From the NCBI GenBank assembly GCA_031266805.1, contig JAISAH010000005.1, positions 1 through 55,333 of the forward strand: a stretch of 55,333 nucleotides of DNA, given 5' to 3'. The position numbers and the translations under genes were made by a program. Shown in pieces: positions 1 to 55,333 of the stretch (the stretch's first letter is position 1; each line of letters begins with the position of its first letter). Under the pieces are notes generated by a model, which worked only from the letters and a program-made list of their open reading frames with translations, searched no databases and had not been told where the DNA came from. Source of the DNA: Gracilibacteraceae bacterium. GTDB taxonomy: Bacteria; Bacillota; Desulfitobacteriia; Desulfitobacteriales; Syntrophobotulaceae.

Positions 1-174
1 CACATTGCCATTGCTGCGGTTAACAATCTGGATATGATCATCAGCATGAATTTCCAGCATATCGTAAAGCGAAAGACAAAAATCATGACCAAAGCGGTGA
101 ATGCCTTAAAAGGTGTGAACGGCATTGATATTTATACTCCCATGGAGGTGATTGATGATGAAACAGGGCTATAA
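1..174 (+). CDS. C-terminal end of a PIN-domain toxin-like protein (partial)
   Basis: The first reading frame is open from base 1 to a TAA at 172-174 and encodes 57 residues. It begins HIAIAAVNNLDMIISMNF and ends PMEVIDDETGL. The pattern of an alanine-rich helix followed by D-M-I-I-S-x-N resembles the last conserved acidic motif of PIN-domain (VapC-like) ribonucleases, where a late Asp helps bind the metal. The 5' end lies outside the window, so the other catalytic acids cannot be seen. The next small ORF starts inside this gene, as in two-gene toxin-antitoxin operons. The family call rests on a short C-terminal segment and is moderate only. Confidence 0.5.
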   Translation, partial: HIAIAAVNNLDMIISMNFQHIVKRKTKIMTKAVNALKGVNGIDIYTPMEVIDDETGL

Positions 175-352
175 TGAGGACTGGATCAACCAGATCCGCT
201 TGGAGATATATGAAGAGATCAAGGACATGACAAGCGAAGAAAAGACAGAGTATTTCATGAGCGCGGGCGATAGGATTGCCACAGAGTTTGGGATCAAGAT
301 CACGCCCAGCCTGGGCAGGCCGCAATGCCGGCATACCTTCCGCGCGCTCTGA
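155..352 (+). CDS. Small protein overlapping the PIN gene, possible antitoxin with an altered C-terminus
   Basis: This 65-aa ORF has GGAGG at 144-148 six bases before ATG 155; TTG 152 and ATG 158 are alternatives in frame. It overlaps the PIN-like gene by about 20 bp, so the two are translationally coupled. Residues 1 to about 48 form an acidic helical protein (EIYEEIKDMTSEEKTEYF) of the size expected for a PIN-toxin partner. After the FGIKI segment the frame runs into a low-complexity, Arg/Pro-rich tail that looks like unrelated DNA, so the natural C-terminus was probably replaced by a rearrangement. No DNA-binding motif is evident. The antitoxin role is inferred from position only. Confidence 0.45.
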   Translation: MMKQGYNEDWINQIRLEIYEEIKDMTSEEKTEYFMSAGDRIATEFGIKITPSLGRPQCRHTFRAL

Positions 353-434
353 ATTGGCAATTGCAAAATTGGTCAAGTTAGCTCAGGCTAGCGGGTTTTC
401 AGTGGAGGAACTGAGTAAATCGCTCCATGAAATG
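348..434 (+). pseudogene. Gene remnant encoding a short helical segment
   Basis: One frame reads AIAKLVKLAQASGFSVEELS, an amphipathic, protein-like stretch, before running into the palindromic repeat at 432. No start codon with a ribosome site precedes it, and the upstream part of the frame is low-complexity. It may be the displaced C-terminus of a small regulator or antitoxin. I cannot assign a family. Confidence 0.22.
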
Positions 435-457
435 GATTCCGGCATGAAGCCGGAATG
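432..457 (+). repeat. Palindromic dispersed repeat, copy 1
   Basis: ATGGATTCCGGC followed by GCCGGAATG forms a perfect hairpin (ATTCCGGC / GCCGGAAT) with a 4-nt loop. The same unit recurs at 6345-6442, 39432-39462, 40789-40820, 45088-45113 and 50221-50251. This copy directly abuts the ~96-bp structured repeat that follows. Confidence 0.8.
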
Positions 458-556
458 CAGGTACGAGACTGCCGCTTTAGCGGCGTAGTCGAGTCCGTAC
501 TGTGGCCTAGAGCGCCTTGCGCCACAGGCGCTTATTAGGCGGTCTTGCCAACAGTG
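458..556 (-). repeat. Distant inverted copy of the ~96-bp structured repeat
   Basis: Read on the minus strand this 99-bp segment begins CACTGTTGGCAAGACCGCCT and ends CTCGTACCTG, matching the four tandem units at 33590-33976. It keeps both hairpins, the AGCGCC/GGCGCT stem and the GCCGCT/AGCGGC stem, with a 3-nt insertion and a few substitutions. It has no start codon or protein-like frame. Confidence 0.85.
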
Positions 557-560
557 CGTG

Positions 561-585
561 ACGTGTCCCAGGGGAGACGTTTTTT
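561..585 (+). terminator. Rho-independent terminator
   Basis: ACGTGTCC and GGAGACGT can pair with one internal mismatch and are followed by a run of T. It would end transcription from the PIN operon or the repeat before the ietAS promoter. Confidence 0.5.
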
Positions 586-688
586 ACAGAGGATTTTTCA
601 TTTGTGAGAAAGCGGAGGGCTTGCGCCGTAGGTTCTACATAGAAGCGTGTTCCATTGTTCGAGAGTTTAATGTTTGCTATAGTTGCTA

Positions 689-717
689 TTGACAACGCCG
701 CTAATCAAGGCTATTAT
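689..717 (+). promoter_or_regulatory. Sigma-70/A promoter for the AAA-protease operon
   Basis: TTGACA at 689-694 and TATTAT at 712-717 are separated by exactly 17 bp. The predicted start of transcription, about 724, leaves a leader of roughly 35 nt before ATG 759. Confidence 0.75.
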
Positions 718-758
718 AAGACTGTGCCAAATTGATTAAAACCAAAGGAATGGAACAG

Positions 759-1877
759 ATGAACGCATTTGATTTGATACCCAAGCTAGTCCGTTCAAGC
801 TTGAAAGAAGATAAAAGAGATATTGAAGCGACAGCACTCATGATTGCAAGGAAAATAAAGAAAGACCACCCTGCTGCCGCCGAAGAAATAGCCAAAGCCT
901 TAGCTTATTCAAGGCTTGACAGCTCTGTGACCCGTTCAATTGATATGCAGCCATTGCCTGTTGATAAGGAAACGAGATATTCCCTTGTAAAAATCGAAGA
1001 ACCCATTGAGGCGCCCGATCCAATATTAGCGGATTTTATCAGGCAGCAGCTTGAGGACTTTATCAAGGAAAGGCAAATTCTTGAGGATTTTTTAAGGGAA
1101 GATATCGTTCCGCCTAACAGCATATTATTTGATGGCCCTCCTGGAGTTGGTAAGACTTATATTGCCTATTGGCTTGCATATCGATTAAACACGCCGATAA
1201 TAACGCTTGATCTGGCATCGTCGATTTCAAGTTATCTTGGCAGGACTGGGCAGAATATCCGCAATATTTTTGATTATGCAAGATCACAGAGAACCGTCTT
1301 GTTTCTGGATGAACTGGACGCCATCGCAAAGCGGAGAGATGACGCCGGTGATTTAGGTGAATTGAAGCGCTTAGTAAATGTGCTGTTAAAAGAATTGGAG
1401 AATTGTCCTTCTTCCTGCGTAATCATCGGCGCTACTAACCATCCTGAACTTCTTGATAAAGCTATATGGAGACGATTTGACCGAACCTTAACTATTCCCA
1501 TGCCCGATGAGCGTGAACGCCGGTCTTTACTGACAAGACATCTCGGGAAATTCAGAGATGGATTGAAAAAAGATTATTTGGATTATTTAGCCAAACACAC
1601 GAAAGATATAAACGCAGCTGATATATGTAAGTTAAGCGAACACATGAAACGGAGAGCATTTTTGAATCCAACCGAACCGCTTAAAATAATTGCGCTATCG
1701 GAATTATACAAAATTAAGCCTTTGACGGCAAAAGAAGACAAGATGAGTATCTGTAAATTACTAAAAAAAGAGTTTTCCGGCTTGAGTTTAAGAGATATCT
1801 CAGTGATAACCCAAATACCATCGACTACTGTCTCAAGATATCTCAGCGTAAATAGAAAGAGGGAAGGGGAACGATGA
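759..1877 (+). CDS. ietA: AAA+ ATPase of an IetAS-like defence pair
   Basis: This 372-aa protein has one AAA+ module. The Walker A motif GPPGVGKT lies near residues 126-133, Walker B LFLDELDA near 180, and an arginine-rich WRRFDR second-region motif follows. An AAA+ ATPase paired with a subtilisin-like protease is the arrangement of IetAS, first described as a plasmid stability/incompatibility pair and later as an anti-phage system. The C-terminus adds SLRDISVITQIPSTTVSRYL, which reads as a helix-turn-helix and suggests DNA binding or autoregulation. ATG 759 is chosen because AAAGGA at 744-749 is nine bases upstream; TTG 732 and ATG 750 are possible. The gene overlaps the protease gene by ATGA. 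The family is clear; the defence role is inferred from the pair. Confidence 0.8.
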   Translation: MNAFDLIPKLVRSSLKEDKRDIEATALMIARKIKKDHPAAAEEIAKALAYSRLDSSVTRSIDMQPLPVDKETRYSLVKIEEPIEAPDPILADFIRQQLEDFIKERQILEDFLREDIVPPNSILFDGPPGVGKTYIAYWLAYRLNTPIITLDLASSISSYLGRTGQNIRNIFDYARSQRTVLFLDELDAIAKRRDDAGDLGELKRLVNVLLKELENCPSSCVIIGATNHPELLDKAIWRRFDRTLTIPMPDERERRSLLTRHLGKFRDGLKKDYLDYLAKHTKDINAADICKLSEHMKRRAFLNPTEPLKIIALSELYKIKPLTAKEDKMSICKLLKKEFSGLSLRDISVITQIPSTTVSRYLSVNRKREGER

Positions 1878-4168
1878 GCATGCCGCATGAAAAGCATCCC
1901 ATAATCGCTAACGGCGAGTTATATGTCGAGCCGATCAGCAGAAGAACCGGTCCTATGGCAAAGAAAATTCCTAATGAATATCCAATTGCCAAGCAAAAAA
2001 TGATTCGCTGCATTGACCAGATTTTTGAGCAGGTACAGAAACAAGAAGAAATATTCATGGATGAAAAAGTGATATGTGTCCGTATGGAGCCGAAATTTGA
2101 GGCGAAATCTTATGTTCCCGCTTCGATTGTCTCTGGCGATGGGAACTTAGAAATAATAGGCGGCAGGAAATATAGAATTGACGCCATGGCCGAATCTGAA
2201 GAAGATACAGACGCAAAGCTATATTTTATTAAGGCGACGGATCGAGGATTACGCAATTTAAAAACCGTTTTAGAAAAAGGTTCCCGAGATAATGTTGAAT
2301 CATGGAGAAAACAGATAGGCTCTATTCGCTCTATGGATTTTCTTTCTCGTGACGAGAAGATTATGGGATTTCCTGACGATTGGGATTCAGGAACTGTTGA
2401 AGTGGTATTGCATCCTATGGCTGGCGAAACAGATGAAATGATTTCGCTTTTTCGCAGCACGAGCAAATTTCCGGAAAACCGCATGATTATCCGGAGTTAC
2501 GATGACGGTCCCACCTTTATTTCTGCGATCTGCTCCAAGGATGAAGTGGCAAAAATATCGGCGTTAAACCCTTTGAGAGCTATTCATCCAATGGGGCAAG
2601 TCAGTATTGCTCCCATAAGAACATTGCCGTCAAATAGCGCGCCTCAAGCGCCGGATGCAAAGAAGAAGTCGAAAATCACTGTCGGTGTATTTGATGGCGG
2701 CATTGCTGAAAACGTGCCTTTGCTGTCCAAATATGTGACTGCCGTCAACTGTGTCTCCGCGCCGAGGGATGACGATTATGCAGAACATGGAACCGGTGTT
2801 TGCGGAACGGTTTTATACGGAAATCTTGCCGGACGCAATTCGACAGATAAGTTGGAAATACCGCCCGTATCCGTTGAAATCTATCGTGTATTGCCCGTAA
2901 AGGATACTTTTGATTTTGAGCTTTACGAGGCTATTGACGCTATAGAGGATGTTATCAAAAAACGCCCTGACATAAAATTATTTAACCTGTCATTCGGCCC
3001 TGCGGGAGCGATTGTAGACGATAGCATAAGCCGATTTACCTATGTCCTCGACTTGTTGACCTATAAAGTCGCCGATGGTGATATAAACCCTTTGATCTGT
3101 GTAGCAGTTGGAAATGACGGTGAATGTGATTATCCGCATAACCGAATTCAATCGCCGTCTGATATGATTAATGGGTTGAGTATCGGAGCTTATGCCTACG
3201 CCGCCGACGGCTCAAAAACACGAGCGTCATACAGTTGTGTCGGCGAAGGCAGAGAAGGCGCAAAAATCAAGCCCGATATACTTGACTTTGGCGGAAGTAT
3301 CGACAGGCCTTTTATATTAGTCGGAGCCAAACCCGGTACTTTATCAGCCGCTGCAGGGACAAGCTTCGCATCACCGTTTGCAGCGCATAAAATTGGCAAA
3401 CTAATGGCCAGGAGCGACAGGATTATTCCTCATATTGGTCGCACCTTATTAATTCACACCGCGCAAAAGTGTGATACATTAACACAGGTTGAACAGGGAT
3501 TTGGATTTTGTCTTGATGATGTCGACGATATTATTAATTGTGAAGATAACAAGGTCATAATCCTATATTCCGGCGTGCTTGATTCTTCGCAAACAGTTAG
3601 ATTGCCTGTTTTTGCTCCCAAGATTAATGATGTTAAAGGAAATGTCGTCATAACATGGACTGTCTCGACTATAGTCAATCCAAACGTAAACGATCCTGAC
3701 GCTTATTCATGTAATTGTATTGAGGATGTCTTTGTTCCTCATAGCATGACTTATAATTTTACTAAGGAAGGTTTTTCAAATAAAAAGCTTAACTTGCTCA
3801 AGCCTGATCATAATATACAGGTGAAGGGCTTATTGGATAACGGCTATACCCAGTCAGAATTTCCTGTGAGTCACCCTGCGAAAAAATATTGGGACGAAAC
3901 TGATTTAAGGGCGTTGGATTTGAAATGGGATGCTGTGATCCGAAAATTCGTAACAATGAGGGGTTCCTCTATATTGAATCCCGCATTAACCCTGCACGCT
4001 ATTGGGCGTAATGGATATGAAACTGAAAAGATTAAATATTTCTCGGCGATAACCATTGAAGCTCCCAAATATAGCGGCAGCTTGTATGATGCCATTCTTC
4101 AAAATTATCAAAATTTGGCTCCTATTGAAATTCGCAATATCAACCGTTTATTTGTAGATATAAAGTGA
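1874..4168 (+). CDS. ietS: Subtilisin-like serine protease (peptidase S8) of an IetAS-like pair
   Basis: This 764-aa protein has an S8 catalytic triad: Asp274 in VGVFDGG, His305 in EHGTGVCGT and Ser497 in AAGTSFASP. No signal peptide is visible, so it is probably cytoplasmic, unlike secreted subtilases. About 270 residues precede the protease domain and about 250 follow; these may bind the target or the ATPase. The start overlaps the stop of the AAA+ gene by ATGA, with a purine-rich ribosome site before ATG 1874, so the two are coupled. By analogy with IetAS the ATPase would control the protease, for example by sensing infection; the substrate is unknown. Confidence 0.8.
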   Translation: MSMPHEKHPIIANGELYVEPISRRTGPMAKKIPNEYPIAKQKMIRCIDQIFEQVQKQEEIFMDEKVICVRMEPKFEAKSYVPASIVSGDGNLEIIGGRKYRIDAMAESEEDTDAKLYFIKATDRGLRNLKTVLEKGSRDNVESWRKQIGSIRSMDFLSRDEKIMGFPDDWDSGTVEVVLHPMAGETDEMISLFRSTSKFPENRMIIRSYDDGPTFISAICSKDEVAKISALNPLRAIHPMGQVSIAPIRTLPSNSAPQAPDAKKKSKITVGVFDGGIAENVPLLSKYVTAVNCVSAPRDDDYAEHGTGVCGTVLYGNLAGRNSTDKLEIPPVSVEIYRVLPVKDTFDFELYEAIDAIEDVIKKRPDIKLFNLSFGPAGAIVDDSISRFTYVLDLLTYKVADGDINPLICVAVGNDGECDYPHNRIQSPSDMINGLSIGAYAYAADGSKTRASYSCVGEGREGAKIKPDILDFGGSIDRPFILVGAKPGTLSAAAGTSFASPFAAHKIGKLMARSDRIIPHIGRTLLIHTAQKCDTLTQVEQGFGFCLDDVDDIINCEDNKVIILYSGVLDSSQTVRLPVFAPKINDVKGNVVITWTVSTIVNPNVNDPDAYSCNCIEDVFVPHSMTYNFTKEGFSNKKLNLLKPDHNIQVKGLLDNGYTQSEFPVSHPAKKYWDETDLRALDLKWDAVIRKFVTMRGSSILNPALTLHAIGRNGYETEKIKYFSAITIEAPKYSGSLYDAILQNYQNLAPIEIRNINRLFVDIK

Positions 4169-4197
4169 TGCGGCGGGAGCGGTGGGAGGCGGGAAGC

Positions 4198-5331
4198 ATG
4201 GTAGAAGCGGAATCTAACCGACTTGAATATAAGCGTGTATCCCGGCAGAAGATGACATTTGAGCAACTTCACATCTACTACAGCGAACATGGTCTGAAGC
4301 TGAACGACCAGTTCGAGGATAATCTGGACTTGCGCACGGGCGACGGCGTTTACAATATGCTCGCCTACCTGCTGGCGGACAACAACGGCGCGTCCGTCAA
4401 AGTCGCCAAGTACGGCGGAACGGACAAGATCGACCTCATAGAGAACGAGGAATACGGCTACCGCTGCTTGATAACGGCGATATACCGGGTCTTGGATAAG
4501 TTTGCCGTCGAGAACAAGACCTTTGCCAAGATAACGCCCCGCAACCGCTTGGAGCGCAAGCTCATCAACCCGGTCGCCCTGAGAGAGGCCTTTATAAATT
4601 CTGTCGTGCATAATGACTACAATCGGGGCTGGCCTGTGGTGGAGTTTTATTCCGACCGGGTGACGATAACCTCTACGGGCGGACTCGTGGAGGGTCTGTC
4701 GCAGGAGGATTTCTTCAAAGGGCGCTCCATGCTCCGAAACCGTGAACTCATGCGTGTTTTCAAAGACGTTGAGCTTGTGGAGGAATTGGGTTCGGGGACG
4801 CGCCGCATCTTGGAAGCCTACGACCGCTCCGTGTTTGAGATAACGCCGAGCTTCATCGTGGTCACTTTCCCCTACGCTTCCGATTTTGAGCGGGGCGAAG
4901 ATGGCGACTTGGTCGTTGATTTGGATGGCTACTTGGATGGTGAGCTGGGCGACTTGCATGGTACCGTGCAAGTGGCTGAGGGAGGCGAAAATAGCGGCTG
5001 GGGCGCTGGTTTAGACGCTGACTTGGATGGCGACTTGCATGGTAACTTGGGCGACTTGGACGTTGACTTGGATGGTGACTTGGATGGTACCATCCAAGAT
5101 AACAACCAAGTTGCAAGAAATAAAGAATTGCTTGATTTTTGCGCCGAACCCCGTTCCCGTGATGAGATACAAGAACATCTTGGCTTCACGAACAGGGGGT
5201 ATTTCCGCACGAAGATCCTGAAGCCCCTGCTGGAATCCGGCAAGCTGAAAATGACCGTCCCGGACAAGCCGAACAGCCGGAATCAAAAGTATGTCAGGGC
5301 GCAGGACCCCTCCCGGGATCCAAGAAAGTAG
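4198..5331 (+). CDS. RecG-like (COG2865) ATP-binding regulator lacking most of its AlbA_2 domain
   Basis: COG2865 proteins normally have an N-terminal AlbA_2 DNA-binding domain of about 110 residues, a GHKL-type HATPase_c_4 domain and a C-terminal winged helix. Here residues 5-13 (ESNRLEYKR) match only the first strand of AlbA_2 and then jump straight to the next region (FEQLHIYY). The ATPase part is intact: NPVALREAFINSVVHNDY near residues 124-141 and EELGSGTRRI near 200. Residues about 236-300 are a DLDG/DLHG repeat linker, followed by a winged-helix-like tail. ATG 4198 is chosen because GGGAGG lies eight bases upstream; GTG 4165, overlapping the ietS stop, is an alternative. It is the third gene of the operon, but the COG2865 family is not a standard IetAS component. 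Confidence 0.75.
   Translation: MVEAESNRLEYKRVSRQKMTFEQLHIYYSEHGLKLNDQFEDNLDLRTGDGVYNMLAYLLADNNGASVKVAKYGGTDKIDLIENEEYGYRCLITAIYRVLDKFAVENKTFAKITPRNRLERKLINPVALREAFINSVVHNDYNRGWPVVEFYSDRVTITSTGGLVEGLSQEDFFKGRSMLRNRELMRVFKDVELVEELGSGTRRILEAYDRSVFEITPSFIVVTFPYASDFERGEDGDLVVDLDGYLDGELGDLHGTVQVAEGGENSGWGAGLDADLDGDLHGNLGDLDVDLDGDLDGTIQDNNQVARNKELLDFCAEPRSRDEIQEHLGFTNRGYFRTKILKPLLESGKLKMTVPDKPNSRNQKYVRAQDPSRDPRK
4903..5094 (+). repeat. Degenerate 12-bp tandem repeat inside the RecG-like gene
   Basis: The unit GACTTGGATGGT (D-L-D-G) recurs with variants such as GACTTGCATGGT and AACTTGGGCGAC, interrupted by a short non-repeat stretch near 4981-5015. The unit is a multiple of three, so expansion or contraction would keep the frame. 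Confidence 0.75.
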
Positions 5332-5348
5332 TATTCCCAGCGGAAATG

Positions 5349-5357
5349 TGATATAAT
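5349..5357 (+). promoter_or_regulatory. Extended -10 promoter for the glycosyltransferase gene
   Basis: TGATATAAT matches the extended -10 consensus TGnTATAAT exactly. No good -35 element lies at the usual distance. It is 36 bp upstream of the TTG start at 5393. Confidence 0.6.
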
Positions 5358-5392
5358 CAGGCGGAAAAGAGTTTTATCAAGGGGGAAGCGAG

Positions 5393-6328
5393 TTGCTGGT
5401 ATCCGTTCTGATCCCTACCTGGAATGAAGAAGAAAATGTGGACTTGATGGCGGCGGCGATCATTGAGCTTTTTCAAACTGATGTATCACTCCATAAGTAT
5501 GATTTTGAGATCGTGTTTATCGATAATTGCTCGCGGGATAACACCAGGGAAAAAATAACACAACTTTGCCAGCGGCATGCTAACATAAAGGCTATTTTCA
5601 ACGCGCGGAATTTCGGTCAGTTCAACTCCCCGTACTATGGGATGTGCCAGACCCAGGGCGACTGCACCATCCTGATCAGCGCTGATTTTCAGGATCCGGT
5701 GTCGCTGATTCCCGTTTTCATCCATGAATGGGAGGCCGGCTATAAAATAGTCTGCGGCATCAAGACGTCGAGCAAGGAAAACAGGATCATGTATTTACTG
5801 CGCTCCGTCTATTATAAGATGATCCGGAAGATGTCGCATGTGGACCAGATAGAGCATTTTACCGGGTTTGGCCTGTACGACAAAAGTTTTATCGACGTAT
5901 TGCGGCAGATCGACGATTCGTCGCCGTTTTTACGCGGCATAGTCGCCGAGCTGGGGCCGGAGAGGAAGGATATCCCCTATCAGCAGGCCAAGCGGCGCGC
6001 CGGCAAAACGAGCAATAATTTTTATACCTTGTATGACGCGGCTATGCTGAGTTTTACTTCATATACGAAAATCGGTATGCGCCTAGCGACTTTTATCGGA
6101 TTCGCCTTGTCGGTGATCAGCCTACTGGTGGCCGCTGTTTATCTGGTGCTGAAACTGCTCATGTGGAATGAATTCCCAGCCGGGATGCTGCCGATCCTGC
6201 TGGGGGTTTTTATTTTAGGTTCGCTGCAGATGTTTTTTATCGGATTGTTGGGAGAGTATATTTTGACGATCAACACAAGAGTGATGAAAAAACCTCTGGT
6301 AATAGAGGAAAAACGGATCAATTTTTAG
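5393..6328 (+). CDS. Family 2 glycosyltransferase, GtrB/ArnC/DPM1-like
   Basis: This 311-aa protein starts VSVLIPTWNEEENV, the nucleotide-sugar binding entry of GT-A family 2 enzymes, with SADFQDP supplying the DxD-like metal site. Two C-terminal membrane helices, around residues 230-255 and 265-290, are typical of undecaprenyl-phosphate sugar transferases of the GtrB/DPM1 type. These load a sugar on polyprenyl phosphate at the inner membrane face. The start is TTG 5393 behind GGGGGAAG; no ATG fits. A GtrA-type flippase at the far end of the cluster (12886) is the expected partner. Which sugar is transferred is inferred only from the neighbouring CDP-sugar genes. Confidence 0.8.
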   Translation: MLVSVLIPTWNEEENVDLMAAAIIELFQTDVSLHKYDFEIVFIDNCSRDNTREKITQLCQRHANIKAIFNARNFGQFNSPYYGMCQTQGDCTILISADFQDPVSLIPVFIHEWEAGYKIVCGIKTSSKENRIMYLLRSVYYKMIRKMSHVDQIEHFTGFGLYDKSFIDVLRQIDDSSPFLRGIVAELGPERKDIPYQQAKRRAGKTSNNFYTLYDAAMLSFTSYTKIGMRLATFIGFALSVISLLVAAVYLVLKLLMWNEFPAGMLPILLGVFILGSLQMFFIGLLGEYILTINTRVMKKPLVIEEKRINF

Positions 6329-6344
6329 CGAAATGGTCTGCCGC

Positions 6345-6442
6345 CGTCATTCCGGCTTTATGCCGGAATCCATGCTCCCGTCCGCCCGGAATAAGCGGGA
6401 GACAATGGAACATGGATTCTGGGACAAGCCCAGAATGACGGG
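6345..6442. repeat. MITE-like element with inverted ends, copy 2
   Basis: The 98-bp element starts CGTCATTCCGGC and ends GAATGACGGG, giving imperfect inverted termini. It contains two short hairpins, at 6345-6374 and 6412-6442, and no coding frame. It separates the glycosyltransferase from rfbF. Confidence 0.75.
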
Positions 6443-6450
6443 AAGGGGAC

Positions 6451-6466
6451 GGTCTTGCCAACAGTG
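6451..6466 (-). repeat. 16-bp terminal fragment of the ~96-bp structured repeat
   Basis: GGTCTTGCCAACAGTG is identical to the terminal 16 bases of the copy at 458-556 and lies nine bases after the palindromic element. The two repeat families therefore sit together here as they do at 432-556. Confidence 0.6.
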
Positions 6467-6489
6467 ACGGGAAGGAGGGCGTGGTCAGC

Positions 6490-7266
6490 ATGAAAGTCGT
6501 AATTCTGGCCGGCGGGTTCGGCACCAGAATATCCGAGGAGAGCAGCACAAAACCCAAGCCGATGATCCCGATCGGCAATATGCCGATCATCTGGCATATC
6601 ATGAAGGGCTATTCTGTTTATGGTTTTAACGAATTTATCATTTGCTGCGGCTACAAACAGCATGTGGTCAAGGAATTTTTCTTCAACTATTATCTGCATC
6701 GCTCGGATGTGGAATTTGATTTTCGGAACGACGGCAAAATGGTAATTCTTTCCAATTTTTCGGAGCCGTGGCGGGTGACGGTGGTGGATACGGGGCTGGA
6801 GACCATGACCGGCGGGCGGGTCAAGCGGATCCGGCCTTATGTGGGGGACGAGACTTTTATGCTCACATACGGGGACGGCGTCTCCGACGTGAATATCGGG
6901 GAACTGCTCGCTTTTCACCGGGGCCACGGCAAACTGGCGACGATAACCGCGGTGGATATCGGGCAGCGGTTTGGCATCCTCGGGCTGGGGGGCGATAATA
7001 CCATAACCGAGTTCCGGGAAAAGGCGGTCGACGACAAAAATGTGATCAACGGGGGTTTTATGGTGCTGGAACCGCGGGTATTTGACTATATCGCCGGGGA
7101 CGACTCGGTTTTTGAGGGGGCGCCGCTGGAGAGTCTGGCGGCGGAAGGGCAGCTCATGGCCTACCGGCATGAGGGTTTTTGGAAATGCATGGATACGCAG
7201 CGAGATATGCTCGATCTGGAAAAACGCTGGAGCAGCGGGCAGGCGCCATGGAAAACATGGCAGTGA
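6490..7266 (+). CDS. rfbF: Glucose-1-phosphate cytidylyltransferase
   Basis: This 258-aa enzyme makes CDP-glucose from CTP and glucose 1-phosphate, the first step of CDP-deoxysugar synthesis. The N-terminus MKVVILAGGFGTRISEESS carries the nucleotidyltransferase GGxGTR signature, and KPMIPIGNMPIIWHIMK is characteristic of RfbF. GFWKCMDTQRD near the C-terminus is also conserved. ATG 6490 is preferred over GTG 6481, because AAGGAGG near 6472-6478 would be only about two bases from the GTG. The 3' end overlaps rfbG, so the two are cotranslated. Confidence 0.93.
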   Translation: MKVVILAGGFGTRISEESSTKPKPMIPIGNMPIIWHIMKGYSVYGFNEFIICCGYKQHVVKEFFFNYYLHRSDVEFDFRNDGKMVILSNFSEPWRVTVVDTGLETMTGGRVKRIRPYVGDETFMLTYGDGVSDVNIGELLAFHRGHGKLATITAVDIGQRFGILGLGGDNTITEFREKAVDDKNVINGGFMVLEPRVFDYIAGDDSVFEGAPLESLAAEGQLMAYRHEGFWKCMDTQRDMLDLEKRWSSGQAPWKTWQ

Positions 7267-8330
7267 CGGACGAGGTCCTCTCTTTCTATAAAGGCCGGCG
7301 GGTGTTTATCACCGGGCACACGGGCTTCAAGGGGACGTGGCTCACCCGGATCCTGCGCGGAGCGGGGGCGGTGCTGAAAGGTTACGCTTTGGCCCCTCCC
7401 GCCGGCGAGCTGTCACTCTTTCGCCTCGTTCCTCCCGCGGAGGATCTTATTTCCGTCGTCGGGGATATCCGCGATTTTGCGCTTTTGCAGCGGGAATTTG
7501 CCGAATTTGAGCCGGAGATCGTTTTCCATCTGGCCGCGCAGCCCTTGGTCCGCCAGTCCTATTTGTCCCCGCGCGAAACATACGAAACCAACGTCATGGG
7601 GACCGTCAATCTGCTGGAATGCTGCCGCCGGGCGAAAACCGCGCGTTCCGTGCTTAACGTGACGACGGATAAAGTTTATGAAAACAAGGAGTGGTGTTGG
7701 GGCTACCGGGAAGATGAAACCTTGAACGGCTATGATCCGTACTCGAACAGCAAATCCTGTTCGGAGCTGGCGACCCAGACCTACGCCCGCTCTTTTCTCA
7801 CCGAGCGGGGCGTCGCCGTGTCCGCCGCCAGGGCGGGCAACGTCATCGGCGGCGGTGATTTCGCGGCCGAGCGCATCATTCCCGACTGTGTGCGGGCGGC
7901 GATAAAAGGCGAGCCGATCCTGCTGCGCTATCCGGGCTCCACCCGTCCTTATCAGCATGTGCTGGAACCGCTGTTTGCCTATCTGCTGATCGCCGCCAGA
8001 CAATATGAAGACCCGGTTTACGCCGGTTGTTACAACGTCGGGCCGGATGAAGCGGACTGCTATAAGACGGGGGATCTGGCCGATCTGTTCTGCCGCTTTT
8101 GGGCGGGGGCGCGCTGGGAGCGGCAAGATCCAGCCGCGGCGGAAGGGCATGAGGCCGGTTTTCTCAAACTGGACTGCTCCAAGCTGAAAGCGGTCATGGG
8201 CTGGCGGCCGCGCTGGGATATCGAAACGGCCGTGGCCAAAACGGCGGAATGGTATCAGGCGTGGCACGACGGCGGAGACCTCGGCGCCTGCATGGACGAA
8301 CAGATCGCGGCCTATAGGAGTGTGTTATGA
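7248..8330 (+). CDS. rfbG: CDP-glucose 4,6-dehydratase
   Basis: This 360-aa extended SDR converts CDP-glucose into CDP-4-keto-6-deoxyglucose. The NAD-binding loop GHTGFKGTWL lies near residue 20, and NVTTDKVYEN plus the Y-DPYSNSK motif give the catalytic Thr, Tyr and Lys. The length is normal for RfbG. ATG 7248 is taken as the start, overlapping rfbF by 19 bp; ATG 7257 is nearly as good. The gene ends in an ATGA overlap with the transketolase gene. The usual next enzyme, RfbH 3-dehydratase, is absent from the window and a transketolase pair takes its place. Confidence 0.93.
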   Translation: MENMAVTDEVLSFYKGRRVFITGHTGFKGTWLTRILRGAGAVLKGYALAPPAGELSLFRLVPPAEDLISVVGDIRDFALLQREFAEFEPEIVFHLAAQPLVRQSYLSPRETYETNVMGTVNLLECCRRAKTARSVLNVTTDKVYENKEWCWGYREDETLNGYDPYSNSKSCSELATQTYARSFLTERGVAVSAARAGNVIGGGDFAAERIIPDCVRAAIKGEPILLRYPGSTRPYQHVLEPLFAYLLIAARQYEDPVYAGCYNVGPDEADCYKTGDLADLFCRFWAGARWERQDPAAAEGHEAGFLKLDCSKLKAVMGWRPRWDIETAVAKTAEWYQAWHDGGDLGACMDEQIAAYRSVL

Positions 8331-9133
8331 CCAGTAAAGAACTAGCCTGGAAGATCCGCCGGCACGGCATAGAGATGACGTCGCTGGCCAAAGGCTCGCA
8401 CATCGCGTCGGTCCTCTCGGTCGCCGACATTGTCGCGGTGCTGTATAACGACGTCATGAAAATTTTTCCGCGGGATCCGGCGAGCGACCTCCGGGACCGG
8501 TTCATCCTCAGCAAGGGGCACGCCGGGGCGGCGGTGTACGCGGCTTTGGCGGAAGAAGGCTATTTTGCCACTGAGCTCCTGCGGACGCATTGTCAGGACG
8601 GAAGTTTTTTGTCGGGCCATGTCTCGCATAAAGGGGTTCCAGGCGTGGAACTCTCGACCGGGTCGCTGGGGCACGGGCTGGGCGTGGCCGCCGGGATGGC
8701 GCTGGCGGCATTAAGAGATGGAAAACAGTGCCAGTTTTACGCCGTGCTGGGCGACGGGGAATGTGACGAGGGCTCCGTCTGGGAAGCCGCTTTGTTCGCC
8801 AATCACTACCGTTTGCGCAATTTGACGGCGGTCATCGACCACAATAAGATGCAGAGCCTGGACTACTGCGAGAAGACCCTGGAGCTGCTCGATCTGGCGG
8901 GGAAATGGCGGGCCTTCGGCTGGCGGTGCCTGGAAGTTGACGGGCATGACCACGAGGCTTTAAGGGAAGCCTGCCGGACGACCGACGCGGAAAAACCCGT
9001 ATGCGTGGTGGCGCACACGGTCAAAGGCAAAGGGGTCTCTTTTATGGAAAATAACATTTTGTGGCATTACAGGGATCCGCAGGGAGAATTTTACGAGCAG
9101 GCGATCCAGGAATTGGAGCTGGTGAGACCATGA
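8327..9133 (+). CDS. Transketolase-like protein, N-terminal (ThDP-binding) subunit
   Basis: This 268-aa protein corresponds to the first half of transketolase. It has LSKGHAGAAVYAAL, GSLGHGLGVAAGMA and the thiamine-diphosphate motif GDGECDEG...N near residues 143-173. Split transketolases inside sugar-nucleotide clusters are thought to transfer a two-carbon unit to a keto sugar rather than act in the pentose phosphate pathway. The gene is joined by ATGA overlaps to rfbG before it and to the C-terminal subunit after it, so equimolar production is likely. Use of CDP-4-keto-6-deoxyglucose as acceptor is inference. Confidence 0.88.
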   Translation: MTSKELAWKIRRHGIEMTSLAKGSHIASVLSVADIVAVLYNDVMKIFPRDPASDLRDRFILSKGHAGAAVYAALAEEGYFATELLRTHCQDGSFLSGHVSHKGVPGVELSTGSLGHGLGVAAGMALAALRDGKQCQFYAVLGDGECDEGSVWEAALFANHYRLRNLTAVIDHNKMQSLDYCEKTLELLDLAGKWRAFGWRCLEVDGHDHEALREACRTTDAEKPVCVVAHTVKGKGVSFMENNILWHYRDPQGEFYEQAIQELELVRP

Positions 9134-10080
9134 GGAACGCGTTTGTCAAGGCGCTGGAAATACAGGCGGCGCGGGATGAAAACATATTTCTGATCACGGG
9201 GGATCTGGGTTTTGGCGTACTGACCGATTTCAGCGCGAAATTTCCCGCCCGGTTTATCAACGCCGGCATTTGCGAGCAAAACATGACGGCTGTCGCTGCC
9301 GGAATGGCGCTGGAGGGCAAGACTGTTTTCACATATTCTATCGCGAACTTTCCCACGGCCCGCTGTCTGGAGCAAATAAGAAACGACGTCGCTTATCACG
9401 AGGCGAATGTGAAGATCGTCGCCGTGGGCGCGGGTTTTTCCTACGGGGCGCTGGGGATGACCCATCACGCGACGGAAGATATCGCTTTCATGCGGGCGCT
9501 TCCCAAGATCACAGTGCTGAGCCCCTGTGACCCGCTGGAGGCGGAAAAAGCCGCTGAATACGCGGTGGCGGCGGCAGGGCCTTTTTATATCCGGCTGGGG
9601 CGAGGGGGGGAACCGGCGATCCATCAGGACAGATCGTTTTCGCTCCGGCGGGGGAAGGCGCTCGAATTGAAAAGCGGGACGGACGCGGCCATATTAGCGA
9701 CCGGCTCCATCGCGGGAGAGGCGCTCAAGGCGGCGGCGATCCTGGCGGAGCGCGGCATATCCTGCGCCGTCTACTCGTTTCCTTTTGTCAAACCGCTGGA
9801 CGAGGAATTGCTGCGGCGGTTGGCGGCGGCCATGCCCCTCATCGTGACCTTGGAGGAACATACCGCGCATGGCGGGTTTGGCGGCGCCGTAGCGGAAGTC
9901 ATATCGGGTTTTCGGGCGCGGGCCGCGCTGACGCGGATCGGGCTGGGCGACACGTTTTCCGCTATCGTCGGCTCGCAGGCCTATTTGAGGCGGGCTTACG
10001 GATTAGACGGCGAGTCCGTGGCGAAAGCGATTTTAGAAGCATATGAAAGAGAAAGAGAAAGAGAAGGGGAAGGAATTTAA
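9130..10080 (+). CDS. Transketolase-like protein, C-terminal subunit
   Basis: This 316-aa protein has the transketolase pyrimidine-binding domain (FINAGICEQNMTAVAAGMA with the catalytic Glu) and the C-terminal domain (PFYIRLGRGGEP). It completes the ThDP enzyme with the preceding gene. ATG 9130 overlaps the previous stop by ATGA; an upstream TTG is less likely. The C-terminus ends in an ER-rich tract encoded by GAAAGA repeats that also provide the purine-rich ribosome site for the next gene. The stop and next start overlap as TAATG. Confidence 0.88.
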   Translation: MRNAFVKALEIQAARDENIFLITGDLGFGVLTDFSAKFPARFINAGICEQNMTAVAAGMALEGKTVFTYSIANFPTARCLEQIRNDVAYHEANVKIVAVGAGFSYGALGMTHHATEDIAFMRALPKITVLSPCDPLEAEKAAEYAVAAAGPFYIRLGRGGEPAIHQDRSFSLRRGKALELKSGTDAAILATGSIAGEALKAAAILAERGISCAVYSFPFVKPLDEELLRRLAAAMPLIVTLEEHTAHGGFGGAVAEVISGFRARAALTRIGLGDTFSAIVGSQAYLRRAYGLDGESVAKAILEAYEREREREGEGI

Positions 10081-11030
10081 TGAGCGGTTTTAATTTAGTC
10101 ATGATCTCGGCCGGGTTTGAACATGGGGGGAATGTCACGCACAGGCATTTGGACGGGCATCCGGATCTCTTGGTCTACCCGTTTGAATCGCAGCTGGGCA
10201 GCAGAAATTTCACGGATTTTCTCTCCTCCGTCGAGCGGGTGCAGTACCGCTATCCCGAATTTTTCGAGGAGGAGAGCGCCACGGCTGTTTATGAGCAGAT
10301 CATCGACGAGGAACTGAAGACCTTTTTGCGCAAGCGAAACGGCTCCAAATTCCGCGATGTGGACCTTGTTTTAGACGAGGCGAAACGCGTCGCCCTGTTT
10401 TGCCAGTATTTAGGCGGCGGGCCTTTCCGGCGGGGGAAAATCATCGAAGCGTTCTTTCGGGCTACCTTCGCCGCCTGGGAGAACTATTACGCGCCGCCGC
10501 GGGACGATATGCGCTATGTCGGCTATTCGCCCGCCGTCGCTGTCGACGCGGACCGGATGATCCGGGATTTTCCGGCGATTAAGATCATTCATGTGGTGCG
10601 GAATCCGTTTTCCGCTTACCGGGACACCAAGAGGCGGCCTTTTCCCCAGCCGCTGACCAGATATTTGATTACCTGGAATATTTATCATTCGACCGTGGAG
10701 ATGTTCAGCAAAATGTATCCCGGCAATGTTATAGCCGTGCGGTATGAGGATCTGGTCGCGGATAAGAGGAAATTTATGGGAAAAATCAGCGCTTTCATCG
10801 GCATCCCTTTTCATGAGGCGCTGCTGTACCCGAGCTGGAACGGGAAGGAGATCACCGATTCGATCGCGCCCTGGGGCACCGTGCTGAGGAGTACGAAAGA
10901 ATATAACCGCGATATCATCGAGGAATTGTCGGCGGAGGAGAAATTCCAGATCAGCGCCGCCACGGCAGCCTTGGCGCGCCATTTTCAATATGATAAAATA
11001 GATTACCTGACCAGGTATTATGCTGAGTAA
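10080..11030 (+). CDS. Sulfotransferase-like protein
   Basis: This 316-aa protein resembles PAPS-dependent sulfotransferases in its second half. IKIIHVVRNPFSAYRDTKRR near residues 161-180 matches the 3'-phosphate-binding segment, and VIAVRYEDLVADKRKFMGK follows, as in that family. The 5'-phosphosulfate loop near the N-terminus (SAGFEHGGNVT) is divergent from the usual RSGT form. Activity on PAPS is therefore uncertain. Its place in the glycan operon suggests sulfation, or a related transfer, on the sugar. Start ATG 10080 follows a strong GGGGAAGGA site. Confidence 0.6.
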   Translation: MSGFNLVMISAGFEHGGNVTHRHLDGHPDLLVYPFESQLGSRNFTDFLSSVERVQYRYPEFFEEESATAVYEQIIDEELKTFLRKRNGSKFRDVDLVLDEAKRVALFCQYLGGGPFRRGKIIEAFFRATFAAWENYYAPPRDDMRYVGYSPAVAVDADRMIRDFPAIKIIHVVRNPFSAYRDTKRRPFPQPLTRYLITWNIYHSTVEMFSKMYPGNVIAVRYEDLVADKRKFMGKISAFIGIPFHEALLYPSWNGKEITDSIAPWGTVLRSTKEYNRDIIEELSAEEKFQISAATAALARHFQYDKIDYLTRYYAE

Positions 11031-11949
11031 ATACTATCATTACGCTGGCGACGCGGCGCTGGCGGCAGCGGCGGCGACCAGTCCCGCTCCGCCCGCTCTG
11101 GCGCTCTCGAGATTAAGAGACCTCCTGACCGCCCAGGGCCGCGGCGCGATCAAAATAGAACCGGCCCGGTTCGCCAGTACGCTGGGCGTGCTTTACGCGC
11201 TGACGCTGGACGGCAAAGAATATATCGTCAAAACTCATTTGCCGGGCCGCGCCTACTATGATAATCTTATAAAAGAGTATGAGATCCTGAGTTTGCTGTA
11301 CGGCGACCTTTTGGAGATTGCTCTGGTCGGCGGCGGCGAAAACCCCGCTAACGCCGATTTGCCGGCGGACGGGAGCAAAAACGTCTATATCATGATGGAG
11401 ACGCTGGCGCCGCTCAGCGAAAAACCCGCGCCGGCCACGGTGCGCGGCCTGCTGGCGCGGATCCGGGAGAAGACCCACAACAAGGAGATCAAAAGCGGTT
11501 ATAATTTCGCTGATATTTTGCGTCAGACCTCACTCTGCGCGGAAAAACTAAGCGACCGGAGGCTGATCAGCCGGGACGCGGCGAATACTTGCGGCGAATA
11601 CCTGCGGGCGCTGGAGGGAGCGGCGCAGGAGCCGCCTGTGTTATGTCACGGCGATCTCAGCAATAAAAACATCATGACGCGCCGGGGGGAATTCGTGTTT
11701 ATCGACTGGGAAGACGCTTTTTGGGGCGTAGCTGATTATGACTATTGCTATTGGCTGACTTTTTTGGATCAAAGGAGCTATTACGACCAGGACCCGCTGG
11801 GCCTTAATTCCCATAATTTGGAATACAGTAAGGCCCTTATGGTCATGATAGTTTTGATGAAATCCTGGATATCGGTGGCCAATAATGCGATGGCCGCCAA
11901 TAAAGTCACGTTTGACGAAAGGCTCGGCGAGATATTCAGGATAAAGTAG
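11020..11949 (+). CDS. APH/choline-kinase-fold phosphotransferase
   Basis: This 309-aa protein has the kinase-like Brenner motif HGDLSNKNIM and the metal-binding FIDWEDAFWG, as in aminoglycoside phosphotransferases and choline or sugar kinases. A nucleotide-binding region (ALTLDGKEYIVKTHLPGRA) precedes them. It overlaps the sulfotransferase gene by 11 bp. In a glycan cluster it more probably phosphorylates a sugar, or a choline-like or ethanolamine-like decoration, than an antibiotic. The substrate is not deducible from the sequence. Confidence 0.65.
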   Translation: MLSKYYHYAGDAALAAAAATSPAPPALALSRLRDLLTAQGRGAIKIEPARFASTLGVLYALTLDGKEYIVKTHLPGRAYYDNLIKEYEILSLLYGDLLEIALVGGGENPANADLPADGSKNVYIMMETLAPLSEKPAPATVRGLLARIREKTHNKEIKSGYNFADILRQTSLCAEKLSDRRLISRDAANTCGEYLRALEGAAQEPPVLCHGDLSNKNIMTRRGEFVFIDWEDAFWGVADYDYCYWLTFLDQRSYYDQDPLGLNSHNLEYSKALMVMIVLMKSWISVANNAMAANKVTFDERLGEIFRIK

Positions 11950-11960
11950 GTGACACGCGT

Positions 11961-12896
11961 ATGAAAAACATAATCGTATCCGGGGCCACGAGCATGCTGG
12001 GTCTGGCGCTGATCGAGCAATGCGCGGCGGCGGGCGTCAGCATTCAGGCTCTCATTCGGCGGGGCTCAGGCAAGAGGGCGCGTATTCCGCGATCGCCGCT
12101 TATCCGCGTGATCGAGGGCGATCTGGATGAATATGGATCTTTGCGCCTGCCTGCCGGGGATTATGACGCGTTTTACCATTTTGCCTGGAGCCATACGGAT
12201 AACGCCAGCCGGGACCTGGCGGAGGCGCAGGCGCGGAATATCGGCTACACGCTGGACGCGCTGAAGCTGGCGGAAAAATGCGGGGCGAAAAAATTTATCG
12301 GCGCCGGTTCGCAGGCGGAATACGGGTTGGCGCAGGGGGCCGTCTCTCCTTTGGCCAAAGTGGCCCCGGTCAGCGCCTATGGCACAGCCAAATATGCCGC
12401 CGGGCGTCTGGCTGGGATAGCGGCACGGCAAACGGGGACGCGGTTTGTCTGGACGCGGGTGTTCAGCACATACGGCGTCAATGATATGGATTCCACCATG
12501 ATCATGTATTGCCTGGAAAAACTTTTGCGGGGTGAGCTGCCGATCCTCACCAAATGTGAACAAAAATGGGATTATTTGCATTGCCGCGACGCGGCCAGGG
12601 CGTTTTTCCTCTTGGGCGACCGGGGAAAAGATCAGGAAATATACAATATTGGCGGCGGGGTGGCCAGACCGCTGCGTTACTATGTGGAAACACTGCGGGA
12701 TTGCGTCGATCCGGCCCTGCCGCTGGGGATCGGCCGGCGGGAATACGCCGCGGATCAGATAATGTATTTATGCGCCGATATCGAGGGCCTCGTCCGGGAT
12801 ACGGCGTTTCAGCCGGAGATCGAGTTTGGCGCGGGCGTGAAGGAACTGATCGAATGGTATAAAACGCGAAACAACGCGCGCAACGATGAACGCTAA
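11961..12896 (+). CDS. NAD(P)-dependent epimerase/dehydratase (extended SDR)
   Basis: This 311-aa protein begins IIVSGATSMLGLALIEQ, a Rossmann GxxxxxG loop, and has the YGTAKYAAGRLAG catalytic Tyr/Lys motif. It resembles the 4-ketoreductases and epimerases that finish CDP- and TDP-deoxysugars. Following rfbF, rfbG and the transketolase pair, it could reduce the remaining keto group of the branched sugar. It starts 11 bp after the phosphotransferase gene and overlaps the flippase gene by 11 bp. Confidence 0.8.
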   Translation: MKNIIVSGATSMLGLALIEQCAAAGVSIQALIRRGSGKRARIPRSPLIRVIEGDLDEYGSLRLPAGDYDAFYHFAWSHTDNASRDLAEAQARNIGYTLDALKLAEKCGAKKFIGAGSQAEYGLAQGAVSPLAKVAPVSAYGTAKYAAGRLAGIAARQTGTRFVWTRVFSTYGVNDMDSTMIMYCLEKLLRGELPILTKCEQKWDYLHCRDAARAFFLLGDRGKDQEIYNIGGGVARPLRYYVETLRDCVDPALPLGIGRREYAADQIMYLCADIEGLVRDTAFQPEIEFGAGVKELIEWYKTRNNARNDER

Positions 12897-13272
12897 ATCG
12901 CAGTTAAGCGAGATGATCCGCTTCGGCCTAGTGGGAGTCGCGAATACAGTCGTCGGCTACGGCGTGTATTTGCTGGGCCTAAAGGTTTTGGCGCTGGCGT
13001 ATCCGGTCGCCATGGGCGCGGGCACCGTGTGCGGCATTATCAACAGTTATTTTTGGAATAAAAAATTCACCTTCCGCTCGAAAAACAAATACTCCCTGCG
13101 GGAAATGACCAAATTCATCTCCGTGTATGTCGTCCAGTACCTGTTCAACATAAGCGTGATTTTTGTCCTGACTAATTACATCGGGGTCTCGGAGAGCGTG
13201 GCCGGGCTTTTTGGCATACTGGCCGGCACCATGATCAGCTACTGCGGCCATAAGTTTTGGACTTTTGTATGA
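12886..13272 (+). CDS. GtrA-family membrane protein (polyprenyl-linked sugar flippase)
   Basis: This 128-aa protein has four predicted membrane helices. GtrA landmarks are visible: IRFGLVGVANTVVGYGVYLL at the start, the NSYFWNKKFTF motif after helix 2 and a basic CGHKFWTF end. GtrA proteins are thought to flip undecaprenyl-phosphate sugars made by GtrB-type enzymes such as the one at 5393. It is the last gene of the glycan operon, overlapping the SDR gene by 11 bp. Confidence 0.85.
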   Translation: MNAKSQLSEMIRFGLVGVANTVVGYGVYLLGLKVLALAYPVAMGAGTVCGIINSYFWNKKFTFRSKNKYSLREMTKFISVYVVQYLFNISVIFVLTNYIGVSESVAGLFGILAGTMISYCGHKFWTFV

Positions 13273-13307
13273 AATCCCGGCTCTCTTTTTTCATATGTAT
13301 ACGCAAA

Positions 13308-13853
13308 CTATATCTTAATGGATAATCGTCGCATGACCTCAAAGAGCCCAGTGCATTCTACGCCAAACACTTTTGAGATGTCCGGTATCTTAGGGCGCGC
13401 TGAAGGTGATGTTGGGCTTAGATTGCCGTTGGGAGTCTCAAATGTGACAATGGCATATTGGTTAACACAAGCTGCCGCTATTAGCCACGGATCGGCCACC
13501 TGAATGTTAGACCATTCAGTTAGTGCCTTGGGTTTGTACAAGCCGGAAGTTTGAATATAGCCTAAAATTTCGCTGTATTTTGTGATTATAGAGGGAGTTT
13601 TATGCACAACTTTATTGCGAATATCCAAGGATAACAGCCATTTCCTTAGTTTGTCATCTTTTGATTTATCATTTCTTGGCTTGTCATCATTACCTTTGAT
13701 CAATTCGTCATAAACTTTGTCTAAAACAGGTATTGTTCCGTCCTCAATTTTATCTTTAATGCCTGCCCAAAAATTAGGGGCCAAATCGAAAGAGTAGTAT
13801 GAGTTAAATGGAGTAATAAAAGTATTTGTGTCAAATAAATAATATTTAGACAT
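13308..13853 (-). CDS. DUF4411 PIN-like toxin
   Basis: This 181-aa protein starts YYLFDTNTFITPF, the first acidic PIN motif, has a conserved ADPWLIAAA in the middle and an IVTFE near the end, as in DUF4411 proteins. These are predicted PIN-fold RNases of type II toxin-antitoxin modules. The start codon directly abuts, by one base, the stop of the ImmA/IrrE-Xre gene, so the pair forms one operon. Base composition is AT-richer than the glycan cluster before it, which fits acquisition by transfer. Confidence 0.8.
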   Translation of the reverse strand: MSKYYLFDTNTFITPFNSYYSFDLAPNFWAGIKDKIEDGTIPVLDKVYDELIKGNDDKPRNDKSKDDKLRKWLLSLDIRNKVVHKTPSIITKYSEILGYIQTSGLYKPKALTEWSNIQVADPWLIAAACVNQYAIVTFETPNGNLSPTSPSARPKIPDISKVFGVECTGLFEVMRRLSIKI

Positions 13854-15016
13854 CAGCTACGCCTCCCGCACCTTTCTACAAGCTCCGCAAAGGTGTTTCT
13901 GTTGGTATGGGTCAGACGGTACGCGTCTGTAAATTGGGTTTTGCCCTCCTTAACACTGCAATCCAAAGCGACGACAAAACGCTTACCAACTCGAGCGGCG
14001 GTATTAAGATAATAATCTCCACCGCTCGAGGGTTTTTTTCTGGATTCATTAAATTGCTTTATGACTGCTCCAACCACTGCCTGGTAATCGTTTCGACTGA
14101 TGTAATTATTGTCCAGCGCTCTCCGCGCAATGACAATTGCACCGCAATGGAACAAATGAGATAATCGTTTTATCTTGTCATGGTTATTAAAGCGTTTTTC
14201 TTTTTGCCACTCATGGACAAATAAATTGTTTGGCGCCAATACTTCTGCGGCAGTTGCGTTGCATAAAATTTCAAGAGAATTTACACTGCTTGTGGCATAT
14301 CTATTGTTGAAAAGGCTGTTTTTCCCTAACCATATATGGACGCATTCATGAAGCAAAGAAAATAGTTTGGCTCCTTTAGAATCATTGGAGTTAATAAATA
14401 TCAGCGGCGCATAATCATCTGCCATTGCAAAGGCACGGAATTCATCTATATTTAATTTCCGATGAGTGTTATTGGCAACTATTCCATTCATCATCACTAG
14501 GACACCTATGTTTTCTAGCTTTTCTCTGAAAAACTTAAAGACATCTGTGTTTGCCTCAATATGTCTATACCAGTCGTTTTGTATGGACATGGCTTTGCGG
14601 ATCTTATCAGCAATATCAATGACTTGGGTGTCATTTTCACCGACAGAACCGACAAAATCCAACTTGTCACAGTCATTGTCAACCATATAATTATGCATCC
14701 ATTCCTGAACACTTTCCGTATAGTTAATAGTGTCTATTAAATCGCGGCTTGGGTTGCCCGAATGAATGCTGTCAATCGTGCGATATTGTAATATCGGAAA
14801 ATTTTCCACAGGAGGCTGTGGTAAAAAGAAATAACCCAAAGGAATATGAGTAGCCTTACTAACTAATTCGATTTGAGCGAAAGTAGGCGTTTTTTCGCCG
14901 GATTTCCAATTAAGCAGACTATTTGTAACGTCAGATTTTAGCGGTGCATAAGATGTTTGTTCAATTACCCAGTCAAGCACCAACGGAGACACGTCTACTT
15001 TGATAGATGCAGCCAA
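13853..15016 (-). CDS. Xre-family HTH / ImmA-IrrE metallopeptidase (antitoxin candidate)
   Basis: This 387-aa protein has an N-terminal helix-turn-helix (residues about 10-70) and an IrrE-like zinc peptidase domain with LLHECVHIWLG, the HExxH site, near residue 225. COG2856 proteins with an HTH are recurrent partners of DUF4411 toxins and may repress the operon and be degraded or act proteolytically on induction. The start is TTG at 15016 behind AAAGGGGG. The promoter is visible just upstream. Confidence 0.82.
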   Translation of the reverse strand: MAASIKVDVSPLVLDWVIEQTSYAPLKSDVTNSLLNWKSGEKTPTFAQIELVSKATHIPLGYFFLPQPPVENFPILQYRTIDSIHSGNPSRDLIDTINYTESVQEWMHNYMVDNDCDKLDFVGSVGENDTQVIDIADKIRKAMSIQNDWYRHIEANTDVFKFFREKLENIGVLVMMNGIVANNTHRKLNIDEFRAFAMADDYAPLIFINSNDSKGAKLFSLLHECVHIWLGKNSLFNNRYATSSVNSLEILCNATAAEVLAPNNLFVHEWQKEKRFNNHDKIKRLSHLFHCGAIVIARRALDNNYISRNDYQAVVGAVIKQFNESRKKPSSGGDYYLNTAARVGKRFVVALDCSVKEGKTQFTDAYRLTHTNRNTFAELVERCGRRS

Positions 15017-15044
15017 GACAAATCGCCCCCTTTGTGTACCTTAT

Positions 15045-15073
15045 ATTTTACAGCAGCGACAAAGGAAAGTCAA
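15045..15073 (-). promoter_or_regulatory. Promoter of the ImmA-DUF4411 operon
   Basis: On the minus strand TTGACT and TAAAAT are separated by 17 bp, with the TTG start of the regulator gene about 30 bp downstream. Confidence 0.65.
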
Positions 15074-15358
15074 AGCAAGTAATTGGGAATAATTGCCTGT
15101 TCGCTGGTAAGAGACAAACACTTTCACACAGGCAGCGGCATCGACTCTGAGTATTAAGCAATTGCGGATCCAGCGCCAGGACGAGGAACTAAGCCGGGAG
15201 GAATACGGGGGGCGCCTCCTGACCGCGACGGCGAAAAACCTGAGGGAGGCGGCCGGGGTGAGAACCAAAAGCCCCCCGTCTTCCGGACTTCCCCCGCCGT
15301 CACGGTGGCAAATAAAATTTATTTATCGGCATACATATTGTCAATAAAAATCCGTTAT
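15074..15358. other. Intergenic region with no convincing gene
   Basis: One plus-strand frame reads EELSREEYGGRLLTATAKN and might be a decayed gene, but it has no plausible start and ends in Pro/Ser-rich sequence. GC content falls sharply from 15300 onward, towards the promoter of the next operon. Confidence 0.4.
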
Positions 15359-15359
15359 C

Positions 15360-15397
15360 TGAATATTCGAAAATATATTTGAATATTCGAAAATATA
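15360..15397 (+). repeat. Two direct operator-like repeats spaced by 20 bp
   Basis: TGAATATTCGAAAATATA occurs at 15360-15377 and again, identical, at 15380-15397. The 20-bp period is close to two turns of the helix, so a bound regulator would sit on one face. The second copy covers the -35 element of the promoter, which fits a repressor site. No regulator gene adjoins it. Confidence 0.75.
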
Positions 15398-15407
15398 ATG
15401 ATATTAT
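15379..15407 (+). promoter_or_regulatory. Promoter of the phosphohydrolase-SLC13 operon
   Basis: TTGAAT at 15379-15384 and TATTAT at 15402-15407 are 17 bp apart. Transcription would begin near 15414, giving a leader of about 115 nt. Confidence 0.7.
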
Positions 15408-15419
15408 AGCCTAAGGAAA

Positions 15420-15505
15420 TACTTCGCCGGGATCAGGAGACGCAGCAGCGGCAAAATCCGAATTTTTGCCGGTCGTGTTTTTCATACCTTCTTACCGGCG
15501 AAGTA
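15420..15505 (+). promoter_or_regulatory. Structured 5' leader, possible riboregulator
   Basis: An 11-bp perfect stem pairs TACTTCGCCGG (15420-15430) with CCGGCGAAGTA (15495-15505), enclosing about 64 nt. Inside, CGGCAAAA (15449-15456) pairs with TTTTGCCG (15464-15471). The ribosome site GAGGAGG follows about 10 nt after the closing stem. The layout is like a riboswitch aptamer or protein-binding leader, but I do not recognise a known class. Confidence 0.5.
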
Positions 15506-15530
15506 GATGTAACAAGAGGAGGTAATATCA

Positions 15531-17540
15531 ATGAAACCATTAGCAGACAAAGTGTTGGTGCTGGGTATCGATGCCATGGATCCTCGACTGACGGCAAAAC
15601 TCATGGCTGAGGGCAAGCTGCCGAACCTGAAGAAATTCCTGGAGCGCGGCGCGGCCCAGAAAGACTTCGAGCTCATCGGCGGGCAACCGACGGTGACGCC
15701 GCCCATGTGGACGACGCTGGCGACGGGGGCGAACCCCTCCACCCACGGGATCACGGCCTACTATGCGAAAGGTGAGCTTGACGAGGCGGTTTACAACTTC
15801 GACTCCGGTCGCTGCCGGGCGGAACCGCTTTGGAATGTCAGCGCCGAGGCCGGTAAAAAGACCCTCGTCTGGCATTGGCCGGGCAGTTCCTGGCCGCCAA
15901 CCTCAGAAAGCCCAAACCTCCATGTGGTTGACGGCACCCAACCTTCCGGCCCCAATGTTGGCATCGCCGAAGTCGAGGGCGAGAAGCTGGTCATCGCCAG
16001 CGACAAGACACCGGAAGTCATTTATCGGCGCAAAGGCGCGACCAACAGCCAGCTCCCCTGTTTCCAGACAGGCATGGAACTGGAAGAGGATGTGGAGTCC
16101 CTCTATGATCGCGTGCATTCGGAGATCATCAAGACCATCTATATCAAACCGGAGGAGATCAGGCTCAATTTCACTGAGCTGCCAATGGATGCGATCTACT
16201 CGCCCATAGCGCCGGCTAAAGGCTGGGCGGCGGCGCCCCCGGACGGAGCGAAAGAGTTCACCCTCATGTACTCCAACGGCTTGATCCGGCGGCCTTGCCA
16301 GATCCTGAAAAATGCCCAGGGCGTCTATGACACAGTCCTCATTTTCAAAAACAAAAAAGAGGAAAAACCGATTGCGACACTGGCAAAGAACGTCTACACG
16401 AAGGATATCATCGATGAGGCTATGAAGGGCGAGGAACGGATCATGGTCAACCGCAATATGCGGGTATTGGATCTGACGGAAGACGCCTCCACCCTCCGGC
16501 TCTGGATCTCAGCTGCCATGGACTTTTCGAACGACGCGCTCTGGCATCCGAAGAGCCTGTACCAGGAAGTCACCGGCAATGTCGGTTACCCGCAGCCGGC
16601 CAGTGTCGCCGGCGGGTTTGACGAACGGTTCATCGCCGATTGCTCCCGGGCGAGCTGGGAGTCCAGCCTGGAGTGGAATGCCGCGTCCATCAAACACCTG
16701 ATCAAGAAAAACAACTATGATGTCGTATTCTCGCATTTTCATGCTGTCGACCACCAGGGGCACTTGATGGTCGCCTTCATGAAAAAAGGCGGCAAGGACA
16801 TGTCGCCGGAAAAGCTGCAGCGCCTATTCGATGAGGTTTACTTCCAGGCTGACCGCTATGTCGGGAAGTTCCTGCCGCTCTTGGATGAGGGCTGGACGAT
16901 CGTCATCGTCTCCGACCATGGGCAGGTCTGCCCGGAGCATGACGTGAGTACGCTCGGCGGCGGTTTGACGGCGGTCAACGCTATCGACATGGTGACCTGG
17001 GGCTACACCACTTTGCTGAAGGACGAAAACGGCGAGCCTCTGCACGCCGTCGACTGGAGCAAGACCCAGGCTGTGTGCAACCGCTCCACGGATATCTATA
17101 TCAACCTCAAGGGGCGCGACCCGCACGGCATCGTGGATCCCCAGGACAAGTTCGAGCTGGAGGAGCGCATTATCACCGATTTATACTCCATGAAGGATCC
17201 TGAGACCGGTCATCGTCTCTGTCATCTGGCGCTGCGCAACCGGGACGCTGTTCTTCTGGGCATGGGCGGGCCGGAAAGCGGCGACATCATCTATTTCGTC
17301 GCTGAAGGCTACAACCGTGACCACGCGGACTGCCTGTCGACCATCGACGGCACCTGCCACACCTCCTGCCGCTCCATATTTTTTGCAGCCGGCAAAGGCA
17401 TCAAGCAGGGACTGCTCACAGACCGCGTCATACGCCATGTGGATGTGACCCCGACGACAGCGGTTCTGGCCGGTCTCCGAATGCCGGCTCAGTGTGAAGG
17501 CGCCCCCGTGTACCAGATTCTGGAAAACTCGGAGCTGTAA
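15531..17540 (+). CDS. Alkaline-phosphatase-superfamily phosphohydrolase (COG3379)
   Basis: This 669-aa cytoplasmic protein belongs to the type I phosphodiesterase / nucleotide pyrophosphatase branch. Metal ligands are visible in GIDAMD near residue 14, the nucleophile Thr in TPPMWTTLATG near 57, HFHAVDHQGH near 400 and SDHG near 461. No signal peptide is present. The strong GAGGAGG site supports ATG 15531. It is cotranscribed with an SLC13-type transporter, so it may hydrolyse a phosphoester, phosphonate or sulfate ester linked to the imported anion. The substrate is unknown. Confidence 0.8.
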   Translation: MKPLADKVLVLGIDAMDPRLTAKLMAEGKLPNLKKFLERGAAQKDFELIGGQPTVTPPMWTTLATGANPSTHGITAYYAKGELDEAVYNFDSGRCRAEPLWNVSAEAGKKTLVWHWPGSSWPPTSESPNLHVVDGTQPSGPNVGIAEVEGEKLVIASDKTPEVIYRRKGATNSQLPCFQTGMELEEDVESLYDRVHSEIIKTIYIKPEEIRLNFTELPMDAIYSPIAPAKGWAAAPPDGAKEFTLMYSNGLIRRPCQILKNAQGVYDTVLIFKNKKEEKPIATLAKNVYTKDIIDEAMKGEERIMVNRNMRVLDLTEDASTLRLWISAAMDFSNDALWHPKSLYQEVTGNVGYPQPASVAGGFDERFIADCSRASWESSLEWNAASIKHLIKKNNYDVVFSHFHAVDHQGHLMVAFMKKGGKDMSPEKLQRLFDEVYFQADRYVGKFLPLLDEGWTIVIVSDHGQVCPEHDVSTLGGGLTAVNAIDMVTWGYTTLLKDENGEPLHAVDWSKTQAVCNRSTDIYINLKGRDPHGIVDPQDKFELEERIITDLYSMKDPETGHRLCHLALRNRDAVLLGMGGPESGDIIYFVAEGYNRDHADCLSTIDGTCHTSCRSIFFAAGKGIKQGLLTDRVIRHVDVTPTTAVLAGLRMPAQCEGAPVYQILENSEL

Positions 17541-17569
17541 AAATAAAATACGAGGAGGCCCGCTATGCT

Positions 17570-18952
17570 ATGTCAACAACTATGAATCGATCTCTGGCTA
17601 TCAAATGGCTCATTTCGGCTGCGTTGGCCGCGGTCTTTTTCATCGTCCCCGAGCAAGGCATCTACACGCTTGCTTTCAAACAGTTCCTAACGATCACGGT
17701 TTTCGGTCTGGCCTTGGCAGCTTTTGAGCTGGTGCCGCTCCTGTCCATCTCCATTGCCATGCCGGCTGCGTGGATAGCCCTGGGGGTGTCGCCTGCCGCG
17801 ACTGTCATGTCGCCTTGGGTGGGCACGACGTTCCTGATGATTATCAGCGCCCTTTTCATGGCGGCCAGCCTGGAAGACAGCGGGTTCTTACGGCGCATCG
17901 CCTACTATCTTATGTGCAAGACCAAGTCCAACTATACAGCTTTGCTGCTGAGCATCACGCTTGTTTCCATCATTCTCAATATACTCACATCCGGCCGCGG
18001 TTACCTGGTCATGGCGCCCCTGGTGGCAGGCCTGTGTCTGTCTTTGGATGGCATGGAGAAAAAACTGGGCGCCGGCCTAGCGATGGCTGTCATGATCGGC
18101 GGTTGTCAAGCCCATGCCTTCACATACCAGGCTTCAGGCTGGGGCGTTATCTTGAAGCTCGGTGAAGGGACCCTTTCGCCTGCTGATTATACGCCATTAG
18201 ACGTGATGTTCTACAACTGGCCCCTGCTTATTGTCTCCATCGTCACGATCCTGATCATTGCCCGCTGGTACAAGCCGGAAAGCGAGTTGGGTGAGGCCGG
18301 CTATTTTAAAGAGAAGCTGGCGGAGATGGGCAAGATGACCCGCCGGGAAAAGACGAACGCCGCCATGACAGTCCTGGTTTTAGTGTACATCTTTACTGTC
18401 GGCATCCACAAGCAGGATGTGAACCTCGGTTTTGCGCTGATCCCCTGGCTCGTGTATATCCCCGGCCTGGACGGGGCTGACGCCAACACCGTTAAGAAAG
18501 TCAACTTCCCGATCATCTTCTTTGTCGCCGCCTGCATGTCCATTGGCGTGGTCGCGGCCAGCATGGGCGTGGGCGACGTCATGGTCACAGCTCTGCAGGG
18601 CTTCCTCCAAGGCAACAGCAACCCCTTCTTGATCATCACTATCCTGTTCTTCACCGTGTTTGTCCTGAACTTCTTCATGACGCCGATGGCGATCATCTCG
18701 CTGTTGACGCAACCCATCTGTCTCCTGTCCGCCCAGCTCGGCATATCTTCCATTCCTTTGATCTATGCCTTGAACTTCAGCAATGAGGCGATCCTGTTCC
18801 CATATGAATATGTACCCTACCTGATAGTCTTCAGCTTCGGTATGATCTCCATGAAGGACTTTATCAAAACGAGTATCTTGCGCTCGATCCTGTTCTACGT
18901 CGGCATCATGGTGCTGATCGTCCCCTACTGGTATTTGATAGGCTTGTTTTAG
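17570..18952 (+). CDS. SLC13/DASS-family anion transporter
   Basis: This 460-aa protein has about 11-12 membrane helices. Family features include the SISIAMPAAWIALGVSP stretch and the long polar loop before TRREKTNAAM. SLC13 carriers import dicarboxylates, sulfate or related anions, usually with sodium. It follows the phosphohydrolase by 29 bp in one operon, which ends at the terminator at 18981. ATG 17570 is used; the preceding GGAGG lies slightly far upstream. Confidence 0.75.
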   Translation: MSTTMNRSLAIKWLISAALAAVFFIVPEQGIYTLAFKQFLTITVFGLALAAFELVPLLSISIAMPAAWIALGVSPAATVMSPWVGTTFLMIISALFMAASLEDSGFLRRIAYYLMCKTKSNYTALLLSITLVSIILNILTSGRGYLVMAPLVAGLCLSLDGMEKKLGAGLAMAVMIGGCQAHAFTYQASGWGVILKLGEGTLSPADYTPLDVMFYNWPLLIVSIVTILIIARWYKPESELGEAGYFKEKLAEMGKMTRREKTNAAMTVLVLVYIFTVGIHKQDVNLGFALIPWLVYIPGLDGADANTVKKVNFPIIFFVAACMSIGVVAASMGVGDVMVTALQGFLQGNSNPFLIITILFFTVFVLNFFMTPMAIISLLTQPICLLSAQLGISSIPLIYALNFSNEAILFPYEYVPYLIVFSFGMISMKDFIKTSILRSILFYVGIMVLIVPYWYLIGLF

Positions 18953-18980
18953 AGAGAGGCTACTAAAAGCTTTTTCAAAC

Positions 18981-19018
18981 ACCGCCGATGTCGGAGTTAT
19001 CCGGCATCGGCGGTTTTG
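18981..19018. terminator. Terminator between the SLC13 gene and typA (convergent)
   Basis: ACCGCCGATGtCGG pairs with CCGgCATCGGCGGT around a 6-nt loop and is followed by TTTT. The genes converge here, so it probably serves both strands. Confidence 0.8.
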
Positions 19019-19038
19019 TCATGCACCCGCGAAAACCG

Positions 19039-20895
19039 TCACAGACCGCTGCCGGCCACGGCCGCGAGGGCCTTGGCGTATTTGACGCGGGAATTTTTAT
19101 CCAGATATTTCTTGCGCAAACGGATATTTTCCGGCGTCACCTCGATCAATTCGTCGTCGTTGATAAACTCCAGCGATTCTTCCAGGCTGAACAGGCGCGG
19201 CGGCTCCAGACGCAGGGCCTCGTCCGCCCCGCTGGCGCGCATATTGGTCAGCTGTTTCTTGCGGGTGATGTTCAGCTCGATATCCTGTTCCCGCGAGGAC
19301 GCCCCGACGATCATGCCTTCATAGACCCGGGCCCCGGCGGCGAGAAACAGCGCGCCGCGCTCCTGCCCCTGATGCAGGGCGTAAGCCGTGGCCAGACCGG
19401 TGTCGGAGGCGATGAGGACGCCGTGCCCGCGCCGGCGGATCTCGCCCTTATAGGGCTGATAAGAATGGAAAACGTGATTCATCACGCCCTCGCCCCGCGT
19501 GGTGGTGAGGAACTCGCCGCGAAATCCGATGAGGCCGCGGGCCGGGATGAGAAACTCCAGCCGCGTCACGCCGCCGGCCAAAGCGGTGATGCCGCGCATT
19601 TCCGCCTTGCGGGCGCCCAGCGTTTCGATGACGACGCCGACGGCGCTGTTGGGGGCGTCGCAGATCAAAAGCTCGTAGGGCTCGCATTTTACGCGGTCCA
19701 CCGTTTTCAAGATGACTTCCGGTTTGGAGACCTGCATTTCAAAACCTTCGCGGCGCATGGTCTCGATGAGGATGGACAGGTGCAACTCCCCGCGGCCGGA
19801 GACGAGAAAAGCGTCCATGCTGCCGGTTTCCGCCACGCGGAGGCTGACGTTGGTCTCCACCTCCTTGAACAGGCGGTCGCGCAGCTTGCGCGAGGTGACG
19901 TGTGTCCCTTCCTCGCCGGCGAAGGGGCTGTCGTTCACCATGAAAGTCATGCTGATGGTCGGCTCGTCTATCTCTATCGTCGGCAGGGCTTCGGGCGCCA
20001 GCGGGTCGGCGACCGTTTCCCCGACGCCGACGTCGGGGATGCCGCTCAGGGCCGCGATGTCGCCGGCAAAAGCCTCCGCGGCGTCCAGGCGTTTCAGCCC
20101 GTCAAAGGTGAATAATTTGACAATTTTTGCCTTTTTAAGCGCCCCGTCGCGCTTGATGATCCCGACGGGAGAATTGGCCTTGACACTGCCGCGCACCACG
20201 CGGCCGATGGCGATCTTGCCGAGATAATCGTCATGATCCAGCGTCGTGATCAGCATTTGCAGCGGCCCGTCCGTATCGGCTGCCGGCGCGGGTATCTGCG
20301 TGAGGATCGTCTCGAACAGCGGGGTAAAATCCGGCTGCAGGTCGCCGGGGTCAAAACCGGCCATAGCCTCGCGCGCCGATGTGTAAACTATAGGAAAATC
20401 CAGTTGTTCCTCCGTCGCGTCCAGCTGGAGGAACAGCTCGACGACTTCGTCTGCCGCCTCGTAAGGGCGAGCGTCGGCGCGGTCGACTTTATTGATGACG
20501 ACGATCGGTTTGAGCCGCAGTTCCAGAGCTTTGCGCAGGACGAATTTCGTTTGCGGCATCGGCCCTTCAAAAGCGTCCACCACCAGCAGCACCCCGTCCA
20601 CCATTTTCAGCACCCGCTCCACTTCGCCGCCGAAATCGGCGTGACCGGGCGTATCGACGATGTTTATCTTCACCCCTTGCCAGTATACGGCCGTGTTTTT
20701 GGATAAAATCGTGATGCCGCGCTCCCTCTCCAGGTCGTTTGAGTCCAGGACCCGTTCCGCCACCTGCTCATTCGCGCGAAAAGCGCCGCTCTGCCGGAGC
20801 ATGATGTCGACCAGACTGGTTTTGCCGTGATCGACGTGGGCGATAATAGCGATGTTGCGGATGGCGGCTTCGTTATGCGTTTCAGTTGTTTCCAT
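19039..20895 (-). CDS. typA: Translational GTPase TypA/BipA
   Basis: This 618-aa ribosome-binding GTPase has G1 [12 protein letters not shown] near residue 19, the switch region RERGITI, G3 [14 protein letters not shown] and G4 NKVDR. EF-G-like domains and the BipA-specific C-terminal domain follow, with [19 protein letters not shown]. The length is normal. TypA acts on the ribosome in stress, low-temperature growth and subunit assembly. It is monocistronic, with its own promoter. Confidence 0.97.
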
Positions 20896-20928
20896 CAGTA
20901 TCTCCGTTCATTGGACTATTTTATTAAA

Positions 20929-20957
20929 ATCATAACACAAATCACCCCGGTAAGCAA
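20929..20957 (-). promoter_or_regulatory. typA promoter
   Basis: On the minus strand TTGCTT and TATGAT are 17 bp apart, about 35 bp before the start codon. Confidence 0.65.
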
Positions 20958-21019
20958 TTTTAGCCGCGAATATGGAAAAAATTTTTACACGGCGGGCGGG
21001 AATTCCTTGGAAAAGCGGC

Positions 21020-21048
21020 TTGACGGGGCATGGCGGCTCATGTATAAT
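21020..21048 (+). promoter_or_regulatory. Promoter of the sigma-factor gene
   Basis: TTGACG at 21020-21025 and TATAAT at 21043-21048 are separated by 17 bp. The start codon lies about 34 bp downstream. Confidence 0.8.
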
Positions 21049-21081
21049 CAAATCATATGCGCGAACAGGAGTTGATGTTTT

Positions 21082-21759
21082 TTGATATTAGCGCTGCATA
21101 ATAATAGTGACGACGATGCCGCCGCGGCGGCCATCGACGCGGAAATCTTGGACGAAGAATGGGTGCAACTGGCTAAAGCAGGCGACAACGCCGCTCTGGA
21201 ATATCTGATCAATAAATATAAAAATTTTGTGCGAGCTAAAGCGCGGTCCTATTTTCTCATCGGCGCCGACCGCGAAGACATAATCCAAGAAGGCATGATC
21301 GGCTTATACAAGGCAATTCGCGATTTTCGCGGCGATAAATTGTCTTCTTTTCGCGCTTTCGCGGAACTCTGCGTGACGCGGCAAATAATCACCGCCATCA
21401 AAACGGCCACCCGGCAAAAACACATCCCGCTCAACTCATATGTTTCCCTGAACAAACCCATTTATGACGACGAATCCGACCGCACGCTGATAGACGTGAT
21501 TTCCGGCGCGCGCATGTCCGACCCTGAGGAGCTCATCATCAGCCGGGAAGAATTTGACGATATCGAGGAAAAAATCGGCGAAATATTGAGCGCCTTGGAA
21601 TGGCAGGTGCTGATGGCCTATTTGGACGGCAAATCATACCAGGAAATAGCCGCCGAACTGCGCCGGCATGTGAAATCGATCGATAACGCCTTGCAGAGAG
21701 TGAAACGCAAACTGGAAAGATATCTTGAAAGCCGGGCGGAATTGAATTACCGCGTTTAA
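21082..21759 (+). CDS. sigH: RNA polymerase sigma factor, SigH (Spo0H) type
   Basis: This 225-aa protein has sigma region 2 (REDIIQEGMIGLYKAIRDF, with core binding and -10 recognition) and region 4 (SYQEIAAELRRHVKSIDNAL helix-turn-helix). The overall form matches the sporulation/stationary-phase sigma-H of Bacillota, although a role in sporulation cannot be shown here. The start is TTG 21082 with AGGAG about 11 bases upstream. The acidic N-terminus of about 25 residues is longer than usual. A terminator and tRNA-Pro follow. Confidence 0.88.
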   Translation: MILALHNNSDDDAAAAAIDAEILDEEWVQLAKAGDNAALEYLINKYKNFVRAKARSYFLIGADREDIIQEGMIGLYKAIRDFRGDKLSSFRAFAELCVTRQIITAIKTATRQKHIPLNSYVSLNKPIYDDESDRTLIDVISGARMSDPEELIISREEFDDIEEKIGEILSALEWQVLMAYLDGKSYQEIAAELRRHVKSIDNALQRVKRKLERYLESRAELNYRV

Positions 21760-21846
21760 AAAAAATATGCCCGTCAATTTTTCATAACTATCCTGCGCCG
21801 ATCGGCAACTTTATATTAAACATCAAACAAACATCAAAACAATGGA

Positions 21847-21882
21847 AAAGGCTTTCGACAAAATGCTGAAAGCCTTTATTTT
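21847..21882 (+). terminator. Terminator after sigH, shared with tRNA-Pro
   Basis: AAAGGCTTTC (21847-21856) pairs perfectly with GAAAGCCTTT (21868-21877) and is followed by ATTTTA. On the minus strand it lies just after the tRNA and may also end that transcript. Confidence 0.75.
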
Positions 21883-21884
21883 AC

Positions 21885-21961
21885 TGGTCGGGATGACAGG
21901 ATTTGAACCTGCGGCCTCCTGCTCCCAAGGCAGGCGCGCTGCCAAGCTGCGCTACATCCCG
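21885..21961 (-). tRNA. tRNA-Pro (UGG anticodon)
   Basis: The 77-nt minus-strand sequence folds into a full cloverleaf. The acceptor stem is CGGGATG/CATCCCG, the anticodon arm is CCTGC-CTTGGGA-GCAGG with anticodon TGG, the T-arm contains GGTTCGAATCC, and CCA is encoded. Confidence 0.95.
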
Positions 21962-22020
21962 AGTGTGCGGATACTGGTGGTAAGACAGTGTACGGTTAAG
22001 TATAGCCGTGTTTTTTATAT

Positions 22021-22049
22021 TTGTCAAACCGAAATATTTGCGCTATAAT
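22021..22049 (+). promoter_or_regulatory. Promoter of the ilv-ior-paaK operon
   Basis: TTGTCA at 22021-22026 and TATAAT at 22044-22049 are 17 bp apart. The leader to ATG 22092 would be only about 36 nt, so no T-box or leader-peptide attenuator fits. Confidence 0.82.
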
Positions 22050-22091
22050 TATGGCCAAAGGGCCGATGAAAACGAAAGAAGGAAACGCCTG

Positions 22092-23783
22092 ATGAACAGC
22101 GACGATGTAAAAACCGGTATAGATAAAGCCCCGCATCGGGCCATCCTCAAAGCGCTGGGCCTGACAAAGCGGGAGACGGCTCAGCCTCTGGTCGGCGTGG
22201 TCAACTCGTTTAACGAGATCGTGCCCGGCCACACCCATCTGCGTCAGGTGGCCGCGGCGGTAAAAGCCGGCGTGCGCATGGGCGGGGGCACACCGCTGGA
22301 ATTTCCGGTGATAGCCGTCTGCGACGGTTTGGCTATGGGCCATGAGGGTATGCATTTTTCTCTGGCCAGCCGGGAAATCATCGCGGATTCCGTGGAAATA
22401 ATGGCGCGGGCGCACGCCCTGGACGCCTTGGTATTTATTACCAGTTGTGACAAAGTGGTCCCCGGGATGCTCATGGCCGCCTTGCGGCTAAATCTGCCCG
22501 CGATCGTCGTCAGCGGCGGCCCCATGCTGCCCGGACGTTTTGAGGGGCGGCGGATCGATTTTATCACTTCCTATGAAGGCATCGGCAAGGTGCATAGCGG
22601 GGAAAAAGATGAAGAATGGCTCCGCGCCTTGGAAGAAAGCGCATGTCCGACTTGCGGTTCCTGCGCCGGCATGTTCACGGCCAACTCGATGAACTGCCTG
22701 ACGGAGGTGCTCGGTATGGCCCTGCCCGGCAACGGCACGATCCCGGCCGTATATTCCGAACGCCTGATCCTGGCCAAGGAATCGGGGCTGGCGGTGATGG
22801 AGCTCTGGCGCCGCGATATCCGCCCCCGGGATATCGTGACGGAGACGTCGCTCAAAAACGGTTTGGCCGCCGACATGGCGCTGGGCTGTTCCACGAATAC
22901 AATGCTCCATCTGCCGGCCGTCGCTGGGGAAGGCGGCATCGGCTTCCGTTTGCGCGACGTGAACGCCGTCAGCGACGGCACGCCGCAGATATGCAAACTC
23001 TCTCCGGCCGCGGGCGGGCATTTTCTGGTAGACGTACATGAAGCCGGCGGCATCAGCGCCGTGCTGGCCCGTTTGCTCGCGGGCGGCCTGATCGACGGCG
23101 AAGTCATGACGGTCTCCGGCTGTACGCTGGCCGAGCGCGTCGCCGGGGCGCGGGTCACGGACGACAGCGTCATTCGGCCACTGGAGCGGCCGTATTCGCC
23201 CCGGGGCGGCCTCAGCGTCCTCTTTGGCAATCTGGCCCCGGAGGGCGCCGTGATCAAGGTCGGCGCGCTGGCTGACCCGATGATGGTTTTTACCGGCACG
23301 GCCAAAGTCTTCGACGGGGAAGCCGCGGCGGCGGAGGCGATCCGCGGCGGGCGGACGCGGCCGGGCGACGCCGTGATCATTCGTTACGAAGGGCCGAAAG
23401 GCGGGCCGGGTATGCGGGAAATGCTGGGACCGACGGCGACGCTGGCCGGCATGGGTCTGGACGAGTCGATCGCCCTCCTGACCGACGGGCGTTTTTCCGG
23501 CGGCAGCCGGGGGCTCTCTATCGGGCATATTTCCCCGGAAGCGGCGCTCGGCGGTGATATCGCCTTTGTCGCCGACGGGGATCAGATACGGATCGATTTA
23601 AAAGAACGGACTTTGGAGTGGATAGCGCCGGAGGAAGAAAAAACCCGCCGCCGCGCGGCTTTCGATCCGGAAAAAAGTCTGGCCCCCGCCCGGCGTCTAG
23701 CGGGGCGCACCGGATATCTGGGCCGTTACGCCCGGCTCGTCCAATCGGCTGACAAAGGCGCGGCGCTCCGCCCGAACGATTGA
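22092..23783 (+). CDS. ilvD: Dihydroxy-acid dehydratase
   Basis: This 563-aa Fe-S enzyme converts dihydroxy acids to the 2-oxoacid precursors of valine and isoleucine. The Fe-S and Mg ligands fall in FITSCDKVVPGML, CPTCGSCAGMFTANSMNCL and DGRFSGGSRG. ATG 22092 has GAAAGAAGG upstream, and the upstream part of the frame is not protein-like. It is the first gene of a run through paaK; ilvC is not in the window. Confidence 0.97.
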   Translation: MNSDDVKTGIDKAPHRAILKALGLTKRETAQPLVGVVNSFNEIVPGHTHLRQVAAAVKAGVRMGGGTPLEFPVIAVCDGLAMGHEGMHFSLASREIIADSVEIMARAHALDALVFITSCDKVVPGMLMAALRLNLPAIVVSGGPMLPGRFEGRRIDFITSYEGIGKVHSGEKDEEWLRALEESACPTCGSCAGMFTANSMNCLTEVLGMALPGNGTIPAVYSERLILAKESGLAVMELWRRDIRPRDIVTETSLKNGLAADMALGCSTNTMLHLPAVAGEGGIGFRLRDVNAVSDGTPQICKLSPAAGGHFLVDVHEAGGISAVLARLLAGGLIDGEVMTVSGCTLAERVAGARVTDDSVIRPLERPYSPRGGLSVLFGNLAPEGAVIKVGALADPMMVFTGTAKVFDGEAAAAEAIRGGRTRPGDAVIIRYEGPKGGPGMREMLGPTATLAGMGLDESIALLTDGRFSGGSRGLSIGHISPEAALGGDIAFVADGDQIRIDLKERTLEWIAPEEEKTRRRAAFDPEKSLAPARRLAGRTGYLGRYARLVQSADKGAALRPND

Positions 23784-23824
23784 CGTTTCCCTATTATGGA
23801 AAATTAAGGAAGGATCTTATATAT

Positions 23825-25537
23825 ATGCGGGATGAAGAAAAAAAACCGCCGTGTTTTCCGCGCAGCGGGGCGCGCGCACTGCTGGAACAACTGACCGCCG
23901 CCGGCGTGGAAGTGATATTCGGCTATCCGGGCGGCGCCGTGCTGACCATCTATGACGCGCTGCTCGAAAGCCCCATCCGGCACGTCCTGCCCCGGCACGA
24001 ACAATCGGCCGTGCACGCCGCCGACGGCTACGCGCGGGTCAGCGGCCGTCTGGGCGTTTGTCTGGCCACCTCCGGGCCGGGCGCCGCCAATATGGTGACG
24101 GGCATCGCCAACGCTTTTATGGATTCGATCCCCATGCTCATCATCACCGGCCAGGTCTCGACCTGGCTCCTGGGCACCGACTCTTTCCAGGAAGTGGATA
24201 TCACCGGCATCACCATGCCTATCACCAAGCACAATTATCTGGTCAAACACGCCCAGGACATACCGCGCGTCGTGCGAGAAGCCATCCATATCGCGACCAC
24301 CGGCCGCCCCGGCCCGGTGCTGATCGACCTGCCGCGGGACGTGCTGGACGGCGAGGTAAAACCGGAGGCGGGCGCGCCGGCGGAACTGAAAAGCTATAAA
24401 TATTTTTCCAAGGGCAATCTCGGCCAGATCAAAGAAGCGGCCAAAGCCCTGGCCCGCAGCCAAAAACCGGTGATCTACGCCGGCGGGGGCATCATCATTT
24501 CCGGTGCCGGCGACGCGCTGCGCGAATTGACGGAAAAAACCGGCATCCCAGTCGTGACCACCTTAAACGGCATCGGCAGCATCGCCGCCCGGCATCCGAA
24601 CAATCTGGGCATGGTCGGTATGCACGGCACGACGACGGCCAATCTGGCCGTCCATGAATGTGATCTGCTGCTGGCGGTCGGCGTGCGTTTTGACGACCGG
24701 GTGACGAGCGGCCTGACGGAGCAGTTCGCCCCCAAGGCCCAGGTTTTGCATATCGATATCGACCCGGCGGAAATAGGCAAGGTCCTCCGCCCGCGCATCC
24801 CCATCGTCGGCGACGCTCGCCTGGTGCTGACGGATCTCTTGCCGCTCACCGGCCCCTGCGCCATCGAGCCTTGGCGAGAGCGGCTGCGGGACTGGCAGAA
24901 GCAGTATCCGCTCTGCTATGAGCCGGACGGGCGCCTGAATCCCCAGCTCATCATGGAAGCTCTGGGCGAGGCCTGCGGCGGCGAAGCCTGCGTGGTCACG
25001 GACGTGGGCCAGCACCAGATGTGGGCCGCCCAGTTTTATCCCGTCACCCGCCCCCGCCGCTTCATCACCAGCGCGGGACTGGGCACGATGGGTTTTGGCC
25101 TGCCGGCGGCCATCGGCGCCCAAATCGCCTGTCCGGACGATTTGATTTGTCTGGTGACCGGGGACGGCTCGTTTCAGATGAACGTGCAGGAGCTGGCCAC
25201 GCTCCGGCAATACAGTCTGCCGGTCAAGATCATTCTGATGAACAACGGCGTCCTCGGCATGGTGCGCCAAATGCAGCAGACTTTTTACCGGGAACGCTAC
25301 AATGAGATCCAGCTGACGGCCAATCCGGATTTTGTCGCTCTGGCCGCGGCTTACGGCATCAGGGGCCTGCGCGTGGAAAAACCGGCGGACACGCGGCCGG
25401 CCCTGCGGGAGGCGGTGCGGACGCGGGAGCCTGTTTTGCTGGACTTTGTCATCTCGCCGGATGAAGTCGTGCTGCCGATGATCCACCCCGGCAAAGTGAT
25501 AACCGAGATGCTGGAAGGGGGCGAGGGCGATGCTTAG
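23825..25537 (+). CDS. ilvB: Acetolactate synthase large subunit
   Basis: This 570-aa ThDP enzyme condenses pyruvate with pyruvate or 2-oxobutyrate. The N-terminal FGYPGGAVLTIYDAL carries the region with the catalytic Glu, and the ThDP motif GDGSFQMN...NN lies near residue 440. The start at ATG 23825 has GGAAGGA upstream; earlier in-frame codons have no ribosome site. It overlaps ilvN by 8 bp. Confidence 0.96.
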   Translation: MRDEEKKPPCFPRSGARALLEQLTAAGVEVIFGYPGGAVLTIYDALLESPIRHVLPRHEQSAVHAADGYARVSGRLGVCLATSGPGAANMVTGIANAFMDSIPMLIITGQVSTWLLGTDSFQEVDITGITMPITKHNYLVKHAQDIPRVVREAIHIATTGRPGPVLIDLPRDVLDGEVKPEAGAPAELKSYKYFSKGNLGQIKEAAKALARSQKPVIYAGGGIIISGAGDALRELTEKTGIPVVTTLNGIGSIAARHPNNLGMVGMHGTTTANLAVHECDLLLAVGVRFDDRVTSGLTEQFAPKAQVLHIDIDPAEIGKVLRPRIPIVGDARLVLTDLLPLTGPCAIEPWRERLRDWQKQYPLCYEPDGRLNPQLIMEALGEACGGEACVVTDVGQHQMWAAQFYPVTRPRRFITSAGLGTMGFGLPAAIGAQIACPDDLICLVTGDGSFQMNVQELATLRQYSLPVKIILMNNGVLGMVRQMQQTFYRERYNEIQLTANPDFVALAAAYGIRGLRVEKPADTRPALREAVRTREPVLLDFVISPDEVVLPMIHPGKVITEMLEGGEGDA

Positions 25538-26009
25538 AACCATCGCGGTGCTGGTGGACAACAGCCCGGGCGTTTTGGCGCGCATTTCCGGCCTTTTTGC
25601 CCGCCGCGGCTTCAATATATACAGCCTGACGGTCTGCCAGACGGAAAACCCGCTGATCTCCCTCATGATCATCGTCGTGGAGGCGGACGCGGAGCGGATC
25701 GAGCAAGTGACGAAACAACTGCATAAACAGGTCGTGGTGCATAAAGTGACGGACTTGACGGAGATGGAAGTCGTCAACCGGGAGATGGCGCTCGTGCGCG
25801 TGAAGGTGAAGCCGGAGACGCGGCTGGAGATCTTGCAGGTCGCGGACGTGTTTCGCGGGCGGGTGGTCGATCTGGGCCGCGGCAGCCTGACGGTGGAGAT
25901 GACGGGGGATGAGAGTAAAATAAACGCTTTTTTGCGGGCGATGCGTCCGCACGGCGTACAGGAACTCGTGCGCACCGGCCGGATCGCCATGACGCGGGCG
26001 GACTCGTGA
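25530..26009 (+). CDS. ilvN: Acetolactate synthase regulatory small subunit
   Basis: This 159-aa protein has the N-terminal ACT domain (VLVDNSPGVLARISGLFARR, GFNIYSLTV) that binds valine for feedback control, then the C-terminal small-subunit domain. The length fits IlvN/IlvH. It overlaps ilvB by 8 bp and the next gene by GTGA, so translation is coupled on both sides. Confidence 0.95.
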   Translation: MLRTIAVLVDNSPGVLARISGLFARRGFNIYSLTVCQTENPLISLMIIVVEADAERIEQVTKQLHKQVVVHKVTDLTEMEVVNREMALVRVKVKPETRLEILQVADVFRGRVVDLGRGSLTVEMTGDESKINAFLRAMRPHGVQELVRTGRIAMTRADS

Positions 26010-27904
26010 CCTTGCAGAATATTTCTTTTATGGAAAAACCAAGCAAACAAATCCTCCTGGGCAACGAAGCGATCGCCTTGGGGGCTATCGCCGCCGGCGC
26101 GCGGCTGGTGGCCGGCTATCCGGGCACGCCTTCCACGGAAGTCCTGCAGACCGTGGCAGCGCGCAATACGGACGGCGCTATCCATGTGGAGTGGTCCACT
26201 AATGAAAAAGCCGCGCTGGAAGTGGCGGCCGGGGCCGCCTGGAGCGGCGCGCGCGCCATGGCTGTCATGAAACAGGTGGGCCTTAACGTGGCGGCGGACC
26301 CGCTGATGAGTTTGGTCTATCTGGGCGTAAGGGGCGGGCTGGTCATAGTGGTGGCGGACGATCCCGGGCCGATCTCCTCGCAGACGGAGCAGGACACGCG
26401 GTTTTTCGCCGCTTTTGCCAACGCACCCGCGCTGGATCCTTCCTGTCCGGAAGAAGCTTACGCGATGGCGCTTCAGGCTTTTGACCTCTCCGAGCGCTAC
26501 GGCCTGCCCGTGATCTTGCGGCCGACGACCAAGGTCTGTCACGCCAGCGCCGCCGTCGATTTGAGCGCGGAGCGCCGGCCTTTCGCCCCCGGCCGTTTTG
26601 AAAGATCCGCGCGCTGGGTGATTTTCCCGCCGCTCTCTTACCGGCGGCACGGGGAGATCAAAGCGCAGCAGGCGCAAATCGGGGAGGAATTTAGCGTTTC
26701 GGAGTTCAACCGGCTCGAAGGCGACGGGCCGCTGGGGATCGCGGCCGGAGGCGTCACCTACGCTATTTTGCGCGACGCGCTCATGGCGCGGAGTGGCGCG
26801 GCGGACTGGCCGGCGGCGCTCGCGGCCTCGGCCTTAAGCGTTTTGAAAGTTGGCGCGGTCTTCCCGCCGCCGAAAGCCCTGTACCGCCGTTTTCTCTCCC
26901 GGGCCCGGCGGGTGCTGGTCCTGGAAGAGCTGGCCCCGGTCATAGAAGAACAGCTGCTCGCGCTCAAGGGCGCGGAAAACCTGACCGCCGTCGTCGCCGG
27001 CAAATTGAGCGGCTTCGTCGCCCCGAACGGCGAGCTGCTCTTGGAACAGGTGGCGCGATACGCGGAGACATTCCTGTCGCCGCCGCCGGTCACAGCCGCC
27101 GCGACCGCGCCAGAGCCGCCGGTCGCCGTGACCGCGCCTGAGCCAGAGCCGGCGCCGGTATGGCCTCGGCGTTCGCCGGTGCTTTGCGCCGGCTGTCCGC
27201 ACCGCGCCTCTTTTTACGCGGTGAAAAAAGCGACGCGCGGCCAAAGGGCGGTTTTTTGCGGCGATATCGGCTGTTATACGCTCGGCAACGCCGCGCCGCT
27301 GGATATGACCGACACCTGCCTGTGCATGGGGGCCGGCCTCACCGTCGCGCAGGGCGTCAAGACCGCCGACCCGCAGGCTTTGGTTTTTGCCTTTATCGGC
27401 GACGGCACTTTTTTTGCCAGCGGTATGACCGGACTGCTGAACGCCGCCCATAACCGGGCGGATATAAACATAATGATCCTCGACAACAGCACGACGGCCA
27501 TGACAGGCCATCAGAGCCACCCGGGCCTGGGGCGGACGGTGATGGGCGAGGAAACGGTGAAAATCGACGCCGCCGCAGTGGCGCGGGCTCTGGGGGCGGG
27601 TTTTGTCGAGCGGGCCGACCCTTTTGACCTGCCGGCGGCGATGGACGCGGCCCGGCGGGCGGCGAGCCATCCGGGCCTGAGCGTCGTGATTTTTACCGCG
27701 CCTTGCAGCGGGCTTTTCCGGCCGACCCAGCTCTGCCGCGCGGAAAAATGCTCGGGCTGTATGCTCTGCGTCCGGGAAATCGGCTGCCCGGCCCTGCGAA
27801 TCGCCGCAGGCGTCGTGGAAGTCAACGCCGCCCTCTGTCACGGCTGCGGGCTTTGCGCCCGAGTCTGCCCTTCCGGCCGGCTCCGGCTGGAGGCGCGCGC
27901 GTGA
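26006..27904 (+). CDS. iorA: Indolepyruvate:ferredoxin oxidoreductase, alpha subunit
   Basis: This 632-aa oxygen-sensitive enzyme interconverts aryl-2-oxoacids with arylacetyl-CoA, CO2 and reduced ferredoxin. The N-terminal pyrimidine domain has AGYPGTPSTEV, the ThDP motif GDGTFFASGMTG...DN lies near residue 470, and two 4Fe-4S clusters lie near the C-terminus (CSGCMLCVREIGC and CHGCGLCARVC). GTG 26006 overlaps ilvN; ATG 26030 is possible but has no clear ribosome site. Confidence 0.93.
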   Translation: MTLQNISFMEKPSKQILLGNEAIALGAIAAGARLVAGYPGTPSTEVLQTVAARNTDGAIHVEWSTNEKAALEVAAGAAWSGARAMAVMKQVGLNVAADPLMSLVYLGVRGGLVIVVADDPGPISSQTEQDTRFFAAFANAPALDPSCPEEAYAMALQAFDLSERYGLPVILRPTTKVCHASAAVDLSAERRPFAPGRFERSARWVIFPPLSYRRHGEIKAQQAQIGEEFSVSEFNRLEGDGPLGIAAGGVTYAILRDALMARSGAADWPAALAASALSVLKVGAVFPPPKALYRRFLSRARRVLVLEELAPVIEEQLLALKGAENLTAVVAGKLSGFVAPNGELLLEQVARYAETFLSPPPVTAAATAPEPPVAVTAPEPEPAPVWPRRSPVLCAGCPHRASFYAVKKATRGQRAVFCGDIGCYTLGNAAPLDMTDTCLCMGAGLTVAQGVKTADPQALVFAFIGDGTFFASGMTGLLNAAHNRADINIMILDNSTTAMTGHQSHPGLGRTVMGEETVKIDAAAVARALGAGFVERADPFDLPAAMDAARRAASHPGLSVVIFTAPCSGLFRPTQLCRAEKCSGCMLCVREIGCPALRIAAGVVEVNAALCHGCGLCARVCPSGRLRLEARA

Positions 27905-27941
27905 GGGGCGCGGCGGATCCTGATATGGAGGATGACAAAAT

Positions 27942-28544
27942 TTGGATATTCTGATCGCGGGCGTCGGCGGGCAGGGAACCATCCTTGTTTCCAAGATCCT
28001 GGCCGGCGCCGCCCTTCTGGCCGGCGGCCGCGTCCGCACGGGGGAAACCATCGGCATGAGCCAGCGCGGCGGCTGCGTGGTGAGCCATGTGCGCACCGGC
28101 CCGGTCTCCTCCCCTTATATCCCGCCGGGCGGGGCGGATCTGCTCCTGGCCCTCGAGCTGTGCGAAGGCGCCCGCCATCTGCCCCGGCTGAAAACGGGGG
28201 GAGCGGCCGTCGTCAGCACGGCCCGTCTGGAACCGGTCACGGCGGCCCTCGGCCAGGAAGCTTATGAGGAAAAGGCGATGCGCGCCTATATCGCCGCCCG
28301 GCCCCGCGCGCGTTTTATCCCGGCCGGCGAGACGGCGCGGGCGCTGGGGTCGGAAAAGGCGGCCAATATCGTGCTTTTAGGCGCCGCTTTTGCCTGGGGC
28401 CTGCTGACGATGGACGAAGAATCGCTGCTGGCTTCGCTGGCGCAAAACACGCCGCCCGCCTTTGCCGCCCTGAACCGCGCCGCCTGGCGCGCCGGCGCGG
28501 AGGCGGCCCGGAACGCGGCGGACGATCGGGAGGTAACGGGATAA
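27942..28544 (+). CDS. iorB: Indolepyruvate:ferredoxin oxidoreductase, beta subunit
   Basis: This 200-aa protein has the gamma-domain signature GVGGQGTILVSKILAGAAL and GMSQRGGCVVSHVR, as in IorB subunits. The start is TTG 27942 behind GGAGG. It partners the preceding iorA to form the complete enzyme. One base separates it from paaK. Confidence 0.93.
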   Translation: MDILIAGVGGQGTILVSKILAGAALLAGGRVRTGETIGMSQRGGCVVSHVRTGPVSSPYIPPGGADLLLALELCEGARHLPRLKTGGAAVVSTARLEPVTAALGQEAYEEKAMRAYIAARPRARFIPAGETARALGSEKAANIVLLGAAFAWGLLTMDEESLLASLAQNTPPAFAALNRAAWRAGAEAARNAADDREVTG

Positions 28545-28545
28545 G

Positions 28546-29769
28546 ATGGTTGATTTCCAGAAATTGAAAAAAGCGGTCCTTTACGCCGCCGCAAACAGTC
28601 AATTTTACCGCGACCGGCTGCGCGGGTTTGATCCGCGGGAGCTGCGCGGCCTGGATGATTTTACCCGGCTGCCGTTCAGCGATAAATACGATCTGCGCCA
28701 CGCTTACCCGCTCGGCCTCTTGGCGGCCCCGCCGGAGGAGATCGTGCGCGTACACTCGTCTTCCGGCACCACCGGTCAGGCGGTCATCATTCCCTATACG
28801 CGCCAGGACGTCGAGGATTGGGCAACGATGTTCGCCCGCTGTTTCGCGCTGGCCGGAGTGACGCGCGCCGACCGGGTCCAGATCACGCCGGGCTACGGCC
28901 TGTGGACGGCGGGGATCGGTTTTCAGGCCGGCTGTGAAAAACTCGGGGCCATGGCGGTACCGACGGGTCCCGGCAACACGGAAAAACAGCTGCAGCTCAT
29001 GCTGGATCTGCAGTCGACGGTGATCTGCGCGACGGCTTCCTACGCGCTCCTTTTGGCGGAAGAAGTGCAAAAACGCGGTCTGGCGGACAAAATAAACCTG
29101 AAACGCGGCGTGATCGGCTCGGAGCGCTGGGGCGAACTCATGCGCCGCCGCATCGCCGAGCAGCTGCGCATAGAACTTTTTGACATATACGGCCTGACGG
29201 AGATATACGGGCCGGGCATCGCCATCGACTGCCCCAGCCACACGGGAATGCACTATTGGGACGATTTCATCTATTGCGAAGTGATCGACCCGGCGACGGG
29301 GAAGGTGCTGCCGGAGGGCGAGACGGGGGAGATCGTCGTCACGACTTTGCGCAAAGAAGGGGCACCGCTCCTGCGCTACCGGACGCACGACATCTCGCGC
29401 CTCATCCCGGGCCAATGCCCCTGCGGGCGCTCCTATCCGCGCCTGGACCGCATCGTGGGCCGCACGGACGACATGATCAAGGTAAAAGGCGTCAACATTT
29501 ATCCCGGCCAGATCGAGGATATCCTGCGCCAAACGCCGGGACTGTCCAGCGAGTACCTCATCGTAATTGATTATGACGAAAACGGGAAAGAACGCCTAAG
29601 CATGCGCGCCGAATGCGCCGCCCCTGACCGCGCCGCGGTGAGCCGGGCGGTAGAACAGATTTTCCGGGCCAAAATCGGCCTGCGCATCAGATGCGAGTGC
29701 GTGGGGCTGGGCGAGCTGCCGCGCTCGGAAAAAAAGACCCGGCGCGTTTTCGATAAAAGAGCGGAGTGA
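28546..29769 (+). CDS. paaK: Phenylacetate-CoA ligase
   Basis: This 407-aa adenylate-forming enzyme activates arylacetates with CoA and ATP. Motifs are HSSSGTTGQAVIIPYTR (P-loop), YGLTEIYGPG and the C-terminal hinge and lysine region (GRTDDMIKVKGVNIYP). Together with iorAB it can either oxidise aryl-2-oxoacids to arylacetates with ATP gain, or run the reverse, assimilating arylacetates into aromatic amino acids. It is slightly shorter than many PaaK proteins but complete. It ends six bases from the convergent TRAP operon. Confidence 0.93.
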   Translation: MVDFQKLKKAVLYAAANSQFYRDRLRGFDPRELRGLDDFTRLPFSDKYDLRHAYPLGLLAAPPEEIVRVHSSSGTTGQAVIIPYTRQDVEDWATMFARCFALAGVTRADRVQITPGYGLWTAGIGFQAGCEKLGAMAVPTGPGNTEKQLQLMLDLQSTVICATASYALLLAEEVQKRGLADKINLKRGVIGSERWGELMRRRIAEQLRIELFDIYGLTEIYGPGIAIDCPSHTGMHYWDDFIYCEVIDPATGKVLPEGETGEIVVTTLRKEGAPLLRYRTHDISRLIPGQCPCGRSYPRLDRIVGRTDDMIKVKGVNIYPGQIEDILRQTPGLSSEYLIVIDYDENGKERLSMRAECAAPDRAAVSRAVEQIFRAKIGLRIRCECVGLGELPRSEKKTRRVFDKRAE

Positions 29770-29775
29770 ATTCAA

Positions 29776-31083
29776 TCACCCCATCAGCAATTCCGGCAGG
29801 AACAGCACGATCTGGGGAAAAATCATGATCAGGGCGATACAGATAAAGATGGCGAAAAGAAACGGCCATATCCCTTTGAAAATAACAGGCAGCGGCACAT
29901 CCACCGCCACGTTTTTCGCCACATAAACGTCAATGCCGACCGGCGGCGTGATCATGCCCATACAGCAAACCAAAGTGATGATCACTCCGAACCAGATCGG
30001 ATCATAACCGATGGAGACGACCACCGGGTAAAAGATCGGCACAGTCAGCATGATCATCGGCAGGCTGTCGATAAAACAACCCGCGATCAGATAAACCACG
30101 AGGATGCAGACCATCGTCTGCCAGGCGGGGATATCAAACTGATAGAGCAGCCCGGTGATCGCGAGCGGGATCTGGGCTAAAGCGATGAAACGCCCGAATA
30201 TCGTGGCGCAGGCCACGATCAGCAGCACCATACCCACCGTCTTGGCGGTATCGTAGAGCGAGGCGACAAAACCCTTCCAGGACAGCTTGCGACGGACAAG
30301 CACCACGGCCAGCATGGCAAAAGCGCCGATCGCCCCGCCCTCTGTAGGCGTGAACCAGCCGGCCGACAGTCCGCCGACGGAAAAGATGAAAATAATCAGT
30401 GTCTCCAGGAGACCACCGCTGACCGACTTCGCCCGCTCCGGCCATGTCGATTTCTCGCCGCGGGGCGCCATCTCCGGATGATTGCGGGTCACCAGCCAGA
30501 TTGTGATCATAAAAAGCACCATCAGCAGAATACCGGCGCCGATGCCGGCTATAAAAATTCGGCCGATGGATTGTTCGGTCGCCACCCCATAGACAATCGC
30601 CGTCATGCTGGGCGGAATCAGCAGGCCCAAACCGCCGCCGGACGCGACACAGGCGGTGTAGAGCGAACTGTCATAACCCCGTTTTTTCATCTCCGGAAAA
30701 GCGATGGAACCGATCGTCGCCGTCGTGGCGGGGCCGGAACCGCAGACCGCGCCGAAGCAGGCGCAGGCCATTTCCGACGCCATTGCCAGTCCACCCGGCC
30801 AATGGCCGATCATTTTATAGGCAAAATCATACAAGCGGCTGCCGATACCGGAATGAAAGGCCAGAAAACCCATCCAGGCGAACATGGCCACCACGCTCAT
30901 GTTATAGGAAGAAAAACTGCTGAACATGTCAACCGAGACCAGCTTGATTGCGGCCGGCATATTGGTCAGGATACCAAACCCCACCATGCCGACCAGCATC
31001 ATGCCGGTGGCGATCGGCAGACCGAGCAGGACCAGCGCCAAAAACGCCAGGATACCGAGCAGGCCAATAATGACCGGACTCAT
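29776..31083 (-). CDS. dctM: TRAP transporter large permease (DctM)
   Basis: This 435-aa protein has about 12 membrane helices and DctM signatures such as GSGPATTATIGSIAFPEMKKRGY and GGLGLLIPPS. It forms the ion-coupled channel of a tripartite TRAP importer for organic acids. It overlaps dctQ by 4 bp and is the last gene of the operon; no terminator is visible in the 6-bp gap to paaK. Confidence 0.93.
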   Translation of the reverse strand: MSPVIIGLLGILAFLALVLLGLPIATGMMLVGMVGFGILTNMPAAIKLVSVDMFSSFSSYNMSVVAMFAWMGFLAFHSGIGSRLYDFAYKMIGHWPGGLAMASEMACACFGAVCGSGPATTATIGSIAFPEMKKRGYDSSLYTACVASGGGLGLLIPPSMTAIVYGVATEQSIGRIFIAGIGAGILLMVLFMITIWLVTRNHPEMAPRGEKSTWPERAKSVSGGLLETLIIFIFSVGGLSAGWFTPTEGGAIGAFAMLAVVLVRRKLSWKGFVASLYDTAKTVGMVLLIVACATIFGRFIALAQIPLAITGLLYQFDIPAWQTMVCILVVYLIAGCFIDSLPMIMLTVPIFYPVVVSIGYDPIWFGVIITLVCCMGMITPPVGIDVYVAKNVAVDVPLPVIFKGIWPFLFAIFICIALIMIFPQIVLFLPELLMG

Positions 31084-31583
31084 TTACCGACCTCCTTCCA
31101 GGCATGAATGTCGAGGACAAAATGCAGTAAACTGGTGATCGTATAAAACAGCATCCCCAGGAAACAGCCGAACGCGATGGGATAATATGGCAAAAACATG
31201 ACCCAAGTCACGTTGCTGTTCGCGTAAGTGCTGAGTCCGTAGCGAAAGAACTGTACGGTGATGATGCCCAGGGCGACAATGCTGATACAGGAGATCAGCG
31301 ACAAGATGACTCGCTGTAATGATCTGGGGAAAAATTCGCGGACAAAATCCACCTGAATGAAGCCTTTTTCCTTCTCAGTATAGCCCAAAGCAAACGCCGC
31401 GTTCAGCGCGGACAGGAATCCAACAATGTCTGTCAGGCCGGAAATAGGCGAGTGCAGCAGGATCCGCATGGCCACGCTGATCGTCACGACCACCATATTG
31501 GCAAAGATAAAGACGCTGGAGACGCCGCCGAGTATATCATCAAGCTTGTAAACGATCTTTTTAAGTTTTTCCAAGCGGGTCAC
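31080..31583 (-). CDS. dctQ: TRAP transporter small permease (DctQ)
   Basis: This 167-aa protein has four membrane helices and the DctQ core (ISVAMRILLHSPISGLTDI). It pairs with DctM. The gene follows dctP by 10 bp. Confidence 0.9.
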   Translation of the reverse strand: MTRLEKLKKIVYKLDDILGGVSSVFIFANMVVVTISVAMRILLHSPISGLTDIVGFLSALNAAFALGYTEKEKGFIQVDFVREFFPRSLQRVILSLISCISIVALGIITVQFFRYGLSTYANSNVTWVMFLPYYPIAFGCFLGMLFYTITSLLHFVLDIHAWKEVGK

Positions 31584-31593
31584 ATCCTTTTAA

Positions 31594-32691
31594 TCAATAC
31601 CGGGCGTTATACTTCTCCGCCAGAGATTTCAAGCGGTCAAGAGCCGCTTGCGCGTCGAGTCCTCTGGCCGCCCGCTCCCGCACCCACTCGTCCTGGAGCG
31701 GGGCCAGCGCCGCCCACCAGGTTTGCAGCGTCTCCAAAGGAACGTCGTAATACTCCATGCCGTTTTGTTCACCAAAGGTTATGCCTTCTTTATCCATTTC
31801 ATCCCACAGCGGCGCAATCCGGTCGACACATTCGGCGCTGACATCCAGAAAAACCTGCTGGACGGCAGGCGGGAGGGAATTCCAGCGATCCATATTCATC
31901 GCTATATAATGAGTTACAGTGGAAATGCCGGAGATATTGGCGTCGTATTTCAGCACTTCACCGAATTTCCAGTTGACAAGCGCCTCGGACGGCATGAGCG
32001 CCGCGTCGGCCGTGCCTTTCAGCAGCGCTTCATAAGTTTCCGCCGGCGTGATCCCCACAGCGGAAGCGCCAAGTGTTTCCACGGCGCCGATGGCATAGCC
32101 GGTCGCCCGGATCTGCACGCCTTTGAAATCGGCCAGCGTTTCGATCTTCTTATTCGTCAGCAGGTCTGAAGGCGACATGCCATAGGCCCACAGGTATTTT
32201 ACATCCCCCAATTCTGCAAAATCCGACCGGAACCACTCGTCGGCCGCGTAGGTGGCCGCCTGACTGCTGTTGAAGCTGATGCCGCTGAGAAAATAAGCGC
32301 TAATCAGCGGGAAGTAAGAGAAACTGTAGGAAGGGTCCGATTCCCCCATATCGATAATGCCGTTTTTCAGAGATTCGTAAATATCGGTATTTTTTACGAG
32401 GGTTTCGCCGGCATACTGAGTGATTGTGACCTTGCCTTCAGTCAATTCGTTGACGCGGTCACAAAAATAACTAAACACCTCATTGGCTCGATGCGAAGAA
32501 CCCATGCAGATCGCCCAATTGAGCGTCAGGGGCTTCATGTTCGCCAGCGCCGCCGCCAGGTCGTCCGCCGGCGCCTCTGTCCCGGATTGAGCGGGATCCT
32601 GAGCGGCCGGCGCGCCGCACGCCGCGAACAAAACCATGATGAGCAGAATACAGACGATACCGGGTGTTTTGCCTGAACTTCTCTTAATCAT
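31594..32691 (-). CDS. dctP: TRAP transporter substrate-binding lipoprotein (DctP)
   Basis: This 365-aa protein has a lipoprotein signal ending LFAAC with Cys25 as the predicted lipidation site. The binding-domain segment FKGVQIRATGYAIGAVETLG contains the Arg that grips a carboxylate in DctP proteins. The ligand is therefore probably an organic acid; its identity is not deducible. Confidence 0.92.
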   Translation of the reverse strand: MIKRSSGKTPGIVCILLIMVLFAACGAPAAQDPAQSGTEAPADDLAAALANMKPLTLNWAICMGSSHRANEVFSYFCDRVNELTEGKVTITQYAGETLVKNTDIYESLKNGIIDMGESDPSYSFSYFPLISAYFLSGISFNSSQAATYAADEWFRSDFAELGDVKYLWAYGMSPSDLLTNKKIETLADFKGVQIRATGYAIGAVETLGASAVGITPAETYEALLKGTADAALMPSEALVNWKFGEVLKYDANISGISTVTHYIAMNMDRWNSLPPAVQQVFLDVSAECVDRIAPLWDEMDKEGITFGEQNGMEYYDVPLETLQTWWAALAPLQDEWVRERAARGLDAQAALDRLKSLAEKYNARY

Positions 32692-32729
32692 ACAACAACA
32701 TCCTCCCCGCTGATTTTAAACAGCACAGA

Positions 32730-33548
32730 CTAACTGTTCAGTTTCACTTCCTGATAGCCGATTTCTTTTAAACTGCCGGCGGAGAAACAACAAAGCAGCA
32801 CTAAATTTTCCGTACCGGTGTTCACATACTTATAAAGCTGACCGGCCTCATTATAAGCGGTGACATCGGCATAGAGCGGGTATGACTGATCGGGATAGAT
32901 CGCCAGACCCCGGCCGCTACGGACGAGAACGATTTCATCGGCGTTGTTGTTACGCGCGAAATCCCGCGGCGGGATCTGCGCTCCCGGCTGGAGAATGAAC
33001 TCCGCGAAGCTGATTCCGTCTTCTTCATAGACAATTTTGACGTCGACCAGAGGATCGTTCCACTCGGCGCCGGGCAGTTCCGCGCAGCGTTTGACCTGCC
33101 AGCCCGTCTCCTTGTGCCGCCGAGGGTCAAAATGGGTGCGGGAGCAGCCGTCCAGACTGCCGTTCAAAAAGACCGCAATCTCCATATGCCGCGGCGCGAC
33201 CGTCTCCATGCGGTGCGGCTGGCCGACCGCGTGACACAGGCAGTCGCCCGGCAGGAACTCAATATGCGTGCCGTCAGGGTAACTGAGGTCGCAGACGCTG
33301 TCCAGAAGATACTCTATTTCCACTCGATTGTCATGGAAAACAAAGCCTTCCCGCGGCGAAGTTCCCATGCCGGCCGCCTGTTCTACCCGGATGAGCCCCA
33401 GTTTGTCCGTGTTCCACATCCATTGCACGCAATGCCCTTTGTCCAGTTGGTCGCCGTCAAAACCGGGCGCCAAACGGGTGCGGGTTTCTGGTTCGTACTC
33501 TTTGGTTTTCAAATTAAGACTGTTATTCGCGTCGATAATGGTATACAT
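32730..33548 (-). CDS. Bicupin-like protein of the TRAP operon
   Basis: This 272-aa soluble protein looks like a double cupin. The first barrel has LPGDCLCHAVGQPHRME with a candidate metal His, and the second has QPGAQIPPRD followed by NADEIVLVRSGRG. Being first in the TRAP operon suggests it acts on the imported acid as a dioxygenase, isomerase or lyase. AAGGAGCG lies about 13 bases before ATG 33548, a long spacing. The upstream promoter region is occupied by the tandem repeat array. Confidence 0.55.
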   Translation of the reverse strand: MYTIIDANNSLNLKTKEYEPETRTRLAPGFDGDQLDKGHCVQWMWNTDKLGLIRVEQAAGMGTSPREGFVFHDNRVEIEYLLDSVCDLSYPDGTHIEFLPGDCLCHAVGQPHRMETVAPRHMEIAVFLNGSLDGCSRTHFDPRRHKETGWQVKRCAELPGAEWNDPLVDVKIVYEEDGISFAEFILQPGAQIPPRDFARNNNADEIVLVRSGRGLAIYPDQSYPLYADVTAYNEAGQLYKYVNTGTENLVLLCCFSAGSLKEIGYQEVKLNS

Positions 33549-33589
33549 ACGATATGCCGCGCTCCTTACTCAGTTTTTTCCGGCTGAGC

Positions 33590-33976
33590 CACTGTTGGCA
33601 AGACCGCCTAAGCGCCTGCGGCGCAAGGCGCTCTAGGCCCCAGTACGGACTCGACTAGGCCGCTGAAGCGGCAGTCTCGTACCTGCACTGTTGGAAAGAC
33701 CGCCTACTCAGCGCCTGCGGCGCAAGGCGCTCTAAACCACAGTACGGACTCGACTATGCCGCTAAAGCGGCAGTCTCGTACCTGCACTGTTGGCAAGACC
33801 GCCTAAGCGCCTGCGGCGCAAGGCGCTCTAGGCCCCAGTACGGACTCGACTAGGCCGCTGAAGCGGCAGTCTCGTACCTGCACTGTTGGCAAGACCGCCT
33901 AAGCGCCTGCGGCGCAAGGCGCTCTAAACCACAGTACGGACTCGACTATGCCGCTGAAGCGGCAGTCTCGTACCTG
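33590..33976 (-). repeat. Four tandem copies of a ~96-bp two-hairpin repeat
   Basis: Units span 33590-33685, 33686-33784, 33785-33880 and 33881-33976, each starting CACTGTTGG. Units 1 and 3 share CTAGGCCCCAG, while units 2 and 4 share CTAAACCACAG, so the array probably grew by duplicating a dimer. Each unit can form a hairpin AGCGCC/GGCGCT and a long one in which CAGTACG pairs with CGTACCTG and encloses GACT-GCCGCT / AGCGGC-AGTC. No ORF crosses the units convincingly. An inverted copy lies at 458-556. Confidence 0.92.
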
Positions 33977-34091
33977 CGCGGACAATGAAACTGCGGAACT
34001 GACTTCCCTCCTTCCCTGTCGTCGCCCGACTGTCCGCCGTGAACTGTGAATCAACCGGAATGAGATGATTTTATCCCGGCCGGCAAAGAAA

Positions 34092-34113
34092 AAATGTCCT
34101 TTGCGGGACATTT
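34092..34113 (-). terminator. Terminator of the Crp/Fnr gene
   Basis: AAATGTCC and GGACATTT pair around a 6-nt loop; on the minus strand the stem is followed by a run of T. It would insulate the Crp/Fnr transcript from the repeat array and TRAP operon. 33977-34091 holds nothing else I recognise. Confidence 0.75.
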
Positions 34114-34158
34114 CAGAAAAATATGAACAAGGCTGCCCGTTGAGAGCGCAGCCCCGCC

Positions 34159-34809
34159 CTAAAGGTATTGAGCCAGCTTGCCCGCGTCCAGCACTTTGAT
34201 ATTTTTCACGCCTTTTTGGATCAGGCCCTGCTTCTCGAAGTCGTTCAGATATTGGGTCACCCGCTGCCGGGTCGTGCCGAGCAGATTGGCTATCTCATCA
34301 TGAGTAAAGGCGATAGACGAGCTTTTATGGCGGCTGACGATCCCGTACTGGCAGGCGTCCAGTAAAAAACGGGCCAATTTCTGCGGCACCGTATTATAAA
34401 CGTCTTCCGCCTGCGATTGCGTGCAGCGCGCTTTTTTCACCAGATCCCAGCAGATCCTGTACATGACTTGCGGGTTTTCAAAAAGAAAGGCGATGAATTT
34501 ACTCCGGGAGACGGCGATGCAGCAGACTTCGGTGAGCGCCGTCGCCGAGCATATATTGCCCAGATTGTCGAATATCCCGCTCTGCCCGGTGAGCGCCGGA
34601 GGAAGCAGGAAGTGGATGATTTTTTCTTTGCCGTTTGGCATATAGATGCTGTTTTTAACGATACCGGCTTTGATGCAGTAGAGAAATTCGCTGGCTTCTC
34701 CTTGCATGAACAGCATCTCGCCGGCCTTGAAGGTCCTGGGACGCCCCAATTCCATGAGTTTTTCCCATTTTTCTTCGCCGATATCGAGGAGTTCTTCGAT
34801 CTTGGCCAT
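34159..34809 (-). CDS. Crp/Fnr-family transcriptional regulator
   Basis: This 216-aa protein has an N-terminal cyclic-nucleotide-binding-type beta roll (about 20-120) and a C-terminal winged helix (FTHDEIANLLGTTRQRVTQY near 170-190). No N-terminal cysteine cluster of FNR is present, so it probably does not carry an Fe-S cluster. ATG 34809 has GGAGG close upstream; GTG 34821 is an alternative. It lies upstream of, and codirectional with, the TRAP operon, whose control it may exert. Confidence 0.88.
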   Translation of the reverse strand: MAKIEELLDIGEEKWEKLMELGRPRTFKAGEMLFMQGEASEFLYCIKAGIVKNSIYMPNGKEKIIHFLLPPALTGQSGIFDNLGNICSATALTEVCCIAVSRSKFIAFLFENPQVMYRICWDLVKKARCTQSQAEDVYNTVPQKLARFLLDACQYGIVSRHKSSSIAFTHDEIANLLGTTRQRVTQYLNDFEKQGLIQKGVKNIKVLDAGKLAQYL

Positions 34810-34889
34810 GGCGCCCTCCACCGCTTGAAGTCACAAAGGGCTAAAAAAAGAGATTCCGGTCGAAATCAAAATTCATAGGCGCTCGCGCT

Positions 34890-35054
34890 TCATGGCGACC
34901 GATCATTCAGTTGCTGTTGCTCCTGCCGATCAGATTTCAGTAATAAGCAATGGATGAATCCCTTGATATAGTTGTAGTTTTCTGGGGATGCCTTATAAAT
35001 TTCATTCAGCTTCAAGGCCGTTTCCTTTACGTCTTCCCGTGCGGCGGGATCCAT
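34890..35054 (-). CDS. 54-aa helical protein divergent from the Xre regulator
   Basis: This small ORF has AAGGAGG six bases before ATG 35054. The protein begins MDPAAREDVKETALKLNEIY and continues as a charged helix ending in a Gln-rich stretch. No known domain is recognised. It is divergent from the Xre gene and the shared intergenic region contains three GAAATC motifs, so the two are probably coregulated. The strong ribosome site supports a real gene. Confidence 0.65.
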   Translation of the reverse strand: MDPAAREDVKETALKLNEIYKASPENYNYIKGFIHCLLLKSDRQEQQQLNDRSP

Positions 35055-35077
35055 GAACTCGCCTCCTTGATTCCATT

Positions 35078-35165
35078 GAAATCACTAAAAGCAATAATAA
35101 CATTCTTAGAAATCGCTGTCAAGCCTTTGCTTCTCGTTTACTTTGAAATCAATTTATAGTATACT
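35078..35165. promoter_or_regulatory. Divergent control region with repeated GAAATC motifs
   Basis: GAAATC occurs at 35078-35083, 35109-35114 and 35145-35150. TTTACT at 35137-35142 and TATACT at 35160-35165, 17 bp apart, form a promoter for the Xre gene. The third motif lies between the -35 and -10 elements, so autorepression is plausible. Confidence 0.5.
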
Positions 35166-35185
35166 GCTTTCATGGAGGTGTTAAA

Positions 35186-35524
35186 ATGGATACGCATGAA
35201 AGATTGCGGATATTACGCGCGGAATTGGGGCTTACCACCCGCGCTTTTGGCAGCGCTATAAATATGACCGGCGGAGCAATAACGAATATGGAAAAAGGCC
35301 GCCGCGAAATAACCGCACGAACAATCAAGGATATTTGCCGTGAATATTGCGTTAATCCTGAATGGTTTGTATCCGGAGCTGGGCGAATGTTTGACGACGT
35401 TTTGGCGGGACTTGACATCGCTGATGAAGCGCGGGAATTATCAGATTCATATTCCCGCCTGAACAATAAAGACAAAGCGCTGATTAAAAGCCTGATTGAT
35501 TCATTGGCTGAAAAAACTAATTAA
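35186..35524 (+). CDS. Xre-family helix-turn-helix regulator
   Basis: This 112-aa protein has an N-terminal Xre domain (LRILRAELGLTTRAFG and GGAITNMEKGRREITA) and a helical C-terminus for dimerisation. The WFVSGAGRMF segment is typical of phage- or element-type repressors. A GGAGG site precedes ATG 35186. It is probably a repressor of its own promoter and of the 54-aa gene opposite. Confidence 0.85.
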   Translation: MDTHERLRILRAELGLTTRAFGSAINMTGGAITNMEKGRREITARTIKDICREYCVNPEWFVSGAGRMFDDVLAGLDIADEARELSDSYSRLNNKDKALIKSLIDSLAEKTN

Positions 35525-35555
35525 AGACTTGTTTGAAAATAAAGTGGTCAGTTGA

Positions 35556-36416
35556 CGCCGGAATTTCGTACTCAGGCCAGACGCCAGATTCACCAAGGCG
35601 GCGGAGCATTCTTTTGTTTCCCAACCGGCGATTACGAAACAAATCTCCCTGCTGGAGCGGGAAATCGGTCTGTGTCTGTTTAGGCGGGACAAGCGCTCCG
35701 TCTCCCTGACCCCGTCGGGGGAGATTATGCTGCGGACCCTGCTGCGGATACAGAGCCTTTATGAACAGGCGGTGCAGGAAGCGCGCGAAATCGACCGGGG
35801 GTTAACCGGCAGACTGCGGGTTGGTTATATCAACGGGCTGCTATTGGAAATCATCCCCTTGATGCTGGAGAATTTCAGCCGGGCTTATCCTCAGGTTGAA
35901 GTTTCGTTCGAGTGTCTTTCCTTTTCGGCTTTGAAAAAAGGATTGACGGAGGATTCCATCGACTTGGGCATTACCTTGCTGCTGGATGTGTACAACCAGC
36001 CTGATCTGCAATGGGAGTCCATCCGCGCCGTGCCGGACGGTTTCGTCTTTTCCAGGGAATCTTGGTTCGCCCAGCAAAAAGATCTGACGGTGGCTGATTT
36101 CCGGGAGGCCGCTTTTTATATCATCTCGCCCAGAGAATGTCAGGTAGACGAACTTCTGCGCCAGATTTGCCAACCCCACGGTTTTTTGCCGAAAAATGTG
36201 CGCTATGTCGCCGATCCGGGTTCCATGCTGCTGATGGCGGAAAGCAACCAAGGCGTCACATTTCTGGACCGCCTGACTTACGACAATATTGCCAATTGGG
36301 AAAAACTCTGCTTTTTTGAACTGGATGTAGTGATTGATATACTCGCCGCTTGGAAAAAGGGCAATCCCAATCCCCTGCTCCAAGTTTTTATCGCCGCTTT
36401 GCGCCAGTTTCTCTGA
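35556..36416 (+). pseudogene. LysR-family regulator, 5' end broken
   Basis: The frame is open from a TGA at 35553-35555 to the stop at 36416. It contains the LysR winged-helix segment FTKAAEHSFVSQPAITKQIS and LFRRDKRSVSLTPSGE, then a substrate-binding domain. But no ATG, GTG or TTG lies in frame before ATG 35727, which is already past the DNA-binding helices, and the first dozen residues of the HTH are lost. A translated product from 35727 would lack DNA binding. Likely a truncated or frameshifted gene; use of a non-canonical start is less likely. Confidence 0.75.
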
Positions 36417-36418
36417 TC

Positions 36419-37909
36419 TCAACTTTCTTCCAAAATATGGTAAATAAGGCGCATATCCAGCGCTTCCCGCACGCCCCGGGCGAGAAGGTCATAGTTGCGC
36501 TCTTTATATGCCGCGAAGTCGAAGTGTTCCGCGTTCAGGGCGACGCCTTTGCGCCCGCACAGCGCGCTTAGGACGCGCTCGCGGCATTCCGCCCCGTCAA
36601 AGAATCCGTGCAGATATGTGCCGTAGACGCTGCCAAGCTGACAGCCGTCCGGCTCGCCGCTGGAGAGCCGCAGCAGGGGCCTCCCGCCGCGGAGCGCCGT
36701 CACGCCCATATGGATCTCGTAGCCCTCCAGCGCCGCGCCGGTCAGCGGCGCGAGTACGCCGCCGCAGGCTAGCGCGGCCGCGGTCACGCGGGTGCGGCGT
36801 TTCTCCGCCGCGAATTCCGTCACGACCGGCAGCAGGCCCATTCCGCGCACCTCGCCGCCGCCCTCGGTTTCCCCGTCGCCGGAAACGCTCTCGCCGAGCA
36901 TTTGATAGCCGCCGCAGATGCCGAGTATCGGGACGCCGCGGCCGGCCAGCCGCTGGATCGCCGCTTCCAATCCGCACTCGCGCAGGCGGAGCAAGTCGAA
37001 AACGGTGCTTTTCGAGCCGGGTATGATCACCAGGTCCGGATCGCCTAGCCGGTACGGTTCTTTGACATAGCGCACGCTCACGCCCGGCGTGGCTTCGAGC
37101 GCGGCGAAATCGGTGAAATTGCTGATATGCGGCAGGAATATGACCGCAATGTCCACCGCGCCGCCGCTATGCCCCGCCCGGCGCTCCACGCGCGCCGTCA
37201 CGCTGTCCTCGTCGTCAATGTCCACGTCGAGCCACGGAATCACGCCCGCCACCGGTTTGCCGCAGATGTCCTCCAGTATTTTCACGCCGCCTGTAAACAG
37301 CGATATATCGCCGCGAAACTTGTTGACAATCAGCGCCTTGATCAGACGTCTCTCATCCTCCGGCAGGATCTGCACCGTGCCGTACAGTTGCGCGAATATG
37401 CCGCCCCTGTCGATGTCGCCGACGAGCAGCACGGGAGAGTTCGCCATTTTCGCCATGCCCATGTTGACGAAATCATCCGGGGCGAGGTTCAGTTCCGCCG
37501 CGCTGCCCGCGCCTTCTAAAACGATAACGTCAAAGTCCGCGGCAAGCGAGTTGTACGCTTTCATGATCTCCGGCCGCAGTTTTGACTTCATCCGGTAATA
37601 ATCTTTGGCCGTGAGCGTGTCCAGCACCTCTCCGTGCAAAATCACCTGGCTGCCCTGATCATGCACGGGTTTGAGCAAAACAGGGTTCATGCGCGCGTCC
37701 GGCAGGGCGCCCGCCGCTTCCGCCTGCGTCACCTGCGCGCGCCCCATTTCCAGACCGTCGCGCGTTATGAACGAGTTCAGCGCCATATTCTGCGACTTGA
37801 AGGGCGCGGTCCTGTAGCCGTCCTGCCGGAAAATACGGCACAGCGCGGCTACGAGTATGCTCTTGCCCGCGTTTGACATCGTCCCCTGCACCATTATCGC
37901 TTTTGCCAT
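36419..37909 (-). CDS. cobQ: Cobyric acid synthase
   Basis: This 496-aa enzyme amidates side chains of adenosylcobyrinate a,c-diamide using glutamine and ATP. The N-terminal domain has a P-loop-like MVQGTMSNAGKSILVAAL and a dethiobiotin-synthetase fold; the C-terminal glutaminase domain has the nucleophile in GICGGYQMLG and the His in GTYLHGFF. ATG 37909 is chosen for its GAGGG site. It is a solitary cobalamin gene here; no cobalamin riboswitch is visible upstream. Confidence 0.95.
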   Translation of the reverse strand: MAKAIMVQGTMSNAGKSILVAALCRIFRQDGYRTAPFKSQNMALNSFITRDGLEMGRAQVTQAEAAGALPDARMNPVLLKPVHDQGSQVILHGEVLDTLTAKDYYRMKSKLRPEIMKAYNSLAADFDVIVLEGAGSAAELNLAPDDFVNMGMAKMANSPVLLVGDIDRGGIFAQLYGTVQILPEDERRLIKALIVNKFRGDISLFTGGVKILEDICGKPVAGVIPWLDVDIDDEDSVTARVERRAGHSGGAVDIAVIFLPHISNFTDFAALEATPGVSVRYVKEPYRLGDPDLVIIPGSKSTVFDLLRLRECGLEAAIQRLAGRGVPILGICGGYQMLGESVSGDGETEGGGEVRGMGLLPVVTEFAAEKRRTRVTAAALACGGVLAPLTGAALEGYEIHMGVTALRGGRPLLRLSSGEPDGCQLGSVYGTYLHGFFDGAECRERVLSALCGRKGVALNAEHFDFAAYKERNYDLLARGVREALDMRLIYHILEES

Positions 37910-37993
37910 TTTTACCCTCATCACGCCTTGATTGCAGTACAGAAACGCCCGTCATACGCCGGTTTTTACCGTGCGTTCCCTGCGACAAATAGA

Positions 37994-38022
37994 TTGCAAA
38001 GCGGCGTTCCCTGTGGTATACT
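37994..38022 (+). promoter_or_regulatory. Promoter of the Rrf2 regulator gene
   Basis: TTGCAA at 37994-37999 and TATACT at 38017-38022 are 17 bp apart, about 42 bp before the start codon. Confidence 0.7.
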
Positions 38023-38064
38023 TCAAACCGTACTGTACATCGCCTTGACGAGCGAGGTAGCGCC

Positions 38065-38505
38065 ATGAAGATTTCCACCAAGGGCCATTACGCCTTGCGA
38101 ATGCTGCTGGATCTGGCTGAGCACCAGGAAGACGGTTATATTCCGCTCAAGGACGTAGCGGAGCGGCAAGGTATTTCCAAAAATTACCTGGAGCAGATCA
38201 TGATCCTGCTGAAAAACACCGACGTCCTCAAGACGACCAGAGGTTTTCAGGGCGGTTATAAATTGGCCAAGCGGCCTTCCGCTTACACTGTCGGCGATAT
38301 CATCCGCCTGACGGAGGGGAGCGTTTCTCCCGTGGCCTGCGTCGACGACGCCGACGAGTGCGAACGCAGCGACTTCTGTCTGACCCTCGACGTGTGGCGC
38401 GGTCTGGAGCAGGTCATCACCGAATATCTGGACAGTATAACTTTACAGGACATAATGGATAAAGGGTGCTCGGTCTCGGTGAAAGCGCGCGAAGGGACCG
38501 GGTGA
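38065..38505 (+). CDS. Rrf2-family transcriptional regulator
   Basis: This 146-aa protein has the Rrf2 winged helix (MKISTKGHYALRMLLDLAEH, ISKNYLEQIMILL, TRGFQGGYKLA) and three cysteines (CVDDADECERSDFC). That cysteine set can bind an Fe-S cluster in IscR-type members, but Cys alone does not prove it, and a CymR-like protein is possible. It is monocistronic and convergent with the SHOCT gene. Confidence 0.9.
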   Translation: MKISTKGHYALRMLLDLAEHQEDGYIPLKDVAERQGISKNYLEQIMILLKNTDVLKTTRGFQGGYKLAKRPSAYTVGDIIRLTEGSVSPVACVDDADECERSDFCLTLDVWRGLEQVITEYLDSITLQDIMDKGCSVSVKAREGTG

Positions 38506-38519
38506 ATAAGCGACCCCCC

Positions 38520-38924
38520 TTACTCCAATGCTATATGCACGTGCTGCCCCTCGTCGTCCGAGGCGTCCACCAATACATAAGGCAGAGTTATTTCGCCGGC
38601 GCCCACGCGGGTGAGTATGACGCTGATATCTATGCCATTCAGGGTTTCCAGTATTTCGCTGCTGAGTTCGTCTCTGGCGAATTTCACGCTGAAGCCGCCG
38701 ATAGACTGGCCAAGTTTGAGGCCGGCCCGTACCAGCGAAAAAGGCACCGTGACATTGACCTTGGTGTTTTCTTTTTCCATAATGTGGATTCTAACCTGCT
38801 TCGGCGCTGGGACCGCGGGCTTTTCGGCGCCGGCCGGCACGGCCTCCAGCAGTTTGGCCGCTTCTTCCACCGTGATATTGCCGTCTTTCAGCATTTGCAG
38901 TATCATGATTCTTTCTTCTTGCAT
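38520..38924 (-). CDS. SHOCT-like domain protein
   Basis: This 134-aa protein starts with a SHOCT-like helical hairpin (MILQMLKDGNITVEEAAKLL), then a linker rich in Pro/Ala and a beta-rich C-terminal domain. No membrane helix is present. Such proteins often follow DUF2089 genes, as here. ATG 38924 is chosen because AAGGAGGGA sits six bases upstream; the upstream part of the frame overlaps the preceding gene. Function is unknown. Confidence 0.7.
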   Translation of the reverse strand: MQEERIMILQMLKDGNITVEEAAKLLEAVPAGAEKPAVPAPKQVRIHIMEKENTKVNVTVPFSLVRAGLKLGQSIGGFSVKFARDELSSEILETLNGIDISVILTRVGAGEITLPYVLVDASDDEGQHVHIALE

Positions 38925-38937
38925 AAATGATCCCTCC

Positions 38938-39300
38938 TTACTTACTCCGCAGCCGGTCCAGCGCTTCATCCACGGAAAGCGCCCCTTCTCTGACCTGGCC
39001 TAAAACGGCCAGACGGCGGGCCGCCGCCTCATCCTCTCTGGCGCGCCCCATCGCGTCCACCAGATTGTCCAATCGGCCGCGAGCCGTGGGATATGAGACG
39101 CCGACAGCCGCGCCGACGTCTTTCAGATTGCCGCGGCAGCGAATGAACGTCTCGAGAAAAGCCAGCTGCTCCTCACTCAGGCGGGCAAACCAGCTAAGGC
39201 GGTATTCGCCCTGCACTTCCGTGCCGCAAGCCGCGCAGCGCATTTGGCAAACATGCATTTCCCCTCCGCAAGCCGGGCATTTTCTGGGCATAACAGCCAT
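38938..39300 (-). CDS. DUF2089-domain zinc-ribbon regulator
   Basis: This 120-aa protein has a zinc ribbon (CPACGG near residue 8 and CAACGTEV near 24), followed by a helical region with a helix-turn-helix (GNLKDVGAAVGVSYPTARGR) and a C-terminal VDEALDRL helix. It is a small cytoplasmic DNA- or RNA-binding-type protein of unknown target. ATG 39300 has AGAGG upstream. It is the first gene of an operon with the SHOCT gene. Confidence 0.82.
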   Translation of the reverse strand: MAVMPRKCPACGGEMHVCQMRCAACGTEVQGEYRLSWFARLSEEQLAFLETFIRCRGNLKDVGAAVGVSYPTARGRLDNLVDAMGRAREDEAAARRLAVLGQVREGALSVDEALDRLRSK

Positions 39301-39348
39301 CAAAACCACCTCTGTCAAATAATAGTTGTTTGTGAGTCCTTTATCAAG

Positions 39349-39377
39349 ATTATAAAGGTTGATTTTGTTATTGTCAA
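39349..39377 (-). promoter_or_regulatory. Full-consensus promoter of the DUF2089 operon
   Basis: On the minus strand TTGACA and TATAAT are exactly 17 bp apart. Both hexamers are perfect matches, implying strong unregulated or tightly repressed expression. Confidence 0.88.
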
Positions 39378-39431
39378 TATATATTTTAATATTATTGAAG
39401 TATTTTTGCGATATCGCAAAGAGAGACCAGG

Positions 39432-39462
39432 ATGGATTCCGGAACAAGTCCGGAATGACGGG
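39432..39462. repeat. Palindromic dispersed repeat, copy 3
   Basis: ATGGATTCCGG and CCGGAATGACGGG flank a short loop. It lies between the DUF2089 promoter and the convergent-side end of the amidohydrolase gene. Confidence 0.78.
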
Positions 39463-39486
39463 ATAGTAACGCGATGTCGCGCTGCT

Positions 39487-40692
39487 TCAGGCCGGCGGGC
39501 CCAGAAGTGCCAGAGCGCCGGCGCTTAACGCCCGCAGCCCCACGGTCAGGCTGTCCTCGTCGATCTGGAATTTGGCGTGATGCTGCGGATAAACCGCTCC
39601 CAGGGCGGGATTGCCCGCGCCGGTCAAAAAGATGACCCCCGGGGCGTATCTTTGGTAAACGGAAAAATCCTCGCCGCACATGAGCGGAGCGGCGGGGCGG
39701 ACGTCCACATCCGGCAGTGTCTCCGCAAAAACGGCCGCCAGTTTACCCGTCAACGCCGCGTCGTTAGTGACCACGTCGTATCCCTCGATAAACTCCGCCG
39801 CGCACTCCGCCCCGAAGGCCGCGCAGACCCCGCCCGCCACGGCGGCGATTTTTTCCCGCAGCAGCGGGCGCAATTCCTCGCTGAATACGCGCACCGTGCC
39901 TTTCAGCGTCACTTCGTCCGGAATGATATTGCATATGCCGCCGCCGGTCATGCCGGTGACGGAGACGACCGCGCTTTGCAAAGGATCGATCTGGCGCGCG
40001 ACTACGGTTTGCAGGGCTAAGATCACGTGAGCGCCAATCACCACCGGATCGACGGTTTTATCGGGCATAGCGGCGTGTCCGCCCCGGCCGCGCACAGTGA
40101 GGATAAAATTATCCGGCGCCGCCATAAACGGTCCCGCGGTAAGGCCGATCGTCCCCACCGGCAGCGTGCTCCACAGATGCGTGGCCAAGACAAAATCCAG
40201 GCCGTCCAGCCAGCCGCCGTCAGCCAGTTCCCGCGCCCCGCCCGGATGAAGTTCCTCCGCGCGCTGGAAAATAAACCGCGCTTCGCCGCTCCAGCAGTCG
40301 CGCGCGGACATCAGCGCTTCCGCCACGCCCAGCAGTATGGCCATATGCCCGTCATGCCCGCAGGCGTGCATGAAGCCGTCGCGGACGGAGGCGAAATCGC
40401 AGCCCGTTTCCTCCCGCTGAGGCAAAGCGTCGATATCGGCGCGCAGGCCGACTGCGGGGCCGCGCCCCCCGGAAAGCACCGCCACGAGACCGGTCGGGGC
40501 CGGGCGGTGCACAGTCAGTTTTGCCCCTGTCGCCGCGGATAAAGCGTCCAGGGTTTTCAGCAGATACTCCGTGGTCCGGAATTCCTGAAACGATTCCTCG
40601 GGGATCCTGTGCAGCTCGCGCCGGTAAGTCCGCACCTTGGGCGCGATCTCCTGCAGCAGGCGCTCCACGCGGGGCCAGACCGCCATGGTCAT
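39487..40692 (-). CDS. M20-family amidohydrolase
   Basis: This 401-aa protein has the M20D metal site HACGHDGHMAIL near residue 104, and AELHPGG further on. Such enzymes remove N-acyl groups from amino acids (hippurate- or N-acetylamino acid-type). The start ATG 40692 has GAGG upstream; a second ATG is two codons later. Downstream genes do not point to a substrate. Confidence 0.9.
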   Translation of the reverse strand: MTMAVWPRVERLLQEIAPKVRTYRRELHRIPEESFQEFRTTEYLLKTLDALSAATGAKLTVHRPAPTGLVAVLSGGRGPAVGLRADIDALPQREETGCDFASVRDGFMHACGHDGHMAILLGVAEALMSARDCWSGEARFIFQRAEELHPGGARELADGGWLDGLDFVLATHLWSTLPVGTIGLTAGPFMAAPDNFILTVRGRGGHAAMPDKTVDPVVIGAHVILALQTVVARQIDPLQSAVVSVTGMTGGGICNIIPDEVTLKGTVRVFSEELRPLLREKIAAVAGGVCAAFGAECAAEFIEGYDVVTNDAALTGKLAAVFAETLPDVDVRPAAPLMCGEDFSVYQRYAPGVIFLTGAGNPALGAVYPQHHAKFQIDEDSLTVGLRALSAGALALLGPPA

Positions 40693-40788
40693 TTTTTCCT
40701 CACCTCCCGCTATTGCCGGTATTAGAGTTCTACGCCCTGATTATAGCACCCTCCCGCGCGAAACGCCACCGGCGAAAAAGCTGGCGCC

Positions 40789-40820
40789 ATGGATTCCGGG
40801 AGGGAACCCGGAATGACGGG
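40789..40820. repeat. Palindromic dispersed repeat, copy 4
   Basis: ATGGATTCCGGG and CCCGGAATGACGGGG. The hairpin arms are changed to CCGGG/CCCGG while still pairing, as expected if structure is what is kept. Confidence 0.78.
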
Positions 40821-40928
40821 GTTAGGACTAGTCATACCAATATTCTAACACCGCATCCTCCGTTTGTATATCCTTTTTTTGGATCTACCGGCTCCTCCGC
40901 TCAGCCCCGCAAATTCAAAAAATTCCTG

Positions 40929-40957
40929 TTGACAGGGTAATTTTGATGTGGTAGTAT
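40929..40957 (+). promoter_or_regulatory. Promoter of the GntR-ABC operon
   Basis: TTGACA at 40929-40934 and TAGTAT at 40952-40957 are 17 bp apart. Confidence 0.7.
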
Positions 40958-40978
40958 TATCACGTTAATGATTCAAGT

Positions 40979-40994
40979 CGTTAACTAATTAACG
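40979..40994 (+). promoter_or_regulatory. Palindromic operator of the GntR regulator
   Basis: CGTTAACTAATTAACG is an inverted repeat of CGTTAA with four bases between the halves. It lies downstream of the promoter and just before the GntR gene, so binding would block transcription. Confidence 0.65.
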
Positions 40995-41008
40995 GTACAA
41001 GAGGTAAG

Positions 41009-41383
41009 GTGATCCGCTTGAACTTGAACGAAAACCAGCCGGTTTTTGCGCAAATTATGGAAATGATCGAGAGCGACATCATTACGGGCGCGTACCAATC
41101 AGGCGACCTGATCATCTCCACCACGCAGATCTCCAAGGCGTACTCCGTCAATCCGGCGACCGCCGTAAAAGCCGTCGGCAAGCTGACGGACGCGGGTATT
41201 CTGCACAAGGACCGAGGGATCGGTATGCGCGTCGCGCCGGGCGCGCGGGAGAAGATCACGGAACGGCGCAAGGCGGTTTTTTTCAACCAGACGATCGACG
41301 CGCTTTTGGCTGAAGCGAAAAGACTCAGCATTTCCGTCGCGGAAATGGTATCCATCATACAGGGAAGGAGCGATAATAAGTGA
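41009..41383 (+). CDS. GntR-family (YtrA-type) regulator
   Basis: This 124-aa protein is a GntR winged helix (QPVFAQIMEMIESDIITGAY, ISKAYSVNPATAVKAVGKLT) with only a short C-terminal dimerisation helix, as in the YtrA subfamily. These regulators control the ABC transporter of their own operon. GTG 41009 follows GAGG closely; TTG 41018 is an alternative. The stop overlaps the next GTG start. Confidence 0.85.
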   Translation: MIRLNLNENQPVFAQIMEMIESDIITGAYQSGDLIISTTQISKAYSVNPATAVKAVGKLTDAGILHKDRGIGMRVAPGAREKITERRKAVFFNQTIDALLAEAKRLSISVAEMVSIIQGRSDNK

Positions 41384-41964
41384 CAAACTCAAGCGTTTAC
41401 ATTGTCCTGTCGCAGAGCCGGACGACGCTGTCGCAGACGGTCAGGCTGCTCACGGGCGACCGGTATACCCATGCCGCGCTGTCGCTGGACGAAGATCTCG
41501 AATATATGTTCAGTTTCGGCAGGCGGTGGGCTCGCAACCCGTTCGTCGGCTGTTTCAAGCATGAAAGTCTGGAGGATGATCTGTACGGCCCCTGCGGTTT
41601 TTTGCCGGGCGCGGTGATCCAATTCCCCGTTTCACATGAACAATATGTCGGCGTCACGGCGCAGCTGTGGGATTTTTTGCTGGACGGCCACAAATTCAGC
41701 TACAATTATTTCGGACTGATCGCCAATATGATGCGAAAAGGGCGGGAGAGCCACACGCGGTTTTTTTGCTCGGAATTCGTCTACCACATCCTGCACGAAA
41801 GCGGCGTGTGCGACGCGGGCAAACCCCGGTATATGATCCGGCCGCAGGATTTTATGGAACTGGGCGGGACGCTGATTTTCGAGGGCGATCTGAAAACCTA
41901 CCGCGCCGGCTGCCGCGTTTCCCGCCGCGGCAAAAGGTCCGGTTTCGCTCTTGGCCACCTCTAA
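41380..41964 (+). CDS. Permuted papain-fold (NlpC/P60-like, YiiX/YebB-type) protein
   Basis: This 194-aa protein has an early THAALSLDE and a later FFCSEFVYHIL, the His-first, Cys-later order of permuted papain-fold hydrolases. No signal peptide is present. It is coupled to the GntR gene by GTGA and precedes the ABC genes by 54 bp. Lipid-, peptide- or cell-wall-related substrates are known in this fold; which applies is not clear. Confidence 0.65.
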   Translation: MTNSSVYIVLSQSRTTLSQTVRLLTGDRYTHAALSLDEDLEYMFSFGRRWARNPFVGCFKHESLEDDLYGPCGFLPGAVIQFPVSHEQYVGVTAQLWDFLLDGHKFSYNYFGLIANMMRKGRESHTRFFCSEFVYHILHESGVCDAGKPRYMIRPQDFMELGGTLIFEGDLKTYRAGCRVSRRGKRSGFALGHL

Positions 41965-42018
41965 AAACTCACTCCTTTTTAACATTTAATTTGACAAACA
42001 GCGAAGGAGCAAGCGCAG

Positions 42019-42864
42019 ATGATCGAATTTGACGGCGTGACCAAGCGGTACGGCGGGACGGTCGCCATCGACGACCTCCGGCTCCGGATCCCCGGCAGCG
42101 GGATATATTGCCTGCTCGGCCGGAACGGCGCGGGAAAAACCACGCTGATGAAACTGCTGGCGGGCCATATCGCCGCCACGTCCGGCAAGATCACCGCCGG
42201 CGGAGAGCGCGTCTCGCCCGGCCATATGCCGGATAGCGTCAACTATATCGAAAGCGGCTCGGCGCAGTTCAATATGCGGGTGTCCCGCCTGATCGACACC
42301 GCCGCCGAATTGCAGGAAAATTTTGACCGCGGCTTCGCCCGGGAAATGGCGGACCGCTTCGGGCTGGATCCGCAAAAGAAATACAAGCAGCTCTCTTTCG
42401 GCATGAAAACCATGCTGACGACCATCATTCTTTTGGCAAATAATTCCAGTGTCATTTTGCTGGACGAGCCAACTTTGGGTTTTGACGCGGTCACGCGCGA
42501 CCAGTTCAACACCTTGCTCCTAGAAAGCTATCACGCGCACCCGCGGGTGATTATCGTCTCCACGCATCTGATCGACGAGATCGCCAAAGCAGCGGAGCGC
42601 CTGATCATCATCAAGGGCGGCCGCCTCCTTTTAGAGGCGGATATCGGCGAAATTGACGAAAAAGCCTACACGCTGTCCGGGCCGGTGAAACTGATCCTGC
42701 CTTTGCTGGACGGGCTGAACTGCGTCGGCAAAACCACAGCGGGCAGCGTCATGGCGGCGCATATCTACGACGGCAGGATCACGCCGCCGGAAGGCGTGGC
42801 GCTCAGCCGCCTGAGTCTGCAGGACTTTTTTATCAATATCGTGGGAGGAAAAAAGAGTGAGTAA
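42019..42864 (+). CDS. ABC transporter ATP-binding protein
   Basis: This 281-aa protein has Walker A GRNGAGKTT, a degenerate signature LSFGMK and Walker B VILLDEPTLGFD. The C-terminal 80 residues extend beyond the core. YtrB-type transporters of this kind respond to cell-envelope stress. It overlaps the permease gene by 8 bp. Confidence 0.88.
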   Translation: MIEFDGVTKRYGGTVAIDDLRLRIPGSGIYCLLGRNGAGKTTLMKLLAGHIAATSGKITAGGERVSPGHMPDSVNYIESGSAQFNMRVSRLIDTAAELQENFDRGFAREMADRFGLDPQKKYKQLSFGMKTMLTTIILLANNSSVILLDEPTLGFDAVTRDQFNTLLLESYHAHPRVIIVSTHLIDEIAKAAERLIIIKGGRLLLEADIGEIDEKAYTLSGPVKLILPLLDGLNCVGKTTAGSVMAAHIYDGRITPPEGVALSRLSLQDFFINIVGGKKSE

Positions 42865-43564
42865 CGCCGCCGCCTGGAAAGTCGCGAAGATAAATTTGAA
42901 AAACATTCAGATCCCCTGCCTCATCACCGCGATCTGCGTCGCCGCCATGCTCGCCCAGACATCCGTCAAGGCGCTCGTCGCCTCTGGCGGCGGCGACATG
43001 AGCGGACAGCTGGAGATCAGCGGCGGCTGTTTCCTGTGGCTCTTGCCTCTGCTGGCGGCAATCTTTGTCCCGGCGAAAAATTTCCGCCGGATCGTCAATC
43101 TGGGCGGCAAACGCGGCCATTTCCTCCGGGGCGCTCTGATGGCTTACGCCGTGCTGGCCGCCGCGGTCTCGGCCGGGAATATGGCCGTGCATTACGCCTT
43201 TGATCTTCCCATGATCGCGACGGGCTATTTTGAGGGCGTCGTCAATTTGGTCGACGTATTCGGCTGGACAAAATACGGCGTTATAGCGGCGTTCGTCCAG
43301 CAAGCCGCGTTTCTTTTCCTGCTCGCCGTTTTTACCCATACGCTGACCGCCGCGCAGGGCAAATGGTACGGTCTGGCGGCGGATATCCTCATCATCGCGG
43401 TCGTCTCCGTATTTACGCCGATCGCTCCGCTTCGGGCGGTCCTGGCCGGGTTTTTCCGCCTGATCCTCTTCGCCGGCCCTCTGCCGCAAACCGCCGCCTG
43501 CCTGCTGATCGCGGCCGCGCTCTGGGCGCTGAACAAGCCGGTCTTAGCGCGGACCGGCATTTAA
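42857..43564 (+). CDS. ABC transporter permease (six helices)
   Basis: This 235-aa protein has about six hydrophobic helices and no known signature. Its role follows from its 8-bp overlap with the ATP-binding gene and its place at the operon end. Confidence 0.7.
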   Translation: MSNAAAWKVAKINLKNIQIPCLITAICVAAMLAQTSVKALVASGGGDMSGQLEISGGCFLWLLPLLAAIFVPAKNFRRIVNLGGKRGHFLRGALMAYAVLAAAVSAGNMAVHYAFDLPMIATGYFEGVVNLVDVFGWTKYGVIAAFVQQAAFLFLLAVFTHTLTAAQGKWYGLAADILIIAVVSVFTPIAPLRAVLAGFFRLILFAGPLPQTAACLLIAAALWALNKPVLARTGI

Positions 43565-43596
43565 AAAATCGCGCCCCGGCACGCGGCCGGGACGCG
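43563..43596 (-). terminator. Terminator of the CWB2 gene
   Basis: CGCG-CCCGGC pairs with GCCGGG-CGCG, and on the minus strand the stem is followed by TTTTTT. The GC-rich stem with T-run is a classical Rho-independent terminator and may also slow the convergent ABC operon. Confidence 0.8.
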
Positions 43597-43620
43597 AAAG
43601 AGCGAGTCAAACTTTGACGG

Positions 43621-44913
43621 TCATTTTTTGGCGCCGAGCCCGACCAGCTGCGTGCTATCGGTGATATTCGGCAATATAATGCCGGTCGGGTCGTTGTTCG
43701 GGGCCAGCAGGATAAAAGCTTTGCTCTTTCCCGCCAGCGAGGCGCCGGCCAGACCGTCGGCCAGCGTTTTGCCGTCTGTGATATAGAGATATTCGTATTG
43801 GTAGTTCAAGACGTTAAACAAAGCGATATTGGTCGCGTAGCGATCCGCGCCGTATATTCTGTCCAGCCCGGTTATATCACGCGCGAGGGACGGCCCGCCC
43901 AGAATATGGCCGCCTGTTTCCGCGTGGCCGGAAAACGAGCCGTCCGCGTTAGCGACTTGAATGACCCAGCCGTTGGCGGCCGCGTAAGAGGCGGCGGACA
44001 CCGCGTCGGGCAGGGCGTTGTATCCTACGACAAACGTCCCTTTGGGCTCGGTGATCTTGGCCCTGATCAAATCAGCGGTTTCCACGCGGTCTTTTCCCTG
44101 GATCACTTCGCCCGCTATGCCGGGCAGACGCGCCGCGACCTGATCGGCGGCCGCCTGTCCCAGCCAGCCTATAGAGTAGACCTTCGCCGCGCCCAAACGC
44201 TGGATCTCAGCGAGCACTTCTGCGCTGACCGTCCGGCCCGCCACCAGCAGCACCGGGATGTCCTCCTGACCGGCCAGAGAAGCGACAGTCAAAGCGTCGA
44301 ACAGGTGATTTTCTTCCGCCGGCGCGAGGATGACGGCGGCGGCGCTCGTCCAGCCCCGCTGGGAGATGGCCACGGATGTCAGCACCCGATCGGCCCCGCC
44401 GATATAAGTCACACTGTCCGCCTGCAATGTCCGCTGCGCCGGAGCCGCGCCGCTCCAGCCGCCGCTGCTTCCGCCGCCGCCGGAGCGTATAAACGTGACG
44501 TCATAATACACCGAACTCACTGTGTCCGCGCCGACGACATAAACTTTCAGCGTTTTGCCCTGATAATCGGTAACATATCCCAATGTCGCCGGCACGGTGT
44601 CCAGCGCGAAAAAATACGTCCCGTACACGGAGCTGTTTTCCGGCACGAGCCTTACCGCGCCCGGCGGCGCGGCCACGGTGTCCAGCCTGCTGTCGTAAAG
44701 CGCGGACGGCAAGTATCCCGTGTCGAAATTTACCGTATATGGATCCGACTTCGTCCCGGCGATATAAGTCCCGTCAGAATGACGGTCATACCCTTTGACG
44801 CCGTACGCGCCGCCGCTGCCGATACGGAACCCGTCGAAGCCCAGCGCCGGAGAGACAAACAGCAGGAATATCAGCGCCGCCGATACGAGCGCGACCCGCC
44901 TGGTTTTTTTCAT
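43621..44913 (-). CDS. Cell-wall-binding-repeat (CWB2) surface protein
   Basis: This 430-aa secreted protein has an N-terminal signal peptide (MKKTRRVALVSAALIFLLF) and, from about residue 165, three CWB2 modules. Their VTYIGGADRVLTSVAIS, DRVETADLI and YGADRYATNIALFN motifs are characteristic of this repeat. CWB2 anchors proteins non-covalently to secondary wall polymers of Bacillota. The N-terminal region holds no enzyme motif I recognise. Confidence 0.88.
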   Translation of the reverse strand: MKKTRRVALVSAALIFLLFVSPALGFDGFRIGSGGAYGVKGYDRHSDGTYIAGTKSDPYTVNFDTGYLPSALYDSRLDTVAAPPGAVRLVPENSSVYGTYFFALDTVPATLGYVTDYQGKTLKVYVVGADTVSSVYYDVTFIRSGGGGSSGGWSGAAPAQRTLQADSVTYIGGADRVLTSVAISQRGWTSAAAVILAPAEENHLFDALTVASLAGQEDIPVLLVAGRTVSAEVLAEIQRLGAAKVYSIGWLGQAAADQVAARLPGIAGEVIQGKDRVETADLIRAKITEPKGTFVVGYNALPDAVSAASYAAANGWVIQVANADGSFSGHAETGGHILGGPSLARDITGLDRIYGADRYATNIALFNVLNYQYEYLYITDGKTLADGLAGASLAGKSKAFILLAPNNDPTGIILPNITDSTQLVGLGAKK

Positions 44914-44981
44914 TAATTAGATACCCCCTTTTATTGACAAAATGAACTATGAATTACCAGTGTCGAGAGAAATATACCTGA

Positions 44982-45010
44982 ATTATAGCTCCGAATAAAG
45001 CGAAAAGCAA
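44982..45010 (-). promoter_or_regulatory. Promoter of the CWB2 gene
   Basis: On the minus strand TTGCTT and TATAAT are 17 bp apart; the leader to the start codon is about 60 nt. Confidence 0.68.
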
Positions 45011-45087
45011 GATTTATTTTTCATATTGCAAAAAACCATCTAAAACCATGGTAAACATGTAAAATCTTGTTACTATTTCAGAGACCC

Positions 45088-45113
45088 TCATTCCGGCTCA
45101 TGCCGGAATCCAT
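45088..45113. repeat. Palindromic dispersed repeat, copy 5
   Basis: TCATTCCGGC and GCCGGAATCCAT form the same hairpin as the other copies. Confidence 0.78.
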
Positions 45114-45235
45114 CCCTAGTTCTAGATTGTACGCAATGACGTCTGAACAATAAGAAAATCTTGCAATAAATATGTAAAATTATGCGAAATATAAAATTTA
45201 TGGGCGTATTAGTAAAGTTTGGGGGGCACAGGGCG

Positions 45236-46123
45236 CTAGAACCGCAGGAACCTCCGGATGGAAAACGCGCTGGTGACGGCGCCGAGCGCCATGCCGGACA
45301 GCAGCATGACCTCCAGCACCAGACGCAATGTGCCGCGCTCCGAAACTACAGGCACAAAAACAAGGTTAACGGTGATATAATCCGCCAGCCACGTATAAAC
45401 GCTGCCGACGATGACCACGGCCAGCAGGGCGCCGAGCAGACCGATCAAGAGACCCTCCAGAAAAAAAGGCCCCCGGATGAGAATATTCTCCGCGCCGACC
45501 AGACGCATGATCTGTATTTCCTTCTCCCGCGTCTGCACGTTCGTTTTTATATTAAGCGATATGAGCAGCATCGTCGCCAGGGCGAAAGCCGCCACCACCG
45601 CCAAACCGACCCAGCGAAGCGACGCCGTGAGCCGGAGCATGGGCGCCAAAAAATCCTCGCCGTAATTGACGCGGTAGACCCCGGCCATTTCCATGATGCT
45701 CTGGGCCAGACCGGCCACCGCCGCCGCGTCGCGCGCCGTGACCGTGATCGTGTTCGGAATGGGGTTTATCCCGCCGACGTCTTCCAAATACCGGGCCCTG
45801 GCCTCGTCGTCCGGTATCCACTCCCGCAGGCCCTGATCTTTTGTCGTCAGCGTCACGTCCGCCACCACGGCCAAATCGCGAACGACCCGCATGATATCCT
45901 CGATCCCGCTCTCGTCCACCGTTTCGTCTATAAAAGCCGCTATCTCCACCTGTGATTCCATGGATTCGGCAAAATGTTCGGCGTTAGCCAGAAACAGCAG
46001 AGCAAACCCCAACAGCGTCAGCGCCAGCATCGAAGTCAGGATCGAAGCGAAAGAAAGCCAAAAATTCCGGTAAAGCGAGACGAAAGATTGCTTAAAGATA
46101 AAACCCAGGGAATTCCAAAACAA
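45236..46123 (-). CDS. ftsX: Cell division protein FtsX
   Basis: This 295-aa membrane protein has one N-terminal helix (about 22-45), an extracytoplasmic domain of about 120 residues and three C-terminal helices, the FtsX layout. With FtsE it activates peptidoglycan hydrolases in division or sporulation. It follows ftsE with one base between. Confidence 0.93.
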   Translation of the reverse strand: MFWNSLGFIFKQSFVSLYRNFWLSFASILTSMLALTLLGFALLFLANAEHFAESMESQVEIAAFIDETVDESGIEDIMRVVRDLAVVADVTLTTKDQGLREWIPDDEARARYLEDVGGINPIPNTITVTARDAAAVAGLAQSIMEMAGVYRVNYGEDFLAPMLRLTASLRWVGLAVVAAFALATMLLISLNIKTNVQTREKEIQIMRLVGAENILIRGPFFLEGLLIGLLGALLAVVIVGSVYTWLADYITVNLVFVPVVSERGTLRLVLEVMLLSGMALGAVTSAFSIRRFLRF

Positions 46124-46124
46124 T

Positions 46125-46799
46125 TTAGAGGTTCACCTCCGGCTGTTCGCCTGTTATGCGGCCGCCTTCAACGCGAATAACTCTCCTTTTCATCCGGCGC
46201 ACGATATGCATGGCGTGCGTGGCCATCACCACCGTCGTGCCCAGACGGTTCAGCTCGTAAAGCAGCTTCATGATATCCCAGGCCGTCGTCTCGTCCAGGT
46301 TGCCGGTCGGCTCGTCCGCGATCAGGAGCATCGGGTTGTTGACCATGGCCCGCGCGACGCAGACCCGCTGCTGCTCCCCGCCGGACAGTTCGCCGGGAAA
46401 AACGCCCGCCTTGCTGGCCAGACCGACTAGGGAAAGCATTTTATTCGTGTTGGCCGTGCGCTCTCTTCTGGGTTTGCCTATGACCTGCTGGGCAAAAGCG
46501 ACGTTTTCAAAAACCGATTTATCCGGCAATAATTTGAAATCTTGGAATATAACGCCAATTTTACGGCGATAAGCCGGTATTTGATAATTGCGCAGCCGCA
46601 CCAAATTGAATTTGTTCACCATGACGACGCCGCGCGAAGCCGTTTCCTCCCGGTACAGCAGCTTGATCAGCGTGGATTTGCCGGCGCCGCTCTTGCCGAC
46701 GAGAAAGACAAATTCCCCGGCCCCGATCTCCAGATCGACGTTTTGCAGAGCGCGGGTTTTGTTGGCGTAGATCTTCGAGACGTTTTTCAGACTAATCAC
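46125..46799 (-). CDS. ftsE: Cell division ATP-binding protein FtsE
   Basis: This 224-aa ATPase has Walker A GKSGAGKST, signature LSGGEQQRV and Walker B LIADEPTGNLD. It begins MISLKNVSKIYANK as usual for FtsE. GTG 46799 has no strong site of its own; a short upstream ORF ends on it. Confidence 0.95.
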   Translation of the reverse strand: MISLKNVSKIYANKTRALQNVDLEIGAGEFVFLVGKSGAGKSTLIKLLYREETASRGVVMVNKFNLVRLRNYQIPAYRRKIGVIFQDFKLLPDKSVFENVAFAQQVIGKPRRERTANTNKMLSLVGLASKAGVFPGELSGGEQQRVCVARAMVNNPMLLIADEPTGNLDETTAWDIMKLLYELNRLGTTVVMATHAMHIVRRMKRRVIRVEGGRITGEQPEVNL

Positions 46800-46831
46800 G
46801 CCGTCCGGGCGGCGGTTTTCTGTTTCCGCAC
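46796..46831 (-). CDS. 11-aa upstream ORF coupled to ftsE
   Basis: GTG 46831 follows AGGAGG by seven bases and encodes MRKQKTAARTA, ending in a TGA that overlaps the ftsE GTG as GTGA. Ribosomes would be loaded here and reinitiate on ftsE. It is inferred from sequence only, and could be a sign of a mis-set ftsE start. Confidence 0.4.
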   Translation of the reverse strand: MRKQKTAARTA

Positions 46832-46933
46832 CGCTGAGCCTCCTCGCTTTAATGATTCGCCAAATATTTTACTTCGACATTCTCATGAAATTCCCTTTTT
46901 TTAAGAGATACCTCTAATGGGGGATAAGGGATT

Positions 46934-48379
46934 TCACCAGTTGCGGCGGCCGCGCCAGAACCCGGGCTGGAGCAAAACCAGCAGCGTCATGACTTCCAGC
47001 CGGCCGAGCAGCATGCACAGCGTCAGGATCAGTTTGCTCAAAGGCCCGACAGCGGCGAAATGCCCGGCGGCGCCGACAAAGCCGAGACCCATCCCCACAT
47101 TGCCCAGCGAGGCCAGCACGGCCCCCGCGGCTTCCAAAGGCGGCAGGCCCGTGGCGGCGAGCAGCCAGGCCGCGAGGGCAAAAACGCCGATATATATAGT
47201 AAAGAAGAGAAAAACGCCGCGCTGCACGGATTCCGGCACAGGCTGCCCGTCCATCCGCACTTCGGCGACCAGCTGCGGCTGGACCATCTGCTTCAGATGC
47301 GCCTTGCTCATGCGGGCCAAAATCGCCAGCCGCGACACTTTGAGCCCGCCGGCTGTGGACCCGGCGCAGCCGCCGATGAACATGAGAATGATAGCCGTCA
47401 TGACGGCAAAAGGCGGCCAAACGGCGTAATCCGTTACGGCGAACCCCGTCGTCGTCATCATGGCCGTCACCTGAAAAACGGCTTCCGGCACAGCGGCGCC
47501 CAGCGTCCTCCCGCCCGCGCCGACGAGACCGAGCGTGACGAAAAACCAGCCCCCCGCCATCAAGGCGAGGTAGAGCCTGAGTTCCGTGCTGCGGGCGGCC
47601 TCGCGGACGCCTTTGCGCAGCAAGTGGACGTACAGGCTGAAATTGACGCCGCCCATGATCATGAACAGCACCGTGATCATCTCCGCCGCCGCCGACCCGT
47701 AGGCTCGCACGCCCGCGTCGCGCACCTGGAACCCTCCGGTCGCGATATTGGACATGGCGTGATTCACCGCGTCAAACAGCGGCAGGCCGGCCAGTTTCAG
47801 CAGGAGGATCTCCGCCAGCGTGAAAGCGAGATAGATCCACCAGATGATCAGGGCCGCGTCTTTAAAACGGGGCATGGCTTTAGTTTTTTCCGGCCCGCTC
47901 GCCTCGGCGCGGAACAGGTTGGCCGCAGGACCGGTTTTTGGCATAAATAGCACAAAAAAGACAATGATGCCCAATCCGCCGAGATAATGCGTCAGGCTGC
48001 GCCACAGCAAGACGCTGCGCGGCAAGGATTCCACGGAAGGAAAAATCGTGGCCCCCGTGCAGGTGAGACCGGACACGCCCTCGAACATGGCGTTGATAAA
48101 AGAGGCGGTCCCGCCCAGCCAAAACGGCAGACCGGCGAGAAACCCGGCGATGAGCCAGGTGAAGATGACCACGGCAAAACTCTCGCGCATACTCCAGCGG
48201 CCGTCCGCTTTCCCCGTAAACGTGCAGGCGCCGCCGAGAGCGAAGGTAAAGAACGCCGCGGCCGCGAAGGCGAAAGCCGGTTCGCCGAGGATGAGGGCGG
48301 CGGCGAACGGGATGAGCATCGTGCCGGCATAAGCGAGAAATAGTTTGCCTGTTAAATAGCGGACCGCGGCAAAATCCAC
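46934..48379 (-). CDS. trkH: TrkH-family potassium uptake membrane protein
   Basis: This 481-aa protein has about ten helices with the four pore loops of Trk/Ktr proteins, e.g. GLTCTGATIFP and GGCAGSTAGGLK. It is the ion-conducting partner of TrkA. GTG 48379 lies nine bases after trkA. Confidence 0.93.
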   Translation of the reverse strand: MDFAAVRYLTGKLFLAYAGTMLIPFAAALILGEPAFAFAAAAFFTFALGGACTFTGKADGRWSMRESFAVVIFTWLIAGFLAGLPFWLGGTASFINAMFEGVSGLTCTGATIFPSVESLPRSVLLWRSLTHYLGGLGIIVFFVLFMPKTGPAANLFRAEASGPEKTKAMPRFKDAALIIWWIYLAFTLAEILLLKLAGLPLFDAVNHAMSNIATGGFQVRDAGVRAYGSAAAEMITVLFMIMGGVNFSLYVHLLRKGVREAARSTELRLYLALMAGGWFFVTLGLVGAGGRTLGAAVPEAVFQVTAMMTTTGFAVTDYAVWPPFAVMTAIILMFIGGCAGSTAGGLKVSRLAILARMSKAHLKQMVQPQLVAEVRMDGQPVPESVQRGVFLFFTIYIGVFALAAWLLAATGLPPLEAAGAVLASLGNVGMGLGFVGAAGHFAAVGPLSKLILTLCMLLGRLEVMTLLVLLQPGFWRGRRNW

Positions 48380-48388
48380 GCCGAATAC

Positions 48389-49720
48389 CTAAAAAATCTT
48401 TTCCACGGCGCCGATGGTGTCAGGCAGAGCGAAAATAATGGCCTGATCTCCCATGTTCAGCACGGTGTCCCCGTTAGGCACAAACGCGTCCCCCTCATGG
48501 ACGACGGCGCCGACGAGGCAGTTCTTGGGCAATTTGGCGTCTTTGAGCTTTTTGCCCGTGATCGTTGTTTCCGGGGACACCAGCACTTCCATCGCCTGCG
48601 CCCTCGCCCCCTCCACGAGAGAGACGGAGAGAAAATGCCCCCGCCGCGCCTGACTCAGGATGACGCCTGCCGTGATGAGACGCGGGGAAACAACGATGTC
48701 CACGCCGAGTTTTTCCATCAGGGGCATGTATTCCGTGCGGCTCACGCGGGCGATGGTTTTTTTGCCGCCGTATTCCTTCGCCAGAAGCGCCACCAGCAAA
48801 TTCAGTTTGTCGTCCTCCGTCACGCTGACGACCGTATCGGCCTCCGAAACCCCTTCTTCCTGGAGAAACTCCAGATCGGTCCCGTCGCCGCACAGCACCC
48901 GCCCGCGCTTCAGCTCCTGAGACAGCGCGCGGCAGCGCTCGATTTGCTTGTCCATCACTTTGACGTACAGACCGCGTTCTTCCAGCATGAGGGCCAGATG
49001 AAACCCGATGCGCCCCGCGCCGACGATGAGCACGTTGCGGGCGGCGCGCGCGTCCTTGCCGCCGGTTTCCAGCTGGGCCAGAGCTTCCGGGGCGCCGATG
49101 AAAAAAGCGTGGTCATGCGGCAGGAGGACGTCGTCCCCATGCGGGATGATCATTTCTCCGGCGCGAAAAATCCCGGCCACCAGAATATGCGGCGGCAAAA
49201 CCAGCGAATGGAGCGGCGTGTCGGTGAGCGGCGATTTGGAGCGGATGCGCATTTCCTGCAGTCGGACCTTGCCGCCGGCGAATTCCCCCACCTCCAGCGC
49301 CCCGGGGATCATGAGCACCCGGCTAATCTCCACCGCCGTCGCGTATTCCGGGCTGATGATCAGGTCTATGCCGAGCGCGCGGTGAAACTCGCCCTCCATC
49401 TGGCGGTCGATATATTCCAAATTACGGATGCGGGCGACCGTCTGCGGGATGCCAAACTGTTTGGCCGCCATACAGACGATCATATTCACTTCGTCGCTGT
49501 CCGTCACGGCCACCATCAGGTCGGCCGAACGAACGTCGGGATTCATCAGCACCCGGGGGCCGGCGCCGTTGCCCGGCAGTGTCAGCACATCCAGTTTTTC
49601 CGCCACGATCTCGCGGCGTTCCTCGTTTTTTTCTATAACTACAACGTCGTGTTCCTCGGCTACCAGACATTCCGCCAGGTAAAAGCCGAGTTTTCCGGCG
49701 CCGACTATGGCGACGCGCAT
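48389..49720 (-). CDS. trkA: Trk potassium uptake regulatory protein TrkA
   Basis: This 443-aa cytoplasmic protein has two RCK modules: N-terminal MRVAIVGAGKLGFYLAE Rossmann loop, a second NVLIVGAGRIGFHLAL near residue 230, and TrkA-C domains after each. It gates the TrkH channel with NAD(H) or related ligands. ATG 49720 follows GAGGG; longer upstream frames are not conserved in length. Confidence 0.94.
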   Translation of the reverse strand: MRVAIVGAGKLGFYLAECLVAEEHDVVVIEKNEERREIVAEKLDVLTLPGNGAGPRVLMNPDVRSADLMVAVTDSDEVNMIVCMAAKQFGIPQTVARIRNLEYIDRQMEGEFHRALGIDLIISPEYATAVEISRVLMIPGALEVGEFAGGKVRLQEMRIRSKSPLTDTPLHSLVLPPHILVAGIFRAGEMIIPHGDDVLLPHDHAFFIGAPEALAQLETGGKDARAARNVLIVGAGRIGFHLALMLEERGLYVKVMDKQIERCRALSQELKRGRVLCGDGTDLEFLQEEGVSEADTVVSVTEDDKLNLLVALLAKEYGGKKTIARVSRTEYMPLMEKLGVDIVVSPRLITAGVILSQARRGHFLSVSLVEGARAQAMEVLVSPETTITGKKLKDAKLPKNCLVGAVVHEGDAFVPNGDTVLNMGDQAIIFALPDTIGAVEKIF

Positions 49721-49767
49721 ACAGGGTCCCTCTTTCCCGCGCCGGTCTGCCCGGCGCTTTCGCGTCA

Positions 49768-49796
49768 ATTATAATACAAAACCAAGGTGATGGCAA
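49768..49796 (-). promoter_or_regulatory. Promoter of trkA-trkH
   Basis: On the minus strand TTGCCA and TATAAT are 17 bp apart, about 45 bp before ATG 49720. Confidence 0.75.
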
Positions 49797-49811
49797 TAAG
49801 GTCCCCAAACT

Positions 49812-49992
49812 CTAAATTTTACAAACCATTACATGCCTCCTCGTTCCGGCCATTTTCACAAATTCAAACCCAGCTTTTGCGAATGTTTTTATGTTTCCCA
49901 TAAATCTATAACTTGGTGAATCTTTTTTTTTCCACAGGATATGCTTCTACATATTCAGCGTCATGCTCTTTCGCGTAATATTTCTGCATCAT
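49812..49992 (-). pseudogene. GNAT acetyltransferase remnant, frameshifted
   Basis: Two overlapping minus-strand frames give pieces of one protein: AEYVEAYPVEKK, then, after a +1 shift, DSPSYRFMGNIKTFAKAGFE and KMAGTRRHVMVCKI. This order matches the C-terminal third of GNAT acetyltransferases. A stop follows the first piece, and the N-terminal two thirds are gone, so it is inactive. Confidence 0.65.
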
Positions 49993-50061
49993 CTTGTTTT
50001 TGCATATCTTTGTTTATTTATGCGTCCTTTTAATTATTCCAGATAAAGTTTTACCGGAAAT

Positions 50062-50184
50062 CTATTCGCGCAGAGATTTCACGCGGTATCCGACTGAGAT
50101 TACCATGTCAAGATTATAATGGTCAAGGCTACGGACGATTTCACGCTCGCCCTCGATTTGAATCGTTGTAAAATTTGCAACAGT
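50062..50184 (-). pseudogene. RhuM-family protein remnant
   Basis: A minus-strand frame reads TVANFTTIQIEGEREIVRSL and then HYNLDMVISVGYRVKS before a stop. The YNLD-(x)-ISVGYRV segment is characteristic of RhuM proteins, accessory factors common near mobile DNA. Both ends of the gene are missing. Confidence 0.65.
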
Positions 50185-50220
50185 TGCCCCACGCTCGACG
50201 TTTTAGCGACGGCTACTCCC

Positions 50221-50251
50221 CCCGTCATTCCGGCTTCATGCCGGAATCCAT
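50221..50251. repeat. Palindromic dispersed repeat, copy 6
   Basis: CCCGTCATTCCGGC and GCCGGAATCCAT. It overlaps the 3' end of the next gene and supplies its last codons and stop. Confidence 0.82.
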
Positions 50252-50682
50252 TCTCCTTCCTCAATTTTAATTTCTTTACATAATATTACGATTTCCCCAT
50301 AACCAAAACCAAACTCCGCCCTGAATTCCCAGGTCCTTTCTTTTTTATTTTTTAAATATATTTCATAAGTAATCAAATCTGTATATCCGTCATTTTCCGC
50401 TATTTGTTTAAGCCTATATCTTTTTATTTTCAGAAAACGCAATATAAATTTTCTGTTTTCTCCCAGCAATGTTATCGTCATATTCGATTCGTCGTTTTCA
50501 AAATTATGATCAAATTCAATCTTTTCTATCAGGCTGTCATGTAAACTTTGTTCGCCCAAGCCATGCCTTTCCGGATCACTTATGAAATTATATAATTCCG
50601 TTGACATATATTTTTTTATGCTATCGAGATATTGCGTATAATCGCTAAAATTCCCGCCGTCAAAAGACTTGTTAAATTTCAT
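50236..50682 (-). CDS. AT-rich hypothetical protein preceding the repeat
   Basis: This 148-aa acidic protein starts MKFNKSFDGGNFSDYTQYL and has beta-rich segments (MTITLLGENRKFIL, TYEIYLKNKKERTWEF). It has no membrane helix or known motif and resembles small immunity-type proteins only in size and composition. Its final residues (EWIPA) are read from the palindromic repeat, so the original C-terminus may be lost. The start codon directly adjoins the stop of the Fic gene upstream of it in the operon. Confidence 0.65.
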   Translation of the reverse strand: MKFNKSFDGGNFSDYTQYLDSIKKYMSTELYNFISDPERHGLGEQSLHDSLIEKIEFDHNFENDESNMTITLLGENRKFILRFLKIKRYRLKQIAENDGYTDLITYEIYLKNKKERTWEFRAEFGFGYGEIVILCKEIKIEEGEWIPA

Positions 50683-51480
50683 TCATTTTCTCCTTACGAG
50701 TATCATGTCAGGGAATCGCCGCCGCTCTCGTCCGAGCGACTTTTCCCACGTCCGCGCGGCCTGCTGTTTGAGAAAATCCGCCAAAGGCTCTAAATCCTCA
50801 GATTCGTCGTATCGGGCCAGCGCGTCATAGTATGCCCGTTTATCCTCGTCGTATATGATAACGGGCGGGTGACCGTGAACCATCAGATAGTAGTTGAGCA
50901 GCGTCCGCCCGGCGCGTCCGTTGCCGTCAGCGAAAGGATGGATGTATTCAAAACGGGCGTGAAAATACGCCGCCGCTTTCAGCGTATCCTTGCCTCCGTA
51001 TTCCGCAAGTTCGCCTAAGAGTTCCGTAAGATCGTTTTCCACGTCCTCCGGCAATGACCCGACCTCCGCGATCCCCACCGCATAATCGTGTTTCTTAAAC
51101 TCGCCGGGGCGCTCGCCTTGCTCCACATAGCGCCGCCGGTCATAAGTTCCGCCCGTCAGCGCACCGTGGGTCTCCTTGATCAGAGCGATGGAGAGAGGCT
51201 CTTTGGCCGCGATCTTCGGTTTTAATAGCTCATAGCAGACCCGCTGATTGGAAAGCTCAAACAAAGTGCGCGGATCGCCGGTGTAGCCCAGTACGCGCCC
51301 GTTTTCAAAGATTTCCCGCGTGTCGCTGTATGTGACCGTCTCGTTCTCGATTTTGCCGGAGTTGTAGGCGAACAGGACGCGAAAATTCTCTAGGCGCCGG
51401 TCAATATCCGCTTCCGTTTCCACATGCCAGCTCCGCCACAGCCTCAGCGCGTCTCCGTAATTCTTCATTTTGCGCGACAT
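50683..51480 (-). CDS. Fic-domain AMP-transferase-type protein
   Basis: This 265-aa protein has the Fic active site HPFADGNGRAGR near residue 180, with all key residues. An N-terminal inhibitory helix motif SGKIEN (residues 41-46) fits the (S/T)xxxE(G/N) consensus of self-inhibited Fic proteins, so activity would be intrinsically restrained. It usually transfers AMP to a target protein; the target is unknown. It is cotranscribed with the hypothetical gene downstream. Confidence 0.9.
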   Translation of the reverse strand: MSRKMKNYGDALRLWRSWHVETEADIDRRLENFRVLFAYNSGKIENETVTYSDTREIFENGRVLGYTGDPRTLFELSNQRVCYELLKPKIAAKEPLSIALIKETHGALTGGTYDRRRYVEQGERPGEFKKHDYAVGIAEVGSLPEDVENDLTELLGELAEYGGKDTLKAAAYFHARFEYIHPFADGNGRAGRTLLNYYLMVHGHPPVIIYDEDKRAYYDALARYDESEDLEPLADFLKQQAARTWEKSLGRERRRFPDMILVRRK

Positions 51481-51501
51481 CCTTTTTTCAGGTGTAACCC
51501 A

Positions 51502-51510
51502 ATTATATCA
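51502..51510 (-). promoter_or_regulatory. Extended -10 promoter of the Fic operon
   Basis: On the minus strand TGATATAAT is an exact extended -10; no clear -35 element precedes it. Confidence 0.6.
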
Positions 51511-51558
51511 TATTTATAATTTATTACGGATAACGGGAAAGTATTTTTTGCGCCGCTC

Positions 51559-51587
51559 TTGTCCGCCGCGCGATTCCGTGGTATAAT
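51559..51587 (+). promoter_or_regulatory. Promoter of tRNA-Val
   Basis: TTGTCC and TATAAT are 17 bp apart; the tRNA begins 11 bp after the -10 element. Confidence 0.75.
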
Positions 51588-51598
51588 TTCACTCGGAA

Positions 51599-51675
51599 GG
51601 AAGCATAGCTCAGTTGGTCAGAGCGCCTGTCTCACATACAGGAGGTCGCTGGTTCGAGCCCAGCTGTTTCCACCA
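51599..51675 (+). tRNA. tRNA-Val (CAC anticodon)
   Basis: The 77-nt sequence has acceptor GGAAGCA paired with TGTTTCC, anticodon arm CCTGT-CTCACAT-ACAGG with anticodon CAC, T-loop GGTTCGAGCC and an encoded CCA. Its 3' half is also the end of the recombinase gene on the other strand. Confidence 0.92.
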
Positions 51676-53389
51676 TAACGTCCTTACTTAAACACCCACC
51701 AAAAAATTTTGATGGGTGTTTTGCTGTTTCCTGCGGCAAAAATTGGCTAAATACACCTTTGTTTATCTCTGTTACGAGCGTATTTTCATTGCCGTCAGCT
51801 GTTACGCTTTTCGCCTGTGTCAGCGGCGCCAATAGCGCCGCAAATGGCGCTGTGTATTCGGCGGTGACAACGCAATCCGGGGAAACCAGTATCCGTTCAA
51901 ATATGGCCTGGTTAAAAGCGCGTTTTATGGAGTCCGGGGCTTCCTTGTAATGCGTGCCGCAATCCTCAAGCACATCAAGCGCGGATTTAATGTGCGCTTT
52001 CATTTCTTTCGTGTCGCTGTCATAAGCCGCCATTTGCCGTTCAATTTCCAGTAGTCTTTTGGCAAGCTGTTCTTGTTCACTTTTCAGCAAACTAAGCGGC
52101 AAGGCGTCGGCGTAATGCGCCTCCAGTAACTTTTGTTGCTTATGTGCAATCTTGCTTTTTTCGCGCAAAAGTGAAGCTTGCGCCGTCGTGGATTCCTGGC
52201 TTATTCCGTCAATGAATTTAAGCAAGTCCGCTTCAATATTATAGCGCATGGTTTTGGGCAAATTAATCCGCTTATACAGCTGTTCAATTTGCGTTTCGAC
52301 TTCGCTTATAAGGACGGCTTTTTGCTTACACGCAGTAATTTTATCGTGCCGCCCGATGCAGACAAAATAAGGGTAAATATTGCCAGATTTTGACTGTGAC
52401 ATGTGGATAATAAGGCGCGAGCCGCAACTGCCGCAATACACGGTGCTTTTCAGGAAGTGGTCATGATAGCGTGTTCGTTCGCCATTGACGTGCAAGGCAC
52501 GAACATCTTGCACTTTTTGCCATGTTTGGGCGTCAATAAGCGGCGTATGCTTTCCGGCGTATTCTACATCCATATATGTGACTACGCCCTTGTAATACGG
52601 GTGCATCAACAAAACATTGAGCGTTTTTCCGTCAATGGGTTTTGATGGTACTTTAGGCGTTCCGCGCGTGGTAAGTCCCATTGCCGCTAATTCTTCCGCC
52701 AAAGCGTCCATATAGTATTCACCGGTGGCGTATTTTTGAAACGCCAAAGTAATTAACGGCGCGCGCTCGGCGTCATGTTCCACCGTACGGTACTCGCGAT
52801 TTTGCTCGTCAATTTTGCGCACATTGATGTAGCCAAGCGGCGCTCGGGTGATTGTGCCGCCGCCTTTGGCTTTCTGTAACAGACCCTTTTTCACTTCCGT
52901 GGCAAGGTTTTGTGAATAAAACTCAGCTATCGAACTCATAATGCCGTGTAGCAACATCCCGGACGGCGTTTCATCAATGGCTTCGGTAGCCGATACCAAT
53001 GTAATGCCAGCCTCTTTAACCGCTTGGTTAATAATGAAATCGTCATCGCGGTTACGCGCCAAGCGGTCAATCTTGTGGATTATAAGGTAATCTATGCGAC
53101 CACTGTTTTCCTTGATGTACTTCAACATATCTTGCAAGTTCTTACGGTCAGCGGATCTGGCGGACGCGCCTTTGTCCACAAATTCCTTTATGACGATAGC
53201 TCCCAGCGACGCCGCTTTTCTGCGGTTGGCATCACACTGAGCGGGAATGGAAAAACCCTCGTCATCGCCGCCGCCGCGCTCGCTTTGCCGCCGTGTGGAA
53301 ACGCGCACATATGAAATTGCCGTTTTGGGTTTTAAACCATCAGTAACAGCGTTCATTAACGCCTTGTCATATAGCTTATTGATTTTCAT
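51632..53389 (-). CDS. Large serine recombinase (integrase)
   Basis: This 585-aa protein has the resolvase catalytic domain with Ser31 in YVRVSTRRQ and arginines in KIDRLARN, a Recombinase domain, a zinc ribbon (CGSCGSRLI...C...C) near 320-360 and a long coiled coil. Such enzymes integrate ICEs and phages without homology. Its last residues (VETAGLEPATSCM) are antisense to the tRNA-Val 3' part, a hallmark of genes that reached a tRNA attachment site. The catalytic residues are intact, so it is likely active. Confidence 0.92.
   Translation of the reverse strand: MKINKLYDKALMNAVTDGLKPKTAISYVRVSTRRQSERGGGDDEGFSIPAQCDANRRKAASLGAIVIKEFVDKGASARSADRKNLQDMLKYIKENSGRIDYLIIHKIDRLARNRDDDFIINQAVKEAGITLVSATEAIDETPSGMLLHGIMSSIAEFYSQNLATEVKKGLLQKAKGGGTITRAPLGYINVRKIDEQNREYRTVEHDAERAPLITLAFQKYATGEYYMDALAEELAAMGLTTRGTPKVPSKPIDGKTLNVLLMHPYYKGVVTYMDVEYAGKHTPLIDAQTWQKVQDVRALHVNGERTRYHDHFLKSTVYCGSCGSRLIIHMSQSKSGNIYPYFVCIGRHDKITACKQKAVLISEVETQIEQLYKRINLPKTMRYNIEADLLKFIDGISQESTTAQASLLREKSKIAHKQQKLLEAHYADALPLSLLKSEQEQLAKRLLEIERQMAAYDSDTKEMKAHIKSALDVLEDCGTHYKEAPDSIKRAFNQAIFERILVSPDCVVTAEYTAPFAALLAPLTQAKSVTADGNENTLVTEINKGVFSQFLPQETAKHPSKFFGGCLSKDVMVETAGLEPATSCM
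51691..51720 (+). terminator. Terminator after tRNA-Val, inside the recombinase gene
   Basis: AACACCCA (51691-51698) pairs with TGGGTGTT (51713-51720), followed by TTGCTGTTT. It lies within the C-terminal codons of the recombinase, supporting the idea that the reading frame was extended through it. Confidence 0.7.
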
Positions 53390-53474
53390 GGTTTCTCCTC
53401 TCTTATATGCGGAATGTGGTTAAGTTCACCCTTTAAGGATAACTCCGGTGACGGGGGATTGCAAGCATTTTTTC

Positions 53475-54053
53475 TCACTTTCTTCCTCTTTTTCCTCTTT
53501 TTTCAACAGGTTCGGCTTCATTTGTGTTTTCATTTACATTTACAGTTTCCTCCACCTCGTCATCATCTAAAGTGCTTTCTGTAGGAAACTCTGTTTCAAA
53601 GATTTTATGAGAAAACGCCGCTATCGAATCAGCAACGCTGTGCAACAACATCCCAGACGGCGTTCCATCAATAGCTTCGGTAGCCGATACCAAAGTAATG
53701 CCGGCGTCTTTAATTGCGTGTAAAATTTTATCGTTATCCTCACAGTTACGCCCCAAGCGGTCAACTTTATAGACTATAAGGTAATCTATGCGCCCGCTGT
53801 TTTTCTTGATGTATCGCAACATTTTTCGCAAACCCCTACAGCCAGCCAACCGGGTGGATGCGCCTATGTCCCCAAATTCCTTTATTATAGCGGCTCCCAG
53901 CGACGCCGCTTTCTCGCGGTTGGCGTCACGCTGAACGGAAGCATTGACGCCGCCGCGTTTGAATCGCCGCCGTGTGGTAACTCTAAAATATGAAATTGCC
54001 GCTTTAGGTTTTAAGCTGTCGGCAACAGTGTTGTTAGTTTTAGATATTTTCAT
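53475..54053 (-). CDS. Recombinase paralogue reduced to the catalytic domain, Ser replaced by Thr
   Basis: This 192-aa protein closely matches the N-terminal domain of the adjacent large recombinase, but the catalytic serine is Thr26 (YFRVTTRRR) and the domain is followed by an acidic Glu/Asn-rich tail (from about residue 150) instead of the Recombinase and zinc domains. The R motif KVDRLGRN is kept. The upstream regions of the two genes are also similar, so this is a duplicated, trimmed copy. ATG 54053 follows AAAGGA. It is likely inactive as a nuclease-ligase but could hetero-oligomerise. Confidence 0.75.
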   Translation of the reverse strand: MKISKTNNTVADSLKPKAAISYFRVTTRRRFKRGGVNASVQRDANREKAASLGAAIIKEFGDIGASTRLAGCRGLRKMLRYIKKNSGRIDYLIVYKVDRLGRNCEDNDKILHAIKDAGITLVSATEAIDGTPSGMLLHSVADSIAAFSHKIFETEFPTESTLDDDEVEETVNVNENTNEAEPVEKRGKRGRK

Positions 54054-54139
54054 GGTTTTTTCCTTTCTGGATTTACGAACATGGTTAATTTTACCCTCTG
54101 ATGGTAGCTCCGATTTGCTTGAAATGCAAGGGTTTTGTT

Positions 54140-55123
54140 TCATATTTTTCCTTTCTTGAAATTTATTGCCAGCGCCTTTTCTGTCTTTTCTTCTTCTTTT
54201 GCATTTTCAGCTTTCTGTTTTTCGCCCCGAATTAAATCAGCTAACCCATCAAGCCTTATAACGGTAAAAAGGCTTTTTAGCGTCCCGGCAAATGATTCGT
54301 CTATATGGTTGGTAATACTGTTTTTGCGCTTATCTGTCGGCACAATCCACACCACGCGCGGAAATACACCGATCCGGCGTTGTTCCGTCCCGCCCTGAAA
54401 GCAGTAAGCGTATTGTTCACACTTGCGCGTCACCACGGCGGGCGATTCGGTTGCGAGATCCATTTCTATAAACCAATGGTCCTCATATTCGCCGCTCGCC
54501 GTCACGGCGTAGGCGTCTGGTTTTAGATATAGCTCATGACCGGCAAAATCGCTATACCGCCGCCAGCAACCGGGCTCTAGTTCTATTTGCGCCAAACTTG
54601 CGCCGACCCTATTGTTATGGCTGTTACCGCCGCTATCGCCGCCATTGCCGTTTCCGCGCGTATTTGCGCCGCTATAGCCGTTTCCGCCCGTCAATTCATG
54701 CAACCGCACATAAACCTCAGTTACCGCCAAGCGATGCGCAGTAAAACAGGTTGTCGGCTCAAAATGACGCTTGCGCACAAACCTTCCGGGGCGTTTGCCG
54801 TCCGCTTGGTCGCGCAAATACAGCAATTTCAGCCCGGCAGTGGTTATTTCCCAGATATTCGCGCCCGAACCGGAGCGAACGCCGCCGATCCGCCGCTCTA
54901 AATGGGTAATCAGCCCCATTTCTTTTAGCTTGAACAAACGGCGGTTGACGGCGCGAACCGTGGCGCGTTCCGTGGTAACGTCAAACAACAGCCGCATCAA
55001 TTGCCGCCCGGTTATCTGCCGGCAAGTCTTAACGGCTTGCAGGACGGATTTGTCCTTTTCGTCCAAACGATTGCCCAAGCGCATTAGCTCGCGCTTAGAT
55101 ATGTGTTTCATTATCTTATCCAT
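54140..55123 (-). CDS. Replic_Relax-family replication-relaxation protein
   Basis: This 327-aa protein has a winged-helix N-terminus (SVLQAVKTCRQITGRQLMRL) and the core DHWFIEMDLATESPAVV with RIGVFPRVVWIVPTD, as in Replic_Relax (PF13814) proteins of conjugative and mobilisable elements. A Gly/Asn-rich insert lies near residues 147-168. Start ATG 55123 follows AAGGAAGG; ATG 55111 is possible. Known or inferred to nick or initiate replication at the element's origin, though the mechanism is not defined. Confidence 0.8.
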   Translation of the reverse strand: MDKIMKHISKRELMRLGNRLDEKDKSVLQAVKTCRQITGRQLMRLLFDVTTERATVRAVNRRLFKLKEMGLITHLERRIGGVRSGSGANIWEITTAGLKLLYLRDQADGKRPGRFVRKRHFEPTTCFTAHRLAVTEVYVRLHELTGGNGYSGANTRGNGNGGDSGGNSHNNRVGASLAQIELEPGCWRRYSDFAGHELYLKPDAYAVTASGEYEDHWFIEMDLATESPAVVTRKCEQYAYCFQGGTEQRRIGVFPRVVWIVPTDKRKNSITNHIDESFAGTLKSLFTVIRLDGLADLIRGEKQKAENAKEEEKTEKALAINFKKGKI

Positions 55124-55141
55124 GATTCTTCCTTCCTTTGT

Positions 55142-55288
55142 TTACATCTTAATTCGCTTTTTCCATTTACGTTTCGTTTTAGTCCGCCGCCCGCGCAGGC
55201 AATGTTTACAGCCAGAGCGGCAAACAGTCCTATCCCTAATTTGCCGGGAAAGCGCTTGCTTCCGGGCTTTACACGCTCCCGTAACCAT
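55142..55288 (-). CDS. 48-aa basic protein with a Cys cluster
   Basis: The ORF runs from ATG 55288 to TAA 55142 and includes CRSGCKHC followed by a basic tail (RTKTKRKWKKRIKM), like a small zinc-binding nucleic-acid protein. It ends 18 bp before the Replic_Relax gene. No strong ribosome site precedes it, but its start overlaps the end of an upstream frame and could be translationally coupled. Confidence 0.4.
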   Translation of the reverse strand: MVTGACKARKQALSRQIRDRTVCRSGCKHCLRGRRTKTKRKWKKRIKM

Positions 55289-55333
55289 CGCGACCGGTCG
55301 GGCGGCGGGACAAGAGTTTCACTCGGTTTTCTT
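55269..55333 (-). CDS. C-terminal fragment of a gene cut by the window edge
   Basis: A minus-strand frame from 55333 ends at a TAA (55269-55271) after PTGRDGYGSV. It overlaps the 48-aa ORF. Too little is visible to identify it. Confidence 0.25.
   Translation of the reverse strand, partial: ENRVKLLSRRPTGRDGYGSV

Follow-up and report, generated by a model that had tools for sequence, protein, structure and literature searches.

Here, we provide evidence that the four tandem units at 33590-33976 of the window (the whole stretch of 55,333 nucleotides that was analyzed, from a Gracilibacteraceae bacterium contig) belong to a dispersed repeat family, here called X, which is very likely a non-autonomous, REP-targeting mobile hairpin element of ~96 bp. 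X is best filed as a small palindromic mobile repeat that is poor in target site duplications (TSDs), targets REPs and nests in itself. This reading draws on the dispersal of X, its exact ends, empty sites in a sister genome, a preference for one site and orientation, heterogeneous arrays and an in-frame insertion into a gene; from these we infer both a route of array growth and an enzyme, DEDD IS110/Piv-like or single-strand HUH-like, that acts in trans.

The array and its dispersed relatives

An earlier note on this DNA had described four tandem copies at 33590-33976, and TRF and a repeat search agree, giving four head-to-tail X units of 96, 99, 96 and 96 bp (period 96-99, TRF score 679) whose core motifs occur five times in the window against 0.01-0.04 expected by chance. 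The placement between a Crp/Fnr gene and an operon of cupin and DctP/DctQ/DctM genes, all on the minus strand, was likewise correctly read. The features of the window are as follows.

458..556, minus strand: lone full-length X of 99 bp, at a CGTC-REP base (CATTCCGGCTTCATGCCGGAATCC)
6345..6372, plus strand: CGTC-type REP without X
6413..6440, minus strand: CGTC-type REP without X
6450..6466, minus strand: X 5' fragment, 17 bp, after CCCGT
29776..32691, minus strand: dctP/dctQ/dctM of the TRAP transporter, lying downstream of the cupin gene
32730..33548, minus strand: cupin-domain gene (Pfam PF07883), with the array in its 5' leader, 42 bp from the start codon
33580..33589, plus strand: left flank of the array insertion, CCGGCTGAGC
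33590..33685, plus strand: X unit 1 (96 bp), ends CACTGTTGG..GTACCTG
33686..33784, plus strand: X unit 2 (99 bp, subtype longer by 3 nt)
33785..33880, plus strand: X unit 3 (96 bp, same as unit 1)
33881..33976, plus strand: X unit 4 (96 bp; 5' half like units 1 and 3, 3' half like unit 2)
33977..33987, plus strand: right flank of the array insertion, CGCGGACAATG
34159..34821, minus strand: Crp/Fnr-family regulator, upstream of the array and on the same strand as the cupin-TRAP operon
39433..39460, minus strand: CGTC-type REP without X
50223..50250, plus strand: CGTC-type REP without X

Two alternating subtypes had been proposed, with unit 1 equal to unit 3 and unit 2 to unit 4. The first pair is indeed 100% identical, but the second reaches 94.9%, with diagnostic bases in common and a 3-nt indel and two substitutions between them. 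Unit 4 is a mosaic, with a 5' half as in units 1 and 3 and diagnostic bases of unit 2 in its 3' part, so the proposed duplication of a dimer is insufficient in its simple form and needs a conversion or crossover in addition.

The earlier note had asked for a search of the genome and its relatives, and had named a lack of further genomic copies as the result that would speak against it; X proved to be dispersed. The assembly that contains the window (G000; 3.38 Mb, 152 contigs) holds 22 full copies, another whose end is truncated or degenerate (C133) and ~20 fragments, and five full copies plus partial ones are present in the same-genus sister Gracilibacteraceae bacterium MAG Gx485_bin213 (G001), both assemblies being fragmented. 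Boundaries are sharp and common to the copies, CACTGTTGG at one end and GTACCTG at the other, and gene contexts and orientations vary. Several of the 5'-anchored fragments (17-46 bp; L024, L031-L035) stop near CCTA(A), right before a strong GC hairpin. A second two-hairpin repeat, whose second hairpin is related to that of X (..CCGCTGAAGCGGCCAGTCTCAGTTGTCG), has two full copies in G000 (L065 on C76, L068 on C149) and many modular pieces in G004 (L066, L070).

X is known so far from one genus of Clostridia only: when 74 genomes of the order were searched with a covariance model, none but G000 and G001 gave a match, a pattern of 20 specified bases run across 84,980 species genomes matched solely the sister MAG, and plasmid, phage and viral contig collections gave 0 matches. 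The CGTC-type REP pattern co-occurs with X in the two genomes (121 intact REP copies in G000, 68 in G001), and neither was found in G002-G004, searched with the same REP pattern. X matched no described repeat family in an Rfam scan, the one comparison made, and the papers listed by a literature search with the repeat sequence were unrelated.

Filled sites, empty sites and the REP target

Around the array locus G001 is ~95% identical to G000, and there CCGGCTGGGC joins CGCGGACAATG directly, where G000 has CCGGCTGAGC, 387 bp and CGCGGACAATG. All four units are missing from the sister without a scar, at a seamless GC^CG junction; its cupin-TRAP genes are intact, and the stretch of the cupin gene and the TRAP operon start is retained at 94% identity. 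Because this empty site is clean, we read the array as an insertion and not as a conserved promoter or RNA, and since flanking direct repeats are missing, the event was presumably an insertion rather than a precise loss. G001 offers two further empty sites, both for single copies. At C59 the sister reads CTTCTCGT^CATTCC, its REP there being of a different loop subtype; C94 falls within an rdgB-like gene, and here the genomes differ at two bases on the left of the junction. The array's empty site is thus the only fully clean one. Duplication amounts to at most 1 bp (C) at the array and at most CA at the other sites. Among the roles that the earlier note had entertained, the mobile hairpin unit is the one favored by this dispersal, by the exact empty site of the whole array together with the two single-copy ones and by a repeated target.

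The C94 copy lies in frame within the rdgB/HAM1 gene of G000 (L006:1170-1880, minus strand) and adds 32 codons. The protein, with the added residues HCWQDRLSACGARRSRPQCGLDYAAKAAVSYL, matches Ham1/RdgB, and solved RdgB homologues align on either side of the insert; the sister gene is intact and its protein lacks the 32 residues. This is the one clearly intragenic X among 23 sites.

Twelve of the 23 independent X sites fall at one and the same nucleotide (^) in the base of the palindrome CGT^CATTCYGG...CCRGAATCCA, always in the same orientation, and 11 of the 12 have GT at -2/-1. Within G000 alone, 11 of 18 sites occupy this position (P ~1e-44 against random placement, given its 121 intact REPs). 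Right flanks start with C in 21/23 cases and with CA in 18/23, CA being found at both junctions in 18/23; left flanks, REP sites aside, are variable (GAGC, TTAT and GCGG among them). About half of the insertions lie away from the canonical REP site, whether within CGTC-ATTGCGAG palindromes, a GGGGAGGTG repeat or unique DNA. Another dispersed repeat (..CACCTCCCCTTGCAGGGGAGG..) also hosts X (L048, L019, L025). The host palindrome CGTCATTCYGG..CCRGAATCCA has the hallmarks set out for CGTC REPs (PMC3733652), namely a CGTC tag, a stem of 8-9 bp with AT first pairs, a short loop of 4-5 nt and a CCA tail. The earlier judgment that the repeat is not recognizable as a BOX, REP or ERIC class holds for X itself, but misses that roughly half of the copies sit inside CGTC-tagged REPs.

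Insertion, array growth and competing explanations

In the mechanism we favor, X would insert via precise junction-to-junction recombination, with target duplication not beyond 1-2 bp. It would prefer one nucleotide at the CGTC-REP base (CGT^CATTCYGG) in a single orientation and, less often, would use looser look-alikes, mostly ^CA or ^C and often at hairpin bases. Its mover is probably a site-specific (IS110/Piv- or HUH-like) enzyme, of a kind not seen in this MAG. As candidate mobilizers, Y1_Tnp/RAYT (PF01797) and both IS110-type DEDD domains (PF01548/PF02371) were missing from the fragmented, incomplete assemblies of G000 and G001, and a search for reverse transcriptases (RTs) returned only one partial RT, in G000. 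Multicopy IS are often lost from fragmented MAG assemblies, so this absence is weak negative evidence; it nevertheless counts against the mobile-element reading, as do the lack of terminal inverted repeats in X, the insertions off the canonical REP site and the two less clean empty sites.

The X head CACTGTTGG resembles the REP target CATTCCGG, which suggests that an X already in place is a target too, and this likeness can account for head-to-tail arrays: new copies would land ahead of a resident X, whose head serves as the target, and the resulting dimers would then enlarge through unequal exchange. Two paralogous segments carry one X (C128) and two (C58), and the extra C58 unit differs in subtype from its neighbor, pointing to re-insertion, as local duplication alone would not be expected to yield it. 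With its two subtypes and repeated first unit, the window array fits re-insertion with subsequent expansion and exchange, presumably in that order, and may represent one such insertion and expansion in the leader region of the cupin-TRAP operon. Two paralogous IS605-type tnpB units adjoin X in these segments (L122 on C58, L124 on C128), and ~ten other G000 sites have pieces of ~60 bp that match the tnpB unit at its 3' end. We do not regard tnpB as the driver of X: both tnpB neighbors are paralogous segments, and other X copies have no tnpB.

The fixed CGT-X-CATTCYGG arrangement at 12/23 sites, and the differing loops of the X-bearing REP and its sister REP at C59, could also be read as a composite X-REP unit in which REPs carry the array and its relatives with them as they spread, instead of being entered by X. 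We consider this improbable, given that X also occurs in CGTC-ATTGCGAG palindromes, the GGGGAGGTG repeat and unique sequence (the window array, rdgB), and that X-bearing and free REPs have the same loop subtypes. That the array grew from one ancestral X by replication slippage alone, at a locus without mobility, would agree with the identity of units 1 and 3 and the diagnostic bases common to units 2 and 4, and seems to us quite improbable: the sister's site is empty of any X, so at least one X arrived, and units 1 and 2 belong to different subtypes (91% identity), both having nearer relatives at other places in the genome. An assembly artefact has to be weighed as well, the contig coming from a fragmented genome of 152 contigs and the k119 form of the G001 contig names suggesting short-read assembly, a kind of data for which 96-bp tandem units are hard. 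It is hardly credible here, as the longest exact repeat inside the array (105 bp) falls short of a k of 119, provided that G000 was assembled like G001, distinct variants mark the units and a separate dimer exists at C58.

The two stable hairpins per unit reported in the earlier note were confirmed on both strands, with RNA folds of -46 (forward) and -51.6 (reverse) kcal/mol (z -3.7 and -4.8) and ssDNA folds at z -3.9 and -5.3. Such stability, the array's position 42 bp ahead of the cupin start codon and substitutions per column that are ~2.6x rarer in paired than in unpaired positions on the forward-strand fold (~2x on the reverse) are what one might see in a structured RNA, be it a small RNA or a regulatory leader, that acts on the TRAP operon among other genes, and the array may add 387 nt of structured sequence to the cupin leader. 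This explanation is nonetheless very improbable. Stem covariation is at the level of shuffles (a double change in 1/29 pairs, with 114/500 shuffles as high), the stems being nearly invariant; the Rfam scan of the window found nothing above gathering score at the array, only two tRNAs elsewhere; gene contexts and orientations are variable, one copy lying within coding sequence; and the sister operon does without the array. Covariation thus gives no sign of RNA selection, and the sameness of the copies is explained by recent spread. A role as insulator, also raised earlier, or as promoter is unsupported in view of the same array-free operon, and a promoter scan against shuffles found no sigma-70-like promoter or terminator around the array beyond chance. 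For genome reading this carries a caution: a strongly folded, promoter-proximal tandem array can be a recent insertion, not a regulatory element.

Returning to X as a mobile element, a bolder version, which we put forward tentatively and think rather unlikely as a whole, would make this 96-bp hairpin pair a minimal cassette for recombination, placed seamlessly by an RNA- or hairpin-guided recombinase into the REP point and into its own head, with CGTC REPs as landing pads and rdgB as a domesticated in-frame insertion.

X among known repeats and insertion systems

CGTC-tagged REPs make up one of the two large superfamilies of such palindromes, listed in five phyla without Firmicutes and with no dedicated transposase reported (Di Nocera et al. 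2013, PMC3733652); our data extend CGTC-like REPs to Clostridia, absent from that 2013 survey. The genus studied here offers filled and empty sites in two genomes ~95% alike at the compared loci, which bears on how these REPs move. X itself is not of their kind, being three times longer, with two hairpins, no constant CGTC tag and no constant CGT before it. Nor does it resemble GTAG REPs of the RAYT system, as it measures 96 bp, has ends without GTAG and comes without PF01797 in G000 or G001, and its variable left flanks are unlike those of IS200/IS605-derived elements (PATE), which have a fixed target of 4-5 nt 5' of their left end. Integron attC sites were dropped as a candidate on inspection by eye, the ends of X having no paired R boxes. 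With MITEs of the BOX/ERIC/Correia type X shares a short, non-coding, multicopy, interspersed hairpin form, mostly intergenic placement and polymorphic insertion, but it has neither terminal inverted repeats (CACTGTTGG.. and ..GTACCTG are not mutual inverted repeats) nor a TSD beyond C at the array or CA at other sites.

Rickettsia palindromic elements (RPEs) are, like X, palindromic elements with an open frame that are found in frame in housekeeping genes, as X is in one case (rdgB, C94). The likeness is one of form and placement, and nearly half of R. conorii RPEs are intragenic (PMC10969869), against 1/23 X sites clearly so. By lying in a conserved enzyme gene, this copy adds a case of in-frame insertion to the question of CGTC REP mobility.

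Closer in arrangement are the NIMEs of Neisseria (dRS3 plus RS elements), which likewise combine CGTC-type REPs with longer repeats (30-160 bp) in intergenic arrays; dRS3 is classed as a CGTC-1 REP (PMC3733652) and is used as an integration target by a Neisseria phage transposase (PMC3898611, PMC4471427). X differs from them in being a single 96-bp element at one fixed REP nucleotide, in also making head-to-tail arrays off REPs and in belonging to Clostridia. Among IS, IS621 of the IS110 type inserts precisely at a fixed REP position (PMC11208160), and X agrees in its fixed position with a conserved core (CGT^CATTCYGG, 12/23) and in the CA at both junctions in 18/23 sites. Unlike such IS, X is 96 bp long and non-coding and has no DEDD gene found in G000 or G001. 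A fixed REP point without target duplication is in line with a site-specific enzyme of IS110/Piv type, as a likeness and not a membership, and X would be a second element for which the REP base serves as landing site, with self-nesting giving rise to head-to-tail arrays.
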